A stretch of 64,000 bases of DNA from an uncultured Ignavibacteriota bacterium (GCA_903861125.1 CAIOTF010000021.1:1-64000), one strand, 5' to 3'. Positions 1 to 64,000 are shown, counted from the stretch's first letter. Made by a program: numbers and translations. Notes: generated by a model from the sequence alone, not told the origin.

Positions 1-187
1 CAGAATGACAATTGCTTTGTCGTACTGAATGCAGTGAAGGATTAACTTTCTGGATTCTTTCAATTCACTTTGTTCGACGTAAGAATGATCATGTCTTGTC
101 ATCCTGAACGCAGCCCCAAAGGGGCAAGTGAAGGATCCAGTTTCTGGATTCTTCAGTCGCTTCGCTCCTTCAGAATGACTATTGTTT

Positions 188-556
188 TGTCGTCCCGAAC
201 GGAGCGAAGGATCCATACATTTACATTTCAATTTCCATCCATTGCGGATTTATAGATTCTATCAACGCTATTTTCTTTTTTCGTAACCAACCTTTTAATA
301 CTTTTTCCCGTTCGATTGCATAACGCGGATCATCATACTCTTCAAAATAGACTAAAATGGTTACGTTGTATTTTTGTGTAAACCCCGGAACTTTTTTTTC
401 TTTATGCTCCGACACTCTCCGGCGTAAATTATTTGTCATGCCGATATACAATGTTCCGTTTCTTTTACTGGCAAGAATGTAAACATAATATTTTATTGGT
501 ACTTTCATTTAATTTTCCTGGATTCTACTGGCGCTTTCAGCGCCATCAGAATGACA
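188..556. mobile_element. Long repeat-family element carrying the GIY-YIG gene
   Basis: The GIY-YIG gene sits between two halves of a repeat unit. The left arm at 188-215 (TGTCGTCCCGAACGGAGCG then AAGGATCCA) matches the left half of the type A units. The right arm at 518-556 (CTGGATTCTACTGGCGC... ending AGAATGACA) matches the right half of the units ending at 827 and 1176. The terminal TGTC and GACA are inverted. The simplest reading is one element of about 370 bp with terminal inverted repeats and a central gene; the 80-95 bp units would be internally deleted forms. That relationship is inferred from arm similarity. Insertion of a gene into an existing repeat is the alternative. Confidence 0.55.
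221..508 (-). CDS. GIY-YIG nuclease domain protein (UPF0213/YhbQ-like)
   Basis: A 95-residue single-domain protein of the GIY-YIG superfamily, close in size and layout to the UPF0213/YhbQ group. The core reads YYVYILASKRNGTLYIG (the GIY...YIG strand pair, residues 7-23), followed by MTNNLRRRVSEHK (the helix with the conserved Arg) and later AIEREKVLKGW, which carries the conserved Glu that binds metal in this fold. Such proteins cut DNA; UPF0213 members have no settled cellular role. The gene fills the space between the two repeat arms almost exactly: the start codon lies about 10 bp from the right arm and the stop about 6 bp from the left arm. No other gene lies within 700 bp. A role in moving or maintaining the repeats is my inference. 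Confidence 0.85.
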   Translation of the reverse strand: MKVPIKYYVYILASKRNGTLYIGMTNNLRRRVSEHKEKKVPGFTQKYNVTILVYFEEYDDPRYAIEREKVLKGWLRKKKIALIESINPQWMEIEM

Positions 557-1239
557 ATTGCTTTGTCGTACTGAATGCAGAGAAGGATTAACTTTCTGGA
601 TTCTTTCATCTCACTTTGTTCGGCGTAAGAATGACCCTGTCTTGTATTCCTGAACGCAGCCCCAAAGGGGCAAGTGAAGGATCCAGTTTCTGGATTCTTC
701 AGTCGTTTTCAGCGCCATCAGAATGACCGTGTAGTGTCATCCTGAACGCAGCCCCAAAGGGGCAAGTGAAGGATCCAGTGTTTTATTTCTTGATTCTACT
801 GGCGCTTTCAGCGCCATCAGAATGACAATTGCTTTGTCGCACTGAATGCAGTGAAGGATTAACTTTCTGGATTCATCCATTTCACTTTGTTCGGCGTAAG
901 AATGACCGTGTAATGTCATCCTGAACGCAGCCCCAAAGGGGCAAGTGAAGGATCCAGTTTCTGGATTCTTCAGTCGCTTTGCTCCTTCAGAATAACAATT
1001 GCTTTGTCGTACTGAATGCAGAGAAGGATTAACTTTCTGGATTCTTTCAATTCACTTTGTTCGACGTAAGAATGATCATGTCTTGTCATCCTGAACGAAG
1101 CCCCAAAGGGGCAAGTGAAGGATCCAGTGTTTTATTTCTGGATTCTACTGGCGCTTTCAGCGCCAGAAGAATGACAATTGTTTTGTCGTCCTGAAAAAGG
1201 GAGATACAGAGGGGGTCATCATTTACTCCCGAAATCAGA

Positions 1240-3696
1240 TCACTTTCCAGCTGATACCAGATTTGCAAACAACCGGTATGCTCCTTCAACTCCTGCCGGT
1301 AATTGGCGGAAGAATGAAAGTCCGGTAAAGATATAAATTCCTTTTCCGTATTTCGTGTATAATAAACTTCCATCCTGCGGCTTTTCGTTCGGATCAGCAC
1401 ACGATAGAACCGTTTCATATTTCGCATCCCTTTTATTCGCAAAATATAAACCGCGCTCCTGCACCCAGCCGGTAAAATCATCTGCGGAAATTCTGTTCGG
1501 ATAATTGAGCAGAGGATGGTTCGCGTCGGTGAATGAAACCGCGGCATTCTCATCCGTCACGCGGTCGCGCGAAATCTCCATCGGAAACGGAGCAATATTA
1601 TCCGTAAGACCACGCTCCACTACCTGATATTGTACAACGTACGTTCCCCCTTTTTCCACGTATTCCAGCAAGCGGTTATTCGATTGCCGCAACTGTGTGC
1701 GTGTATTGTACGAGCGGACTCCCGCAACGATCGCGTCATAATGCTGAAGGTCACCGTTTCGCAATTCTTCATCGGTAATCATCGTAACGGCGTAGCCCAT
1801 CTGCTCCAACGCTTTCGGCACTTCGTCTCCTGCTCCCATAATGTATCCCACTGACCGCCCAATTTTTTTCACATCGTTATGAAGCAGCGTTCCCTTCGCC
1901 GGTTCCATTACTGTTTGCGGCGGGATGTGCGGATAAGCAATGGTCTTAACGGATTGTGAATATGCCTCGCCGCCTGTTACTGCTTCCACAGAAAACTGAT
2001 TGCTCTGCGCCGTTGAATCCGGACGAAGAGAAAATTGAAATAATTTTTCCTGGTCTTTTGTTGTAAATGCAAATGTTTGATCCCTGCTCACGTTCCAGCC
2101 TTGAGGAACATTTACCCTGACGGTACCGGATATATTTTCTTTGAGCGCTTTCACCTGAACGGAAAGGATTGATTGTTCCATGTTTTTCCCGACGATATTT
2201 TTTTCTGTCATATTCACCGAAACAGGCGGAACGACAGAAACGGCACGATATTTTTCTCCGTCAATATCGTCGATCCACTTAAACATCACTGGCACGCGGA
2301 ACACGATCAATTCTTTTTCGATGGAAGCAGTAACGTTCACCGACAAAGGGGAAGGATTTTCCGCTGATCCAAGAAATGAAAAATCGACGGTCGAGTAACG
2401 ATTATCCTTCGGGGCGGAGAGAAGCCAATACGGCTGCGTAAGGCGTTCATCCTTTGCAATGATGGATGCAACCGGCATTAGGAACGGCTCGTTGAATTTC
2501 AGAATCTGCTGCTGGGGAAAATCTATCTTTAACTGAGGCGATGTCAGCGAAGCAAGAGAAATCTGCAACGATGACCGATTCAGGAATGTCATCGATAATG
2601 TGACGGAATCTCCGCGTGAATAGGTAGCCTTCTGTGCAGCCGCCTCGATCCACAATCCGGCACACGACCGGATCAATGATTCCGTTTCAATAATTTTCCG
2701 CCCGATCAGCGGATCGCCCTGCAATTTCTGCAGTTCCCTGCGGAACGAGATCAACGAAGGAATGATCTTCTCCGGTGATGCAGGATCGAATTTTTTCCGC
2801 AGGTCGTCTGCCATCCGGGCAAGTTTTTTGCCGTTCGGAAATCTGTTCCATGTAATGTCAATCCCTTCCATAATATCATTCGCTGCGGCGGCACCATCGG
2901 TAACAACAAACTCGTTGATATTGCTCCCTTTGTTTTGCGCCGATCCCATCGCCTGGCTCTTGTGCATCGTTCTGCCGATTCCGGCAAGTTCGGTATACGA
3001 TCGGCCGAGAAGCGGATTGAACGAACCGACATCTAATTTCATTGAAGGAAGATTCTGCGGATTGGACGTTGTTGCGCCGAAGCGGAAATGATTGAAGAGT
3101 ATCCGTTTCGCTTTCCAGGGCTGCACAAATTTCAGTTGTTCCGGAAAGACGTTCGCATCGCCGGAGATTTTGTATGCTTCCTGTGCAAGAATAGCCGAGG
3201 CAAGATGCTGTCCGTGCCCGCCCAGCGTGGGAGAAAAACGAGTTATAATAATGTCCGGCCGGAATGTGCGGATCACAAATACAACGTCGCTCAGAATGCT
3301 GTCCTTGTTCCAGAGCCGCAGTGATTCATCGGATGATTTGGAATATCCGAAATCGATCGCTCGGGTGAAAAATTGTTCCGCTCCGTCAATCCTTCGGGCC
3401 GCAAGCAATTCCTGTGTGCGGATGATGCCAAGTTCCAAACCGAGTTCAGATCCGAGCGCATTCTGTCCCCCTTCTCCCCGTGTAACAGACAAATAACCTG
3501 TTCGGTACAATTTTCCTTTGGCGAAATACGAAAGCAATGCCGTATTTTCATCGTCCGGATGCGCAGCTATATAGAGGACCGATCCAACAACAGAAAGTTT
3601 ATTGATGGCAAGTTGCAGTTCAGCTCCGTCCGGCTGCTGTGTCTGTCCGAACACGGCGCTGAGGAGAATAAGAAGTGCTGGAAATATTTTTTTCAT
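1240..3696 (-). CDS. Secreted PIG-L family deacetylase (LmbE-like)
   Basis: An 818-residue protein with an N-terminal signal peptide (residues 1-17, ending near AVFGQ). The N-terminal domain is a PIG-L/LmbE zinc-dependent N-acetyl-sugar deacetylase: AHPDDE at 45-50 supplies the first zinc ligands and the catalytic Asp, and HGQH at 161-164 the third ligand. Typical PIG-L enzymes are about 230-300 residues, so roughly 500 residues follow. They look like beta-sandwich domains (about 350-560) and a C-terminal alpha/beta domain (about 610-818) resembling a glutamine-amidotransferase or ThuA-like fold, seen by eye only. This long architecture occurs in exported Bacteroidota proteins; the substrate is unknown. 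The start codon is only 10 bp from the divergent start at 3707, and no Shine-Dalgarno sequence is visible. The stop at 1240 lies just outside the repeat array, so the gene is intact. Confidence 0.85.
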   Translation of the reverse strand: MKKIFPALLILLSAVFGQTQQPDGAELQLAINKLSVVGSVLYIAAHPDDENTALLSYFAKGKLYRTGYLSVTRGEGGQNALGSELGLELGIIRTQELLAARRIDGAEQFFTRAIDFGYSKSSDESLRLWNKDSILSDVVFVIRTFRPDIIITRFSPTLGGHGQHLASAILAQEAYKISGDANVFPEQLKFVQPWKAKRILFNHFRFGATTSNPQNLPSMKLDVGSFNPLLGRSYTELAGIGRTMHKSQAMGSAQNKGSNINEFVVTDGAAAANDIMEGIDITWNRFPNGKKLARMADDLRKKFDPASPEKIIPSLISFRRELQKLQGDPLIGRKIIETESLIRSCAGLWIEAAAQKATYSRGDSVTLSMTFLNRSSLQISLASLTSPQLKIDFPQQQILKFNEPFLMPVASIIAKDERLTQPYWLLSAPKDNRYSTVDFSFLGSAENPSPLSVNVTASIEKELIVFRVPVMFKWIDDIDGEKYRAVSVVPPVSVNMTEKNIVGKNMEQSILSVQVKALKENISGTVRVNVPQGWNVSRDQTFAFTTKDQEKLFQFSLRPDSTAQSNQFSVEAVTGGEAYSQSVKTIAYPHIPPQTVMEPAKGTLLHNDVKKIGRSVGYIMGAGDEVPKALEQMGYAVTMITDEELRNGDLQHYDAIVAGVRSYNTRTQLRQSNNRLLEYVEKGGTYVVQYQVVERGLTDNIAPFPMEISRDRVTDENAAVSFTDANHPLLNYPNRISADDFTGWVQERGLYFANKRDAKYETVLSCADPNEKPQDGSLLYTKYGKGIYIFTGLSFFRQLPAGVEGAYRLFANLVSAGK

Positions 3697-3706
3697 ATAT
3701 TATAGT

Positions 3707-4132
3707 ATGAGTTCAAAGGTTCTTGTTGGCGTTCAGTTTTCTATGATATTCTTGATCATGATGGTCGGGACTTTCCCGGCAATGATATTCACCATTATCA
3801 TTTTCGCCGGAGGATTGCTTCTAGGTTCTGCGTCAATTGTGACCATGCGATTCGACAATCTGCGAATTTTTCCCGAACCAAAAAAGGATATTCGTCTTGT
3901 TACCACCGGACCGTACAGAATATTGCGTCACCCAATGTACACATCCGTACTGCTCATCACCGCATCGTTCATCGCTGAAGTTCCATCCCTTCTTCTCTTT
4001 ACGTTTTGGTTCATCCTTCTATCCGCTTTGATTGGAAAGGTTCAGATAGAAGAGAAACTGCTCCCTCAGCACCTGCCCGATTATACAGAATATCAAAAAC
4101 GTACGTGGAAACTGATCCCATTTATTTTTTAA
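3707..4132 (+). CDS. Isoprenylcysteine methyltransferase / phospholipid methyltransferase-like membrane protein
   Basis: A 141-residue membrane protein when started at the ATG at 3707. A longer in-frame start at 3602 would add 35 residues inside the opposite gene with no hydrophobic or conserved character, so I reject it. Two or three hydrophobic segments lie at about residues 6-40 and 88-110. The signature TGPYRILRHPMYTSVLL is the hallmark of the ICMT/PEMT methyltransferase family (SAM-binding and substrate region). The tail with Glu (EEKLL) and Y-x-x-Y-x-x-R also fits. The family methylates prenylcysteine, phosphatidylethanolamine or other lipid-like acceptors; the acceptor here cannot be read from sequence. 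It is short for the family, which is usual for bacterial members. Confidence 0.75.
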   Translation: MSSKVLVGVQFSMIFLIMMVGTFPAMIFTIIIFAGGLLLGSASIVTMRFDNLRIFPEPKKDIRLVTTGPYRILRHPMYTSVLLITASFIAEVPSLLLFTFWFILLSALIGKVQIEEKLLPQHLPDYTEYQKRTWKLIPFIF

Positions 4133-4217
4133 TGTACGGAATCCTTTACCGCGGTACAATCTCTATTTCTTCAGATTGCAAAATACATAATTCGCCAAGT
4201 TTCCGGCCGACCAATCT

Positions 4218-5456
4218 TCAATTCTTTAATTTAATAGCGAATAATTCCTTCGATCTTGTATAGACCCATCCGACAATCACCAGCGTCATCGTTCCGCCGA
4301 ATACAACGGAAGGAACGGTGCCGAACATTTTCGCAGCAAGACCGGATTCGAACGCTCCAAGTTCATTGGATGAACTAAGGAACATTCCATTCACCGCCTG
4401 CACTCTTCCGCGCAGTTCGTCCGGCGTCATTAATTGCAGAATTGTTCCGCGGATTACAACACTGACACTATCGAACGCGCCGCTGAAGAAAAGCGCTGCA
4501 AGCGAAATCCACATCACGGTAGAAAGTGCAAAGGTAAGAATACAGAGACCGAACGCCGTAACAACAATCAGCAGATTTCTCCACGCATGTTTCATCGGAG
4601 AGAATTTTGAGAGCAGCAGCAGCGTGATCACCGCACCGATCGACGGCGCTGCGCGGAGAATGCCGAGTCCTTCCGCCCCGACATGAAGGATATCTTCGGC
4701 AAAGATAGGCAGAATGGCCACCACTCCGCCGAACAGAACGGAAAAAAGATCAAGAGAAATTGAATACAGAATGATCTTCGTATTGAAGACAAAATGAATT
4801 CCTTCCTTCAGACTTGCAAGAATGCTTTCGTGTTTCGAGGGGGCAGGAACAGACTTGTCTTTGATGAGCGTCAACAAAAAAAATGTGCAGCAGATCAACG
4901 CAACGACAATCAGCAGCGTATTGGAAAATCCGAACAACGAATAGAGAAAACCGGACACCATCGGGCCGACGATCGCACCGCTTTGCCAGGCAGAACTGCT
5001 CCAGGTTGAAGCACTTTCATACGCTTCGCGTGGAATCAGGAATGCGCGGAGCGACTGACCGGCAGGGGAATAGAACGCACGAAGAACGCCGATGAAAAAG
5101 ATGACCGAATAGATCCCGGCAAGCAGCGCGAACGGCGAAAGCGTTGCCCGCATCGATTCAGTCGTATAGAAATGGAGAAAGAGCGAACAGCCGACGATCC
5201 CTGCAGCCGAAAAAAGCATGATCTTTTTTTTGCTAAGCCTGTCCGCAAGATGCCCGCCGAACAACGAGAGTCCGATGAACGGAACTGCTTCAACTAATCC
5301 TATCATTCCAATGGCAAGCGGATCGTGAGTGATGCGGTACAATTCGTATCCGATCACCACTTCCTGAACAAGCTGCGCAACCGTAATCAAAAATGAGGCG
5401 ACAACAAAATACCGGAATTCGGGATACCGGAATGCCAGAAACGGATCCTTATTCAT
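4218..5456 (-). CDS. MFS exporter (EntS/MFS_3-like)
   Basis: A 412-residue major facilitator protein with about 12 hydrophobic segments. After the first helices comes GGHLADRLSKKK, the loop 2-3 signature (G-x-x-x-D-R-x-x-r-r/k) of MFS carriers, here at about residues 82-93. The FRYPEFRYF opening is typical of the EntS-like subgroup, whose members export siderophores or drugs and related compounds. No siderophore genes lie nearby, so the substrate is open. It converges with the methyltransferase gene (85 bp between stops, no clear terminator). Upstream is a 294 bp spacer shared with nfeD. Confidence 0.8.
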   Translation of the reverse strand: MNKDPFLAFRYPEFRYFVVASFLITVAQLVQEVVIGYELYRITHDPLAIGMIGLVEAVPFIGLSLFGGHLADRLSKKKIMLFSAAGIVGCSLFLHFYTTESMRATLSPFALLAGIYSVIFFIGVLRAFYSPAGQSLRAFLIPREAYESASTWSSSAWQSGAIVGPMVSGFLYSLFGFSNTLLIVVALICCTFFLLTLIKDKSVPAPSKHESILASLKEGIHFVFNTKIILYSISLDLFSVLFGGVVAILPIFAEDILHVGAEGLGILRAAPSIGAVITLLLLSKFSPMKHAWRNLLIVVTAFGLCILTFALSTVMWISLAALFFSGAFDSVSVVIRGTILQLMTPDELRGRVQAVNGMFLSSSNELGAFESGLAAKMFGTVPSVVFGGTMTLVIVGWVYTRSKELFAIKLKN

Positions 5457-5719
5457 ACAGGAAGAGATTCGCGGAGAATTACAAATCCGGTGAAAAGTGA
5501 AAGTTCGCTGACAAACAATGAACAGATCATAACGTGGTTACGGGTATAAAATAATTTATAATTCTTCATGTTAAATATACTATTAATCGGATAATTTACC
5601 ACCCGTTCATGAATCATCAGACAGTCAACAAAGGTATATTCCATTTGCTGGCATTTTTCGCGGAATACCTGCCGCCGCGACTGTTATTAACGCGGCTTGT
5701 TTTCACCGCCATCTTTCTC

Positions 5720-5733
5720 TACCTTTGTATAAT
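5720..5733 (+). promoter_or_regulatory. Candidate promoter for nfeD
   Basis: TACCTTTG (5720-5727) followed directly by TATAAT (5728-5733), 17 bp before the nfeD start. TAnnTTTG is the -7 element of Bacteroidota promoters and TATAAT is a general -10 box. No convincing -35 at the right spacing is visible. The implied leader would be very short. Confidence 0.3.
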
Positions 5734-5750
5734 AATCGAAAAAGACAGCC

Positions 5751-7022
5751 ATGAAAAATCTCCTCCTCTCCTTCTTTTTGCTGATTGGTCTTCTTTTTGC
5801 AGGACAACCGATCCACGTTCTCACCGTCAACGGAAGCATCAATCCAACAACCAACGATTACTTGAAACATGGTATTGAGAATGCGCAGAACAAGAATGCT
5901 CAGGCCGTTATTATAGAACTGAATACGCCCGGCGGACTTCTCCAATCTACGCGTGATATCGTTTCGGAATTCCTGAACGCGAAAATACCGGTGATCGTCT
6001 ATGTCTCCCCGCAAGGTTCGCGGGCCGCATCGGCCGGCGTCTTTATCACTATGGCCGCACATATCGCCGTAATGGCACCAGGCACAAACATCGGCGCTGC
6101 ACATCCGGTGAATACACAGGGTGAAATGGATTCCGTTATGTCCGGCAAGGTAACCAACGATGCCGCAGCGTTCATTCGCACCATTTCGGAAAAACGGAAA
6201 CGGAATATTACATGGGCGGAAGAGGCCGTCCGCCGCAGCGTTTCAATCACCGAAACGGAAGCACTGAAGGAACATGTAATCGATTTCATCGCGCCCAACC
6301 GCGCCGCGCTGCTCGATTCTCTTGACGGCAGAAAAGTCATTATCGAAAAAGATACTCTTACGCTTGCAACAAAAAATACAACGATCGAAGATCATTCCAT
6401 GGGCTGGCAATATGAGATGCTTAACCTGCTCAGCGATCCGAATATTTCTTACATTTTGTTCCTTATCGGCATTTACGGTCTCTTCTTCGAACTGTACAAT
6501 CCGGGCTCCATCTTCCCCGGCATTGCAGGGGCCATTGCCATTATTCTTGCTCTCTATTCAATGCAGACGTTGCCGCTCAATTATGCGGGCCTCGCTCTTA
6601 TTGTTGTGGGTATCATTCTGTTCCTGCTCGAAATAAAGATCACCAGTTACGGATTGCTCTCCATCGGCGGTGCCATTGCGTTCTTTTTTGGTTCCATAAT
6701 GCTTTACCAAACCGATGAACCGCTGGAATTCATAGAAGTATCGCTCTCGGTGGTCATTCCGTTCGTTATCGTTACCGCTCTTTTCTTTGCTTTCGTTGTC
6801 GGTGCAGGATTGAAGGCGCAGAAACGTAAGGTCAATACCGGCGAACAGGGAATGATCGGTGCCGAAGGAATCGCCATGACGGCGCTGAATCCTTCCGGAC
6901 AGGTCCGCGTTCAGGGTGAGATCTGGAGTGCTGAAAGTTCTGAAGGAAAGATCGTCAAAGATTCAAAAATTACAGTAACGGAAATTCATGGTTTGATGCT
7001 AAAAGTAAAAAAATCTATTTGA
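5751..7022 (+). CDS. NfeD-family membrane serine protease (ClpP-class)
   Basis: A 423-residue NfeD1b-type protein. Residues 1-18 are a signal peptide. Residues 20-215 form a ClpP/crotonase-like protease domain: ELNTPGG (56-62) and RAASAG (91-96, with the nucleophile Ser94) fit the Ser-Lys dyad enzymes typified by archaeal PH1510, with a Lys in SEKRKR (147-151) as likely partner. Four or five membrane segments follow (about 225-350), then a small soluble OB-fold NfeD domain (about 355-423). Family members cut the hydrophobic C-terminus of their partner stomatin. The stomatin/slipin gene is next downstream, so the pair probably works in membrane quality control. The usual tight coupling is broken by a 318 bp spacer full of inverted repeats. 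Confidence 0.9.
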   Translation: MKNLLLSFFLLIGLLFAGQPIHVLTVNGSINPTTNDYLKHGIENAQNKNAQAVIIELNTPGGLLQSTRDIVSEFLNAKIPVIVYVSPQGSRAASAGVFITMAAHIAVMAPGTNIGAAHPVNTQGEMDSVMSGKVTNDAAAFIRTISEKRKRNITWAEEAVRRSVSITETEALKEHVIDFIAPNRAALLDSLDGRKVIIEKDTLTLATKNTTIEDHSMGWQYEMLNLLSDPNISYILFLIGIYGLFFELYNPGSIFPGIAGAIAIILALYSMQTLPLNYAGLALIVVGIILFLLEIKITSYGLLSIGGAIAFFFGSIMLYQTDEPLEFIEVSLSVVIPFVIVTALFFAFVVGAGLKAQKRKVNTGEQGMIGAEGIAMTALNPSGQVRVQGEIWSAESSEGKIVKDSKITVTEIHGLMLKVKKSI

Positions 7023-7050
7023 TTTGATCTCAAAAACTGTAATTATTGAA

Positions 7051-7148
7051 AATTGTCACACTGAGCGGAGTTCCCCCGCCTTCATACTTATAAGTTAGCG
7101 GGGTGCCGCTCACTGATCAAAAATAATGGCGGCAGAAGTGTGACAATT
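7051..7148. repeat. 98 bp terminal-inverted-repeat element
   Basis: Perfect 12 bp ends AATTGTCACACT (7051-7062) and AGTGTGACAATT (7137-7148). Inside is a nested stem, GAGCGG with CCGCTC and CCCCGC with GCGGGG (about 7063-7112). The left end TTGTCACACTGAGCGGAG resembles the type A units of the 1-1176 array (TTGTCATCCTGAACGCAG), so it is probably a diverged member of the same family. Confidence 0.7.
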
Positions 7149-7157
7149 CAAGAGATT

Positions 7158-7181
7158 CATGCCTCAACTTCGCTCGGCATG
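7158..7181. repeat. Short perfect hairpin
   Basis: CATGCC at 7158-7163 pairs with GGCATG at 7176-7181 around a 12 nt loop. It lies 10 bp after the 98 bp element. It resembles the intergenic hairpins seen in repeat families but only one copy is present here. Confidence 0.5.
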
Positions 7182-7270
7182 TCAACAAATTAGTACTTTT
7201 GGGATGCTTCTAGTTAAATTGCGCGTCACCCCGTATGTTACAATTGGGGATCTGTATATTCGGATGGTTT

Positions 7271-7309
7271 CCGCAAAAAGTTTGCGGTAACAATGTTTAT
7301 GAAACATTG
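7271..7309 (+). promoter_or_regulatory. Two tandem perfect hairpins in the slipin leader
   Basis: CCGCAAA-AAG-TTTGCGG (7271-7287) and CAATGTTT-ATG-AAACATTG (7291-7309) are separated by 3 nt, each with a 3 nt loop. They end about 30 bp before the slipin start. Neither is followed by a T-run on the plus strand, so they are not standard terminators. They could be operators or 5' leader structures, for example RNA-stabilising stems. Confidence 0.5.
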
Positions 7310-7340
7310 CGTGTTCACAAAATAAAAAAGGAGAACTAGT

Positions 7341-8120
7341 ATGGATGGCATGGTTGGTTTAATACTCTTGGTCGCTTTCGGTGCGATCATTCTTTTCAAT
7401 CTCATTAAAGTGTTGTCCGAGTACGAGCGTGGAGTGATCTTCCGTCTCGGCCGTTTGCTCGGCGTAAAAGGTCCTGGACTTATCATCCTTATTCCCGGAA
7501 TCGACCGAATGGTGAAAGTAAGTCTCCGCACCGTTGTGCTCGATGTTCCGCCGCAGGATGTTATCACCAAAGACAACGTATCAATAAAAGTGAATGCGGT
7601 GGTTTATTTCCGCGTTGTTCAGCCGGACAAAGCAATCGTCAGCGTGGAAAATTATATCTATGCTACGTCGCAGCTTGCTCAAACAACATTACGGAGCATC
7701 CTCGGTCAATTTGAGCTGGACGATCTTCTTGCACAGCGCGACAAGATCAATCACGAGCTGCAGATCATCATCGACAATCATACCGAACCGTGGGGAATTA
7801 AAATTGCCAACGTAGAAGTGAAACAAATCGACCTTCCGCCGGAAATGCAGCGCGCAATGGCAAAACAAGCAGAAGCAGAACGTGAACGGCGTGCGAAAGT
7901 GGTCCATGCCGAAGGCGAATTGCAGGCAAGCGTAAAATTGGGCGAAGCGGCTGCAGTCATCAATCAGAATCCTATCGCACTGCAATTGCGCTATTTGCAA
8001 ACACTTACGGAGATCGCATCGGAGAACAGCTCTACGGTGATCTTCCCGCTGCCGATGGAATTGCTGAAGCCTTTCCTGAACATGGACAGCAATAGAGAAA
8101 CAAAATCGCTGAAGAAATAA
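7341..8120 (+). CDS. Slipin / stomatin-like SPFH protein
   Basis: A 259-residue SPFH-domain protein preceded by a good ribosome-binding site (AAAGGAG, 8 nt spacing). One N-terminal membrane segment (residues 4-22) is followed by the stomatin signature [12 protein letters not shown] and [12 protein letters not shown], then the prohibitin-homology domain (about 28-190). An Ala/Glu/Arg-rich helix ([20 protein letters not shown]) is predicted to form the coiled coil that drives oligomerisation. Slipins scaffold membrane microdomains and are partners of NfeD proteases, here the upstream gene. Because of the intervening hairpins, slipin may have its own promoter or be post-transcriptionally uncoupled. 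Confidence 0.9.
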
Positions 8121-8129
8121 TCGATCACG

Positions 8130-8172
8130 CCTTGCGAAGGTTATTTGAGACATTATGAATACCTTCGCAAGG
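8130..8172. repeat. Perfect 12 bp inverted repeat between slipin and mrr
   Basis: CCTTGCGAAGGT (8130-8141) and ACCTTCGCAAGG (8161-8172) are exact inverse copies around a 19 nt loop. It starts 10 bp after the slipin stop and ends 30 bp before the mrr start. There is no T-run, so a factor-independent terminator is unlikely. It may be an operator for mrr, a repeat-family hairpin, or the edge of an inserted segment. Confidence 0.7.
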
Positions 8173-8201
8173 TTGATATTTTAGACAAATTACGAACGCA
8201 T

Positions 8202-9119
8202 ATGATACCTGATTACCAATCTTTAATGCTTCCACTTCTGCGATTTGTTTCCGACAAACAGGAACACAAATATAGAGATCTTATTGAAAAATTGGCAAAT
8301 GAATTTCATGTATCAGATGAAGAACGGAAAGAACTCTTAGCAAGCGGAAATCAGGCAATCTTTGATAATAGAGTCGGTTGGGCAAAAACGTATTTGAAAA
8401 AAGCCGGTTTGCTGGATTCCCCAAAACGGGCAACTTTTGTCATTACCGATATTGGGCTAAATACTCTAAAACAAAATCCTGAACGCATTGACGCCAAATA
8501 CCTAAGACAATTCCCAGCTTTTATAGAATTTCAAAATGCAAGCAGGAATGTTGCCGAAAACGAAGAAGAATCAACGCCTCAGTCATTTGCTGAACAGACA
8601 CCAGAGGAAAATCTTGATAAAGCATATCAACGAATTCGGAAATCGTTGTCATCTGAACTGTTAAACAAAGTAATCGATCTTTCACCATCTTTTTTTGAAA
8701 GACTTGTTGTTGAATTACTCGTGAAAATGGGTTATGGTGGTTCAATCAAGGATGCGGGTAAAGCGATTGGGAAAAGTGGTGACGAAGGGATTGATGGCAC
8801 AATTAAGGAAGACAAATTAGGCCTTGGTATTATTTATATCCAAGCTAAGCGCTGGAAACCGGGTAACATTGTTGGGAGACCTGATTTACAAAAATTTGTT
8901 GGTGCCTTAGCAGGACAAGGTGCGAAAAAAGGGATCTTTATAACAACATCTCATTTTACAAAAGAAGCTTTAGAATACACACCGAAAAACGAAACAAAAA
9001 TTGTTTTGATTGACGGTGACCAATTAACTCAGCTGATGATAGATAACAATCTTGGCTGCACATCTCAACAAACATACGAACTAAAAAAAATAGACAACGA
9101 CTATTTTGACGAGGAATAA
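8202..9119 (+). CDS. Mrr-like type IV restriction endonuclease
   Basis: About 305 residues when started at ATG 8202 (MIPDYQSLMLPLLRF), which matches the usual Mrr N-terminus. An earlier in-frame ATG at 8145 lies inside the inverted repeat and is unlikely. The N-terminal half is a winged-helix-like DNA-binding domain (about 1-95). After an acidic linker the C-terminal PD-(D/E)xK domain begins FFERLVVELLVKMGYGG. The motif GDEGIDGTI supplies the catalytic Asp, and IYIQAKRW is the QxK motif. Mrr enzymes cut DNA bearing methylation foreign to the cell and act without a cognate methyltransferase; none is present here. The gene is visibly AT-richer than its neighbours, which fits horizontal acquisition. 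Confidence 0.9.
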   Translation: MIPDYQSLMLPLLRFVSDKQEHKYRDLIEKLANEFHVSDEERKELLASGNQAIFDNRVGWAKTYLKKAGLLDSPKRATFVITDIGLNTLKQNPERIDAKYLRQFPAFIEFQNASRNVAENEEESTPQSFAEQTPEENLDKAYQRIRKSLSSELLNKVIDLSPSFFERLVVELLVKMGYGGSIKDAGKAIGKSGDEGIDGTIKEDKLGLGIIYIQAKRWKPGNIVGRPDLQKFVGALAGQGAKKGIFITTSHFTKEALEYTPKNETKIVLIDGDQLTQLMIDNNLGCTSQQTYELKKIDNDYFDEE

Positions 9120-9209
9120 ATTCTTCTCATCAAGTCTAACCTTAGCATTCGTCACTTTTTTTTCCGGACTAAAGATAACGATAATAACAATCTTGACAAT
9201 TATTTTTGA

Positions 9210-9782
9210 ATGACCTCATCATTTACGGAACACAAGGAATTTCAAAGAGTCTCGTTCACTCACAATCTCCTCCCTCAGGGCGAATATGAACATTGCGTGT
9301 TTGACAACTGCATTTTTACAAAATGCGATCTGTCAAACATGAACTTTGCCGATTGTGAATTCAAGCACTGCGATCTTAGTCTGGTGAAACTGAAGAATTC
9401 GGTGTTGAGGGACGTAAAATTTACAGGATGCAAATTGCTCGGGGTCCATTTTGAGGAATGCAATAAATTCGGCTTCTCGGCAAATTTTGAACGCTGTCAG
9501 GTAAAACTTTCCTCATTCTATAAGCTGAGTTTAAAGGAATCCGTTTTCAAAGAGTGCGACCTTCAGGAAGTTGATTTCACCGAAACAAATCTAACCGCTG
9601 TACGGTTTGAACAATGCGATCTCTCGCGTACAATATTCAACAATACCGTTTTGGAAAAAGCTGATCTTCGCTCTTCATATAATTACTCCATCGATCCGGA
9701 AACGAACAGAATAAAAAAAGCGAAGTTTTCATTTACAGGAATTGCCGGACTGTTGGACAAATACAATATTGTCATAGAGTGA
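9210..9782 (+). CDS. Pentapeptide-repeat protein (Qnr/McbG-like)
   Basis: A 190-residue protein built almost wholly of pentapeptide repeats of the A(D/N)LxX type, for example CDLSNMNFADCEFKHCDL, running from about residue 28 to 160. Central residues are mostly Phe or Leu, as needed to stack a right-handed quadrilateral beta-helix. The C-terminal segment SIDPETNRIKKAKF resembles the capping region of McbG and Qnr proteins, and total length (190) matches theirs (about 187-218). Qnr-class proteins mimic DNA and protect DNA gyrase from quinolones or microcin B17; many pentapeptide proteins have other or unknown roles. It follows mrr by 90 bp and shares its AT-rich character. Gyrase protection is possible but not shown. 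Confidence 0.8.
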   Translation: MTSSFTEHKEFQRVSFTHNLLPQGEYEHCVFDNCIFTKCDLSNMNFADCEFKHCDLSLVKLKNSVLRDVKFTGCKLLGVHFEECNKFGFSANFERCQVKLSSFYKLSLKESVFKECDLQEVDFTETNLTAVRFEQCDLSRTIFNNTVLEKADLRSSYNYSIDPETNRIKKAKFSFTGIAGLLDKYNIVIE

Positions 9783-9906
9783 ATCCTCCCTTTCGCCAAC
9801 CTTGATACTGGCTGAGATTGTATCTATCTTCTTTCAGCCGCGAGAACAATACCTCTCAGCATTACGCAAACGTCACACCCGGCCAACCAATCGAAAAAAG
9901 GAATCC

Positions 9907-10635
9907 ATGAAAATATCGAACAATAAGATACTTATCACAGGCGGCGCTTCGGGCATCGGCCTTGGTCTCACTGAGCGTTTCGTTAAAGAAAAGAATATGG
10001 TAATCATCTGCGGCCGGCGCGAATCTCTTCTGCGGGAAATATCGAATAAATTTCCAACGGTCGTCACCAGACGATGTGATCTCTCCGTCGCAAAAGAGAG
10101 GGAAGATTTGTACAAATGGGTCTCGGAACAGCATGCGGACCTGAATGTGCTGATCAACAATGCCGGTATTCAGCAATGGATGTCTGTTTCCGACGGTAAT
10201 TTTTTTCAGCGGGCAAAAGATGAGATCGCCATCAATATTGAGGCCCCCGTTCACCTCACCTCACTTTTTACCAAATTGAAATCGCTGGAAACGATCATCA
10301 ATGTCACGTCGGGTCTTTCCTTTGCTCCACTGGCAAAAGTTCCGGTCTACTCTGCAACAAAAGCGTTCTTCCATTCATTCACACTTTCACTTCGGCACGT
10401 TTTGAAATCAAAAAATATTGAAGTCATCGAACTGATCCCGCCGGCATTGAACACCGATCTGGGCGGAAAAGGATTACACGATCAGGCCCCTCCGGTGAAA
10501 GCATTCATCGACGCCGTGTTCGAACAGTTACAGCAAGGGAAAATGGAACTCACCTTCGGTTTCAGTGAAACCATGATCCAGGCAGGACCGGAAGAACTTC
10601 GGAAAGCTTTTGCAAGAATGAATCCGGCAAAGTAA
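9907..10635 (+). CDS. Short-chain dehydrogenase/reductase (DltE-like)
   Basis: A 242-residue classical SDR starting at ATG 9907, which follows AAAAAAGGAATCC; an upstream ATG at 9802 lacks support. The cofactor motif TGGASGIG lies at about residues 9-16, NNAG about 83-86, the catalytic Ser in NVTSGLSF and the YxxxK pair in YSATKAF. An Arg pair after the first beta-turn (CGRRESL) points to NADP(H) preference. The sequence resembles DltE-like oxidoreductases sometimes found with D-alanylation genes, none of which occur here. Substrate unknown. Confidence 0.8.
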   Translation: MKISNNKILITGGASGIGLGLTERFVKEKNMVIICGRRESLLREISNKFPTVVTRRCDLSVAKEREDLYKWVSEQHADLNVLINNAGIQQWMSVSDGNFFQRAKDEIAINIEAPVHLTSLFTKLKSLETIINVTSGLSFAPLAKVPVYSATKAFFHSFTLSLRHVLKSKNIEVIELIPPALNTDLGGKGLHDQAPPVKAFIDAVFEQLQQGKMELTFGFSETMIQAGPEELRKAFARMNPAK

Positions 10636-10739
10636 ACAATAATCTTTGTTGTCTTGCAGGCGTTGTGAGAAGCAGGACCCCGATGCTACGACGATCAATA
10701 TTGTCGATGATAGATCACATCTTCTCGGTAAGAAAAATA

Positions 10740-11429
10740 TTATCGCGGGGCGCAGTTATTTATTGCTTGAAAAAACGTTGTTACTTTCTCTTCATCCAAT
10801 TGGCCGTTGGAACGGACACCGCTGCAGAGATCCACTCCATACGGACGGACAACATCGATCGCTTCACGAACATTTCCCGCATTCAGTCCGCCGGCAAGAA
10901 AAACCGGTTTACTCACAAATCCGACAATCTGTTTGCTTATCTCCCAATTGTGTTTTCGTCCCGTTCCTCCGAGCTCCTTCACTGCCAGTTTAGGATTTCC
11001 CGAATCGAGCAGGATCATATCCACAAACGGTGCGACGGATTTTGCTTCTCCGACCGATGCTTCGTCGGCAACATGGATCACCTGAACAAGCGTTATCCCT
11101 GAAAGTTCTTTTCGCAATGCGGAATATACACTGAACGGAACGGTGTCGACTAATTGGATCGTATTCGCTTTTGTCTTTTGCTGCTGGGCAATTATGGAAT
11201 CAGCATCCTGCCTGCATGTAAGCAGAAATGTTGCGATGCCAGCCGGAACTGTGACGATAATTTCAACAATCAACTCTTCGGGAATTGGTCCCGGTCCGCT
11301 CGGCATCGCCGAAACAAATCCGAGTGCAGATGCACCGTATTGGATGGCAAGCGCTGCCTCCTGTATGGATGAGATGCAGCATATTTTAACGTTGGGTCGC
11401 ATTCCATCGTCCGATAGTCTCATGATCAT
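10740..11429 (-). CDS. trpF: Phosphoribosylanthranilate isomerase
   Basis: A 229-residue TIM-barrel protein of the TrpF family, which converts phosphoribosylanthranilate to its ribulose form in tryptophan synthesis. Motifs: VKICC near the N-terminus (the first Cys aligns with the catalytic Cys of TrpF), MILLDSG (catalytic Asp on strand 5), LGGTGRKHNW (phosphate-binding loop), FLAGGLNAGNV and GVDLCSGVRS (strand 7-8 phosphate loops). The start could be at 11429 or, more like known TrpF, at the Met at 11402 (MRPNVKICC). No other trp gene is present, so it is either a scattered pathway gene or a paralogue. Residues following KIC differ from the common KICG. Confidence 0.7.
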   Translation of the reverse strand: MIMRLSDDGMRPNVKICCISSIQEAALAIQYGASALGFVSAMPSGPGPIPEELIVEIIVTVPAGIATFLLTCRQDADSIIAQQQKTKANTIQLVDTVPFSVYSALRKELSGITLVQVIHVADEASVGEAKSVAPFVDMILLDSGNPKLAVKELGGTGRKHNWEISKQIVGFVSKPVFLAGGLNAGNVREAIDVVRPYGVDLCSGVRSNGQLDEEKVTTFFQAINNCAPR

Positions 11430-11448
11430 TCAGCAGTATACAGATTTT

Positions 11449-11487
11449 AAAATAAAAAAATGCCGCTCACAGGTATTGTAAGCGGCA
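11449..11487 (-). terminator. Rho-independent terminator after the bacilliredoxin gene
   Basis: TGCCGCT (11461-11467) pairs with AGCGGCA (11481-11487). Read on the minus strand the stem is followed by TTTTTTTATTTTA (11460-11448). It lies 16 bp past the 11504 stop, between that gene and trpF. Confidence 0.85.
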
Positions 11488-11503
11488 CCGTATGATATTG
11501 TTT

Positions 11504-11941
11504 TTATACAGTTGCTTTTTTACTGCAAAATTCATCGAAGGCAGAGATCAGATCAGCGGAAATCTCATCTGCGAAACGTCCTTCAATCTTGAACCGCGGT
11601 ATGAAGTGGACAAGTTCATTGTCCTTATACAGTGCAATGGCGGGAGATGACGGCGGTATTCCCTGCAGCCATCGTTCACGCAGACGTGCAGTGGCTTCAA
11701 CTTCCTGACCGGCAAATACACTCACCGTGTTATCCGGAAGATTAGCATGCTGCAGCGCTTTGCGAATGGCCGGACGAGCTTTTCCTGCAGCGCATCCGCA
11801 AACGGAATTGATCACCATCAGCAATGTCCCTTTATTGTTGCTGATCGCTTGGTCAACATCATTTGCTGTATACAACTCTTTGATACCCAAATCCAACAAC
11901 TCATCGCGGAACGGTTGGATCATCACTGGATCGAACGGCAT
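11504..11941 (-). CDS. Bacilliredoxin (BrxA/BrxB, YphP/YqiW family)
   Basis: A 145-residue protein of the YphP/YqiW family, thioredoxin-fold enzymes that remove bacillithiol from proteins or act as disulfide isomerases. The signature VCGCAAGKARPA (about residues 48-59) contains the redox CGC motif of the family. Length equals the family norm (about 144). The C-terminal HFIPRFKIEGR block is also typical. It has its own terminator and lies just downstream of aconitase on the same strand (72 bp), perhaps with a shared upstream promoter. Bacillithiol use in this organism cannot be judged from this window. Confidence 0.9.
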   Translation of the reverse strand: MPFDPVMIQPFRDELLDLGIKELYTANDVDQAISNNKGTLLMVINSVCGCAAGKARPAIRKALQHANLPDNTVSVFAGQEVEATARLRERWLQGIPPSSPAIALYKDNELVHFIPRFKIEGRFADEISADLISAFDEFCSKKATV

Positions 11942-12013
11942 AAATATCCTTTATTTTGTTGGTAAAATGACTGTCACTATCATAACGCCGGTAATGGCAT
12001 CATTCGTTCCCGA

Positions 12014-14455
12014 CTATTTACTCCGATTTCCTTTTTTTTCCGCTTTTTTCTTTTTTACTGAGGCTTTTTTTACAGCCGGCTTTGCTTTTGATTTCTTTTT
12101 TGCCGGTGCAGATTTTTTCTTAACAACTTTCTTTACCGGTTTTTTTGCTCCCTTTTTCACCGTTTTTTTCTTTGGTGCTATCTTTACATCCGGTGTATTC
12201 ATCCGGCCGGCGATAAGATTCAACGCGCTCCCCGCTATGAACCATTCGATCTGCCCCTCGTTGAACGTGTGATTCAACTCGATGTTGTCAAGTGTGTTAT
12301 CGCTGTGTTTCAGTTCCAGCGTCAACGGTACGCCGGGTGAAAATTTTGTGAGCCCGCGTATCGCAGCAACATCATCCTCCCGTATCAGATCGTAGTCGGC
12401 CGGATTTTTGAATGTCAATGCAAGCATCCCCTGTTTTTTCAAATTGGTCTCGTGGATACGAGCAAAACTTTTTACGATGATCGCGCGTCCGCCAAGGAAT
12501 CGAGGTTCCATCGCAGCGTGTTCACGTGAAGATCCTTCCCCGTAATTTTCGTCGCCGATCGTAATCCAACCAATCCCCTTTGCTTTATAGTTGCGCGCAA
12601 CGGCAGAATAATCCTTTATCTCTCCGGAAAGAAGATTCTTTCCTTTCCCGGCTTCGCCGCTGTAGGCATTCACTGCATTAATAAACATGTTGTTGGAAAT
12701 ATTGTCGAGATGTCCGCGGTACTTCAGCCATTTTCCTGCCGGCGAAATATGATCAGTCGTGCATTTTCCTTTCACCTTTACCAGTATGCGGAGATTTTCA
12801 AGATCTTTTCCTTCCCACTTTTTAAATGGTGCAAGAAGCTGCAGCCGGTCGCTTTTTCCACTTACCGCAACCTTCACGCGCGAGCCGTCTTTTGCCGGCG
12901 CTGCATATCCATCCTCGTCCGGTTTGAAACCGTCTTTCGGCAATTCTTCTCCCTTGGGTGCATCGAGTTTTATCTTTTCACCTTTTGCATTTTCTATCGT
13001 ATCAGTAAGCGGATTGAATGTCAGCCGTCCGGCGATTGCCAACGCTGCAACAATCTCAGGACTTGCGACGAATGCATGTGTTGCAGGGTTCGCGTCGTTG
13101 CGTGCAGTAAAATTTCTATTAAACGAAGTAATGATGGAATTCTTTTCACCCATGGCAACATCGTGCCGTTTCCACTGACCGATACAGGGACCGCATGCAT
13201 TCGCCATTACAACAGCGCCGGCTTCCGTCAAGGACTTCAACTGTCCGTCCCGTTCGATGGTAGCGCGTATCTGTTCGCTGCCCGGAGTGATGATCAATTC
13301 GGATTTTGCCGTAAGTCCTTTCGATAACGCTTGCCGTATCACAGACGTTGAACGTTCAATATCTTCATAGGATGAGTTTGTGCAGCTTCCGATTAGTCCC
13401 ACTTTCAACTCTTCCGGATACCCTTTCTCTCGAACAGCCGATGCAAATTTTGAGATCGGCCAAGCAAGATCAGGGGTGAACGGACCGTTTATGTGCGGCT
13501 CAAGTTCATCCAAATTAATCTCGACCACACGATCATAATATTTCCCCGGATTTGCCAGAACTTCCGGATCGGGATTCAGATGCTCGTTAATTCCATCGGC
13601 AAGTCTCGCTACATCATGACGGTCTGTCGAACGGAGATAATCAGCCATTCTTGAGTCATACGGGAAAACAGATGTAGTCGCACCAATTTCTGCACCCATG
13701 TTGCAGATGGTTCCTTTTCCTGTTGCGGAGATCGATTTTGTTCCCTCTCCGAAATATTCAACAATGGCACCGGTTCCCCCTTTTACAGTCAGTATTCCTG
13801 CCACTTTCAAAATAACATCTTTTGCGGAAGTCCATCCGTTCATCTTTCCTTTCAGATGAATACCGATGACTTTCGGGAATTTCAATTCCCATGCCATTCC
13901 GGCCATCACATCTACGGCATCCGCCCCACCGACACCGATCGCGACCATTCCAAGTCCTCCCGCATTCGGCGTATGCGAATCCGTTCCGATCATCATTCCC
14001 CCGGGAAATGCATAATGTTCCAGCACCACCTGGTGAATAATTCCGGCACCGGGTTTCCAGAAACCTAAGCCGTATTTATTTGAAACGCTGGCAAGGAACT
14101 GATACACTTCTTTATTATCGGTATTCGCACGCTGCAGGTCATTAACCGAACCTACTTCGGCCTGGATTAGATGATCGCAATGAACCGTGGAGGGAACGGC
14201 AACTGTTGCTCTGCCAGCGGACATAAATTGGAGAAGCGCCATCTGTGCCGTTGCATCCTGCATCGCAACACGGTCCGGAGCAAAATCGACATAACTTTTT
14301 CCGCGCTCCCCTGCTTTGTTTGGTGTTTCGTAATAATGGGCATAAAGGATCTTTTCCGTAAGTGTGAGCGGTCTTCCGACAAGCGTGCGGGCTGCAGCAA
14401 TCTTTGCACCGTAGCCGGAATAGAGTTTTTTGATCATGTCCAAATCGAAAATCAT
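12014..14455 (-). CDS. acn: Aconitate hydratase with lysine-rich C-terminal tail
   Basis: An 813-residue aconitase of the mitochondrial-type branch; it isomerises citrate to isocitrate in the TCA cycle. The [4Fe-4S] ligands are visible as [10 protein letters not shown] and [11 protein letters not shown], with the active-site blocks [22 protein letters not shown] and [14 protein letters not shown]. The catalytic part ends near residue 757 (GRMNTPDV). The final 56 residues (about 758-813) contain 27 Lys plus Ala, Pro, Val and Ser, in the style of histone H1 or AlgP tails (for example [16 protein letters not shown]). Such a tail is not part of the family. The tail frame is continuous and uninterrupted, so a frameshift is not needed to explain it. 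Divergent clpS lies 137 bp upstream. Confidence 0.95.
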
Positions 14456-14542
14456 AATGGTTATCTTTCAAATTGTAGTGAGAGTTGTTAGAAATTTGTT
14501 CAATATACATAGAGTTTTTCAGCACTGCAAGAAATTGAATGT

Positions 14543-14571
14543 TTGCAACGCTCTCTGTTTTTCCGTATTTT
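14543..14571 (+). promoter_or_regulatory. Candidate promoter for clpS
   Basis: TTGCAA (14543-14548), a 17 bp spacer and TATTTT (14566-14571), about 20 bp before the clpS start, with AGAAGGA as ribosome-binding site at about 14583-14589. Motif match only. Confidence 0.35.
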
Positions 14572-14592
14572 GAATAAAATTTAAGAAGGAAA

Positions 14593-14874
14593 ATGCCCGA
14601 TTTATCAACACATACCGAAGAAGAAGTAATTGACGAGACCAAAACGCAGGAACCGGCAAAAGCGATACTCTTCAACGACGAAGTGCATACATTTGATGAG
14701 GTAATCCATCAAATTATGAAGGCAACGGGCTGCGACCTGCATACCGCCGAAAGGATGACTCTGGAAGTGCATCATACCGGTAAGTCGTGCGTGTACATTG
14801 GCGAACTGGTCAAATGTCTTCAGGTAACAAGTGTTTTGGAAGAAATTGAGCTAATGACACAAGTGGAAGTCTAA
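14593..14874 (+). CDS. clpS: ClpS adaptor-like protein
   Basis: A 93-residue ClpS-family protein, the adaptor that hands N-degron substrates to ClpA/ClpC. After a variable acidic N-terminus, AILFNDEVHTFDEVIHQI (residues 24-41) matches the conserved core in which Asn-Asp and the following residues bind the substrate N-terminus. CDLHTAERMTLEVHHTGKS continues the fold, and a late helix (LEEIEL) closes it. No clpA or clpC gene is in the window. It lies alone upstream of alaS (106 bp). Confidence 0.85.
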   Translation: MPDLSTHTEEEVIDETKTQEPAKAILFNDEVHTFDEVIHQIMKATGCDLHTAERMTLEVHHTGKSCVYIGELVKCLQVTSVLEEIELMTQVEV

Positions 14875-14980
14875 AAAGTATTTCAATTACGTAATAATCT
14901 CCTGTAGACTGATACAACAATATACATTCACACTCAATCAAAGTTAAAAACAACTTTTTCGAGAAAGATAGAAAGTTTAA

Positions 14981-17800
14981 ATGACTTCACGCGAAATCCG
15001 TCAATCATTCTTAGATTTTTTCAGATCAAAACAGCACAGCATCGTTCCCAGCGCACCGGTAATCCCTCACGGCGATCCGACATTGCTCTTTACGAATGCC
15101 GGTATGAACCAGTTCAAAGAGATCTTTCTTGGAACGGGAAAACGTGATTACACACGCGCAGCGGACACGCAAAAATGTATCCGCGTCAGCGGAAAACATA
15201 ACGACCTTGAAGAGGTCGGCCGCGACACCTATCATCATACGCTGTTCGAGATGCTCGGCAACTGGTCGTTCGGCGACTATTATAAAAAAGAAGCGATCGC
15301 GTGGGCCTGGGAACTTCTTACCGGCGTTTGGAAGATGCCGAAGGAACGCCTCTGGGTGACTGTGTATAAGACGGATGATGAAGCGGTGAAGATCTGGGAA
15401 CAATTTATCGATCCGTCGCACATTCTGCGTTTTGGCGAGAAGGAAAATTTCTGGGAAATGGGAGATACCGGTCCGTGCGGTCCCTGTTCCGAGATTCATA
15501 TCGACCTAACACAGCGCGGCGACGCACCCGAAGCAATGGTCAACGCCGGTTCACCGGAATTGATTGAGATCTGGAATCTCGTCTTCATTCAATATAACAG
15601 AAATACTGACGGATCATTAACCGATCTCCCGGCAAAGCATGTCGATACCGGAATGGGATTTGAGCGTGTGTGCGCCGTGATGGAATCGATGAAATCCAAT
15701 TTCAAACGTTTCCCCTCCAATTATGATTCCGATGTCTTTACCCCGATCATCGCCAGAATTTCGGAGATAGCAAAAAAAGAATACAACGCAAATCATACCG
15801 ATTCCGATGTTGCCATGCGCGTCATCGCGGACCATATCCGTGCGCTGACCTTTGCGATCGGCGACGGCGCAACCCCATCCAACGAAGGCAGAGGGTATGT
15901 GCTTCGACGCATTCTCCGCCGCGCATCGCGCTGGGGACGAAAACTTGATCTGCGGGAACCGTTCATGTATCAGCTTGTGCAGACGCTCGTCGACACGATG
16001 AGCGATGTTTTCCCGGAGATCAAAGAACATCAGGCGCATATCGAACGGGTGATTAAAAGTGAAGAAGAGAGTTTCAACCAAACGCTCGACCGCGGACTGG
16101 AGATCTTTGAGCAGACCGTGGAAGGATTGAAACAATCAAAAGTATTTCCCGGCGAAGCGGCATTCAAATTATATGATACGTTCGGATTTCCGCTGGATCT
16201 AACGCAGCTGCTCTGCTCGGAACGCGGACTTTCCGTTGACGCTGCCACATTTGCTCAACTGATGGACGAACAGCGCGAACGGTCGCGGGATTCAAAACTG
16301 CATGGCGGCACCGATGTTACCGAAAGCGAACGCATTGCAATCCAAAGCAAGGAATCCGCCCGACAGTTTTCAACCGAAGCATTTGAGAAGGAATTCCAAT
16401 TTCTCGGTTACGATTCAACGGAAGCACGCGCAACAATTATAAGTTCAGAAAAAAATCTCGTTGTTCTGAATACGACACCGTTCTATGCTGAGTCGGGCGG
16501 ACAACTTGGTGATGCCGGCGAAATCATAATCGACGGAAAATCATATCCCGTTGTCGATACGCAGAAAAGCGGCAAAGTGCACGTGCACATTCTCGGCAGT
16601 GACCTTCCGGAAAATTCCGCCCGCCATGCAGCCGAAGCAAAAGTTGATCCGAAAAGACGCAATTCGATCATACGCAATCACACCGCAACCCATTTAATGC
16701 ACGCGGCGCTGCGTCAGACGCTCGGCACACACGTTCACCAGGCAGGCTCGCTCGTGGCTCCGGATTATCTCCGTTTCGACTTTGCACATTTTGCCAAGGT
16801 CGGCGAACAGGAATTGGCGGAGATCGAGAACATTGTTAACGAAAAGATCAAAGAAAATATCCTGCTGCAGCATCACCGCAATATTCCGTTCGACGAAGCA
16901 AAAAAAATGGGTGCCATGATGTTCTTCGGCGATAAATACGGGGACCGGGTGAATGTGGTGCAGTTCGGTGAGTTCAGCAAGGAATTCTGCGGCGGCATTC
17001 ATGTGAAGAATACAAAAGAGATCGGCTTCTTTAAGATCCGTACGGAATCAAGCAGCGCCAGCGGCGTCCGCCGTATGGAAGCTCTAACGTACGATTATGC
17101 GGTTGAATATCTCAAACTGCAGAACAAAACATACCGTGAACGGATCGAATACGCGTACGACATTATCGACGAGATCCAGGCAATGCACGACACCTTGGGT
17201 GCCTCCTCCCCATTTTCGAACGAAGAATCGCTGGGACTGGATACGAAGTTGCGGAAGTTCGAGGATATTCCGGAGATCCCGCACTCCATCGTAACCGATG
17301 AATTGAAAAAAGAATTCGCGGATCAATTGGGACGGTACCAGGCGCTTGAAAACTATATTCTGGAATTAAGCGAAAAGAAAAAGTGCATTGAAAAAGAAAA
17401 AGCAAAAGCTGCAGTCCAATCGGCCGGCGGAAACATCGATCGGCTGGTAACAACGGCGCATGATGTGAATGGCTTTAAGATCATCAGTTCTAGAATAACG
17501 GCAAACGATATGGACGCACTGAAATCCCTTGGGGACAGTTTACGCGAAAAAATCGGAAGCGGCGTGGGACTTCTTGCCTCTGTGATCGACGATAAAGTGG
17601 CTCTCGTCTGTGTTGTCAGCGATGATCTAATCAAAACGAAGAACCTGCAGGCCGGAAAGATCGTCGGCATTATTGCAAAGCAACTGAACGGCGGCGGCGG
17701 CGGCAAACCACATCTTGCAACAGCCGGCGGAAAAGATGTTGCCAAACTGGATGAAACATTAAGGAATTTTCCCGATGTTGTAGCAGGATTGATGAATTAG
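14981..17800 (+). CDS. alaS: Alanyl-tRNA synthetase
   Basis: A 939-residue AlaRS that charges tRNA-Ala. Motif blocks run in order: class II catalytic domain at the N-terminus (FLDFFRSKQHSIVPSAPVIP, NAGMNQFKEIFLG, GDTGPCGPCSEIH), tRNA-recognition helices (GRGYVLRRILRRASRWG), editing domain with zinc motifs HTATH and CGGIH, then the C-Ala domain with the Gly-rich GGGGGKPHLATAGGKD. Editing residues are intact, so mischarged Ser and Gly should be cleared. Somewhat longer than E. coli AlaRS (876), mainly between the editing and C-Ala domains. No T-box leader is visible upstream. Confidence 0.98.
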   Translation: MTSREIRQSFLDFFRSKQHSIVPSAPVIPHGDPTLLFTNAGMNQFKEIFLGTGKRDYTRAADTQKCIRVSGKHNDLEEVGRDTYHHTLFEMLGNWSFGDYYKKEAIAWAWELLTGVWKMPKERLWVTVYKTDDEAVKIWEQFIDPSHILRFGEKENFWEMGDTGPCGPCSEIHIDLTQRGDAPEAMVNAGSPELIEIWNLVFIQYNRNTDGSLTDLPAKHVDTGMGFERVCAVMESMKSNFKRFPSNYDSDVFTPIIARISEIAKKEYNANHTDSDVAMRVIADHIRALTFAIGDGATPSNEGRGYVLRRILRRASRWGRKLDLREPFMYQLVQTLVDTMSDVFPEIKEHQAHIERVIKSEEESFNQTLDRGLEIFEQTVEGLKQSKVFPGEAAFKLYDTFGFPLDLTQLLCSERGLSVDAATFAQLMDEQRERSRDSKLHGGTDVTESERIAIQSKESARQFSTEAFEKEFQFLGYDSTEARATIISSEKNLVVLNTTPFYAESGGQLGDAGEIIIDGKSYPVVDTQKSGKVHVHILGSDLPENSARHAAEAKVDPKRRNSIIRNHTATHLMHAALRQTLGTHVHQAGSLVAPDYLRFDFAHFAKVGEQELAEIENIVNEKIKENILLQHHRNIPFDEAKKMGAMMFFGDKYGDRVNVVQFGEFSKEFCGGIHVKNTKEIGFFKIRTESSSASGVRRMEALTYDYAVEYLKLQNKTYRERIEYAYDIIDEIQAMHDTLGASSPFSNEESLGLDTKLRKFEDIPEIPHSIVTDELKKEFADQLGRYQALENYILELSEKKKCIEKEKAKAAVQSAGGNIDRLVTTAHDVNGFKIISSRITANDMDALKSLGDSLREKIGSGVGLLASVIDDKVALVCVVSDDLIKTKNLQAGKIVGIIAKQLNGGGGGKPHLATAGGKDVAKLDETLRNFPDVVAGLMN

Positions 17801-17903
17801 TATGGAGTAATAAAATTATTTATAAAGTTCATCTCAACGTTTCAATATTAATAGCAAGAGTGTTTCATACGGCCCAAAATCCTTCAAAAATAAAACGGTA
17901 AAT

Positions 17904-18653
17904 ATGGACTTCCCGATTTATACATCGTTATTATCAACCGCAAAATCCAAAGGCGCATGTTATTTTGTCCTAATCGATCCGGACAAGATCGCTGCCGAAA
18001 AACTCCCTTCGTTCGTCGAACAAGCGGCCGAAGCAGGCGCCGATGCTTTTCTTATCGGCGGCAGTCTTATCGTCGATGATTCGTTTGAACGGAGCATTAA
18101 AACCATTAAGCTGCATACAAATGTTCCCGCAGTGATTTTCCCCGGCGGTCTGATGCAGATTTCCAAAGAGGCGGACGCCCTTCTGTTCCTCTCCATCATC
18201 AGCGGCAGAAATCCCGAACATTTAATCGGCAGCCAGGTACTCGCGGCGCCGATTGTAAAGAAAATAGGACTGGAAGCGATCTCGACCGCGTATATGCTCA
18301 TAGAATCGGGCAAAACAACATCGGCGGAATTCATGAGTAACACACGCCCGCTCCCCCGTCATAAACCGGATATTGCCGTTGCTCACGCATTGGCAGCGGA
18401 GATATTGGGTTTCAAACTGATCTATCTTGAGGCCGGCAGCGGCGCAGAACAATCCGTTCCCGAAGAGATGATCGGTGCCGTGGCAAAATATTGTTCCGTT
18501 CCGCTGATCGTTGGCGGCGGACTGAAAACTCCGGAAGATGCACGGAAGAAAGTGCTTGCCGGCGCAAAATTTATCGTCACCGGAACCGTTCTCGAAAAGA
18601 ACGGCAGTTCAAATTTGATCAAAGAGTTCGCTTCCGCCATTCATACATCATAA
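17904..18653 (+). CDS. Geranylgeranylglyceryl-phosphate synthase (GGGPS / PcrB-like)
   Basis: A 249-residue TIM-barrel prenyltransferase that joins a prenyl diphosphate to glycerol-1-phosphate, the first ether bond of archaeal-type lipids. Motifs: YFVLIDPDK (residues 15-23), FLIGGSL, VIFPGG, YLEAGSGAEQSVP, LIVGGGLKTPEDA and GAKFIVTGTVLE, which build the glycerol-1-phosphate phosphate-binding loops. GGGPS homologues occur across Bacteroidota, and some related FCB lineages are proposed to make archaeal-type membrane lipids. The other enzymes of that route (glycerol-1-phosphate dehydrogenase, second prenyltransferase) are not in this window, so the end product is unknown. Spacing of 65 bp to gmhA suggests a loose operon. 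Confidence 0.9.
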   Translation: MDFPIYTSLLSTAKSKGACYFVLIDPDKIAAEKLPSFVEQAAEAGADAFLIGGSLIVDDSFERSIKTIKLHTNVPAVIFPGGLMQISKEADALLFLSIISGRNPEHLIGSQVLAAPIVKKIGLEAISTAYMLIESGKTTSAEFMSNTRPLPRHKPDIAVAHALAAEILGFKLIYLEAGSGAEQSVPEEMIGAVAKYCSVPLIVGGGLKTPEDARKKVLAGAKFIVTGTVLEKNGSSNLIKEFASAIHTS

Positions 18654-18718
18654 TCGCAGAGTCACGGCTGCGCGGATAAATATCTTTTTCAACATTGCAT
18701 TCTTAACAAGTAACTTCC

Positions 18719-19324
18719 ATGGGACATTTGCCTCTTACGCTCGTCTACCGTCAATCGTTTATTCAGGATTCGCTGAAAGCAAGCGCTGAAACAAAATTGA
18801 AGATCGCTGAACAGTGCAATGGAGATATTTCAAAAGCGATCGACATCATTATCAAAGCGTTCAACAATAAAAAGAAAGTTCTTCTCTGCGGTAACGGCGG
18901 CAGCGCGGCGGATGCTCAACATCTTGCTGCCGAATTTGTGATCAGACTTTCACCCAAGATAAAACGTCCGGGACTTCCGGCGATTGCGCTCACAACCGAT
19001 ACGTCAACACTCACCGCTGGCGGCAACGATATCGGTTACGACAATGTGTTTGCCCGTTCAGTTGAAGCATTGGGCTGCGAAGGAGATGTTTTGATCGGCA
19101 TATCGACAAGCGGAAATTCTGCCAGCGTGAATAATGCTTTTATCAAAGCGCGAGAGATGAAGATGTCGACCATCGGATTCTTGGGAAATGAGGGGGGAAG
19201 ATCAAAAGAATTATGCGATCTTGCGATTGTGGTGCCGTCAAACGATACACAACGGATACAGGAAGGGCATATCACCGTCGGACATATTATCTTTCAGGAA
19301 GTGGAACAGGAGATGTTCGGATAA
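18719..19324 (+). CDS. gmhA: Phosphoheptose isomerase (SIS domain)
   Basis: A 201-residue single SIS-domain protein of the GmhA family, which turns sedoheptulose-7-phosphate into D-glycero-D-manno-heptose-7-phosphate for LPS core or S-layer glycan synthesis. LLCGNGGSAADAQHLAAEF (about residues 56-74) is the family's phosphate-binding and catalytic block. TTDTSTLTAGGND and ISTSGNSASVNNA complete the SIS sugar-phosphate site, and a late QEGHITVGHIIFQEVE carries the conserved Glu/His residues. Upstream is GGGPS, downstream recR (67 bp). No other heptose gene is nearby. Confidence 0.9.
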   Translation: MGHLPLTLVYRQSFIQDSLKASAETKLKIAEQCNGDISKAIDIIIKAFNNKKKVLLCGNGGSAADAQHLAAEFVIRLSPKIKRPGLPAIALTTDTSTLTAGGNDIGYDNVFARSVEALGCEGDVLIGISTSGNSASVNNAFIKAREMKMSTIGFLGNEGGRSKELCDLAIVVPSNDTQRIQEGHITVGHIIFQEVEQEMFG

Positions 19325-19391
19325 CAGACAGCATGATGTATAGATTACCATTCGCAGACAAAAACAACGTCCTCTTTACCTTTAGGGAAAT

Positions 19392-19988
19392 ATGATCTTC
19401 ACATCAGAAACCATCGAACAGCTTATTGAAGAATTTGCATCACTTCCCAGTATCGGACGGAAGACGGCACAGCGTTTGGCTATGCACGTACTAAAAATGC
19501 CGCGTGAAGAGGTCGTAAAATTTTCGAAAACGCTGATCGACGTAAAAGATAAAGTGCGGTATTGCACCGTCTGCTTCAACATCACCGAAAGCGATCCCTG
19601 CTCCATCTGCGCAAGCCAAAAAAGGAACCGGAAGATTATCTGCGTGGTGGAAGAACCGAACGATGTTATCGCCGTAGAAAAAACGCACGAATTCAACGGC
19701 TTGTATCATGTGCTTGGCGGCGCACTCTCTCCTCTCGACGGAATCGGACCGGAAGACCTGAAAGTGAGAGAACTGTTGACGCGGTTGAGCGATGACGTGC
19801 AGGAAATCATTCTTGCTCTCAATCCGAACGTTGAAGGTGAAACAACCACTCTTTACCTGGCAAAATTATTGAAACCTCTTTCCGTTAAAGTCACACGTAT
19901 CGCCCGCGGACTTCCCATCGGCAGTGATCTTGAATTTGCCGATGAAGCAACATTGACGCGTGCACTGGAGGGACGAGTTGCGCTGTAA
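19392..19988 (+). CDS. recR: Recombination protein RecR
   Basis: A 198-residue RecR, which forms a ring and with RecO loads RecA at gaps. Helix-hairpin-helix [17 protein letters not shown] (residues 18-34), a four-Cys zinc finger (CTVCFN...CSIC, residues 57-72), then the Toprim domain with VVEEPNDV and [14 protein letters not shown]. The C-terminal [15 protein letters not shown] Walker-like block is intact. Unlike the frequent dnaX-ybaB-recR order, here it is followed by two lipoprotein genes, the first overlapping its 3' end. Confidence 0.97.
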
Positions 19989-20547
19989 CTATTATTATAG
20001 TGCCGCACTTTCTCTGCTGTTGCTCTCCTGCAACCTTTTTGACACACGTGATCCCGAAAATCCTGTTGCCGATAATCAGACTTTGCAGCCGGCTACCTCT
20101 GCATCAATGCTGATCTCAAATTTTACAACGGCATTCCAGCAAAAGAACCTGCAGGAGTATCAAAAGCTTTTCGCCGATTCGACGTTCCGATTCATTCCGA
20201 CACAGTCTGCCTCTGCCCGGTACAGCGCAGTGTTTCTCTCATGGAACAAAACTTCCGAATCGGATTATTTCCGCAATGCCATAACAGAGATCGGAAATGC
20301 ATCAACGCCGCAATTGTCGTTCACAACTGTTTCCAATATTCAATTCCAGTCCGATTCTGTTGCCTACACCATGGACTACATCGTTTATATCCCTCATTCG
20401 CGGACAACGGCAAAACAATTTACCGGAAGAAGTGAATTGTACATTGCTCCCAATAAGAACAACATCTGGTCGATCTACCGGTGGGTGGATTTTGAAACAA
20501 AAAAGGATTCAAGCTGGAGTGAACTTAAAGGTCAGTTTTCGAAATGA
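19978..20547 (+). CDS. Small lipoprotein, NTF2-like (unrecognised)
   Basis: I place the start at TTG 19978, because GGAGGG lies at 19967-19972, 5 nt upstream, and the first residues then read [18 protein letters not shown], a lipoprotein signal peptide with lipobox LLSC. A GTG at 19960 is the alternative but puts charged residues before the signal. The gene begins inside recR (11 nt overlap), so translation is probably coupled. The mature part (about 170 residues) has alternating helices and strands and a pattern like NTF2/SnoaL-type small domains ([28 protein letters not shown]). The next gene encodes a protein of similar plan. Function unknown; likely inner-leaflet-facing or periplasmic lipid-anchored. 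Confidence 0.7.
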
Positions 20548-21056
20548 GACATCTGATCGCAATCATAGCTGCCGTCATAGTATTCAGCGGTTGCGACAAT
20601 CCGTTTGCACCGAAGCTTGATTCATCCATTTCGAACAGCCAGTCTATCCTCGGTGATCAGCATCAGATCGACGGCGTTTTTCAGAATTTCAAACAGGCAT
20701 ACGCGTTCCGCGATTCAACAATTTACGGACAGGTTCTTGCGCCAAACTTTATATTTATTTATCGTGATTACGATAAAGGGGTCGATGTGTTCTGGGGCCG
20801 TGACGATGAGATCCGCACAACATACGGACTGTTCCAGAATATTCAGCGTCTGGACCTCGTCTGGAACACTATTATCTCTTCGAATATGGAACCGGACAGC
20901 CTGAAAGCAACGATCATCAGAAATTTTAATCTCACAGTCACCTTCAGCACGAACGATATCGTGCGTGTTGACGGTTACGCCAACTGGACGTTGGAACGCG
21001 CACAGCCCGGCGATCTCTGGAGGATCACCCGCTGGCGGGATGAATCCAATTTTTAA
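20544..21056 (+). CDS. Small lipoprotein, NTF2-like (unrecognised)
   Basis: A 170-residue lipoprotein whose ATG overlaps the preceding stop (ATGA), so the two are translationally coupled. Signal peptide [17 protein letters not shown] ends in lipobox FSGC at Cys17. The rest resembles the previous protein: FQNFKQAYAFRDSTIYGQVL parallels its [17 protein letters not shown] block and LWRITRWRDES parallels [11 protein letters not shown]. They are probably an old tandem duplication of NTF2-like lipoproteins. No catalytic motif is visible. 17 bp downstream is pheA. Confidence 0.7.
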   Translation: MRHLIAIIAAVIVFSGCDNPFAPKLDSSISNSQSILGDQHQIDGVFQNFKQAYAFRDSTIYGQVLAPNFIFIYRDYDKGVDVFWGRDDEIRTTYGLFQNIQRLDLVWNTIISSNMEPDSLKATIIRNFNLTVTFSTNDIVRVDGYANWTLERAQPGDLWRITRWRDESNF

Positions 21057-21073
21057 GATCTCAACAATATACT

Positions 21074-21907
21074 ATGACCAAAACCAAAGTATCTTTTCAG
21101 GGCGAATTCGGCGCATTCAGCGAACAGGCTGCCGTTGCCTACTTCCAAAATAAATGTGCCGTAATCCCCCGCGAAAACTTCCGCGATGTATTCGAAGACG
21201 TAGCACAGAAACGGTCTGCTTTCGGAGTCATTCCGATTGAGAATTCCCTGTTCGGTAGCGTCCACCAGAATTTTGACCTGCTGCAGGAATTTTCGTTAAA
21301 GATCGTCGGTGAGGTGAAATTAAGGATCAAAATGAACCTGATGGCACTACCCGGTACTGCGCTTGGAGATCTCAAAGATGTCTATTCGCATCCTCAGGCG
21401 CTGGGTCAGAGCGACACTTTTTTACGGAAACTGAAGAATGTGAAACTCCATCAATTTTACGATACTGCCGGCGCCGCAAAAATGATCGCTGAGAAACAGT
21501 TGATCACATCGGCGGCTATTGCCAGCGAACAGGCGGCGAAACATTATGATCTGAATATCCTCAAAAAAGGGATCGAGACTGATCACCGGAATTTCACACG
21601 ATTTATTGTTTTGTCGAAAACAGCGGTTCCATCCTCAGCACCGGCAAAAACATCGCTCATCTTTGCAACGAAACATGTGCCCGGATCCCTGGTGCACTGT
21701 TTATCTCTCTTTGCCGAACGGAAAATCAATCTCTTAAAGATCGAATCCCGACCGTTCGTCGGCAAGCCGTGGGAATACCTGTTCTTCGTTGATGTGGAAT
21801 CAAATCAAACTAACCGTGAATTTGCTTCGGCACTTAAAAAACTAAAAGGAATGACCTCATACTTGAAAATTCTCGGATCGTATGAGATCGGCAAGGTGGT
21901 GCAATAA
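21074..21907 (+). CDS. pheA: Prephenate dehydratase
   Basis: A 277-residue monofunctional prephenate dehydratase making phenylpyruvate for phenylalanine synthesis. FQGEFGAFSEQAA (residues 8-20) is the entry motif; GVIPIENSLFGSVHQNFDLL holds the conserved substrate site; DTAGAAKMIAE and the Thr-containing block HRNFTRFIVLSK carry the catalytic T-R-F. From about residue 195 an ACT domain (PGSLVHCLSLFAERKINLLKIESRP) gives feedback control by phenylalanine. No chorismate mutase domain is fused. Stop and ftsX start are 1 bp apart. Confidence 0.95.
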   Translation: MTKTKVSFQGEFGAFSEQAAVAYFQNKCAVIPRENFRDVFEDVAQKRSAFGVIPIENSLFGSVHQNFDLLQEFSLKIVGEVKLRIKMNLMALPGTALGDLKDVYSHPQALGQSDTFLRKLKNVKLHQFYDTAGAAKMIAEKQLITSAAIASEQAAKHYDLNILKKGIETDHRNFTRFIVLSKTAVPSSAPAKTSLIFATKHVPGSLVHCLSLFAERKINLLKIESRPFVGKPWEYLFFVDVESNQTNREFASALKKLKGMTSYLKILGSYEIGKVVQ

Positions 21908-21908
21908 T

Positions 21909-22790
21909 ATGGCAATTCTCTATTCGTTCAAAGAAGGTTTTTCCGGATTCAGGCGCGCGCGCCTTTCTTCTGTCATCACAATCTTCACAATGACAATCTC
22001 GCTGCTCCTGCTCGGTCTGTTCGCGATTATTTACCGCAACACAAATTCCATCATCCAGTCGTTCCGCGATAAGGTCGAGATGGAAGTGTTCATCGCTTCG
22101 GAGGCGGATTCAGCTCATACGGCTGCGATCAGGTCCGCTCTTCTTAATGTGCCGGGCATACAGAGTGCATCCTTCATTTCCAAAGAAGAAGCGGCAAAGA
22201 TCTTTAAGAAAGAATTCGGCGAGGATATCAACGCTGTTCTGGATTTCAATCCACTCCCCGCATCGTTCAAACTGCGTCTCGTTGATGGATACAAAAACTC
22301 GGACAGCGCCAAGGTCGTCTACTCCGCCCTGACGAAGATCGACGGAGTCGATGATGTCGTCTACAGAAAAACTCTGCTTGAAATTCTTGACCGAAGGGTG
22401 AAGGTCTTCATCGGCGCAAGTGCAGCCATCGGTCTGACGCTGCTTATCGCTGCGGTTTTTCTTGTGTCAAACACGATCCGCCTGACGATCTATGCGAAGC
22501 GGAAGATGATTACAACAATGAAGCTTGTCGGCGCAACCCGTGGATTCATTCGAATGCCGTTCCTGATCGAAGGGATGCTGCATGGAGTATTGGGCGGGAT
22601 CCTTTCCGCATGTATGATCTGGAGCATCGTCTATCTTGCAAAGAAATTTGTTAGTGCCGAACTCTCCGATTTCTTTGCGGTTGAAGCGTATTTTTATGCG
22701 GCAATGATCGCGTTCGGAATGGTACTCGGCCTGCTTGGTAGCGGATGGTCAGTGAAGAGATTTATTTCCGAAAGTATTGTCTTGAATTGA
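21909..22790 (+). CDS. ftsX: Cell-division protein FtsX
   Basis: A 293-residue ABC-transporter-like permease starting at ATG 21909 (AAGGTGG at about 21895 as ribosome-binding site). One N-terminal membrane helix (about 23-43) precedes a periplasmic domain (about 45-165) and three C-terminal helices (about 168-290), the FtsX plan. The motif VSNTIRLTIYAKRKMITTMKLVGAT is the conserved cytoplasmic coupling loop that meets FtsE. FtsEX activates peptidoglycan hydrolases during division. ftsE is not adjacent, which is common in this phylum. Last gene before a terminator. Confidence 0.9.
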   Translation: MAILYSFKEGFSGFRRARLSSVITIFTMTISLLLLGLFAIIYRNTNSIIQSFRDKVEMEVFIASEADSAHTAAIRSALLNVPGIQSASFISKEEAAKIFKKEFGEDINAVLDFNPLPASFKLRLVDGYKNSDSAKVVYSALTKIDGVDDVVYRKTLLEILDRRVKVFIGASAAIGLTLLIAAVFLVSNTIRLTIYAKRKMITTMKLVGATRGFIRMPFLIEGMLHGVLGGILSACMIWSIVYLAKKFVSAELSDFFAVEAYFYAAMIAFGMVLGLLGSGWSVKRFISESIVLN

Positions 22791-22810
22791 GGTGCAGGAA
22801 CAAAAATCAA

Positions 22811-22837
22811 AACGCCCGGACATCGTATCCGGGCGTT
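22811..22837. terminator. Bidirectional terminator between ftsX and sdhB
   Basis: AACGCCCGGA (22811-22820) pairs with TCCGGGCGTT (22828-22837). On the minus strand it is followed by TTGATTTTTG, serving sdhB; on the plus strand by a weaker T-rich tract, serving ftsX. Confidence 0.85.
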
Positions 22838-22861
22838 TCAATTATTACACTTTCCTGAAGA

Positions 22862-23599
22862 TCAAAATTGCGCCGATACAAACTCCCTGTTCAATCGTGC
22901 AATGTGTGTTACCGAAATTCCTTTGGGACACTCTGCTTCGCACGCATACGTGTTCGAACAACTACCGAATTTCTCTTCGTCCATCTGAGCAACCATTCGT
23001 GTCACGCGCGTTTCACGTTCGGCCTGTCCCTGGGGCAGAAGCGCCAATTGTGATACCTTCGCACCGACAAAAAGCATTGCCGATGAATTCGGGCATGCCG
23101 CAACACACGCGCCGCATCCGATGCATGCCGCGGCATCAAACGCTTCGTCGGCAACCGGCTTGGGGATCAAGATCGTATTTCCGTCCGGAATGCCGCCTGT
23201 TTTTGCAGATGTATACCCGCCGGCACGCATAATCCGCTCGAGACTTGTTCGGTCGACCATCAAGTCTTTCAGCACAGGAAATGCCTTTGCACGCCACGGT
23301 TCAATGGTGATCTCATCTCCGTCACTGAAACTGCGCATATGCAATTGACAGGTTGCGATACCGCGGCCCGGACCGTGCGCACGGCCATTGATCATCATTC
23401 CGCAACTGCCGCAAATTCCTTCCCGGCAGTCATGGTCAAACACGATCGGTGTTTCACCTTTTTTAACAAGATCGATATTCACAACATCGAGCATTTCAAG
23501 AAACGACATATCCGGTGAAACATCTTTTGCAAGATAGTCGACAAACCGTCCTTCATCGTTCTTATTGTTTTGGCGCCAAACTTTAAGCGTAAGTTTCAT
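22862..23599 (-). CDS. sdhB: Succinate dehydrogenase/fumarate reductase iron-sulfur subunit
   Basis: A 245-residue iron-sulfur subunit of complex II, carrying electrons from flavin to quinone. The plant-ferredoxin [2Fe-2S] ligands are in [10 protein letters not shown] (about 58-67) with a later C in ATCQLHM. The [4Fe-4S] motif is [13 protein letters not shown], and the last cluster uses [14 protein letters not shown]. This is the short Bacteroidota/epsilon-type form. Third gene of sdhCAB: 10 bp after sdhA, with a terminator downstream. Confidence 0.96.
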
Positions 23600-23609
23600 T
23601 CATTTCTCC

Positions 23610-25523
23610 TTATTTGTAGCTCCGCTGTGACGGATGAACTTCTTCAAAGTCCAGATCCTCTTTGTTCAATTTTGGTTTGCCCGGTTTTCCCGTGTATTCC
23701 CACGCTGCCACATAGGCGAATTTCTTATCGTTACGTTTTGCTTCGCCTTCCTCGGTCTGATATTCTTCGCGGAAATGGCCGCCGCACGATTCTTCGCGAT
23801 GCAGCGCATCAATCGCCATCAGTTCGCCGAGTTCCATAAAGTCCGCAACACGTTGTGCTTTTTCCAGCTCGGTATTGATATCGTGGGCATTGCCGGTGAT
23901 CTTTACTTCTTTCCAGAACTTCGCGCGGATCTCCGGAAGGATCTTCAGCGCTTTTTGCAGTCCTGCCTTGTTCCGCGCCATCCCGACATAATCCCACATT
24001 GCCTTACCAAATTCGCGGTGGAATTCATCAACGGTCTTCGTTCCGTCGATACTCAATAATTTATTGATCGTTGCCGTCACACCATTCTCTGCCTCGGTAA
24101 ACTCCTTATGGTCCTCTTTCACTGCAGCAAACTTGTTGCTCGCAAGATAATTACTGATAGTGTATGGAGCGATAAAATATCCGTCTGCCAAACCCTGCAT
24201 CAGCGCACTTGCGCCGAGACGATTTGCACCGTGATCGGAGAAATTCGCTTCGCCCAGCACAAATAATCCGGGAATGGTACTCATCAAATTGTAATCAACC
24301 CAGAGACCGCCCATGGTGTAATGGACAGCCGGATAAATTCTCATTGGAACCTTATAGGGATCTTCGCCGGTGATCTGTTTATACATGTCCAGAAGATTTC
24401 CGTATTTTTGGAATACCGCGTCGCTTCCCAAACGTTTGATCGCATCAGCAAAGTCAAGATAGACCGCCATCTTTGAAGTGCCAACGCCGTAACCATTATC
24501 GCACATTTCTTTTGCGCGGCGCGATGCAACGTCTCGCGGAACAAGATTGCCAAACGAAGGATACAGCCGTTCCAGATAATAGTCCCGTTCGTTTTCGGGA
24601 ATATCCTTGGCACTGCGTGTATCACCTTTCTTCTTCGGCACCCACACTCGGCCGTCGTTGCGCAAACTTTCGCTCATCAACGTCAGTTTCGACTGATGCT
24701 CGCCCGAAACGGGAATACATGTAGGATGGATCTGCGTAAAGCAGGGATTTCCGAACAAAGCCCCTTTCTTATGCGCGCGCCATACTGCCGTAGCGTTGCT
24801 TGCCTTTGCATTTGTTGATAGGAAGAATACATTTCCGTAACCGCCGGTTGCAAGAACAACAGCATCGGCCGCATATGATTCAATTTTTCCGTTGATAAGA
24901 TTTCTCGCTACAATTCCTCTCGCTTTGCCGTCGACAATAACCACATCCAGCATCTCTCGGCGGTCATAGAATTTCACGGTGTCGGCGTCGATCTGTCGGT
25001 TAAGTGCGGCATACGCACCAAGCAGCAGCTGCTGTCCCGTCTGTCCGCGTGCATAAAATGTTCTGGCAACCTGCGCTCCGCCGAACGAGCGATTGTCAAG
25101 ATACCCTGCATAATCCCGCGCAAATGGTACGCCTTGAGCAACACACTGATCGATAATCGATCCGCTGACCTCTGCCAGGCGGAAGACATTCGCTTCACGG
25201 GCACGGTAATCGCCCCCCTTTATGGTATCATAGAACAAACGGTAAACACTGTCACCGTCGTTTGAATAGTTTTTCGGCGCATTGATACCACCTTGGGCAG
25301 CAATACTATGAGCACGCCGCGGTGATTCATGATAGCAGAAAGCGTGGACGTTGTATCCAAGTTCTCCGAGTGTCGCAGCAACGGATGAGCCGGCCAGACC
25401 AGTTCCAACGACGATGATCTTGTACTTCCGTCGGTTGGCCGGATTAACCAGTTTCATGTTGAATTTATGATTCGACCATTTTTTCTCGATCGATCCTTCG
25501 GGTATGTTTGAGTTTATAGTCAT
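23610..25523 (-). CDS. sdhA: Succinate dehydrogenase/fumarate reductase flavoprotein subunit
   Basis: A 637-residue flavoprotein that oxidises succinate. The FAD-binding motif [19 protein letters not shown] lies at about residues 37-55. [11 protein letters not shown] contains the residue region for covalent FAD attachment. Active-site blocks are [14 protein letters not shown] and [14 protein letters not shown], and [21 protein letters not shown] binds FAD. It has the long N-terminal leader and GEAN motif of Bacteroidota SdhA. The enzyme faces the cytoplasm, anchored by SdhC. Start at 25523; sdhC ends 18 bp upstream. Confidence 0.97.
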
Positions 25524-25541
25524 AAATTTTTCAGTGATTCA

Positions 25542-26216
25542 TTATTGAGCAAAAGCAACAGGGCTTCCGCCGAAGAAATAGATGTACAACGGTATGACCG
25601 CAAAACCGATCGGCAGCACCAGCCAAAAAAGAACGGCGGCAAATTCGATCAACGACTGATACTTTTTCGTCCGAAAACCCATCGTTTGGAATGCCGATTG
25701 GAAACCATGCCGGAGATGGTAACCCAGAATGAAGAACGCCGTGAGATAGAAAATAACATAGAACGGCTGCTGAAATGTATAATATACCAATGATGCAATA
25801 TCATGTTCTCCCTGAAAACGGGCGGGCACCCAGAATTTTTTCATGTGAACGGTAAGGAATACGAAAACAAGAGCAGCAGAGATTTTCATCATTCTGGACT
25901 GCAAAGTAGTGTTCTCGTTAAGCCTATAAACACCGTACCCTTTATCACGGGCGCTGCGGTTGCCTAACCAAAGTCGGGCTCCGTTGAAGATATGCAAAAG
26001 CACCAGGCTGAGCAGGCCGACTTCAAGAACGCGTACAACCGGATTGCCTCCCATGAATTTTGCAAAACCGTTGAACGCCTCGCCGTTATCGTTTTTGAGG
26101 AGTAAAAGATTCCCTGCCAGATGCTCAATAAGAAAGATCGCCAGGAAAATTCCGGTCAGACTCATTAACACTTTTTTGCCGACCGAAGAATTGATAAATC
26201 TAAAGAATGGATTCAT
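25542..26216 (-). CDS. sdhC: Succinate dehydrogenase cytochrome b558 subunit
   Basis: A 224-residue membrane anchor with five hydrophobic segments, the single-subunit B-type anchor. Histidines suited to bind two haems occur in LIEHLAGNLLL, VLLHIFNGARLW, FLTVHMKKFW and GYHLRHGFQSA. It takes electrons from SdhB to reduce menaquinone. First gene of sdhCAB. A TATACT -10-like box on the minus strand lies at 26259-26254, about 38 bp upstream of the start, with only a poorly spaced -35 (TTGATT), so the promoter call stays weak. Confidence 0.93.
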   Translation of the reverse strand: MNPFFRFINSSVGKKVLMSLTGIFLAIFLIEHLAGNLLLLKNDNGEAFNGFAKFMGGNPVVRVLEVGLLSLVLLHIFNGARLWLGNRSARDKGYGVYRLNENTTLQSRMMKISAALVFVFLTVHMKKFWVPARFQGEHDIASLVYYTFQQPFYVIFYLTAFFILGYHLRHGFQSAFQTMGFRTKKYQSLIEFAAVLFWLVLPIGFAVIPLYIYFFGGSPVAFAQ

Positions 26217-26301
26217 AAGGATGAGATGTTATTCATAAAATTTGCCGGAATAAAGTATAAAAGAAATGATGAAAAATCAATGTAACAATGGGATAAAATA
26301 A

Positions 26302-26332
26302 CAACGGCTGAACATTGTCTGCTCAGCCGTTG
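26302..26332 (-). terminator. Terminator after the CHASE2 cyclase gene
   Basis: CAACGGCTGA (26302-26311) pairs with TCAGCCGTTG (26323-26332). On the minus strand the stem is followed by TTATTTTATCCC. It lies 16 bp past the cyclase stop. Confidence 0.8.
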
Positions 26333-26348
26333 GGGAGTGGGTTTCCCG

Positions 26349-28502
26349 TTATTTTTTTGTCATCACGAAAACGCCGTTCCAATCATCCGGCGGCGGCGAA
26401 TCGTTGAACAGTGTCGCGCGCTGAATATAGAGATTGGAAACAACATCGTCCCGCCGGATGGAAAGTGCCTGCTGGAATTGATCAATAGCGCTCTTCCATG
26501 CACGTTTCTTGTATGCTTCAAGACCTTCGTGATAGAACTGCAGGAACTTCTTTGTTGCATCGGTTTGCACTTCGTCGGCCAGTGCAATCAATTCATAGAT
26601 GCGTACCGGTTCCGATTTTCCCATCACAACAACAAGATCCATTTCTCTGGAAAGAACTCTGTCGTGGACCTTGCGATACGTATATTCGCTCATTAATAGC
26701 CGTGTTCCGTACTCTTTATTCACACCTTCAAGACGGGCGGCAAGATTCACGGCATCGCCGATCGCGGTATAGTTCAAGCGCGATTCCGCACCCATGTTCC
26801 CTACAACGGCTCGTCCGGTATTGATACCGATACGCTGATTGACCACCGGGCGTCCATAATGGATCCATTTAGTGTGAAGCGCTGTAAGCTTTCGCTGCAT
26901 ATTGATCGCAGCCGCACATGAATTGTATGCCTGATCAGAATCGGACAGCGGCGCTCCCCAGAATGACATGATCGCATCACCGATATATTTATCGATCGTA
27001 CCGCCGTTTTCAATAATAATATTCGTCATCTCGGTCAGATATGAATTCAGCATACCTACGGTATTTTGCGGACCCATCTTTTCCGCCATACTGGTAAAAC
27101 CTTCGATGTCGGCAAACAGAGTTGTCAGTTCGCGTTCTTCACCGCCAAGTTTAACAAGAGATGGATTATCAAGAATTTGTTTTACGACCGCTTTGTCGAC
27201 ATACTTTTCAAACATACCCTTGATCTGCGCTTTTTGTCTCCCTTCGGTCGCCGCGTTATAGGACATGGCGGAAGCAAAACAGAAAAACAGCGTTACCATC
27301 GGCTCTACAATGTGGTACACGACACCCGTATTAACAAACGAGGAATATGCGATCCACAGATAACCGGCAATAAAAATAACACCGATAGGAAAACTCCAGC
27401 GCAATTTCATTACGATTGCGGCAATAGAAACAACCAGCGCCATAATGATGAGCAAAAGCAGCTGTGAGTGATACGGTGCTGATGAGATATATTTTCCGCT
27501 GCTGATCTGGTCATACACATTGGCGTGAACAAAACAGTTCGGAGAAATATCGGAAAGAGGTGTCGGGTTATGGTCTCCAATGGACCGGGCCGTTGGACCG
27601 ATGATAACAATTGCATCTTTGAACATTGCCAGCGTTGCTGCATCTTTATTGTTGAAAGCATCAAGCACTTCCATAAAGGAGATGTGCTTGTATATGCTGT
27701 CCGGACCGGCATAATCGATCTGCAAATATCCATGTCCGTCCAACGGAATCTCAAGCGAATCCGCCCGGACCGTCAATCCCCCTTCTTCGTTTTTTTCAAC
27801 GGTAATTTTTTGAAGATCCACCTTTGCTGCGGCAAATGCCAGGGCAGCACCGAATGTAGGGTAATAATCTCCGGCATATTCCACAAAGAACGGTACCGAA
27901 CGGATAATGCCGTCGATCGAATCGGGCTGTATCAAAATATGTCCGATACCGGCAGCCAAACCAACAAGGGTATCGATGGGACGTTCATCGATGTATGTTG
28001 CCCGTGGAAAATTAAATTGCTCGTGCTTTGGAATTGCATGTTGACGTAGGGTCTTTGCTGCTTCCAGATCGATGGCTCTTTGTTCGCCCAAGTTTTCTTC
28101 TTTGGGAACAAATGGTCCGATGGCATGGTACACATTCGGCGCATACGCGTGAAAGAACAGAAACTGGTCATTCTGAAATTGCGAGACGCTGTCTGTACGC
28201 ACTGTCGGGAAAAGATCGTCGACCCCGATCGCCTGAGCGCCGCTTTGCGCGAGGATGGCAAGCAAGGTACCGTATTTATCTCTCGGCACCGGATAATCAA
28301 GTTCTTTCATCGTGTATTCATCGATCGTTACGATGACCACATTTTTTGTATGCGTCCTTTCGCCACGGGCCTGCAGCAGTGCGTCATATGCTTTGAGTTC
28401 CAGCGATTTAAAAAATTCAAACCGGAATAATGCACTAGTGATTCCGATCGAGAGGACTGCAAACAAAACAGCGAAAAGAGACTTTAAAAGTTTTTTATTC
28501 AT
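26349..28502 (-). CDS. CHASE2-domain class III adenylate cyclase
   Basis: About 717 residues from the ATG at 28502 (CGGAG 5 nt upstream); a start at 28538 would add 12 residues. An N-terminal helix anchors a periplasmic CHASE2 sensor (about 25-320). Three membrane segments (about 330-410) follow, then the cyclase catalytic domain. FADIEGFTSMAEKMG and IDKYIGDAIMSFWGAP carry the two metal-binding Asp residues. The Lys of IDKYIGD and Thr of LNYTAIGD fit ATP as substrate. NLAARLEG has the transition-state Asn and Arg, so the enzyme should be active. A TPR-like helix pair ends the protein. It would turn an envelope signal into cAMP. It follows the CsgG/transglutaminase cassette on the same strand, behind a hairpin. 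Confidence 0.9.
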   Translation of the reverse strand: MNKKLLKSLFAVLFAVLSIGITSALFRFEFFKSLELKAYDALLQARGERTHTKNVVIVTIDEYTMKELDYPVPRDKYGTLLAILAQSGAQAIGVDDLFPTVRTDSVSQFQNDQFLFFHAYAPNVYHAIGPFVPKEENLGEQRAIDLEAAKTLRQHAIPKHEQFNFPRATYIDERPIDTLVGLAAGIGHILIQPDSIDGIIRSVPFFVEYAGDYYPTFGAALAFAAAKVDLQKITVEKNEEGGLTVRADSLEIPLDGHGYLQIDYAGPDSIYKHISFMEVLDAFNNKDAATLAMFKDAIVIIGPTARSIGDHNPTPLSDISPNCFVHANVYDQISSGKYISSAPYHSQLLLLIIMALVVSIAAIVMKLRWSFPIGVIFIAGYLWIAYSSFVNTGVVYHIVEPMVTLFFCFASAMSYNAATEGRQKAQIKGMFEKYVDKAVVKQILDNPSLVKLGGEERELTTLFADIEGFTSMAEKMGPQNTVGMLNSYLTEMTNIIIENGGTIDKYIGDAIMSFWGAPLSDSDQAYNSCAAAINMQRKLTALHTKWIHYGRPVVNQRIGINTGRAVVGNMGAESRLNYTAIGDAVNLAARLEGVNKEYGTRLLMSEYTYRKVHDRVLSREMDLVVVMGKSEPVRIYELIALADEVQTDATKKFLQFYHEGLEAYKKRAWKSAIDQFQQALSIRRDDVVSNLYIQRATLFNDSPPPDDWNGVFVMTKK

Positions 28503-28552
28503 AATACTCCGAAGGCTAAAAGAGAGGCTGGGAGGCATTTTGCTTTTTAAAA

Positions 28553-28583
28553 CAAGTTACCCTCCGACTTGGAGGGTAACTTG
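28553..28583 (-). terminator. Strong hairpin after the transglutaminase gene
   Basis: CAAGTTACCCTCC (28553-28565) pairs perfectly with GGAGGGTAACTTG (28571-28583) around a 5 nt loop. On the minus strand a short TTTTAAAAAGC follows. The stem is 11 bp past the stop of the 832-residue protein and 50 bp before the cyclase start. It probably ends or attenuates the cassette transcript. Confidence 0.75.
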
Positions 28584-28593
28584 CAAAAAAAAA

Positions 28594-31092
28594 CTATATT
28601 TTCCAATAGAGGAAATCCTTGATATTCGCTAAAGCAGTCGGATCGATGCCACGGCGTCCGCCAAAGAGAAACTTATTCTCTCCGCGTCGCACCTGACGGC
28701 TTGCCGTACGTGCTTCCTTGCGGACTTGCAGATCCTGCAGCGCACTAAACAGCAGGCTTTGCAGTTCACCTTTGTCGACGAATGCTCCTTTTTCCGCGGC
28801 GCGTGTTTGCCCCATTTCCGCTACAATATTGTCAATGCCCAATTCGGCATAGGCCTGTTCCTGAGAAGGAAATTTTGAAACGGCTGAAGCAAATGACGCG
28901 ACCGTTCCTTCATGATCTCCGCCGAGGTATTTTAAAAGACCGATGTTAAGATTGATCCCACCGTCTTTCGCATCGGCACTCATTGCGGCCGTATAGCTGT
29001 TGAATGCATTCAGTGAATCACCTTTCAGCAGATAAATATTGCCAAGATTATTCTGCGTTGAAGCGGATGTGTATGCACTGATCGTACTGATTGCTTCATC
29101 ATATTTTCCCGCGTTGGCCAGAATGACGGCTGCTTCATTCGCAGATTTTTCATTGTTCTGGCTTTTTAAATATGCCACCTTTTGGGTTGCCATATCGTTG
29201 TTTGCAGCAAAGATGCTCTGCGCATCGGCAGAAAGTAATTTTTCAATATCAGCAGCCGCCGGAGTCGCGGCGATCTTTTCATCACTCGCAAGATTGCTTG
29301 GCGGAGAAACTTTCCACGATGTACGCACATCCATCAGATCAATTTTTCCGTTTGCATCCTTGGTTTTATAATATCCGCCGGCGCCCATGCTCCATGCTTC
29401 CGAGAACGGCTTATTGATAATGGTCGTTTCAAGTGGAATCCAAACGGTGTTCTCAAGGACAACATAATCACGCTCGTTCAGACTGACGCGCGAGGCATTC
29501 TTTTTGTTCACACCGGTATCGAACATAATGAAGACGTGATCTGATGTTCCGATCAGCATTGTGCGTATGCCGAGATTCTCCAGGCATGCGGCAAGCAAAA
29601 CGGAACTATCGTCACAGTCACCCGCTTTCTTTGCCAGTGTCTGACGCGGAAATTGTATTTCATCAAGCACATCCCCTTCCGCAACTACCCACGGATCGGA
29701 AACATAATTGATGGAGAATGTACGGACGGCATCCCATATCTTCATTGCATTCTGCATGTTCCGCGATGCATTCGGGTACAACGACTGGTCAAATTTCACA
29801 GTTCCGACAACGCTGCGGGAAAAATTCTCCACTGCTGCGTCTTTGTATGTTACAAAGGCACCGACATGATTCGGTTTGTTCCAGCTGATGGAATTCTTGC
29901 TGTAGATCGTAACAGGTTTTGTAATGCTGCGGACTTTCTCCTCACCCGCCTGATTATAGGAGATCTCTGTTTTGATCTGAGCAACCGTATTCTCACTGAC
30001 GGACTGAAGTTTATCCTTATCCAGCGTGGCCGAGACGTTAAACATTTTCTTCTCGCCGGCCTTCAGCAGCGGTATCATCTGCTCCGATGCAAACGACATG
30101 TAGCTGGGAATAAATATCTTTGCTTTGATATTTTTGATATCTGTTTTTCCCGTATTCTCCAGTGTTACTGCACCGATGGGATTTTTTGAATAATAGACAA
30201 ATTGTGCCGGAAAAATATTTTCAACCTTGAACTCCGTGATCTCAAGCGCGCTCGAAAGGATCATGCTGGCTTTTTTTATCCCGCTTGTTTTCGTAGAAAC
30301 ATCCAGGCGATTGCCCGATGCGCCGACAACGGAAAATTCCTGCATGCCGGAGAAGGCTTTCCGAAGGTCATCCAATGTTCCTTTCATCACCACATCAAAC
30401 GATGCCGACCCCCCTTCCATATACCGCAATTTCATCTTTTGAATGATGGCAATCTTCGCCGGAAGTTCAGATTCGATTTTCACCAGCGAAGCATCGTTGA
30501 CACCCTGAAGGATGAGTTCCACGATGATTGGTTTTTCTTTCTGTTCCTTCATCTTCATTTCGATCTTCGACATCAGATCCGCCGCAAGAACATCGCCCAC
30601 TTCTTCAAGTGATTTTGATGCTGCCTGTGCTTTCCCCTGCGAAGATTTTTTCGACGATGCGCTGGAGACCGCCAGTATTTCACCCGTATCGGTTATGATC
30701 AATTTCACTTCGCCGTCGGATGTGAATTCGTTCGTTTTGATGCCGTAGACTTCTTTTTCGCCGCCAAAATTCGCCTGAGCACCCCCTGCGATGATCAGTT
30801 CGGCGCCGTACCGTCTGCCGAGTTCTTTTGCTTTAACGGCATCCGGCGCCGCAAAATCGCGCGCGCGAACCTCTGAAAATTGCCGTGAATCAACAATGCG
30901 GTATCCTTTTTCGAGCAGCGCTTTTTCGATCTTGCCGGCCACTTTTCTTGCTGTCGCGTCAACATTGTCGATCTTCTCATCAACAACTACCATAACGCGG
31001 GGCATATCGGCATTTTGCGCCATGATTGCAGCCGGCGGCAGAAACCCTGCTGCCAACGAAAAAATACAGAGTAACGAAAGAATGCGTTTCAT
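28594..31092 (-). CDS. Periplasmic protein: CsgG-like domain, transglutaminase-like domain, TPR
   Basis: An 832-residue exported protein with signal peptide (about 1-25). Residues 32-175 resemble the CsgG/FlgT-type nucleotide-like fold also present in its neighbours (RVMVVVDEKI... RRYGAELIIAGGA). A second alpha/beta region and a beta-sandwich (about 285-400) follow. Then comes a transglutaminase-like core: KKAGDCDDSSVLLAACLENLGI with the nucleophile Cys, SDHVFIMFD with the His, and LENTVWIPLET with the acidic partner, so a complete Cys-His-Asp/Glu triad can be assigned. TPR helices (about 650-760) finish it. Such domains make or cut isopeptide bonds or act as proteases. Fourth gene of the cassette starting at 34636; 25 bp after the preceding gene. 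I do not recognise the whole protein. Confidence 0.75.
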   Translation of the reverse strand: MKRILSLLCIFSLAAGFLPPAAIMAQNADMPRVMVVVDEKIDNVDATARKVAGKIEKALLEKGYRIVDSRQFSEVRARDFAAPDAVKAKELGRRYGAELIIAGGAQANFGGEKEVYGIKTNEFTSDGEVKLIITDTGEILAVSSASSKKSSQGKAQAASKSLEEVGDVLAADLMSKIEMKMKEQKEKPIIVELILQGVNDASLVKIESELPAKIAIIQKMKLRYMEGGSASFDVVMKGTLDDLRKAFSGMQEFSVVGASGNRLDVSTKTSGIKKASMILSSALEITEFKVENIFPAQFVYYSKNPIGAVTLENTGKTDIKNIKAKIFIPSYMSFASEQMIPLLKAGEKKMFNVSATLDKDKLQSVSENTVAQIKTEISYNQAGEEKVRSITKPVTIYSKNSISWNKPNHVGAFVTYKDAAVENFSRSVVGTVKFDQSLYPNASRNMQNAMKIWDAVRTFSINYVSDPWVVAEGDVLDEIQFPRQTLAKKAGDCDDSSVLLAACLENLGIRTMLIGTSDHVFIMFDTGVNKKNASRVSLNERDYVVLENTVWIPLETTIINKPFSEAWSMGAGGYYKTKDANGKIDLMDVRTSWKVSPPSNLASDEKIAATPAAADIEKLLSADAQSIFAANNDMATQKVAYLKSQNNEKSANEAAVILANAGKYDEAISTISAYTSASTQNNLGNIYLLKGDSLNAFNSYTAAMSADAKDGGINLNIGLLKYLGGDHEGTVASFASAVSKFPSQEQAYAELGIDNIVAEMGQTRAAEKGAFVDKGELQSLLFSALQDLQVRKEARTASRQVRRGENKFLFGGRRGIDPTALANIKDFLYWKI

Positions 31093-31117
31093 GTCTCTTC
31101 TCCTGAATGATTAATAA

Positions 31118-31882
31118 TTATTTCATTTTCGAAATTAACATCGCCATCTCTTCCGCCTTTTGTTTGGCGGGTTCATATCCTTCCGATTCATCCAATGCCT
31201 TTTGGAACATGGATCGTGCACTCTCATACGACGATTTTGCATCGGACTTTTTTCCCTGTTTTTCAAACTTCTTTCCCTGATCCTCAAGATTCAAGGCTTT
31301 TGCAAAGGTGATATACCCGTCAAAATTTCCGTCTTTCGTTGCTTCAAGCCTGTTCTCATCTTCCGAGGTCATCTTTACTTCGAGATCGGTTGCGATCTTC
31401 TTCACAAGCAATTGCAGCATCGTCAGAAATTCGTCAAGCTCGCCGGTCTCTTCTTCCGCCTTCAGAGTCTCGCCGGTTTCAGTACGGACAATGCGGACAT
31501 CGATGCGGAGTTTATCGTTGAACAGATTCGAAAAGCCGCCGAAGAGCATCACTTTCGCTCCAAGTATTTTTCCCATCTTCTGGGTGGTCGATTTATCGAC
31601 CATATCGGTTTCATTCAGATTTAGTTCTTCGATAATGGATTGTATCCGCTGCCGTTCAACGACTTTGATCCCTTTGATCTTCGTCATTTCAGTGATCATC
31701 ATATCCGCCAGACCTTTTTTCAGCGGATCCAATTTGTCCTTATCGACGACACTGTTATTTTCAAAATACAGTACAGCAATTGTTTTCGGGTCACCAGCCT
31801 GCACCTGTTGAACAAAGATGACGCTGTTCATCAGCATTGTACACACAGCCAACCAGCTAAAAAGTAAATGTTTCTGTTTCAT
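31118..31882 (-). CDS. Exported CsgG/FlgO-like protein with C-terminal helical repeat
   Basis: A 254-residue protein with signal peptide (1-29, ending VQAG). Residues 33-165 form the CsgG/LpoB/FlgO-type domain: TIAVLYFENNS, GLADMMITEM, VVERQRIQSIIEELNL and GKILGAKVMLFGGF. A charged helical segment (about 195-250) looks like a partial TPR. The 479-residue protein at 33197-34636 has the same blocks in the same order (TIAILYFENKG, VLERIRLQQLVEEMNL, GKLLGANRLVKGSF), so they are paralogues. No lipobox Cys is visible, unlike its paralogue. CsgG relatives form outer-membrane secretion pores or regulate peptidoglycan synthases; which applies here is unknown. Confidence 0.8.
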   Translation of the reverse strand: MKQKHLLFSWLAVCTMLMNSVIFVQQVQAGDPKTIAVLYFENNSVVDKDKLDPLKKGLADMMITEMTKIKGIKVVERQRIQSIIEELNLNETDMVDKSTTQKMGKILGAKVMLFGGFSNLFNDKLRIDVRIVRTETGETLKAEEETGELDEFLTMLQLLVKKIATDLEVKMTSEDENRLEATKDGNFDGYITFAKALNLEDQGKKFEKQGKKSDAKSSYESARSMFQKALDESEGYEPAKQKAEEMAMLISKMK

Positions 31883-31928
31883 ACTGATTTCCTTCCAGTA
31901 TTATGATATGATAAGTGAATATATTTTC

Positions 31929-33101
31929 TTAAAAAACAATCCGTATCGTGAGCCCCGCTTCAATACCGCGGACATCTTTTTTATTATTATCCAATGTGAT
32001 ATTTCCGAGAGCATACCGAATATTCAGCGTTGGATAGAAGATGTCGGAAAATAAAAATGTTACATCGGCACCGGCGCTTCCGATCTGTGCTTTCCCTGTT
32101 TCTATCGGTACACCGCCAACCGGAATTTGATCAGCAGTAAACAATTTCAATTCTCCCACAGCGGTACCCAACAGCCATTGACTCAGAGGATACGAGAGAG
32201 AATATTGCCCTTCCATTTGAATCGTTTTATTGTATGTTGTCGTTGCCGCACCGTTATAGAATGTGTTTGGCAAACGGTACCGGACTCGCACCTGCAAAAG
32301 ATGATTCAAGTTTCCCGTCTTTAAGGAATATGCCGCCAATCCGACGCATCGTGGTCCGGAGCGGAAGACAGTCTTACCATTCAATTTGTCCTCCAGAAAA
32401 TATGTCGCCGTAAGGTCGAACGAGAGCCGGGCAATTTTCGTATAGGAAATAAAATCATAACCCAGATTCACCGAAAATTCGTCCCCTGCATCGTATTCAA
32501 ATTTCGACGATGCCTCCACCGGTTCATACTTTCCTTTGTAGTAATACGATGCACCGAGTCCCACCACCATTCTCCGCGTTATTGTCCCGGCATAAACGAC
32601 AGCAATGTTCCCGCTTAGTCCCTGTCCGAATGTAGGCACGCGGTATGCAAATGCAGTCTGTGAAATTAGCGATGTCAATTGCAATTGTGACGATGTCAGA
32701 TGTGTCATTCCGGTCGGCAAACTTACGCCGCCTGTCAGCCATATTTTTTCACCTGGAAAAACGTACGAAAGCGATAAACGTGTATCGGCTATACTTGACA
32801 CTTTTGAGGTATCAAATGTTGTGATTGCACCGGAATTTGTCACCGAAAGCAGGAACCGGTTTGCCAATGGTACTGAAATTGATACCGGTGCTGATTGCTG
32901 CACTATCGTCCCCGAATCCTGCACCGTCCATTGCTGCTGAGTACCGCCAAACGTTATCCCGGTGGCACCGCTGAAGAGCGATTTGCTGCCGCCGGGCTGT
33001 TCAAATTGTGCTAAAGCCGTATGAAAGAACAGAACCGTCACCAGCAATACTACGGTTGAAATATGTGAAGAGCGAAGCTCTAAAGTTGTATTAATCATCA
33101 C
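31929..33101 (-). CDS. Outer-membrane beta-barrel protein (unrecognised)
   Basis: A 390-residue protein with signal peptide (about 1-31, ending ALAQ). The mature part is rich in alternating hydrophobic strands with aromatic girdles, and the last residues are LTIRIVF, ending in Phe as outer-membrane barrels do. Regular hairpin-like blocks (VVGLGASYYYKGKYEP, FSVNLGYDFISYT, LSFDLTATYFLEDK) suggest a barrel of roughly a dozen or more strands. It lies between the two CsgG-like paralogues (46 and 95 bp spacers), so it may be the outer-membrane partner of the cassette. No named porin family recognised. Confidence 0.75.
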   Translation of the reverse strand: MMINTTLELRSSHISTVVLLVTVLFFHTALAQFEQPGGSKSLFSGATGITFGGTQQQWTVQDSGTIVQQSAPVSISVPLANRFLLSVTNSGAITTFDTSKVSSIADTRLSLSYVFPGEKIWLTGGVSLPTGMTHLTSSQLQLTSLISQTAFAYRVPTFGQGLSGNIAVVYAGTITRRMVVGLGASYYYKGKYEPVEASSKFEYDAGDEFSVNLGYDFISYTKIARLSFDLTATYFLEDKLNGKTVFRSGPRCVGLAAYSLKTGNLNHLLQVRVRYRLPNTFYNGAATTTYNKTIQMEGQYSLSYPLSQWLLGTAVGELKLFTADQIPVGGVPIETGKAQIGSAGADVTFLFSDIFYPTLNIRYALGNITLDNNKKDVRGIEAGLTIRIVF

Positions 33102-33196
33102 ACTGTGCTGTTATATTTTATAAAGATCTTTTTTAACTGATGAAAACTCGATTTTTCGTAAGCTGCAACAAAAGCATTGTGCGTAAACGCAAGATA

Positions 33197-34636
33197 TCAA
33201 TTTGGTGGTAATGGCGGCGCTTTTAACGGATCTATGACTGTTGGAGGCGGCGTATTTTGAGAACCGGTCCCCGGGTTCACTGTGTTGTTGATGTTTTCGA
33301 GAAGATTACCGATGCGGTCATTAATAATATTTCCTTGACCTCCCCCGGCATAACTTGTCGGAGGCGGAGGCGGGGGCGGAACAAAGTTGAATGTGGAAGT
33401 TTTGGTGGCCGACGATGACTTCGATGCAGTTCCGGTTGATTGTTGTCCCTGTTTTTGGTCTGATTGTTTCTGATCGGCCTGACTCTGATCCGATGATTTT
33501 GCATCATTCGATGAGGTAGGCGAAGTTGTTCCAACAATCTGTTCCGATTTCTTTGCAGATGATGCGCTCGTTTTCGCCTGAGCAAAATTCGGATCAGCCG
33601 CAGCAGCTTGCGAATAGGATTCAAACGCCTGAGTATACATTCCCTGGTCTTCGTAATCCAAACCGCGCGAATACTGAAGGAACGCAAAGAAATTTTCCGT
33701 TGGAATTTCCATGATTGCTTCGCGCTCTTCATCGGTAAGTTTTATTTTCATCTGATCGATGATCTTAAAGACCAGCTCTTTTTCCATCCTAAAAAAATCC
33801 TGTACTTTGCCGGAGATATTTGTTGATGCGTCGATCTCACCTGTTCGCGCTTTTGCTACAAATGCGTCGATGTTAATTTTGTCTCCGGTAAGGTCAAAGA
33901 ACGATCCCTTTACCAATCTGTTCGCACCAAGCAATTTTCCCAGACGCGGTGCCGTTTTCTGATCCACGATATCCGTTTCAGACAGGTTCATTTCCTCTAC
34001 CAATTGCTGCAGCCGTATCCGTTCCAGAACTTTCAAGGCTTTCACTTTCGAAAGATCCGTGATTAGCATTTCCGACAATCCTTTTTGCAACGGATTCAGT
34101 TCTGCTTTTTGTCCTTTATTCTCAAAATACAAGATAGCAATCGTATTCGCGGGTATCTTGGCAACGTCCAATTGTTGTTCCATTTGTAAAGCGCGTTGTG
34201 CTTCCAGCTCCATTTGCTGACGGTATAATAGCTTTATTCTTGTCTCTACAACCTCTTTGTATTCTCCAAAGAATGTCAACTCATTATAGATACGGTAATA
34301 TTGAATTGCTTTGCTGTAATCCCGTTGTGCTTCGTATGATGCCGCAAGATAATATGCTGACTGGTCGTCTTCGTCATCCAGTTTTAGGACCTGCTGAAGA
34401 AGTTTGGCTGCTTCCTCATACTGTTTTTTATTATAGTACGCTATTGCCATCAGTTTAAGATATTCGGGTGTGTCGGGAGACAGGACTAACGCACGTTTCA
34501 TGCGCGCAATTGCCTCGTCATTTCTCCCCTGCTCAATAAGATCAGTCGTAATATTCGAAAGACTTGGACCGCATGAGGAAAGCAATACCGCCATGCAGAT
34601 TGAAAAAAATGCTACGCGGTAAAAAGAAAATTTCAT
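33197..34636 (-). CDS. Lipoprotein with TPR and CsgG/FlgO-like domain, Pro/Ser/Gln-rich tail
   Basis: 479 residues from ATG 34636, which has GGAG at proper spacing and opens with a lipoprotein signal (lipobox LLSSC, Cys at about 23). An upstream in-frame ATG at 34888 adds 84 residues with no such logic. Residues 28-130 hold two or three TPRs (DEAIARMKRALVLSPDTPEYLKLM, EEAAKLLQQVLKLDDED). Residues about 165-300 are a CsgG/FlgO-like domain paralogous to the 31118-31882 product. Another TPR (MYTQAFESYSQAAAADPN) leads into a low-complexity tail with Ser/Gln/Lys repeats and PPPPPPP. First gene of the cassette; a promoter candidate lies just upstream. Confidence 0.8.
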   Translation of the reverse strand: MKFSFYRVAFFSICMAVLLSSCGPSLSNITTDLIEQGRNDEAIARMKRALVLSPDTPEYLKLMAIAYYNKKQYEEAAKLLQQVLKLDDEDDQSAYYLAASYEAQRDYSKAIQYYRIYNELTFFGEYKEVVETRIKLLYRQQMELEAQRALQMEQQLDVAKIPANTIAILYFENKGQKAELNPLQKGLSEMLITDLSKVKALKVLERIRLQQLVEEMNLSETDIVDQKTAPRLGKLLGANRLVKGSFFDLTGDKINIDAFVAKARTGEIDASTNISGKVQDFFRMEKELVFKIIDQMKIKLTDEEREAIMEIPTENFFAFLQYSRGLDYEDQGMYTQAFESYSQAAAADPNFAQAKTSASSAKKSEQIVGTTSPTSSNDAKSSDQSQADQKQSDQKQGQQSTGTASKSSSATKTSTFNFVPPPPPPPTSYAGGGQGNIINDRIGNLLENINNTVNPGTGSQNTPPPTVIDPLKAPPLPPN

Positions 34637-34660
34637 GAATAAACTCCAATATTTACTGCA

Positions 34661-34689
34661 AATATTGCAAAAATTGCTTCTGTAGTCAA
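34661..34689 (-). promoter_or_regulatory. Candidate promoter and operator-like palindrome for the CsgG cassette
   Basis: On the minus strand TTGACT (34689-34684), 17 bp, then AATATT (34666-34661), about 25 bp before the 34636 start. An inverted repeat CAATATTT/AAATATTG (34647-34654 and 34660-34667) overlaps the -10 box and the expected start point, as an operator would. Based on motif and spacing only. Confidence 0.4.
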
Positions 34690-34820
34690 GAATTGAACAC
34701 CAAACCATCACCAAGACACTGAATGTATGATAAACCTCAGTAAACAAGAAGAAAATGAGACGCGAAAATGTATGGTATATCACAATCTGTTTGGATATGG
34801 TTTTTTGAACCTTTTGCCCC

Positions 34821-35294
34821 TTATTCTCCCCCCAACATTTTTTCGGCTTGGGATTGTGCCCATCGGGCAAGAGTATCACGTTCGGCATCGCTGAAATTAG
34901 CCGCCGGATGTAACGGTATATATTTTGGAAGCGGCATGGAACGGTCGGAGAGAGCTTCGTAAATTCCGGTGAGCTTTTGAATTTTTTTACCGGGCTTATA
35001 CTTTCCCCATTCAGACATATTGAAATTCTTTCGTCCTTCCATCACGTCGTGAGAAACAAGCCATGAAACGGGAGCAATGTATGAATAGAACGGCCAAGTT
35101 GTCTGATCGGAATGACAGTCTTTGCATCCTCTCTCCAGCAGTTGTCCAATGTTGGCAGGCATTTTAAGATCGGCCTGCATTGTCATTGTAGGATCGAACA
35201 AAGGATTTTCGCGATTTGGCTGAATACTTTGTATTACAATAAAAATAATTCCGCCGACAGCAGACGTAACTTTGACGATCTTTTTGATGTCCAT
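34821..35294 (-). CDS. Haem-binding domain protein (single-haem c-type)
   Basis: About 157 residues from the Met at 35294 (a start at 35369 would add 25 basic residues before the membrane helix). One N-terminal membrane segment (VTSAVGGIIFIVIQSIQ) exports the protein. CKDCH is a c-type haem attachment motif, followed by SDQTTWPFYSYIAPVSWLVSHDVMEGR, the signature of the PF14376 haem-binding family, whose WPFY and late Met/His residues shape the site. The end (DAERDTLARWAQSQAEKM) is the usual closing helix. It would be a periplasmic membrane-anchored cytochrome. Its stop is 185 bp upstream of the CsgG cassette start, on the same strand. Confidence 0.85.
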   Translation of the reverse strand: MDIKKIVKVTSAVGGIIFIVIQSIQPNRENPLFDPTMTMQADLKMPANIGQLLERGCKDCHSDQTTWPFYSYIAPVSWLVSHDVMEGRKNFNMSEWGKYKPGKKIQKLTGIYEALSDRSMPLPKYIPLHPAANFSDAERDTLARWAQSQAEKMLGGE

Positions 35295-35595
35295 AGCAAA
35301 TCTTTTCCCCGATTTTTTGTCTTTAGGAATATGGAAAAAGCGATGAAGAGAAGCAAACATCCAGGTCACATATGGTGCTTGCTTGACTGACGATTCATTC
35401 TTATTTTCATATTAACTACATTTCAAAAACGGTTTTCAGCATTATGGCGCACAAAGCAGCTTCGGAAACCCATTTTGTCCGGCGTAAGCATATGTGAGAC
35501 AATTTCATAATACCAAAGCATCGTCTCCGCAAAACATATAAAAAATAAATTTGAGTTAACGGTCAATATTTTTCACCAATAATCGGGACCTACAT
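35295..35595. other. Divergent spacer without a recognisable gene
   Basis: 301 bp between the haem protein and glmM. It must hold both promoters, but I see no convincing -35/-10 pair, strong hairpin or small gene. AT-rich near 35530-35580. Confidence 0.5.
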
Positions 35596-36960
35596 ATGTC
35601 ATTAATGGTTAGCATCTCCGGTATTCGCGGCATCGTCGGCGAATCATTAACGCCGGAAACTATCGTAAAATATACGGCAGGGTTTGCAGAATACTGTAAG
35701 CGCGGAACGATTATTGTTGGACGCGACGGAAGAATCACCGGAAAATCGATCTCCGATATTGTGGTCTCAACATTACAGCAGATGGGATGCAATGTAATCT
35801 TGCTCGGCATTTGTCCGACACCGACCGTTGGTCTTGCCATTGAAAAACTGCACGCAGCCGGCGGAATTGCAATTACCGCCAGCCACAATCCAATGAAATG
35901 GAATGGATTAAAATTTATCGGTTCATCCGGTATGTTTTTAAATGGAGAAGAAAACAAACAATTCTGGACGATTGCCGACCGGGGAAACTTCACATACAAA
36001 GCATGGAACGAACAGGGTACGCTTACCGAAGATCCCGATTTCATTAACGATCATATCAGGACAATTCTTTCGCTTCCAAGCATCAATAAGGCCGAGATCG
36101 CCAACAGAAAACTGAAAGTGGTTGTGGATTGCGTCAACTCCGCCGGCGGGAATATCGTTCCGAAATTGCTGCGTGAACTAGGCTGTACTGTGATCGAAAT
36201 GAACTGTGAAGTCAGCGGAATTTTTTCGCACACGCCTGAACCGATCCCCGAAAATCTGACGGACCTTTGTGCGCGGGTCGTGCTGGAAAAAGCAAATCTT
36301 GGAATCGCCGTCGATCCCGACGTTGACCGGTTAGTATTGATTACGGAAGAAGGTACTCCGTTCGTTGAGGAATATACCATTGTATCTGCGGCGAAATTCA
36401 TTCTGGAAGCGGAAAAAAAACTCGGCAGGTCGGGGCATATCGTTGTCGTTAATCTTTCCACCACGCGCGCCGTTGAGGATGTTGCAAAGGAATTCGGCGC
36501 AACAGTACGTCGCACGCCGGTCGGCGAGATTAACGTGGCTTCGAAGATGAAAGAACTGCATTCCGTCATCGGCGGCGAGGGGAGCGGCGGCGTTATTTTA
36601 CCAGAAGTCCATCTCGGTCGCGACGCAATTGTCGGCATCGGAATATTCATGCAGCTGCTTGCAAACTATGGTGGAAAGGCATCCGCTTTGAAAGCAAGCC
36701 TGCCGCAATATGAGATCGTGAAGAACAAGATCGAACTCGGCTCATTGAAGCCTGATGAGATCCTGAAACGCCTGCACGGAAAATATTCCAAAACTGAGAC
36801 AACAAATTTTGACGACGGCCTAAAGATCGACTTTCCCGCTTCATGGGTCCATTTGCGGAAATCGAATACGGAACCGATCATCCGTATTATCGCGGAAGCA
36901 AAAACAAAGGATGAAGCAGAGCAATTGGTCGGCCGTTTTCAAAAAGAGATACTCGGGTGA
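35596..36960 (+). CDS. glmM: Phosphoglucosamine mutase / phosphohexomutase (GlmM-like)
   Basis: A 454-residue alpha-D-phosphohexomutase. GIRGIVGE opens the fold; the catalytic phosphoserine loop reads ITASHNPMKWNGLKF (about residues 95-109); the metal loop is DPDVDRL; the sugar loop GGEGSGGV; and the phosphate-binding loop RKSNTEPIIRIIAEA. This family makes glucosamine-1-phosphate for peptidoglycan or interconverts mannose/glucose phosphates. Bacteroidota-type members with TASHNP rather than SASHNP are often annotated either way, so the substrate is uncertain. First gene of a set with dprA 4 bp downstream. Confidence 0.88.
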   Translation: MSLMVSISGIRGIVGESLTPETIVKYTAGFAEYCKRGTIIVGRDGRITGKSISDIVVSTLQQMGCNVILLGICPTPTVGLAIEKLHAAGGIAITASHNPMKWNGLKFIGSSGMFLNGEENKQFWTIADRGNFTYKAWNEQGTLTEDPDFINDHIRTILSLPSINKAEIANRKLKVVVDCVNSAGGNIVPKLLRELGCTVIEMNCEVSGIFSHTPEPIPENLTDLCARVVLEKANLGIAVDPDVDRLVLITEEGTPFVEEYTIVSAAKFILEAEKKLGRSGHIVVVNLSTTRAVEDVAKEFGATVRRTPVGEINVASKMKELHSVIGGEGSGGVILPEVHLGRDAIVGIGIFMQLLANYGGKASALKASLPQYEIVKNKIELGSLKPDEILKRLHGKYSKTETTNFDDGLKIDFPASWVHLRKSNTEPIIRIIAEAKTKDEAEQLVGRFQKEILG

Positions 36961-36964
36961 ACAG

Positions 36965-38062
36965 ATGCAGAATGAGATCCGCATACAGGATATAATACAC
37001 TTAAAATCGATCCCCAAGATCAGCGACAGAAAGATCATCAGTCTTGTTAATCATTTCGGCAACACGGAAACGATCATCTCGGCCGAGCCGCGCACATTGA
37101 TCAAGGAACCGGACGCTTCACTTATCCGGCATACGGCGTTCAACCGGCAATTGATCGAAAAACAATTTTCGTTGCTGAACAAAGTGGACGGCCGGATCAT
37201 CTCGCTGTGGGATGATGAATATCCGGTGCAGCTGAAAAATATTTACGATCCTCCCGTTCTTCTTTTTGTCCGCGGTAAACTCCACATCAATGATAATTAT
37301 TCCATAGCGATCGTCGGCACACGCCATCCGTCAACATACGGAAAACTGAGTGCAGAGAATTTTGCCCAGGAACTTGCCCTAAGGGGTATAACTGTCGTCA
37401 GCGGATTGGCGCGCGGCATCGACACAATTGTTCACAAAAGTACGCTCCAGCACCGGGGCAGAACCGTTGCTGTTCTCGGAGGCAGCATCGACAGGATCTA
37501 CCCCGGCGAGAATGAAAAACTTGTCGAGACCATTGAATCAAAACATAACGGCGCCGTCATTTCCGAATTAATGATGAGCACGCCGTCACATCCGGCTTTT
37601 TTCCCCCGGCGCAACCGCATCATCAGCGGAATGTCACTGGGGACGCTTATTATAGAGTCAGATGAGAACGGAGGCGCAATGATCACAGGCTCAACGGCCA
37701 TTGACCAGAACCGAGAATTGTTCTGCCTTCCGGGAAATATTTCTGAGAAAAAAAGTTACGGTACGAACAAATTAATCAAAAACGGGCAGGCAAAACTTGT
37801 GCAAACCGTGGATGATATCATAGATGAATTACAGATACCGCTGCAGCCGGTCATACAAACGAAGCCGCGCAGAGCCGAACCGCCTCAACTGAACGCATTT
37901 GAGCAAAAAATTTATGATGTTTTGTCCGGCGAGCCAATCCATATCGATGCTATTTCAGAACTCTCTCAACTGACCACGTCCGACGTTCTCGTGAATCTGT
38001 TAAGTCTTGAATTCAAAGGGATTGTACGGCAAATGGCAGGCAAGATGTTTCTCAGGGTGTAA
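36965..38062 (+). CDS. dprA: DNA processing protein DprA
   Basis: A 365-residue DprA (Smf), which loads RecA on incoming single strands during transformation. The start at ATG 36965 follows the glmM stop by 4 bp; an earlier ATG at 36911 lies inside glmM. After a SAM-like N-terminal region, the Rossmann-like core shows IAIVGTRHPSTYGK, VVSGLARGIDTIVH, VLGGSIDRIYPGEN, AFFPRRNRIISGMS and GSTAIDQNRELFCLPGN. A small C-terminal winged-helix domain (LNAFEQKIYDVLSGEP onward) is present. Suggests competence machinery elsewhere in the genome. Confidence 0.95.
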   Translation: MQNEIRIQDIIHLKSIPKISDRKIISLVNHFGNTETIISAEPRTLIKEPDASLIRHTAFNRQLIEKQFSLLNKVDGRIISLWDDEYPVQLKNIYDPPVLLFVRGKLHINDNYSIAIVGTRHPSTYGKLSAENFAQELALRGITVVSGLARGIDTIVHKSTLQHRGRTVAVLGGSIDRIYPGENEKLVETIESKHNGAVISELMMSTPSHPAFFPRRNRIISGMSLGTLIIESDENGGAMITGSTAIDQNRELFCLPGNISEKKSYGTNKLIKNGQAKLVQTVDDIIDELQIPLQPVIQTKPRRAEPPQLNAFEQKIYDVLSGEPIHIDAISELSQLTTSDVLVNLLSLEFKGIVRQMAGKMFLRV

Positions 38063-38129
38063 AAAATATTTACAACTCGCTTGTTCTTCTTTCTCCTTCC
38101 TCAAAAAATCCTTATCTTACTATCGTCAA

Positions 38130-38690
38130 ATGTTTACCATTGGAGAAATAAGCGTAGACGATTCCGTTGCAGAAGTAAAGTTTTCCTGCGATTTGGATGT
38201 GTGTAAAGGCGCATGCTGCACCTTCCCCGGAGGACGCGGTGCACCGCTTCACGATAACGAAATTGGAGAGATTGCACGAGCGTTCCCGGTAATAAAAGAA
38301 TATCTGCCCGCAGAACATCTTGATGTAATTAAACGTGACGGGCTTATTGACGGCGAACCGGGAAACTATGCTACACAATGCGTTGAAGGTAAAGCGTGTG
38401 TCTTCGTATATTATGACGGTGAGATTGCCAAGTGTGCGTTTGAGCGAGCGTTCTACGAGAAGAAACACGATTGGCAAAAGCCGGTATCGTGCCATCTCTT
38501 CCCCATACGCATGCGCCGGGATGGAAAAGAAATTCACTATGAATATTTCAGCGAGTGCCTGCCGGCATTGGAAAAAGGGAAAAACGGAAATATTGCCCTG
38601 CACCGCTTTGTGTCGGCCCCGCTGGAACGGGTCTTTGGAAAAATGTGGTGCCAGAAATTGAACGAAACACTTAACACGAAACGAGTATAA
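38130..38690 (+). CDS. DUF3109 family cysteine-rich protein (YkgJ-like)
   Basis: A 186-residue protein from the ATG at 38130; the open frame extends upstream into dprA but without conserved sequence. Cysteines cluster as CKGACC near the N-terminus, then CVEGKAC, CAFERAF and CHLFPIR, the metal- or Fe-S-binding pattern of the DUF3109/YkgJ group. Family proteins are widespread in Bacteroidota and have no defined role. Its stop shares a base with the rpoN start (TAATG), so the two are co-translated. Confidence 0.85.
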   Translation: MFTIGEISVDDSVAEVKFSCDLDVCKGACCTFPGGRGAPLHDNEIGEIARAFPVIKEYLPAEHLDVIKRDGLIDGEPGNYATQCVEGKACVFVYYDGEIAKCAFERAFYEKKHDWQKPVSCHLFPIRMRRDGKEIHYEYFSECLPALEKGKNGNIALHRFVSAPLERVFGKMWCQKLNETLNTKRV

Positions 38691-40135
38691 TGCTTCATTT
38701 ATCCCAACAGCAGCGATTACTTCAGAAACTCACGCCACAGCAGATCCAGTATCTAAAATTGCTGCAATTGCCCTCCCTTGCTCTGGAGCAAATGATCAAA
38801 ACGGAACTCGAGATCAATCCGCTGCTGGAAGAAGGGGTAGACGGAGAAACTGATGCGGAACAATCGACGGATGAAACGCCGGCGGTAGAGGAAGAGGCAA
38901 AACAGGAAGAGGAAGAAAAGAAGAAAGATGAGTTCTCGTTTGAAGATTACCTGAGCGATGAAGAATCGTTCGCTCCGAAACGCGAAACGCATCAGCAGAA
39001 CGACGATGAAGAAAAAGAAGAGATACCGATTGCGGCAACAACACCGCTTACGGAAAAGCTGCTCGATCAGCTTCATCTCGCGGATGTGACGGATATGGGC
39101 ATGCTTGTAGCCGAAGAGATCATCGGCAATATTGATGAAGACGGATATCTACGGCGCGATCTTGAATCAATCGTTAATGACATCAACCTCAGCAACAAAA
39201 TGCATCTAACCGTCAATCAGGTGGAAGAGGTGCTGTGCATCATTCAACGGATGGAACCGGTCGGAATCGCCTCCCGTTCTTTACAGGAATGTCTTTTGGT
39301 TCAGTTGGAATTCGCCAAAGGGGATCATACTCTGATCGAACATGCCAAACGTCTGCTGCGCGACCATTTTGACGAGTTCACAAAAAAACATTACGAAAAG
39401 ATCGCAGAAGTCCTCGGCATTTCGATCGATGATGTAAAGAAACTTCTTGATGTCATATCCCATCTCAATCCCAAGCCGGGAGAAGGAACAATTGACGCTC
39501 AACAGAACTATCTGACGCCGGATTTCATCGTCACCAATGATGAAGATACATTCATTATACAACTCAATGACAAGAACGTTCCGCCTCTCCGCATTAACCG
39601 CAATTATAAGGAACTGATGTCGAAACGGAACAAAGAGGTTGGATCTGATACAAAACAATTTCTCCGTTCCAAATTCGATGCTGCAAAATGGTTCATCGCC
39701 TCCATCTATCAGAGAAGAGAGACGATGCTGAAAGTAATGCAAGAGATCGTGAACCGCCAGAGAGACTTCTTTGAACGGGGCGAAGGCTTGAAACCTCTTA
39801 TCTATAAGGATATCGCAGAAGTGATCAGGATGGATATTTCCACCATCAGCCGCGTTGTAAACGGGAAATATGTCCAGACAGATTTCGGGGTTTATGAACT
39901 GCGCTATTTCTTCAGCGAAGGGATCAGCACACAAAACGGAGAGGATGTATCCAACAAGGAAGTAAAAGCACGCATTAAGGAGATCCTCGGCACTGAGGAT
40001 AAATCAAAACCGCTGAGCGATGAAGATATTGCCGCAATTCTGAAAGAAAAAGGATACAACATCGCACGCAGAACGGTTGCGAAATACCGCGAATCGATGA
40101 TGATCCCTGTTGCACGCCTCCGACGATCCATTTAA
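38690..40135 (+). CDS. rpoN: RNA polymerase sigma-54 factor
   Basis: A 481-residue RpoN that directs transcription from -24/-12 promoters with enhancer-binding ATPases. Region I is LSQQQRLLQKLTPQQIQYLKLLQLP (Gln/Leu-rich, contacts activators). Region II is highly acidic (about 45-110). The core-binding domain follows, then the helix-turn-helix DISTISRVVNGKY and the RpoN box ARRTVAKYRE near the C-terminus. All key parts are intact. Last gene of the glmM-dprA-DUF3109-rpoN set. No sigma-54 activator is in the window. Confidence 0.97.
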   Translation: MLHLSQQQRLLQKLTPQQIQYLKLLQLPSLALEQMIKTELEINPLLEEGVDGETDAEQSTDETPAVEEEAKQEEEEKKKDEFSFEDYLSDEESFAPKRETHQQNDDEEKEEIPIAATTPLTEKLLDQLHLADVTDMGMLVAEEIIGNIDEDGYLRRDLESIVNDINLSNKMHLTVNQVEEVLCIIQRMEPVGIASRSLQECLLVQLEFAKGDHTLIEHAKRLLRDHFDEFTKKHYEKIAEVLGISIDDVKKLLDVISHLNPKPGEGTIDAQQNYLTPDFIVTNDEDTFIIQLNDKNVPPLRINRNYKELMSKRNKEVGSDTKQFLRSKFDAAKWFIASIYQRRETMLKVMQEIVNRQRDFFERGEGLKPLIYKDIAEVIRMDISTISRVVNGKYVQTDFGVYELRYFFSEGISTQNGEDVSNKEVKARIKEILGTEDKSKPLSDEDIAAILKEKGYNIARRTVAKYRESMMIPVARLRRSI

Positions 40136-40142
40136 AATAACA

Positions 40143-40168
40143 ATCCCCGAAATGTTACTTTCGGGGAT
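40143..40168. terminator. Bidirectional terminator between rpoN and the DUF5723-like gene
   Basis: ATCCCCGAAA (40143-40152) pairs with TTTCGGGGAT (40159-40168). It sits in the 55 bp between convergent stops. T-tracts are weak on both sides. Confidence 0.7.
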
Positions 40169-40190
40169 CACAAATCACACCATCGCTCCC

Positions 40191-41639
40191 TTAAAATCTT
40201 AACCGCATTCCCATCGTAAATGAACCCGTTCTGAACGTGTTGGGATTTGACAAGATTGCAATGCTCTGCGTGGCAAAATCAATGTCGAAGGTATTGGCAA
40301 TATGGAATCCAAAACCGGCTGACCATGCAAATCGTTCACGGCCGCCCAGTATTACGCCGGTTCTGAGAGGCAGCCACCCTGCTACCGGATCCAATTCCGT
40401 TCCTATGGAGAACTGAGGCAATTTCGTATTGCCGCCGATCTCGTTCAATCCAAAGTGTCCGTCAACAGCAACAAGCCAGCGAAATGGAATTGCATCGAAC
40501 ACATCGTCCATTTGTACCGCGGCACCCACATGCACAGCAGTCGGAAGATCGAATTCAAAGCCTGTGGTATCAACCGTCCTTCCTTTGAACGCATCTTTCA
40601 GCTTTTGCTGATTTTCTTTGTCTCCGGCAGCACCTAACCTTAACGAAGCATTGCCGATAATCGCTTGTGTATGCTTGTTCCATTTTATTTTCCCGATATC
40701 GGTAATGCTGGCGGCGAATTGAATGTTATCAAATAACCGCATGGAAATGCCGAGATCAATTCCATAACCTGTACCGACGGGCGCAATATTATTTTGATCG
40801 ACACGAGCAACCCATTGAAGAAAATCGAACTTGGCAATTGTTGTATCGTTCGTAACGACACCGCCGGGATTCACCGTTGTAAGGGGAGTTATCGAACCGG
40901 TGTAATGGTCCGTTGCCACGAAAGCAAGTCCCTGCAAATATTTTACTCCAACGCCGATGGAGATCTCGGATACCCTACGGAATTCGTACGGCAGCATATA
41001 TGCCATAGAAACATTCGATTCTATAACGGATTGTCCATTGATCGCCGTACCATCGAATAAATATGATTGTCCAGCACCATAACCGCGGAGCGGAAATTCC
41101 AAATACGCTTTATCAAGATCAAGATTGACGGCCGTTTGGATCGACGCCGGCACAATAGCCAATCCGAAATCTCCGATCTGCAGTGAGATGCCGATCGGCG
41201 CCGTTTCTATCCTTGACTGTGTTCGGGCAATACCAGATGGGAATAACTCAAGAATTTTATTTTTGTCATCCTCAGTCAGGTATTTTCCTACTGCATTACC
41301 GGTCACGGGATCTTTGATAAGATTTCCGGTCACCGGATCCTTCGTTCCCTGAAAATAATCATTGTAAATCTGCAGATTGATAAGGTCGCTGCCGATAGAA
41401 AAACCGATCGGCACAAGATTGATCGTTACCGTTGCATCCCTGTCATTCAGCGCAAGATTGGCGGGATTGACGCCGACGGCATCAAGACCGCGGGAAAATG
41501 CGGTGAACGCCCGTCCCATACCTACCAGACGGGGCGAAAATTTATCTCCTCCTGCAAACGATGTTGTGGTCACCACCACATCAAGTGCAAGAAGGGTTAC
41601 AAGTGCAGCAACGAAATATTTCTTTTCAAATGTTTTCAT
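40191..41639 (-). CDS. Outer-membrane protein, DUF5723/PorV-like
   Basis: A 482-residue exported protein with signal peptide (about 1-29, ending SFAGG). The motif VGMGRAFTAFSRGLDAVGVNPANLAL is the N-terminal signature of PorV/DUF5723/FadL-like barrels (a plug segment with NPA). Beta-strand blocks follow and the protein ends FTMGMRLRF, with terminal Phe. At about residues 100-117 is a short tandem repeat, KDPVTGNLI then KDPVTGNAV. It lies 28 bp after the large repeat protein on the same strand, so the two likely form an envelope unit. Function unknown. Confidence 0.8.
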   Translation of the reverse strand: MKTFEKKYFVAALVTLLALDVVVTTTSFAGGDKFSPRLVGMGRAFTAFSRGLDAVGVNPANLALNDRDATVTINLVPIGFSIGSDLINLQIYNDYFQGTKDPVTGNLIKDPVTGNAVGKYLTEDDKNKILELFPSGIARTQSRIETAPIGISLQIGDFGLAIVPASIQTAVNLDLDKAYLEFPLRGYGAGQSYLFDGTAINGQSVIESNVSMAYMLPYEFRRVSEISIGVGVKYLQGLAFVATDHYTGSITPLTTVNPGGVVTNDTTIAKFDFLQWVARVDQNNIAPVGTGYGIDLGISMRLFDNIQFAASITDIGKIKWNKHTQAIIGNASLRLGAAGDKENQQKLKDAFKGRTVDTTGFEFDLPTAVHVGAAVQMDDVFDAIPFRWLVAVDGHFGLNEIGGNTKLPQFSIGTELDPVAGWLPLRTGVILGGRERFAWSAGFGFHIANTFDIDFATQSIAILSNPNTFRTGSFTMGMRLRF

Positions 41640-41667
41640 TGTTCATTGTCCTTTCTTCTTAATGTGG

Positions 41668-44316
41668 TTACTTAAAACGGTCTTCGCTGACAAGGAAGGT
41701 GATGTTCGCCTTGACAGACATGACAAGTTTATCAGTGAGGTTGAATTGTTTTGCCGTGCTTCCGTTCCCCGCAGTATTCATTTTCAGTTCAACGGCGCTG
41801 AAGGATGCGCTGCTTAATTTTCTGGCATCATCCGGCGTTAAATTCAGAAATGTGAATGACTGCCTCCCGGTTCTCGCCACCGTTGTATCCGCCGCAACAC
41901 GCAATGGAGGATAGTTCACTGAATCGGAAGCAACTTGCGGAATAGTCAGCACCGGCGCAGAAATAGTATCTGCTCTCAGAGTGTCTTTGAACATATATCC
42001 TTTTAACAACTTTACCTTCATGTCGACATCAAGAGGAAATGTATTCTTAAAGTCGAGATAGATCTTCCCGTTCTTAATCAGATTCACTTGACTGGTGTCG
42101 ACTGTTTGTGAGAATTCCGTAGGGGGATTTTTCAGGACACCGTTGTTGATGCCGATCGCAACAGGGATCGCGTAATCCAGATTCACAAAGACACTATCGT
42201 CTTGCACAAGACGGCCCACCCCTGTTTTAGGATTGCTATCATCACTGTATAGATCCAACGGACTAATGATCACTTTGCCCCGTACGACAAACTGCGACGG
42301 CAACTCTCCGGGAAGAAACGTGTTCATTAATTTATTCACCTTCGAACTGTCAATTTGGATCACCTTCGGATCGCTGGGAAAGATACGAGCCGTCAGTTGA
42401 ACAGAATCTCCTTTGCCCCCGTTCTTGTTCAGCGGTACGATATAGAGATTCACGTCGGTCGGGAAAAATCCGGTGCTAAAAATATTCGCAGATAATTTTA
42501 TCGCGCTGTTTATTCCCTGAAGCGTAAGGTTATCGGCAATATCTCCGATACCAACCTGAAACGGCTCATTGACTTTAACTGTATCGGGCGGGACCTTACC
42601 TTGAACTTCTTTGAGGACAAAGGAACCTTGCGGCTGAACATCGGCAGTGACCAGGTCATTTTTATTTACCAAAACATATCCGACGGTGGCCTTCAGCGTT
42701 TTAATCTCCAGACTGAAGTGCAAGAACCGCGTTACGACGGTATCGAGTCCCGATCTGTCGCGGGAAGCGAAAGTAACATCTTTCATATTAATCGTCGCAA
42801 CCAACGAGTCTTTCGGCATAATTTCCACAATTCCGGTTTGCGTATTTGTTCCGGGTAGCCTGTATTCCTGACCCCCTTTGAAATTATCGCCGAGTTCAGC
42901 AATTCCGAACTTTACACTCAGTTTCAAAGAAGCTTTATTAATAATGCGTATCTTCATTCCGCCTGATTCAAAACGTGCTAGTTTCACTTTAATTTTTTCA
43001 TCAAGTTTCACCGCTGAATCCGGAACAGCTACGATACTCGTAGGATTGAAATTTAAAGTATTCACCAGAGCAGACTGCAGGTACCCATTTGTCATATTCA
43101 ATGTAGATACAAGTTTGTTGCTGCCGGTAATTGTTTTGCCAAAATAATTACTGATGTTGGCCGTCCCTTTTAATTTCAGGATTGCATCCATTCTCTTCGA
43201 TGCCAACTGAACTGTATTCGATGTTGCCGAAGTATTTGCAGTAATCACCCCCGGAAAAACGAACGTGCCGACGACCTGTGTTGTATCGCTTTTGTTGACC
43301 AATTGCAGAGAGTTGCCGGCGAACTGAATGTCGAATGGAAAACTATTATTGATTGTTAATGCCATTTGACCTGTTTCAAACACAATATATTTGAAGTCCG
43401 TTGAATCGCCGAATGTCTGGTTGATCACCGTCGGTGGTGCCGGATCGGGAACCATTGACTTAATCTGAGCATTGGCTATTGTTACTTCAGCCGATACATT
43501 ATGACTTACTAACAGCGTTTTTCCAACTGCTCCCGAAGTTGACATCGTTCCCCTCAATTTCAGGATGCCGTCCATTTTTTTATCGATTAATGAAACCGGC
43601 GTTGATGTTGCGCTGGTACCGGTAGCAATCACTCCTGCGAAATTAAATAGGGCAACGACTTCGGTCGTATCAGCCGCTTTGTTGAAATTCACCAATCGCA
43701 ATTGATTACCCGCAAATTGGATGCCGAAAGGTAAATTATTCGAAATCTTTAAGCTCATCGTGCCGTCGGCAAAGACCAAGTACGTGAACTTCGTTGTATC
43801 TCCAAAATTTTGATCTACCGGTATTGCCGGGATCTCTGCTATCAACGGAATATTCGTCGGAATCCCCAATTGTGTGGGGGTCAGCGTTGCCGTTTGTGGA
43901 GCGAACGCAGGATTAAGATTGGCACTATTGATTCCAAGATCCGCCGCGGTAAGAGTAAATGTCGGGGGTGTACCGATATCAACCGGTATTACTCCAACTT
44001 CCTGCTGGATTGTGTTTCCTTTCGGGGAGGGCATATCAAAAACACTTTTAGCAATACCCTGGCGTAAACCCTGCGCATTTTCTGTCGGCCGGTACATTAC
44101 AACGCCGGTACTCGTATCGAATTTGGAGTCTTTTTTGACCAAATCGCGGAAGTAATATGTTTTATTCACAAGCGTCAGATTGAGCTGTGTTTCCCATTGC
44201 GGGATCACCGGTGAAGACGGTACCTTAACGCAATGATATGAGAACGGCAGCGTTACCAGAAGGATGAAAATAACATTCACCAAACTTTTTCGGATTCGGA
44301 ATGCAGAAATTTTCAT
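41668..44316 (-). CDS. Large exported beta-repeat protein (unrecognised)
   Basis: An 882-residue protein with an N-terminal hydrophobic signal (10-28) ending at Cys29 (SYHC, not a canonical lipobox). A pair of internal repeats is clear: residues about 169-290 (FGDTTKFTYLVFADGTMSL, LPFGIQFAGNQLRLVN, MDGILKLRGTMS) and about 301-415 (FGDSTDFKYIVFETGQMAL, FPFDIQFAGNSLQLVN, MDAILKLKGTAN). These and the rest are all-beta, as in stacked sandwich domains, with no catalytic motif. Likely a cell-surface or periplasmic structural protein partnered with the barrel protein downstream. Composition is rich in Thr, Asn and Val. Confidence 0.7.
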   Translation of the reverse strand: MKISAFRIRKSLVNVIFILLVTLPFSYHCVKVPSSPVIPQWETQLNLTLVNKTYYFRDLVKKDSKFDTSTGVVMYRPTENAQGLRQGIAKSVFDMPSPKGNTIQQEVGVIPVDIGTPPTFTLTAADLGINSANLNPAFAPQTATLTPTQLGIPTNIPLIAEIPAIPVDQNFGDTTKFTYLVFADGTMSLKISNNLPFGIQFAGNQLRLVNFNKAADTTEVVALFNFAGVIATGTSATSTPVSLIDKKMDGILKLRGTMSTSGAVGKTLLVSHNVSAEVTIANAQIKSMVPDPAPPTVINQTFGDSTDFKYIVFETGQMALTINNSFPFDIQFAGNSLQLVNKSDTTQVVGTFVFPGVITANTSATSNTVQLASKRMDAILKLKGTANISNYFGKTITGSNKLVSTLNMTNGYLQSALVNTLNFNPTSIVAVPDSAVKLDEKIKVKLARFESGGMKIRIINKASLKLSVKFGIAELGDNFKGGQEYRLPGTNTQTGIVEIMPKDSLVATINMKDVTFASRDRSGLDTVVTRFLHFSLEIKTLKATVGYVLVNKNDLVTADVQPQGSFVLKEVQGKVPPDTVKVNEPFQVGIGDIADNLTLQGINSAIKLSANIFSTGFFPTDVNLYIVPLNKNGGKGDSVQLTARIFPSDPKVIQIDSSKVNKLMNTFLPGELPSQFVVRGKVIISPLDLYSDDSNPKTGVGRLVQDDSVFVNLDYAIPVAIGINNGVLKNPPTEFSQTVDTSQVNLIKNGKIYLDFKNTFPLDVDMKVKLLKGYMFKDTLRADTISAPVLTIPQVASDSVNYPPLRVAADTTVARTGRQSFTFLNLTPDDARKLSSASFSAVELKMNTAGNGSTAKQFNLTDKLVMSVKANITFLVSEDRFK

Positions 44317-44440
44317 GAACTTTTCCCTATCGAAATGTTAATGATATGATACAACACGGTCTATAAGTAAGTCTAGCCCGTATTTAATGTAAGAAAACTG
44401 CAGAGAAATTAATGATTACAGTGTGGCAGCAATCACACCG

Positions 44441-44770
44441 TCAATGTACTTTTTCTTCTTTTGTCGGGATTTGAAATCCGAATGGATTTGACGACTCTTC
44501 ACCATGGATCTTTATTTCCCCGAATTTTTCTTCGTATTTTTGAATGTTGTCATGGATCGCATTCATCAGCAATTTTGTATGCTGCGGCGTCATGATCACA
44601 CGTGCTTGCACACGCGCTTTCGGAACACCGGGAAGAATCCGCGTAAAATCAATAACGAACTCGGCCGGCGAATGTGTAATAATCGCAAGATTGGAATAGA
44701 TACCTTCGGCTTCTTTTTCTCCCAATTCAATATTGATCTGTTGTGACGGCGTTTGCGGCTGGTTGCTCAT
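44441..44770 (-). CDS. DUF3467 protein
   Basis: A 109-residue protein of the DUF3467 family. The body reads YSNLAIITHSPAEFVIDF, RILPGVPKARVQARVIMTPQHTKLLM and NIQKYEEKFGEI, the whole conserved domain. Family members are small cytoplasmic proteins common in Bacteroidota and others, of unknown function, with strands and a late helix. Upstream lies a terminator and the TPR gene on the same strand; downstream 124 bp to the large repeat gene. Confidence 0.9.
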   Translation of the reverse strand: MSNQPQTPSQQINIELGEKEAEGIYSNLAIITHSPAEFVIDFTRILPGVPKARVQARVIMTPQHTKLLMNAIHDNIQKYEEKFGEIKIHGEESSNPFGFQIPTKEEKVH

Positions 44771-44789
44771 AATACTCCAATAAAAATAA

Positions 44790-44833
44790 ATGCTCCCGAA
44801 AACTGCTGTTCGTTACAACAACTTCGGGAGCAT
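44790..44833 (-). terminator. Terminator after the TPR lipoprotein-like gene
   Basis: ATGCTCCCGAA (44790-44800) pairs with TTCGGGAGCAT (44823-44833). On the minus strand it is followed by TTTATTTTTATTGG. It lies 10 bp past the stop at 44844. Confidence 0.85.
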
Positions 44834-44843
44834 GGTGAACCTG

Positions 44844-46241
44844 TTAATTTTTACCCGAGCGGATATCGTCCGCCCTTTTGTATGCGCTGTTTGCTTTTTC
44901 CACTGCGCCAAGGTTTGCATACACTTGACCCAGCAATTCCCATATCTGCACGTCATTCGGTTTGTCTACAATGACCCTTTCCAGATACGGAATAGCAAAT
45001 TTATATTTTTCCTGATAGGATTTATCATCCTCTTTCTTTTCTTTTTTCAGCCGTTCCTGCTCTGCTACTCCCCAGTTAACATAGGTCGCGGCAAGATTAT
45101 ATACCGCGGCACCGAATGCGGAATCAATTTGCAGCACAGCTTTGAATTCGTTTACCGATTCCTCAAATTTATTATCCTTCAGCAAAAAAACACCATAATT
45201 GTAACGGTCATATTTGCTGTTGGGGAATTTCTTGACGCGGTCGATCAATAATTGACGCGCTTCATCATTGCGTTCCGCACCGATATACGAATTCATCAGA
45301 TTTTCGGAAAGTTCCGCATCTTCAGGATATGCAGCTGTTCCATTCTTCAGCACAACGATCGCTTTCCCATACTCCAACAATGAAAGTCTATGATGTGTTG
45401 AATCAATGCCCGGTTTGTACGGCACTGCATATTTTACGCCGCTGACAAACTCCCCTTCGATGGTAACGACAAGATTATATTTGTTATACTTCCATACTTC
45501 TTTCACAACAACCGCTTGTTTCCCTTTTCCCTTAGTCTCTTTATCAACACTGCTCGGTTCGCCGATGTAATATTTTACATCTACGCCTTTCATCTTTTCC
45601 CGTACCTGGTCCAGATTCTTCAACTCTTCAATCGTTGCGCGGTTCTGTTCAACAAATTTCGATTTGTGTTCGCTTGCACGGACAAGATAGATATTGCTCA
45701 ATATTTTAGTGGCAAATAACGAATTCGATTTCTCGGCAGCGATCGTTAACGGCGGGATTGCTCCGTCAAGGTCCCCCTTGCGGTAATACGCCAACCCCAA
45801 GTTCTGCTGATTTGCGACACTTTCCGGTATAACATAAGACGCTAATGTGTATGTTGCTATCGCCAGATCAAATCCGGTTGAATCCTGAGCTTTATTCAAT
45901 TCCTCAACACCCTGGTTGAATAAGCGTCCCCACGTTGCTATTGTTTGTCCGTCGATCTCTTTCTTAAATTTTACACCAACTTGTGACGCTTCAACGAAAG
46001 CATCCTTCATCCCTCTGTAATTCTTCAATTCAGCACGGATCTGACCGATCATATACCATGCTTCTTCATTCTTCGGATTCTTCGCGACTTCCTTTAATAA
46101 TTGCGCTTCAGCATTCTGGAATTCCTTGCGCTGGATGTACAGTTTTGCACTCGTCATTTCGGCAGATGAGCATTGGAAACCCATTAATGCTAGCGATGCC
46201 GCGCTGATAACAAGCACGAAATAGACTATATATTTTTTCAT
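44844..46241 (-). CDS. Exported TPR protein
   Basis: A 465-residue protein with an N-terminal signal ending near Cys24 (GFQC, an atypical lipobox, so lipidation is uncertain). TPR helices start at about residue 35 (AEAQLLKEVAKNPKNEEAWYMIGQI) and recur at 160-185 (VANQQNLGLAYYRKGDLDGAIPPL), 340-390 and 420-455 (VQIWELLGQVYANLGAVEKANSAYKRA). An inserted region (about 190-290) has beta character (YYIGEPSSVDK, VVTIEGEFVSGVKYAVPY), like a small SmpA/OmlA-type fold. Likely a periplasmic scaffold. Own terminator, divergent to the HIT gene. Confidence 0.8.
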   Translation of the reverse strand: MKKYIVYFVLVISAASLALMGFQCSSAEMTSAKLYIQRKEFQNAEAQLLKEVAKNPKNEEAWYMIGQIRAELKNYRGMKDAFVEASQVGVKFKKEIDGQTIATWGRLFNQGVEELNKAQDSTGFDLAIATYTLASYVIPESVANQQNLGLAYYRKGDLDGAIPPLTIAAEKSNSLFATKILSNIYLVRASEHKSKFVEQNRATIEELKNLDQVREKMKGVDVKYYIGEPSSVDKETKGKGKQAVVVKEVWKYNKYNLVVTIEGEFVSGVKYAVPYKPGIDSTHHRLSLLEYGKAIVVLKNGTAAYPEDAELSENLMNSYIGAERNDEARQLLIDRVKKFPNSKYDRYNYGVFLLKDNKFEESVNEFKAVLQIDSAFGAAVYNLAATYVNWGVAEQERLKKEKKEDDKSYQEKYKFAIPYLERVIVDKPNDVQIWELLGQVYANLGAVEKANSAYKRADDIRSGKN

Positions 46242-46390
46242 TCATTCCTCGATAGATATTTGTTAGAAATTTTTTTGCTTTTTCGATGGAGAAATATAGA
46301 GATTTTTCCCTTTAAATTCTCCACTTCTTTTTCTACTTTCTTACTGAATTATTTATCAATACTTTATTCCGTCAATATGACACGGACACT

Positions 46391-46807
46391 ATGAGCACCA
46401 TCTTCACAAAAATTATCAACCGCGAGATCCCATCCGAAATTCTGTACGAAACGGACAAGGTAATATCTATTATAGATATCATGCCGATTCATTATGGGCA
46501 TGCCTTGATCATTCCTAAAAAAGAATATAGAAACTTTTTGGAAGTACCAGAAGCGGAACTCGGAGAACTGATGATCGTTACGCAAAAAGTGGCAAAATCA
46601 TTAGTAAAAACATTTAACCTGGACGGATTCAATTTTTTTGCAAATAACGGCGAAGTTGCCGGCCAATCAGTGTTTCATTTTCACATTCATGTTACACCGC
46701 GATATTCGAATGACAATATTTCCTTTCAACTGAACCTTAAGAAATACAGCGAAGGACAGATGAAAGAAGTGGCGGATAAGATACGCGCGAATATTTCTTC
46801 ACAATAA
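46391..46807 (+). CDS. HIT-family protein (HINT-like)
   Basis: A 138-residue histidine-triad nucleotide-binding protein. IFTKIINREIPSEILYE opens the fold and HFHIHVTPRY (about residues 96-105) is the HxHxH catalytic block. HINT members hydrolyse nucleoside phosphoramidates and acyl-AMPs. Length is slightly above the family norm (about 115-140). It is followed by icd after 54 bp. Confidence 0.93.
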   Translation: MSTIFTKIINREIPSEILYETDKVISIIDIMPIHYGHALIIPKKEYRNFLEVPEAELGELMIVTQKVAKSLVKTFNLDGFNFFANNGEVAGQSVFHFHIHVTPRYSNDNISFQLNLKKYSEGQMKEVADKIRANISSQ

Positions 46808-46861
46808 TACTAAGCGGATTCCGCCTGTGCGGCGGGTTCGATGTATACAAAGGGAAAAACA

Positions 46862-48151
46862 ATGGCAGAAAAAATCTCCATCAAAAACGGTAAGCTAAAC
46901 GTTCCTGATCATCCCATTATCCCATTCATTGAAGGGGACGGCACCGGACCGGATATTTGGCGTTCATCCGTTCGTGTGTTCGATGCGGCAGTGGCAAAAG
47001 CATACGGTGGAAAACGCAAGATCGAATGGAAAGAAGTTCTTGCGGGACAAAAATCATTCGACAAACTGAATAACTGGCTCCCGGATGAAACGGTTGATGC
47101 ATTCAAAGAATATCTTGTCGGCATCAAGGGCCCTCTCACCACGCCGATCGGCGGCGGCATCCGGTCGCTGAATGTTGCACTGCGTCAGATGCTCGATCTG
47201 TATGTCTGTTTGCGGCCTGTCATGTGGTTCAAAGGCGTTCCGTCGCCGGTAAAACATCCGGAAAAAGTTGACATGGTGATCTTCCGTGAAAATACGGAAG
47301 ATATCTACGCCGGTATCGAATATGCGGGCGGTTCAGCAGACGCACAGAAAGTGCTCGACTTCATTCAGAAGGAATTCCCGAAACAATTTGAGAAAATTCG
47401 TTTCGGCACAAAACAAAAAGCGGAAGAATTTTGGCAACTTGCCGGCGAGAGAAATTTTTCGAGTGATGTCAACGTCGGCATCGGCATTAAAGCTGTCAGT
47501 TATTCCGGCACTGTCCGCTTGATCCAGAGTGCGATCAATTATGCGATACAATTCAACCGTAAAAGCGTGACGATCGTGCACAAAGGAAACATCATGAAAT
47601 ACACTGAAGGTGGTTTCCGCGAATGGGGTTATAAGACTGCAAAGGAATTCTACGGTGCAGTGGAGATCGACGGCGGACCGTGGTGCAGAATTCCCGAAGG
47701 AAAACCGGGAGCCGGAATCGTTATTAAAGATGCGATCGCCGATATCACGCTACAGCAGGTTCTGACACGACCCGAAGAATTTGATGTGATTGCAACATTG
47801 AATCTGAACGGCGATTATCTTTCCGATGCACTTGCGGCGCAAGTGGGCGGAATCGGCATCGCGCCGGGCGGCAATATTAATTATATCACCGGACACGCAA
47901 TCTTCGAAGCAACACACGGCACGGCGCCAAAATATGCGAACCTGGACAAAGTGAATCCGGGTTCCGTTGTATTGAGCGGCGAGATGATGTTCCGCTACAT
48001 GGGTTGGACCGAAGCTGCCGATCTTATTCTGAAAGGGATGAACGGCGCTATCGGAGCAAAATCAGTCACATACGATTTTGCCCGTCAGATGGAGGGTGGG
48101 AAAGAAATAAAGTGCTCCCAGTTCGGCGATGCATTGATCGCGCACATGTAA
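46862..48151 (+). CDS. icd: Isocitrate dehydrogenase (NADP-type)
   Basis: A 429-residue isocitrate dehydrogenase, starting at ATG 46862 (an ATG at 46841 would add 7 residues). It oxidises isocitrate to 2-oxoglutarate. [14 protein letters not shown] (about 20-33) and [18 protein letters not shown] bind substrate (Ser and Arg residues). [16 protein letters not shown] and the metal-binding acidic pair ([11 protein letters not shown] region, [14 protein letters not shown]) are intact. HGTAPKYA is the cofactor region, and Lys/Tyr residues there suit NADP as in E. coli-type enzymes. TCA partner of aconitase and SDH. Confidence 0.96.
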
Positions 48152-48166
48152 AAAAGGAAAAAACAA

Positions 48167-48202
48167 AAAAGCCGGTTCGGATCTCAGTCCAAACCGGCTT
48201 TT
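48167..48202. terminator. Bidirectional terminator between icd and the LEA-like gene
   Basis: AAAAGCCGGTT (48167-48177) pairs with AACCGGCTTTT (48192-48202). T-rich on the plus side (TTTTCTATTTTT), and A-rich upstream gives a T-tract on minus. Serves both genes. Confidence 0.9.
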
Positions 48203-48227
48203 CTATTTTTACGGCAGTGTAACCGTT

Positions 48228-48767
48228 CTATAATTTTATCTTCTTTTTTATGTCACCCGGTGCCGGCGCAGCAGGCTTCACTTCCGGAAGCGGTAATTCA
48301 CCTTCCGCTGAGATCGGCACATTAAACTTCAGCACTTTCCAGTTGATCTTAAAAAGGATATCCATTTTAAAATGGATGGTCTTTTCGCCTCCGAGAACCG
48401 CTTTCGTCAATTCTGCAGCGGATTTAAAGACATTCACATAATTGATCTCAAGCGGAAGTTTTAATTCCGATTTTCCGCTGGCCGGGATAGTAAATTTCAT
48501 ATCCTTTCCGACAGCAGTGCTGTTCCCTTTTAGGAAAAGTTCATAGTCCGCAAGTACACCATCAATTCCTACCGAGTTCGGATTATCCACAATGTAAACG
48601 AATTCAACTTCTGTCTTCTCCATCGTAACTTTTTTGATATCCACTCTATCATATACAATAGTAGGTTTTTGCGGAGGCGCAATCTTCATTTTGGGGATTT
48701 GGGCAAATAACACGCTTGAAGCAAAAACCACGATACACCAGAGCGCATTGCGATACGTATGTCTCAT
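48228..48767 (-). CDS. Exported LEA14/WHy-domain protein
   Basis: A 179-residue protein with signal peptide (about 1-22, ending LFAQ). Residues 38-150 match the LEA2/WHy (water stress and hypersensitive response) beta-sandwich: VDIKKVTMEKTEVEFVYIVDNPNSVGI contains the typical V-NPN turn, and LPLEINYVNVFKSAAELTKAVL the last strands and helix. Similar proteins occur in bacteria with unknown function. A Pro/Ala-rich tail ends in basic residues (DIKKKIKL). A single transcription unit. Confidence 0.8.
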   Translation of the reverse strand: MRHTYRNALWCIVVFASSVLFAQIPKMKIAPPQKPTIVYDRVDIKKVTMEKTEVEFVYIVDNPNSVGIDGVLADYELFLKGNSTAVGKDMKFTIPASGKSELKLPLEINYVNVFKSAAELTKAVLGGEKTIHFKMDILFKINWKVLKFNVPISAEGELPLPEVKPAAPAPGDIKKKIKL

Positions 48768-49069
48768 TACTTCTCCTTTAATAATTTGGACATGATGATG
48801 GAAATTGTTGAATGATATTTTTTTCGGCAGGATCGTGCTGACTCAACGGCTATCCTTTCCGAATCTTATGTATGAAAGAACAATAACGCCTCTTTGTAAC
48901 GCAAAATTGCAGAGACGGAAGTCCATGCTGAGGATGTAGAGGTATGATGAGAAAATAATAAAACTACAATTCTGATGAAAGCATGAATTTTTATTCGATT
49001 TGTCCTGTTTGAAGAATAACTTGGAGAATCCCCAACTTTTCGGTAAATTATCCCCATTCGCAGTATTGA
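48768..49069. other. Divergent spacer without a recognisable gene
   Basis: 302 bp between the LEA-like gene and tilS. An 85-residue open frame on the minus strand (48843-49100) overlaps tilS and has no coding character. No hairpin of note seen. Confidence 0.5.
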
Positions 49070-50521
49070 ATGACAAAAATTTCAATCTCATCCCGTACAC
49101 GAGGCACCATTAGACCGGAAACGATTGCGCGAATGAAGCAGCACGTGAAATACCATCCGCTCATCGGCACCGTTCAGCATTATGTAAAAAAGAAGCATTT
49201 GCTGCATTCCGGCGAGACGATCATTGCTGCCGTCAGCGGCGGCGCGGATTCGATGGTAATGCTGGACATGCTGGTAAACCTTCGGAAATTATGGAATCTG
49301 AAGATCATAGTCGCCCATGTAAACTACCAACTGAGGGGCAAGGAATCGAACGGCGATGAACAGTTAGTAAGGAAAACGGCAAAACGATACGGTCTTCCCT
49401 TCCATTCCATGAGAAGTGAGACAAAGGCCGTCGCCCGGCAGAAAAAACAATCACTGCAGGCAGCTGCACGAGAAATACGTTATACGTTCTTTGAAACGCT
49501 GAAACAATTGCTGAATGCTGACGCCGTCGCCACGGCACATCACGCAGATGATAATGCTGAAACAATGCTCATCAATCTGCTGCGCGGCAGCGGTATCGAC
49601 GGACTAGCCGGTATTCCTCCCCGACGAGATGCCGTCATTCGTCCGCTGTTATGCATACGCCGGTCGGATATACTGAGGTATGCAAAAGAACAGAATGTAA
49701 AATACCGCGTTGATTCCACTAATGCAGGCGATGATTATACGCGTAACTTTTTACGGATCAAGATTATTCCCTCATTGCAAAAGCGGGTTAATCCATCCCT
49801 GAATGAGACGCTGCTTCATGAAGCCGAGCTTTTCCGCACAGCCGCAGATTTTGTGCATATTGAAACAGAGAAAGTGTTTCAAAACATCGTTTCATCCGAT
49901 ACGATCGATTTGAAAAAATTGGAAATGGTTCATCCGTTCATTCAAGAGTCGATCATTCGTCGGATGTTGAGCGAAAGGAAGATTGAACCAACGTTCTTGA
50001 ATACCGATTCCATAATGGAATTGAAGATAAGTCAAAAGGGATCTTCCGTTAATCTCCAAAGCGGCTGGACCGCTGAACGGCTTGCAAAAAGTATCGTAAT
50101 ACAAAAGAATGATGCGCAGTCGTTTGAGTATACCATGGAGCGTGCCGGGACATTGTCCACCGATGGATTTAATATTACCGTAAAGAAATTTGCAGTGCCG
50201 GGCAATAAAAAGGGACGCAATCCGTCTACGGAGTATGTCGATGCAGCTACGTTGGTATTTCCGCTGATCATCCGCTCATGGAGACCGGGGGATTTTTTCA
50301 TACCGCTAGGAATGCGCGGAAAGAAAAAATTGAGCGATTTTTTCGGCGAACAAAAAATTGCAAATAAGGAGAAGACGGGGATTCCGGTTGTAGAAAGCAG
50401 CGGAAACATAGTTTGGATTGCAGGAATGCGATTGGATGAGCGTTACAAAATAACCGATTCAACAACATCAACATATCAACTAACGATAAAACATAATGGC
50501 AAAAAAAACCATCATCGTTAA
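49070..50521 (+). CDS. tilS: tRNA(Ile)-lysidine synthase
   Basis: A 483-residue TilS, which puts lysine on C34 of tRNA-Ile(CAU) so it reads AUA. The PP-loop AAVSGGADSMVMLDML (about residues 53-68) binds ATP, and LRGKESNGDEQ and HHADDNAETMLINLLRGSG hold the metal and adenylate region. The C-terminal TilS substrate-binding domain is present (FFIPLGMRGKKKLSDFFGEQKIANKEKTGIPVV). The start at 49070 gives a 52-residue N-terminal lead; the Met at 49133 is possible. It overlaps hpt by 26 nt, matching the conserved tilS-hpt-ftsH order. Confidence 0.96.
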   Translation: MTKISISSRTRGTIRPETIARMKQHVKYHPLIGTVQHYVKKKHLLHSGETIIAAVSGGADSMVMLDMLVNLRKLWNLKIIVAHVNYQLRGKESNGDEQLVRKTAKRYGLPFHSMRSETKAVARQKKQSLQAAAREIRYTFFETLKQLLNADAVATAHHADDNAETMLINLLRGSGIDGLAGIPPRRDAVIRPLLCIRRSDILRYAKEQNVKYRVDSTNAGDDYTRNFLRIKIIPSLQKRVNPSLNETLLHEAELFRTAADFVHIETEKVFQNIVSSDTIDLKKLEMVHPFIQESIIRRMLSERKIEPTFLNTDSIMELKISQKGSSVNLQSGWTAERLAKSIVIQKNDAQSFEYTMERAGTLSTDGFNITVKKFAVPGNKKGRNPSTEYVDAATLVFPLIIRSWRPGDFFIPLGMRGKKKLSDFFGEQKIANKEKTGIPVVESSGNIVWIAGMRLDERYKITDSTTSTYQLTIKHNGKKNHHR

Positions 50522-51050
50522 CAATGAAAAGTTCGAGCCGTACATCGACGAAAAAAAGATCCAGGCACGCATCAAACAGCTCGGCAGAAAATTGAGCAAG
50601 GATTATAAAGGGCGCGTTCCAATCTTCATTGGTATTCTGAACGGTTCATTCATTTTCTTTTCCGATCTGGTCCGCCACATTACGATCGACTGCGAAGTGG
50701 ACTTTCTGAAACTATCCAGTTACGGCGATGCGAAGGTCTCTTCCGGAAATGTGCACATATTAAAGGATTTGAACTGTCAGGTTATGGGGCGCGATATTGT
50801 TATTGTAGAGGATATCATCGATTCAGGGCTTTCGATCGATTTTATAAAAAGACTGCTCCTGGCGCAGAACCCAAAATCGTTTTCCGTTGTTTCATTATTA
50901 TACAAGTCGAAAGCCGTCAAAATAGATTTCCCGATAGAATACATCGGTTTCAAAATCCCGAACGATTTTGTTGTAGGCTATGGATTGGATTACGCTCAAA
51001 AAGGCCGCAATATACCAGCGGTGTACAAAATTGTTGAAAAGAAGAAATAA
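50496..51050 (+). CDS. hpt: Hypoxanthine phosphoribosyltransferase
   Basis: A 184-residue purine-salvage PRTase converting hypoxanthine or guanine plus PRPP to IMP/GMP. FIGILNGSFIFFSDLVRHI begins the active-site fold. VIVEDIIDSGLSIDFIK is the PRPP loop with the acidic pair followed by D-S-G. Late blocks YIGFKIPNDFVVGYGLDYAQ bind the purine. Typical length. Between tilS (26 nt overlap) and ftsH (22 bp gap). Confidence 0.95.
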   Translation: MAKKTIIVNNEKFEPYIDEKKIQARIKQLGRKLSKDYKGRVPIFIGILNGSFIFFSDLVRHITIDCEVDFLKLSSYGDAKVSSGNVHILKDLNCQVMGRDIVIVEDIIDSGLSIDFIKRLLLAQNPKSFSVVSLLYKSKAVKIDFPIEYIGFKIPNDFVVGYGLDYAQKGRNIPAVYKIVEKKK

Positions 51051-51072
51051 TTAGTCTGGAGAAAAAAACAAG

Positions 51073-53199
51073 ATGTCAGAAGAAAAAAAGAACGAACAAC
51101 CGAAGCAAAATGATAAACAGAATGAAAAGCGTCCGTTTCTTCCGAAAATGAAGAAACCGAAGATGCAGAACCGGAATGACGATGAATTTAACTGGAGCAA
51201 GGCATTCCGTGTTGTCTTAAGTTGGTCAGCAATCATCATGGCGGTCTTTTTGGTGATGACTATTTTTAAGGGTGCCGAAGCGACAGAATACGAAGTGACA
51301 TTTACGCAGTATCAGGAATTTCTGAATAACAATCAGATCTCCAAAGCGACCGTAAAAAAATCGAACCTGAATGATTTTGATTTTCACGGCATCATGCGTG
51401 AACCGCAGGAGGTAACGCTTGCCAGCGGTAAGCGAGTAAAAGTGGAAAAGTTCACTCTCACACTTCCGTATACCAATATCGACGACGCAGTTATCGTTCA
51501 GTGGAATACACACAACGTGGCATTCAATATCTCAAAGGATGACGGCATTTGGACGAATATGCTCATCACTGCTCTTCCGTGGGTCATCATCATCGGAATT
51601 TGGATTTTCATCTTCCGTAGAATGCAGGGGGGCGGAACGAAAGGTATTTTTTCGTTCGGTAAGAGCCGCGCAAAAATGCTGAATGAAGGACAGATCAGAA
51701 TCACGTTCGCCGATGTTGCAGGCTGTGATGAAGCAAAGACAGAATTACAGGAAGTGATCGAGTTCCTGCGCGACCCCGCAAAATTCCAGCGGCTCGGCGG
51801 AAAAATTCCGCGCGGTGTTTTGCTTCTCGGTCCTCCCGGCACCGGAAAGACATTGCTGGCACGCGCTGTAGCCGGAGAAGCAGGCGTTCCCTTCTTCTCC
51901 ATCAGCGGAGCTGATTTTGTGGAAATGTTCGTCGGCGTCGGCGCAAGCCGTGTACGCGACCTTTTTGATCAAGGAAAGAAAAGTGCGCCATGTATCATCT
52001 TCATTGATGAGATCGATGCTGTCGGCCGGCACCGCGGTGCCGGTCTCGGCGGCGGACATGACGAGCGTGAACAGACGCTGAACCAATTGCTTGTGGAGAT
52101 GGACGGCTTTGAACAGAATAACGGCGTTATCCTTATTGCCGCTACGAACCGTCCCGATGTGCTCGATCCTGCATTAATGCGTCCGGGTCGTTTTGACCGT
52201 CAAGTAGTTGTGGATCGTCCGGATGTTCGCGGACGCGAAGGAATTTTGAAGGTGCATACGAAAAATATTCCGCTTGCTACCGATATTAAATTAGAGATAT
52301 TGGCAAAAGGGACTCCCGGACTTTCCGGCGCTGACCTTGCAAACCTTGTGAACGAAGCGGCGCTGCTCGCTGCACGCAAGGATCAAAAAGAAGTGACGAT
52401 GCGCAATTTTGAAGAGGCGAAGGATAAAGTGATGATGGGAACCGAGCGGAAATCGATGCTGATCTCCGATAAGGAAAAAAAGATCACCGCATACCATGAA
52501 GCAGGACACGTACTCGTTTCCAAATTCATTCCGGAATCGGATCCGATCCATAAAGTAACAATCATCCCGCGCGGACGCGCACTTGGTGTAACCACTTCGC
52601 TGCCGATTGATGAGAAGCATACATATTCAAAACGCTACCTTGAATCCCTCGTTGCAATGTTGTTCGGCGGACGCATGGCTGAAAAACTTGTGTTCAACGA
52701 ATATACAACCGGAGCCGGCAACGATATTGAACGCGCAAGCAATCTTGCACGCAAGATGGTGTGCGAATGGGGAATGAGCGAAAAGATGGGACCGCAGGCA
52801 TACGGTGCGAAGGAAGAAGAACTCTTTCTCGGACGTGAAGTGACCAAGCATCACAACTTCAGCGAAGAGACAGGAAGACTGATCGACGAAGAAGTGAAAA
52901 AGATCATTTCGATTGCGGAAAAACGCGCCGGTGATATTCTTTCTACGAACATCGATAAGCTTCATGCCCTATCCAATGTATTGCTGGAACGGGAAATTCT
53001 GGACAGCGAAGAGATCGACAAGGTGCTGCGCGGCGAACAACTTCCCGCCCTTGTGAAAAACGGAAATGGCAATCCGGCGGTGCCGTCTGTATTGCCCGCA
53101 ACGGTCGTAGAACAGGTGGTTGCAATCGCTTCAAAGCAGGAAACGGATGGAAAAAGTGAGGCAAAACCAAAACCGCGCACTCGCACGCGCAAATCGTAA
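51073..53199 (+). CDS. ftsH: ATP-dependent zinc metalloprotease FtsH
   Basis: A 708-residue membrane AAA+ protease. A cytoplasmic Lys-rich N-terminus (1-44) precedes helix 1 (about 46-66), a periplasmic domain and helix 2 (about 164-182). The AAA module has Walker A GPPGTGKT (253-260), Walker [17 protein letters not shown], the second region of homology ([19 protein letters not shown]) and sensor parts. The zinc motif HEAGH is at 475-479 and a second Asp ligand in a later [14 protein letters not shown]. The C-terminus is long and basic ([11 protein letters not shown]). Central quality-control protease of the inner membrane. Confidence 0.98.
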
Positions 53200-53202
53200 T
53201 GT

Positions 53203-53859
53203 ATGATCAACGCTGCGAACATTGATTATAAAGCGGAGATAGCGCGGAAAGCGATCCATTTTTGTTCGCTCAGCATTCCCATAATTTACTATTTTATCGA
53301 GCGTGACCTTGCACTGATGATCCTTGTGCCGGTCACGCTTTCTTTTCTAGCCGTCGATCTGCTCCGCTACTACCACAAACCAACGGCAGATCTTTTCTAT
53401 CAGGTGTTCCGCTTCATGCTCCGACAACACGAACTGGATCATACGTCAAAACGTCTGAACGGAGCAACAAATGTTTTGATCGCTGCTGCAATCTGTGTTA
53501 TTGTGTTCCCAAAATTGATCGTCCTGACCGCCTTCCCTATCCTGATCATCTGTGATTCCGTTGCCGCACTGTTCGGACGACGGTTTGGGAAAAGAAAATT
53601 TTTGCAAAAAAGCTTTGAAGGAAGTCTTGCGTTTTTTCTCTTCGCACTCATCGTCATCTACTTTACGCCGAAGGTGGACTACTCCACAAAAGAATATTTT
53701 ATCGGAGCGTTTGCCGCGCTTGTCGGCACGGTTGTCGAAGCCGGCTCATGGAAGATTGATGACAATCTCTCTATCCCTCTTTCGGTTGGCGTGGTGATGT
53801 GGGGATTATATCTGTTATTGTTCCCGGCAGTCAACCTTTCTCAACTGACGTTCCACTGA
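53203..53859 (+). CDS. Dolichol kinase/phosphatidate cytidylyltransferase-like membrane protein
   Basis: A 218-residue polytopic membrane protein (about six helices) of the SEC59/dolichol kinase-like CTP-dependent family. Signatures: [16 protein letters not shown] near the N-terminus, [16 protein letters not shown], and [30 protein letters not shown], the region holding the CTP-binding acidic and basic residues. It sits 3 bp after ftsH and 13 bp before hisG. Relatives phosphorylate polyprenols, phytol or similar, or make CDP-lipids; the substrate here is unknown. Given the GGGP synthase gene at 17.9 kb a role in isoprenoid lipid metabolism is conceivable. Confidence 0.8.
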
Positions 53860-53872
53860 TAACAAGGTCATT

Positions 53873-54745
53873 ATGAACAAAATAAAATTCGGTCTTCCTA
53901 AAGGAAGTCTTCAGGAAGCCACGTTGCAGCTTCTTTCCAAAGCCGGTTTCAATTTTTCCGTTTCATCGCGCTCATACTTCCCATCCGTTGATGACGATGA
54001 ACTGGAAGGGATGCTCATCCGCGCCCAGGAAATTCCCCGTTATGTTGAGGATGGTGTATTCGACGCCGGCCTGACCGGACACGACTGGATCATCGAGAAT
54101 GGTGTGGATATTATCAGCGTTTGCGATCTTATCTATTCAAAACAATCCATGCGCAAAGTAAAGTGGGTCCTTGCGGTTCACGAAGATTCTCCGGTAAAGA
54201 CGGTGAAAGATCTCGAAGGAAAACGCATTGCAACGGAAGTGGTCGGCATTACAAAAGCATATCTGAAAAAACATGGTGTTAATGCTGCGGTTGAATTCTC
54301 GTGGGGTGCAACGGAAGTGAAAACGCCGGACCTCGTCGATGCCATTGTTGAAGTAACGGAAACCGGAAGTTCTCTCCGTGCAAACAAACTCCGCATCGTT
54401 GACATTGTTCTCGAATCGAACACCAAACTGATCGCCAATAAAACAAGCTGGAACGATCCGTGGAAACGGGAAAAAATTGAGAATCTGGCAATGCTTCTGC
54501 AAGGGGCGATAAATGCCGGTTCGCGCGTCGGTCTGAAAATGAATCTGAAAAAAATCAATCTCGCAACAGTGATCGCTCTCATTCCCGCACTCCGCACTCC
54601 AACGGTCTCGCAATTATCCGATCCGGAATGGGTGGCTATTGAAACAATCCTCGAAGAGAAAGTTGTTCGGGCCATCATCCCGCAATTGAAGCGGGCCGGA
54701 GCCGAAGGGATCATTGAATATCCGTTGAACAAAGTGATCTATTGA
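53873..54745 (+). CDS. hisG: ATP phosphoribosyltransferase (long form)
   Basis: A 290-residue long-form HisG, the first enzyme of histidine synthesis, with the regulatory C-terminal domain. [18 protein letters not shown] opens the catalytic domain; [10 protein letters not shown] and [22 protein letters not shown] hold the substrate site; [26 protein letters not shown] is the PRPP-binding block. The last 75 or so residues form the ACT-like domain that binds histidine for feedback, as in enzymes that do not need HisZ. No other his gene here; last of the tilS set. Confidence 0.95.
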
Positions 54746-54752
54746 AATCAGG

Positions 54753-54786
54753 AAACTTCCGAAGTCTCTGCGCTTCGGAAGTTTTT
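54753..54786 (+). terminator. Rho-independent terminator after hisG
   Basis: AAACTTCCGAAG (54753-54764) pairs with CTTCGGAAGTTT (54773-54784), followed by TT. It starts 7 bp past the stop. Confidence 0.9.
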
Positions 54787-54864
54787 ACTCTCCTTCCTTG
54801 AATCTCGCCCCATCTCTTTCTACATTTATTCATTGCTTTTGCCATTAATCATTGGAGACCTATT

Positions 54865-56628
54865 TTGAAATCGTTGTTCACACTGCTTCTTTTCATTGTT
54901 CCACTGCTCGCTCAACCAAATGATTCTCTATTTCTCCGTATCGTGTTGCCCGAAAAAGATACGCTGACGTACAGCGCATCACGTCACCGCATCGCGGCAT
55001 CAACCAACAAGAATTCGAAAGCGTTCATCAATTATAAAGAGGTTAATGTTTACGCCAGCGGCGCTTTCGTCGGCATGCACACCCTGACTTCGGATACAAC
55101 AACACTCCATATCGCCGTATTCAATGCAAAAGGGGATTCATTGTATAAAGATGTCTTTTTTTTCAGACCTGTTGCGAAGACATATCCTGAAGGAACTATT
55201 TATATAGACAACATCTCTTCGCCGTTGGAAGACATGTGGATGACCGCCGGTGATATTCTTGAGGTACGCATAAAAGCTGCACCGGGACAGCAGCCGGTAT
55301 TTGATATCGACGACGTAGAGTCCGGCATCCCCATGCGCGAACTGACCGCGAAGAATGGAACGGGATACGGCAGTTATGTTGGACAATACAAAATCAAAGC
55401 GACCGATAAGTGTTCTGATGCAATGATACAGGTTCGGATCAAAAAGAATTTTTTCAGCAGCGAAAAGACATTTGCAAAAGGGAAAATCTCCATCATCCAG
55501 GATTCTCTCCCCCGCGTTGCGGAAATAACAGGGAAGCGTCCATTCCTGAATGCCGGCCTCGGCACCGATCGTCTTGGAGGTGCAAAATTGGGTTTTCTGG
55601 TTGAAGGTGTCCGTGTTGTCGTCACCGGAAAAGTCGGCTCACAATATCGAGTGAAATTATCCGATGGAATGGAAGCCTGGCTTCCGCAGGAATACGCGCA
55701 ACTTTTGCCGGTAAACACCTCTCTTCCTTCAACGCTGACCGGATCGATCTCTGTCAACGGAAATGATACCGAAGATGTTGTCCGGATCGGACTGGGTCAG
55801 AAAGTTCCCTATACTAGCGAGCAATTGACGGATCCTATGGCAATTGTTGTAAATATTTTCGGCGCAACGTCGAATACAAATTGGATCACCCATCAGCTTT
55901 CCGCCGTTGGAATACAACAAGTGAAGATCGCTCAGGCCGGAGCGGAACACTCTCAACTGACTATCTTCTTGAAACATAAACAGCATTGGGGTTATGATAT
56001 TTCCTATGAAGGCAGCACGATGCGGATTCGCATACGCCGTCCCCCCGTTATTGCCGACTCGACAAAGCCGTTACTGAAACTGACTATCGCCGTCGATGCC
56101 GGACACGGAATCGGCAGCGAAGGTGCTAAAGGAGCTACCGGCGTCGTTGAGAAGGATATGACACTTGCAATCGCGAAAGAAGTGAACGCGCAGCTGCAGG
56201 CAAAAGGAATTAAGTGCGTGATGACGCGGGAAACCGATGACAATGTTACGATGACAGAGCGTGCCGATAAGATCATCAACGCCGGTGCGCAACTGTTTGT
56301 CAGCATCCATTGCAACTCTATCGGTGAAAACGGCGATCCTGAACAGGTAAAAGGGACAAGCACCTATTACCGGTATCCGGGATTCAAACCGCTCTCCGAT
56401 ATCATGTATAAAAAAATGCTATCGCTCGGTCTTGCAGAATGGGGCGTGACGGGAAATTTCAACTTCTCTCTCAGCGGACCGACGCAATTCCCGAACGTGC
56501 TGGTTGAAGCTGCATTCCTTTCGAATCCGGAAGACGAGATGAAATTGCTGGACGAGAACTTCCGAAAACAGATCGCTGCAAAGATCATTGACGGACTTGA
56601 AGAGTTCGTCAATAAATATTCAAAATAA
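54865..56628 (+). CDS. N-acetylmuramoyl-L-alanine amidase (Amidase_3)
   Basis: A 587-residue exported peptidoglycan amidase. The start is TTG 54865 with GGAG 8 nt upstream, giving the signal peptide MKSLFTLLLFIVPLLAQ. Residues 20-220 are an unassigned beta-rich region; an SH3-like domain (about 225-283, VVVTGKVGSQYRVKLSDGMEAW) may bind wall; an AMIN-like domain (about 292-392) follows. The catalytic domain (about 405-587) has DAGHG (zinc His), VEKDMTLAIAKEV (zinc Glu), SIHCNS (zinc His) and VEAAFLSNPEDE (catalytic Glu). It cleaves the stem peptide from muramic acid during division. Flanked by the hisG terminator and hutH. Confidence 0.93.
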   Translation: MKSLFTLLLFIVPLLAQPNDSLFLRIVLPEKDTLTYSASRHRIAASTNKNSKAFINYKEVNVYASGAFVGMHTLTSDTTTLHIAVFNAKGDSLYKDVFFFRPVAKTYPEGTIYIDNISSPLEDMWMTAGDILEVRIKAAPGQQPVFDIDDVESGIPMRELTAKNGTGYGSYVGQYKIKATDKCSDAMIQVRIKKNFFSSEKTFAKGKISIIQDSLPRVAEITGKRPFLNAGLGTDRLGGAKLGFLVEGVRVVVTGKVGSQYRVKLSDGMEAWLPQEYAQLLPVNTSLPSTLTGSISVNGNDTEDVVRIGLGQKVPYTSEQLTDPMAIVVNIFGATSNTNWITHQLSAVGIQQVKIAQAGAEHSQLTIFLKHKQHWGYDISYEGSTMRIRIRRPPVIADSTKPLLKLTIAVDAGHGIGSEGAKGATGVVEKDMTLAIAKEVNAQLQAKGIKCVMTRETDDNVTMTERADKIINAGAQLFVSIHCNSIGENGDPEQVKGTSTYYRYPGFKPLSDIMYKKMLSLGLAEWGVTGNFNFSLSGPTQFPNVLVEAAFLSNPEDEMKLLDENFRKQIAAKIIDGLEEFVNKYSK

Positions 56629-56711
56629 TTATATTTTTAGAAGCCGGTTTTTGTTGCTGGGACGGGAAAAGTGAATTTGATGTTCACTAAAATTTCGATA
56701 GGAAAATTTTT

Positions 56712-58250
56712 ATGATTCTCTCTCTTAACGGTAACTCGCTCACCACCGCTGGTATCTATTCGGCTGCAACGGACTTTCAGCAGAAAATCTCTCTCGCTCC
56801 TTCGGCAAAAAAAGCGATGCAGCGGTCACGAGCTTTGGTTGAAAAGTGGCTTGCAAGCGATGAAGTAATCTATGGCGTTACAACAGGTTTCGGCGAATTC
56901 GCCAATGTGCGTATTCCGTTCGATAAAATTGAATTGCTCCAGAAGAATCTCATATTCAGCCACGCCGCCGGCGCCGGCGATCCGCTGCCGTACGAAGTCG
57001 TACGAGGAATGATGATCCTTCGTATCAATGCGCTGGCAAAAGGATTTTCGGGTATCCGTCCGGAGACGGTAGAGTTCATCGTAAAATTTTTCAATGCCGG
57101 ACTTATCCCGATCGTCCCTTCCCAAGGTTCGGTCGGTTCCAGCGGTGACCTTGTGCAACTTGCGCATCTCGTTCTTACAATGATGGGACACGGAAAGATA
57201 TTCAGCAACAAAAGCGGAAAAATTGAAAATGCCCGAATGTTGCTGTTAAAGCATCGATTAACCCCGCTGCGCCTTACCGCAAAAGAAGGTCTTGCGCTCA
57301 TTAACGGCACACAAATGATGACGGCTTTCGCATCGCTCATCATCCATGATTCCCTTCGGCTGATGAAACTTGCCGATATCTCCTGCGCTTTGAGCGTTGA
57401 AGCATTAAAAGGTACCGACACCGCATTCGATGAACGCATTCATAACCTTCGTCCATACAAAGGTCAGCGCGACTCTGCCTCAAATCTTCGCACGTTGCTA
57501 AAACAAAGTGAGATACGTGAATCGCACCGTCATAACGATGACAGGGTTCAGGATGCATACTCACTGCGCTGTGCTCCGCAGGTTCACGGCGCATCACGCG
57601 ATGCATTGGAATATGTCGCATCGAAAGTCGGGATCGAAATCAATTCGGCAAATGATAATCCGCTGATCTTCCCGAATGAAAAGCAGCATCTTGAAGGGGG
57701 AAATTTTCACGGCCAGCCGATTGCTCTTGCAATGGATTTTGCCGCCATCGCACTTTCCGAATTGGCGAATATTTCCGAACGACGGACCGAACGAATGGTG
57801 AACGGAGCGTTAAGCAGACTTCCACGATTTCTTACAACAAACGGCGGATTGAATTCCGGATTGATGATCGCACAATACACGGCAGCGTCGCTTGTGTCCG
57901 AAAACAAAGTACTCGCCCATCCTGCCAGTGTCGATTCAATACCAACATCGGCAAATCAGGAAGATCATAACTCCATGGGATCGATCGCCGCACAAAAATG
58001 CTGGCGCATCCTGCAGAACGCTCAAACAGTGATCGCAATTGAATTGATGACCGCAGCACAGGGAATTGATTTCCACTCACCGCTGAAATGCGGAAAAGGA
58101 ACGCACGCCGCATACCAAATGATCAGAAAACATATCCGCCATCTTGACGAGGACCGCGTTCTGCACGATGATATTCAGAAGGCATTGATGCTTGTAAAAG
58201 ACGGAAGCATCCTGCATCACGTTGAAAAGGGTGTCGGACAGCTGAAGTAA
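56712..58250 (+). CDS. hutH: Histidine ammonia-lyase family protein with Ser-Ser-Gly at the MIO site
   Basis: A 512-residue aromatic amino acid lyase that resembles histidine ammonia-lyase (histidine to urocanate plus ammonia). YGVTTGFGEF holds the catalytic Tyr54, and FSHAAGAGDPLP the His84 typical of histidine-type enzymes. QEDHNSMGSIA has the Glu found in HAL rather than PAL/TAL. The MIO prosthetic group normally forms from Ala-Ser-Gly; here the loop reads GSVGSSGDLVQLAH with Ser143-Ser144-Gly145 (codon TCC at 57138-57140). The cyclising Ser and Gly are kept, so activity is possible but the first residue is atypical. No hutU, hutI or hutG is nearby. It ends 6 bp from the convergent M50 gene. 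Confidence 0.85.
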   Translation: MILSLNGNSLTTAGIYSAATDFQQKISLAPSAKKAMQRSRALVEKWLASDEVIYGVTTGFGEFANVRIPFDKIELLQKNLIFSHAAGAGDPLPYEVVRGMMILRINALAKGFSGIRPETVEFIVKFFNAGLIPIVPSQGSVGSSGDLVQLAHLVLTMMGHGKIFSNKSGKIENARMLLLKHRLTPLRLTAKEGLALINGTQMMTAFASLIIHDSLRLMKLADISCALSVEALKGTDTAFDERIHNLRPYKGQRDSASNLRTLLKQSEIRESHRHNDDRVQDAYSLRCAPQVHGASRDALEYVASKVGIEINSANDNPLIFPNEKQHLEGGNFHGQPIALAMDFAAIALSELANISERRTERMVNGALSRLPRFLTTNGGLNSGLMIAQYTAASLVSENKVLAHPASVDSIPTSANQEDHNSMGSIAAQKCWRILQNAQTVIAIELMTAAQGIDFHSPLKCGKGTHAAYQMIRKHIRHLDEDRVLHDDIQKALMLVKDGSILHHVEKGVGQLK

Positions 58251-58256
58251 AGACTT

Positions 58257-58955
58257 TTAATGATAGTGAAGTCCGGGATATAATACATTCACTGCCGCCA
58301 AATGAAGCGGACTGTATACATAACCGAATATTTTCCACGCTAAAAATAATCCGAATATTCCTGCCGGAGAATTATAAAGAAGCATCAAATATTTTTGGGC
58401 CGTTGCATGTGATAAAAATAGCGGGATAATGCCGCTTCCATCAAGAGGCGGTACCGGAAGAAGATTAAAAAGGAACAGCAACAGGTTCAGCGAAAAGAAT
58501 AAACTTACGAACGAAGCCGCGATTTCAAGATTCCTTCCGTTAGATGATTCTACTATATGAGAGAATGTAAGACTTTCCGGCGGAAAGAATATTCCGGTAG
58601 CCATTCCGATCCTGATGACTAGCATCGCTATGATAACCAATAAAAGATTTGCCGCCGGTCCGGCTAGCGACATTATTGCGGACCGTTTCGGATGATTCAG
58701 CGCCCATTCACGGTCGTACGGAACACTCGCCCATCCCATCATCCAACCGCCGAGAATAAATGAAATGATCGGAACAACGACGGTTCCGATCGGTTCTCTT
58801 TTAATATGCGGAAGCGGATCAAGCGTTACCTGCCCCCCTTCGTATGCCGTGCTGTCACCCAGTTTCATAGCTGCAAACGCATGACATGCCTCATGAAGCG
58901 TTGTTGAGAACAAAAATACCAGATACCATTGAATTCCGTTAACCAAAGTTTCCAT
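58257..58955 (-). CDS. M50 family site-2-type metalloprotease (short)
   Basis: A 232-residue polytopic membrane protease. LHEACHAFAA gives the HExxH zinc motif in the first helix (about residues 21-25), and LPVPPLDGSG near residue 170 gives the conserved third zinc-ligand Asp. It has about five hydrophobic segments and no PDZ domain, as in small rhomboid-associated or SpoIVFB-like relatives. Such proteases cut membrane-spanning regulators; the target is unknown. Convergent with hutH with 6 bp between stops, so no terminator fits between them. Confidence 0.85.
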   Translation of the reverse strand: METLVNGIQWYLVFLFSTTLHEACHAFAAMKLGDSTAYEGGQVTLDPLPHIKREPIGTVVVPIISFILGGWMMGWASVPYDREWALNHPKRSAIMSLAGPAANLLLVIIAMLVIRIGMATGIFFPPESLTFSHIVESSNGRNLEIAASFVSLFFSLNLLLFLFNLLPVPPLDGSGIIPLFLSHATAQKYLMLLYNSPAGIFGLFLAWKIFGYVYSPLHLAAVNVLYPGLHYH

Positions 58956-59099
58956 ACATGCCGATCATCATTTTTATCAAATTTAGCAGTTCTTTTATTT
59001 TGTCAAATGTAATCTAAGATTGATTGCTGAACAACACCAATCTCGCTCTGCGATCTATTTCGGAAGAAAGAGCCACACTTTTTCGTATATTATGTAAGA

Positions 59100-60353
59100 A
59101 TGAAGAGACCAATTGAAATAATGTCCCCCGCCGGTTCATGGGAAGCACTTTCGGCAGCATTGCATGCCGGTGCAGATTCCATTTATTTCGGCGTGGAACA
59201 ATTGAACATGCGTGCCAAATCGTCAAACAATTTCACTATTGACGACCTTTCAAAAGTAGCGGAACTTTGCACTCAGCATAACGCAAAGTCATATATCACG
59301 CTGAACACGATCATGTACGACCACGATCTGCAGCTGATGCGAAGCATCGTTGATGCAGCAAAGACGAACGGCATCACCGCCGTCATTGCATCGGATCACG
59401 CCGTATTGATGTATGCTAAAAAGAAGGGGCTTGAAGTTCATATTTCAACACAGACGAACATAACGAATATTGAAACAATCGAGTTCTTTTCCGCTTTCGC
59501 CGATGTTGTTGTACTTTCCCGCGAACTTTCCCTTTCTCAGGTCTCAGATATCATACGCGAGATAAAGCGAAGAAATCTTTGCGGACCATCGGGAGAATTG
59601 ATCCGCGTGGAAGTGTTTGCTCACGGCGCACTATGTATGGCTGTCTCCGGAAAATGCTATCTCAGCCTGCACACGCATTTTTCTTCTGCCAACCGCGGTG
59701 CTTGTATTCAGAATTGCAGACGCGACTATATCGTTACCGACAAAAATACCGGATATGAACTTGAGATCGACAATGAATATATCATGTCCGCAAAAGATCT
59801 CTGCACAATCGGTTTTCTGGACAGGATCATCGATGCCGGTGTTGAGGTTCTAAAAATAGAAGGGCGCGGCCGTTCCGCAGAATATGTGCATACGACAACA
59901 ACGTGTTATAGGGACGCAATTCGTACTATTGCCGACGGAACATATACACAAGACAAAGTCGATCAATGGACCAAAGAACTGTCCACCGTATTCAACCGGG
60001 GATTTTGGGATGGATATTATCTCGGACGAACAATAGGAGAATGGAGCAGTTCTGAAGATTCCCTTGCAACGAAACGCAAGGTGTATCTCGGCAAGGGATT
60101 GAACTATTATGAAAAACCGAAGATCGGATATTTTCAGATCGAATCTCAATCCATTGCGGTTGGTGATGAAATTATTATCACCGGACCTACGACAGGATAC
60201 GTGCATACGTTTGTTTCCGAACTTCGGGTGAACGATCTCGTCGTGCAGCATGCGTCCAAAGGTGATTGTGTAACGATCCCCATTGATAAAATAATCCGTC
60301 CATCAGATTCGATCTATAAACTGGTGGAGAACAGATCCGGAAATTCACAATAG
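59100..60353 (+). CDS. U32 family peptidase/tRNA or rRNA hydroxylation protein (TrhP/YegQ-like)
   Basis: A 417-residue U32-family protein. EIMSPAGSWEALSAALHAGADSIYFGVEQLN begins the TIM-barrel core; VEVFAHGALCMAVSGKCYLS and NRGACIQNCRRDY hold the Cys residues (with later ones) that bind an Fe-S cluster in TrhP and RlhA. IEGRGRSAEYV is the family's usual C-terminal motif. In E. coli TrhP works on tRNA U34 hydroxylation with prephenate-derived or oxygen-linked chemistry and RlhA on 23S rRNA. The small ferredoxin gene starts 7 bp downstream, a likely redox partner. Substrate RNA here is unknown. Confidence 0.88.
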   Translation: MKRPIEIMSPAGSWEALSAALHAGADSIYFGVEQLNMRAKSSNNFTIDDLSKVAELCTQHNAKSYITLNTIMYDHDLQLMRSIVDAAKTNGITAVIASDHAVLMYAKKKGLEVHISTQTNITNIETIEFFSAFADVVVLSRELSLSQVSDIIREIKRRNLCGPSGELIRVEVFAHGALCMAVSGKCYLSLHTHFSSANRGACIQNCRRDYIVTDKNTGYELEIDNEYIMSAKDLCTIGFLDRIIDAGVEVLKIEGRGRSAEYVHTTTTCYRDAIRTIADGTYTQDKVDQWTKELSTVFNRGFWDGYYLGRTIGEWSSSEDSLATKRKVYLGKGLNYYEKPKIGYFQIESQSIAVGDEIIITGPTTGYVHTFVSELRVNDLVVQHASKGDCVTIPIDKIIRPSDSIYKLVENRSGNSQ

Positions 60354-60360
60354 GGTTCGA

Positions 60361-60600
60361 ATGGTCCGTATCGTTCACTTCAGGGAAAAATGTATCGGCT
60401 GTAATGCGTGCGTGGAACTTGCTCCCGACCGCTGGAAAATGTCGCGGAAAGACGGAAAAAGCATCCTCGTCGATGCCGATGAGAGAAATGGAATTTATAC
60501 AGCACTTGTCGGTGATGACGAATTGAAGAAGAATCTGACCGCAGCAAGAACATGCCCGACCAACATTATTAAGGTAGAAAAGGTACAAAGAAAATCGTAG
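60361..60600 (+). CDS. Small [4Fe-4S]-type ferredoxin
   Basis: A 79-residue single-cluster ferredoxin. CIGCNACVELAP gives three Cys at spacing C-x2-C-x2-C, and ARTCPTNII the fourth. This is the monocluster pattern of Thermotoga/Bacillus-type ferredoxins. It lies 7 bp after the U32 gene and 28 bp before the adenosine deaminase start, so it is most likely co-transcribed and may deliver electrons to the U32 protein's cluster chemistry. Confidence 0.85.
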   Translation: MVRIVHFREKCIGCNACVELAPDRWKMSRKDGKSILVDADERNGIYTALVGDDELKKNLTAARTCPTNIIKVEKVQRKS

Positions 60601-60628
60601 ATTAGAGATATTCATTTAAGGAATGCAT

Positions 60629-61708
60629 ATGACCCTTTCAAAAGACTTTATCCGTACCATCCCCAAAGTTCTTCTTCACGACCATCTTGACGGCGGCGTG
60701 CGTCCGCAGACAGTGATCGATCTCGCAAAGGAACAAGGATATGATAAACTTCCGACGAATGATCCGGGAGAACTGGACCAATGGTTTCAGCGCGGCGCAC
60801 AAAGAGGAAGTCTTCCGCTTTTTTTGGAAGGTTTTGAACATACATGCGCAGTAATGCAAACCGAGGAAGCGCTTGAACGCGTTGCCTACGAAACAGTCGA
60901 AGACATGAAGAAGGACGGCGTTGTCTATTTTGAGACACGGTTCGCGCCGATGTTCCATACCGGTAAAGGTCTTTCTGTTTCCAGGATAGTGAAATCGGTT
61001 TTGAATGGTTTGGAACGGGGAAAAAAAGATTTTGGAGTTCATTACGGTGTTTTGATCTGCGCCATGAGGCACATGGAACCGGCTGTTTCTCTTGAAGTGG
61101 CAGAGCTTGCAGTTGAATTCCGCAATCAGGGCGTTGTCGGTTTCGATCTGGCGGGTGAAGAAGGGGGCTATCCACCAAAGAAACATGTCGATGCATTCCA
61201 TTATATTCAGCGGGAAAATTTTAACATAACGATCCATGCCGGAGAAGCATTCGGAAAAGAATCAATCTGGCAGGCTATCCAGTGGTGCGGCGCGCATCGC
61301 ATCGGACACGGTACACGGCTGATCGAAGATATGAAAGTAAAAGACGGCGAGGTGCTGTCGATGGGCACTTTGGCACAATACGTTCTCGACAAACGTATAC
61401 CGATCGAGATCTGTTTAACGAGTAACCTTCATACCGGCGCTGTCCGTTCCATCGAAGAACATCCGTTTCCGATATACCATAAATATAAGTTCCGGTTAAC
61501 GTTGAATACCGATGACCGTTTGATGAGCGGCATTACGCTGACCGACGAATATCATCTGGCGCATAAAACATTCGGTCTTGATCTTGCTGCACTTGAGAAG
61601 ATTACGATCAACGCTATGAAATCTGCATTTATTCCGTACAAGGATAGGATCAAGCTCATCTACGAGATCTTGAAACCGGGATATGCTGACGCACGCAAGC
61701 GTTTATGA
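60629..61708 (+). CDS. add: Adenosine deaminase
   Basis: A 359-residue amidohydrolase from ATG 60629 (AAGGA at 60618-60622, 6 nt spacing); an ATG at 60623 is too close to it. LLHDHLDGGVRP has the first HxH zinc ligands, ITIHAGEAFG the third His and the catalytic Glu nearby, GAHRIGHGTRLIED the catalytic His, and TLNTDDRLMSG the last Asp. The FYI-like IEICLTSNLHTGAV is the substrate end. It deaminates adenosine to inosine; here probably for purine salvage alongside Hpt. Related adenine or other deaminases cannot be fully excluded. Confidence 0.88.
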   Translation: MTLSKDFIRTIPKVLLHDHLDGGVRPQTVIDLAKEQGYDKLPTNDPGELDQWFQRGAQRGSLPLFLEGFEHTCAVMQTEEALERVAYETVEDMKKDGVVYFETRFAPMFHTGKGLSVSRIVKSVLNGLERGKKDFGVHYGVLICAMRHMEPAVSLEVAELAVEFRNQGVVGFDLAGEEGGYPPKKHVDAFHYIQRENFNITIHAGEAFGKESIWQAIQWCGAHRIGHGTRLIEDMKVKDGEVLSMGTLAQYVLDKRIPIEICLTSNLHTGAVRSIEEHPFPIYHKYKFRLTLNTDDRLMSGITLTDEYHLAHKTFGLDLAALEKITINAMKSAFIPYKDRIKLIYEILKPGYADARKRL

Positions 61709-61768
61709 TAAATAAAATATTTTTATATGTAACGTAAACACATCTAAAACTGTTTCTGCGAAATTAAA

Positions 61769-62254
61769 ATGACCTTATTTTTTCTCCGGCACGGTGAAGC
61801 CGGCCATCATTATAACACAGACTTCGAGCGTGAACTGACGAATGACGGAAAGCATGCCTCGACGAACGTCGGCAAGTTTTGTGCGAAAACGAACATCCAT
61901 TTCACACACGCTTTGGTGAGTCCGTTGATCAGGGCAAAACAAACGGCTCATGCCGTTCTGCAAAAAGTTCCGCCCGTTACTCTTCTGGAAACAGAACACC
62001 TCATTCCCGAAACTGATCCGCGAAATTTGTTTGACTTTCTCCGGTCGTATACCAATGACAGCAGGATATTGCTTGTAACGCATGAACCATTGATAAGCAC
62101 AATCATTTCTACACTGATCAGCAGTACTGAATCGTTGAATGTGGTGATGAAACCGGCAACGATAGCCTGCGTGGAAACTTCCGGAATTCCGTCACGCGGA
62201 AACGGCAGATTGCGCTGGCTCATTACTCCACAGAATATTGAACATCTTCTTTAA
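61769..62254 (+). CDS. sixA: SixA-like phosphohistidine phosphatase
   Basis: A 161-residue histidine phosphatase. LFFLRHGEAG (residues 3-12) holds the RHG catalytic His; SPLIRAKQTA the second Arg; LLVTHEPLI the later His. Size equals SixA, which removes phosphate from His in phosphotransferase or two-component proteins; the partner is unknown here. Between add (60 bp) and glgP (92 bp). Confidence 0.88.
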   Translation: MTLFFLRHGEAGHHYNTDFERELTNDGKHASTNVGKFCAKTNIHFTHALVSPLIRAKQTAHAVLQKVPPVTLLETEHLIPETDPRNLFDFLRSYTNDSRILLVTHEPLISTIISTLISSTESLNVVMKPATIACVETSGIPSRGNGRLRWLITPQNIEHLL

Positions 62255-62346
62255 ACTATACGTTCTATGGCTACTTAAATATTTCTTTGGAAATTCTCTC
62301 AATTTTAAGTTACTTATAACTGTTTATTAAAAAGGCATATAAGACA

Positions 62347-64000
62347 ATGGCGAAGCAAAATATCTCATCAACACAATCACTCGTGGAAGGGCTTCACTCA
62401 CTTTCGAAAAATCTGTGGTGGACCTGGCACACCGATGCGCTCTATATTTTCCGGGAACTTTCCCCCCGGCTATGGGAGCGGACAAATCATAACGCTCCCT
62501 GGGTCATGGCCGATATTTCGGAACAGGAATTGCGCGCCCGGCTGGGCGACAAACCTTTTGCCAAACGGGTCGATGCCGTGCTGACGCGATTCAAAGCGTA
62601 TATGGACGACAAAAATACCTGGGCTTCAACCAAAGCAAAATCGTTAAAACATCCTATCGCCTATTTCAGCGCTGAATTCGGACTGCACGAAAGCGTACGG
62701 ATCTATTCAGGCGGCCTCGGTATTCTGGCCGGAGACCACACAAAATCTGCCAGCGATCTCGGCATCCCATTTATAGGAATTTCCCTTTTCTACCGGCAGG
62801 GATATTTTGAACAAAAGATCAGCGCCGATGGCTGGCAGCAGGAACAATACATTAACGTTGATTTTAACCGCCATGCTTCGGAACTTATTGTTGATAAAAA
62901 CGGCAACGCTATCGTATGCGAGATCCAGATCGGATTCAGCACCATAAAATATATCGCACGCAAACTGCGCGTCGGTAGAAGCACCATCCTTCTGCTTGAT
63001 ACCAATCTTCCGGAAAATGAAGAACGCTTCCGCGACATTACCGCGCACGTGTACGGCGGAGACAGCACAACACGCATCTCACAGGAAATTCTTCTCGGCA
63101 TCGGCGGCGTGCGGATGCTGCGTGCCATGGGCATCACGACCTCCGTCTATCACATGAACGAAGGCCATTCGGCATTCTTAACTTTGGAATTGCTGCGAGA
63201 AGAGATCGCCAAAGGCGTTTCGAAAGTAAAAGCTATTCAAAACGTGGCGAAGGAGTGTATGTTCACCACCCACACACCCGTTCCGGCCGGCCACGATCGT
63301 TTCAATCAAGATCTCATGACGTACATCTTCGGCGAAAAAGCGAAAAACTTCGGCATGACAATGGATGAATTGATGGCATTCGGCCGGGAACACCCTGAAG
63401 ATTCGAATTCCCAATTTTGTATGACGGTGCTTGCATTAAAAATGTCGCGCACCGCCAACGGCGTTAGCGAATTGCATGGACATGTCAGCCGGGAAATGTG
63501 GAACTTTATGTATCCGGATAAAAAGTTGGACAGCGTTCCCATCGGTTATGTTACCAACGGAATCCATGTCAACAGCTGGCTCCATGAAAAAACGCAATCA
63601 TTCTGGAACGAAAAACTGGGAACAGATTGGCCCGAACATTTTCTGGAACCTACCTACTGGAAAAAAGCGGTCGATCCTAAAAATATTTCCGACGAAGAAT
63701 TGTGGGCATTGCGGTACACCCTTCGCCGCAAACTGGTCGAATTTTCGCGTCTGCGATTGCAGGAACAATATTCGCGATACGGGAACGGAGCCGATATTTA
63801 TAATACCGTGCTAAATCCCGATGCACTGACGATTTGTTTCGCACGAAGATTTGCAACCTATAAACGTGCACCGCTTCTGTTCACGCATTTCGAAAAAATT
63901 CTCTCCCTCTTCAATGATCCAAAGCGTCCGTTCCAGGTCATCTTTGCCGGAAAAGCACATCCGCGTGACGACGAAGGAAAAAAATTCATACAAAAGATCA
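62347..64000 (+). CDS. glgP: Alpha-glucan/glycogen phosphorylase, 3' end outside the window
   Basis: Starts at ATG 62347 and stays open to the window edge: 551 full codons. The N-terminal DUF3417 domain is seen in SLSKNLWWTWHTDALYIFRELSP (residues about 18-40). The GT35 fold then starts IAYFSAEFGLHESVRIYSGGLGILAGDH (about 102-129) and TTHTPVPAGHDRF and GYVTNGIHVNSW are further family blocks. Enzymes of this short thermostable type release glucose-1-phosphate from glycogen or maltodextrin with PLP. The PLP lysine lies beyond the window. The start codon has only a distant AAGG upstream. Confidence 0.93.
   Translation, partial: MAKQNISSTQSLVEGLHSLSKNLWWTWHTDALYIFRELSPRLWERTNHNAPWVMADISEQELRARLGDKPFAKRVDAVLTRFKAYMDDKNTWASTKAKSLKHPIAYFSAEFGLHESVRIYSGGLGILAGDHTKSASDLGIPFIGISLFYRQGYFEQKISADGWQQEQYINVDFNRHASELIVDKNGNAIVCEIQIGFSTIKYIARKLRVGRSTILLLDTNLPENEERFRDITAHVYGGDSTTRISQEILLGIGGVRMLRAMGITTSVYHMNEGHSAFLTLELLREEIAKGVSKVKAIQNVAKECMFTTHTPVPAGHDRFNQDLMTYIFGEKAKNFGMTMDELMAFGREHPEDSNSQFCMTVLALKMSRTANGVSELHGHVSREMWNFMYPDKKLDSVPIGYVTNGIHVNSWLHEKTQSFWNEKLGTDWPEHFLEPTYWKKAVDPKNISDEELWALRYTLRRKLVEFSRLRLQEQYSRYGNGADIYNTVLNPDALTICFARRFATYKRAPLLFTHFEKILSLFNDPKRPFQVIFAGKAHPRDDEGKKFIQKI

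Follow-up and report, generated by a model that had tools for sequence, protein, structure and literature searches.

The window analysed here is a stretch of 64,000 nucleotides from an uncultured Ignavibacteriota bacterium. Four genes lie on its minus strand between positions 28594 and 34636, with the coordinates and strand given by the first-pass annotation. Gene A (33197..34636) encodes a lipoprotein of 479 residues with TPR and CsgG domains and a proline-rich C-terminal tail, and gene B (31929..33101) encodes a predicted outer-membrane beta-barrel of 390 residues with a C-terminal Phe. Gene C (31118..31882) specifies an exported CsgG-domain protein of 254 residues with a helical C-terminus and no lipobox. 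The product of gene D (28594..31092) is an exported protein of 832 residues, in which a CsgG-like part, a small alpha/beta domain, an Ig-like domain, a transglutaminase-type domain and TPRs were recognised. The hairpin and the CHASE2 cyclase gene described 3' of D are both present: the hairpin occupies 28547..28591, and gene E (26349..28502), whose start was placed, following the relatives, at the second ATG of an ORF spanning 26349-28538, encodes a CHASE2 sensor joined to a class III nucleotide cyclase. A terminator-like hairpin of 13 pairs (26302..26332) lies 3' of E. All these features are on the minus strand, as is a scar between A and B (33102..33196), where alignment to the sister genome (G021) identified what is left of a further gene, named BIG here: 35 bp of its decayed start and roughly its final 15-20 codons. 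An Rfam search of 26000-35700 gave no match.

The four genes had been described as a complete unit, but the relatives carry the additional gene. Same-family genomes show the genes in the order A-BIG-B-C-D-E, with the CHASE2 cyclase as E, and almost every genus of family f1 retains this six-gene order. Those of the relatives found that carry a name are Ignavibacteriae/Bacteroidota MAGs. BIG occupies about 4.4-4.9 kb between A and B (1,465-1,623 codons in same-family genomes), with a shorter form of 3.4 kb and 1,135 codons in G002; in G004 an additional large ORF is located between BIG and B. The distance between A and B is 95 bp in the window, and the sister retains an intact BIG of about 4.8 kb. 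The left part of the gap agrees at 24 of 35 bases with the sister sequence that holds the stop of A and the start of BIG, and the right part aligns to the final codons of the sister's BIG and continues into B, while the start codon and reading frame of BIG are damaged in the scar. No BIG orthologue was found elsewhere in the window genome, which is scored 100% complete. A BIG-like gene of 2,401 aa on contig C23 was considered as a relocated orthologue and rejected: it scores 486 bits, whereas the sister's gene reaches 1,988, and the sisters possess both types, which marks it as a paralogue. Since both ends of BIG are recognisable in the gap and no orthologue was found elsewhere, the window cassette is a deletion product, the remainder of a longer conserved envelope operon of Ignavibacteria, A-BIG-B-C-D-E. 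An assembly error of the metagenome bin might be invoked, given that contigs break in or beside BIG in several relatives and the gene is thus difficult to assemble; however, the gap is internal to a single contig, and the remnants of the two BIG ends within it have diverged, the start being mutated and the frame changed, which, together with the failure to find an orthologue in a genome scored as complete, makes such an error very improbable.

The remaining genes are still maintained under purifying selection in the window genome, as judged from pairwise dN/dS against the sister, averaged over both branches (A 0.048, B 0.086, C 0.062, D 0.046 and E 0.058). No gene from A to E showed a significant excess of changes on the window branch, and a test of whether B has changed more rapidly since BIG was lost gave no sign of it, with 7 against 6 unique changes. 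The maintenance of A-E without BIG means that BIG is dispensable for some of their functions, and in the window genome A-E may either use another T9SS protein or have a BIG-independent role.

The domains of BIG in the relatives suggest a large secreted protein. Sortilin/BNR propeller repeats, HYDIN/ASH Ig domains and a DUF4350-like domain are followed by a C-terminal FlgD_ig/Por_Secre_tail sorting domain; in the BIG of L058, for example, Por_Secre_tail scores 29.8 bits and FlgD_ig 32.9 bits (cut-off 27 for each). A signal peptide was read from the sequence at the N-terminus, so that BIG of the relatives combines the C-terminal sorting domain and the Sec signal of a T9SS substrate. The window genome encodes SprA (SprA_N, 187.6 bits) and 20 PorV-family proteins over the cut-off, and the T9SS machinery is therefore present. 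The secreted product expected for the cassette by the first-pass annotation is thus found in the relatives, as a giant protein with a T9SS tail encoded within the operon, and has been lost from the window.

A and C are paralogues (hhalign probability 100%, 38% identity). A exceeds the Pfam cut-offs for TPR_2 (61.9 bits) and for CsgG (41.7 bits; PF03783 cut-off 20.8), its lipobox Cys22 is invariant and its start at 34636 agrees with that of the sister gene, which upholds its reading as a TPR-CsgG lipoprotein. C, described as an exported CsgG-like protein, reaches 58.1 bits against the same CsgG cut-off of 20.8. The matches to PF03783 cover positions 10-98 of 210 only, corresponding to the N-terminal half of the profile. 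When C was compared by sequence with solved structures, only designed TPR chains with weak E-values were returned.

B has no match in Pfam or NCBIfam. The AlphaFold2 model (pLDDT 83.3, pTM 0.77) is a barrel with about 16 strands counted on the DSSP line, in agreement with the earlier assignment as an outer-membrane barrel. Its fold matches at Z scores of 16-20 comprise CdiB, PgaA, FhaC, CymA, PelB, BcsC and porins, with 19.6 for PgaA, 18.5 for PelB, 17.9 for BcsC, 18.8-19.9 for TPS transporters, 18.8 for CymA and 16-17 for porins. The model thus predicts B to be an outer-membrane barrel, of a fold that by itself fixes no barrel type. B is absent from the 28 matches to the PorV-family profile NF033709 in its own genome.

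For D, the CsgG-like N-terminus that had been noted is borne out by fold, less clearly by profile: Pfam gives no CsgG match, and profile comparison is weak (hhalign 50%, E 1.6e-4), while the fold matches are led by FlgT and include GNA1162, HpaA, CsgG and PelC. The predicted structure therefore supports a CsgG/FlgT/PelC fold for this part. The model of the whole protein has a pLDDT of 70.5 and a pTM of 0.39, with pLDDT falling to about 30 at residues 460-493, that is, up to Cys493. Further fold comparison of D gave matches dominated by TPR, and a sequence search of solved structures returned TPR chains only, plus weak chance matches. The reported Cys-His-acid triad is conserved, with Cys493, His519 and Glu555 invariant in an alignment of 16 homologues, and this invariance suggests that the acid is probably Glu555, in VWIPLETT; the transglutaminase profiles themselves stay below the Pfam cut-offs (DUF553 18.3 bits, Transglut_core 14.9 bits).

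E matches CHASE2 (150 bits) and Guanylate_cyc (69.6 bits). The catalytic motifs FADIEGFT, DKYIGDA and YTAIGDAVNLAARLE are present in the window and most relatives, and the residues of class III adenylate cyclases are found in E, namely the metal-binding Asp pair, the Lys/Asp substrate residues and Asn/Arg. The hairpin between D and E has a near-identical stem in 8 species and a short T tail, and is probably a terminator or attenuator that could uncouple the transcription of D and E; its covariation is no better than that of shuffles (139/500), and only conservation of the sequence is therefore claimed.

The linkage of D to CHASE2 genes extends beyond the window. Of 17 genomes, 13 have a CHASE2 gene no more than 10 kb from D or from its relative in family f14, where gene numbers and genome sizes predict 0.33; the 17 genomes are not independent by descent. 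More distant Ig-transglutaminase proteins adjoin CHASE2 genes on contigs of Caldithrix, Treponema, Poribacteria and Flavobacteriales, and a second family of about 660 residues adjoins CHASE2-sigma54 activators. A published precedent is mtxA of magnetotactic bacteria, where a gene for an exported TPR-type protein is followed by a CHASE2-adenylate cyclase gene (PMC4439547); that account describes no transglutaminase domain and no BIG, A, B or C.

The search for the gene order in other genomes showed that it is conserved across the family and partly across the class, rather than being confined to the lineage of the window. B is present in 26 of 294 genomes sampled across the class, in families f1, f6, f7, f14 and f23, and where enough flanking sequence is present it lies beside a BIG-type gene with a T9SS tail in five families, usually with A and C. 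The order is C-A-BIG-B in f6, with D and E missing at the locus, BIG-B or A-BIG-B-C in f7, BIG-B in f23 and C-A-B-BIG in f14, and a tandem A-B-A-B-BIG occurs in G095. Just upstream of the B/BIG set in f6, f7 and f14 there are FHA/oxidoreductase, PP2C and PEGA-kinase genes. Full-length D was found in f1, f5 and f20, and D-like fusions in f14; in f5, D is immediately 3' of BIG-type genes, and in f20 its only partner is E, in the absence of A, B or BIG.

We propose, with a probability of roughly 0.4, that the products of the operon form a complex in the envelope, which holds a surface protein exported by the T9SS and passes information on its state to a signalling enzyme of the inner membrane. 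The proposal builds on the observed gene content and order, their conservation, the BIG deletion, the export signals, the folds of B and of the D N-terminus and the catalytic residues of D and E, from which we infer every interaction and activity of the A-E/BIG complex. BIG would be exported by Sec, pass through the T9SS by means of its C-terminal sorting domain and be displayed on the surface, with B as its dedicated outer-membrane partner. A and C may form a periplasmic ring or scaffold beneath B, A being anchored by its lipid, and D would be attached to the complex through its CsgG and TPR domains. The transglutaminase-fold site of D might then act on a periplasmic protein of the complex by cutting or linking it, and the CHASE2 domain of E might read the state of D and alter cytoplasmic cAMP. 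In related families, the set of Ser/Thr kinase, PP2C and FHA genes occupies the corresponding place. A signalling role is suggested by the occurrence, in different families, of two unrelated outputs (kinase/PP2C/FHA and CHASE2-cyclase) on the same surface module, and by the fact that D accompanies CHASE2 genes; these two points together are its strongest support. The undescribed envelope system with cAMP-type signalling envisaged by the first-pass annotation thus gains from the conserved order and from a cyclase that stays with D, and its mechanism keeps the conditional form given here.

The most serious competitor, which we regard as unlikely though far from negligible, is an export pore of the PelBC or curli type, in which B would be the channel, A and C would form CsgG-type rings, D would trim or link the product and the signalling genes would only regulate. 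Like PelBC, in which twelve PelC lipoproteins form a ring beneath a TPR-barrel protein (PMC12141448), the operon unites an outer-membrane barrel, a TPR scaffold and a CsgG-fold lipoprotein, and the fusion of TPR and CsgG in A recalls that arrangement, although the TPR is fused to the barrel in PelBC and to the CsgG protein here. The B model, a bare 16-strand barrel, has matches that include the polysaccharide exporters PgaA, PelB and BcsC, and the D N-terminus has fold matches to PelC and CsgG. However, TPS transporters, CymA and porins score equally with B, and its fold is therefore no pointer to export. The T9SS giant, the transglutaminase protein and the cyclase are additions relative to PelBC, and inspection of the genes around the operon revealed no polymer or glycan synthase there or in relatives. 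The sole linked product is BIG, and BIG has a T9SS tail. Curli secretion shares with A and C a CsgG domain over the Pfam cut-off, but just the N-terminal half of the CsgG model is matched, C is not a lipoprotein and the barrel B is separate; CsgF (PF10614) gave no match in the window genome, with a positive E. coli control. The likeness to type IX secretion lies in the lost BIG with its sorting tail and in a genome with SprA and many PorV proteins; A-E, on the other hand, are not known T9SS parts, and B is not PorV by profile.

Somewhat less likely still is that two separate modules are neighbours, A-BIG-B-C as a T9SS display set and D-E as a signalling pair of a general periplasmic transglutaminase protein and a CHASE2 enzyme. 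D-E alone in f20 and C-A-BIG-B without D-E at the f6 locus suggest that the halves may be separate modules, and the conserved hairpin parts D from E; against this, D is directly 3' of BIG-type genes in f5 as well, and the six-gene order holds in nearly all f1 genera. LpoB-type control of a peptidoglycan synthase is improbable: C passes the Pfam LpoB cut-off (27.2 against 22.3 bits) but falls far under that of the NCBIfam equivalog TIGR02722 (25.9 against 110.55), lacks a lipobox and scores much higher with CsgG, and among the operon genes none for a penicillin-binding protein was noticed, nor any flagellar gene. The predicted structures touch the LpoB, FlgO or TolB systems solely in a shared CsgG-type fold (CsgG/TolB_N type), FlgT being the top fold match of D. 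A phage-defence locus, with D like ProA and E like Pycsar cyclases, is hardly credible: the NCBIfam antiphage ProA model matches D 306-618 (4.9e-21) and PADLOC PycC models match E, but the ProA score is 74 against a cut-off of 1500, the PycC models probably match class III cyclases generally, and the proteins are exported and sit at one conserved place within the family rather than being patchy. No source for ProA as a defence protein was found in the open-licence literature.

Returning to the envelope complex reporting on a T9SS surface protein, we found no published account of the A-BIG-B-C-D-E combination among open-licence papers; that literature yielded no paper joining CHASE2 with CsgG, and a single unrelated paper for CHASE2 with transglutaminase. 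The A-BIG-B set ties CsgG-fold proteins and a barrel to T9SS cargo, a link that we found in none of the open-licence papers searched. A more far-reaching form of the proposal, which we offer only tentatively and consider unlikely as a whole, is surface-to-cytoplasm signalling in which the T9SS giant would act as the outer sensor, the barrel and CsgG-fold proteins would relay across the outer membrane, and the periplasmic transglutaminase protein would be the general partner and input of CHASE2 receptors. CHASE2 sensors are widespread, and to our knowledge no input is known for them; the pairing of CHASE2 with an exported Ig-transglutaminase protein, repeated in several phyla, offers a testable partner. 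The natural deletion of BIG in the window genome, in turn, is an evolutionary experiment on which parts of the system function without the surface protein.

The match of NCBIfam NF058533 (antiphage ProA) to residues 306-618 of D (4.9e-21), the protein with CsgG-like, Ig, transglutaminase and TPR regions encoded at window 28594-31092 on the minus strand, indicates that the N-terminus of the ProA family probably has an Ig-transglutaminase unit in common with D. Between D and the CHASE2 cyclase gene E, a hairpin of 14 pairs (GCAAGTTACCCTCC...GGAGGGTAACTTGT; window 28547-28591, minus strand) is near-identical across eight species. Its 10-bp core is found at no other site in the genome, and the hairpin may act as a terminator or attenuator.

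On contig C23 of the window genome (L104:7739-14944), a 2,401-residue paralogue of the giant T9SS-tailed protein BIG carries cohesin, cadherin-like and Ig domains, is flanked by two more T9SS-tailed genes, and could possibly stand in for the lost BIG. Twenty PorV-family proteins exceed the cut-off across this genome, strikingly many for one genome. Another instance of partial loss is the isolated gene for C, the exported CsgG-domain protein, in a same-family genome (L069, G006 contig C34; 55% identity), without D or the barrel B.

In three other families (L071, L072, L070, L166, L074, L198, L192 and L195), PP2C and PEGA-domain Ser/Thr kinase genes, joined in some loci by an FHA protein, lie just upstream of the C-A-BIG-B set, A being the TPR-CsgG lipoprotein. 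On contigs from Caldithrix, Treponema, Poribacteria and Bacteroidota (L139, L140, L143, L147, L162-L165), genes for Ig-transglutaminase proteins adjoin CHASE2 genes of the cyclase or sigma54-activator type, and the Ig-transglutaminase protein is possibly a general CHASE2 partner.
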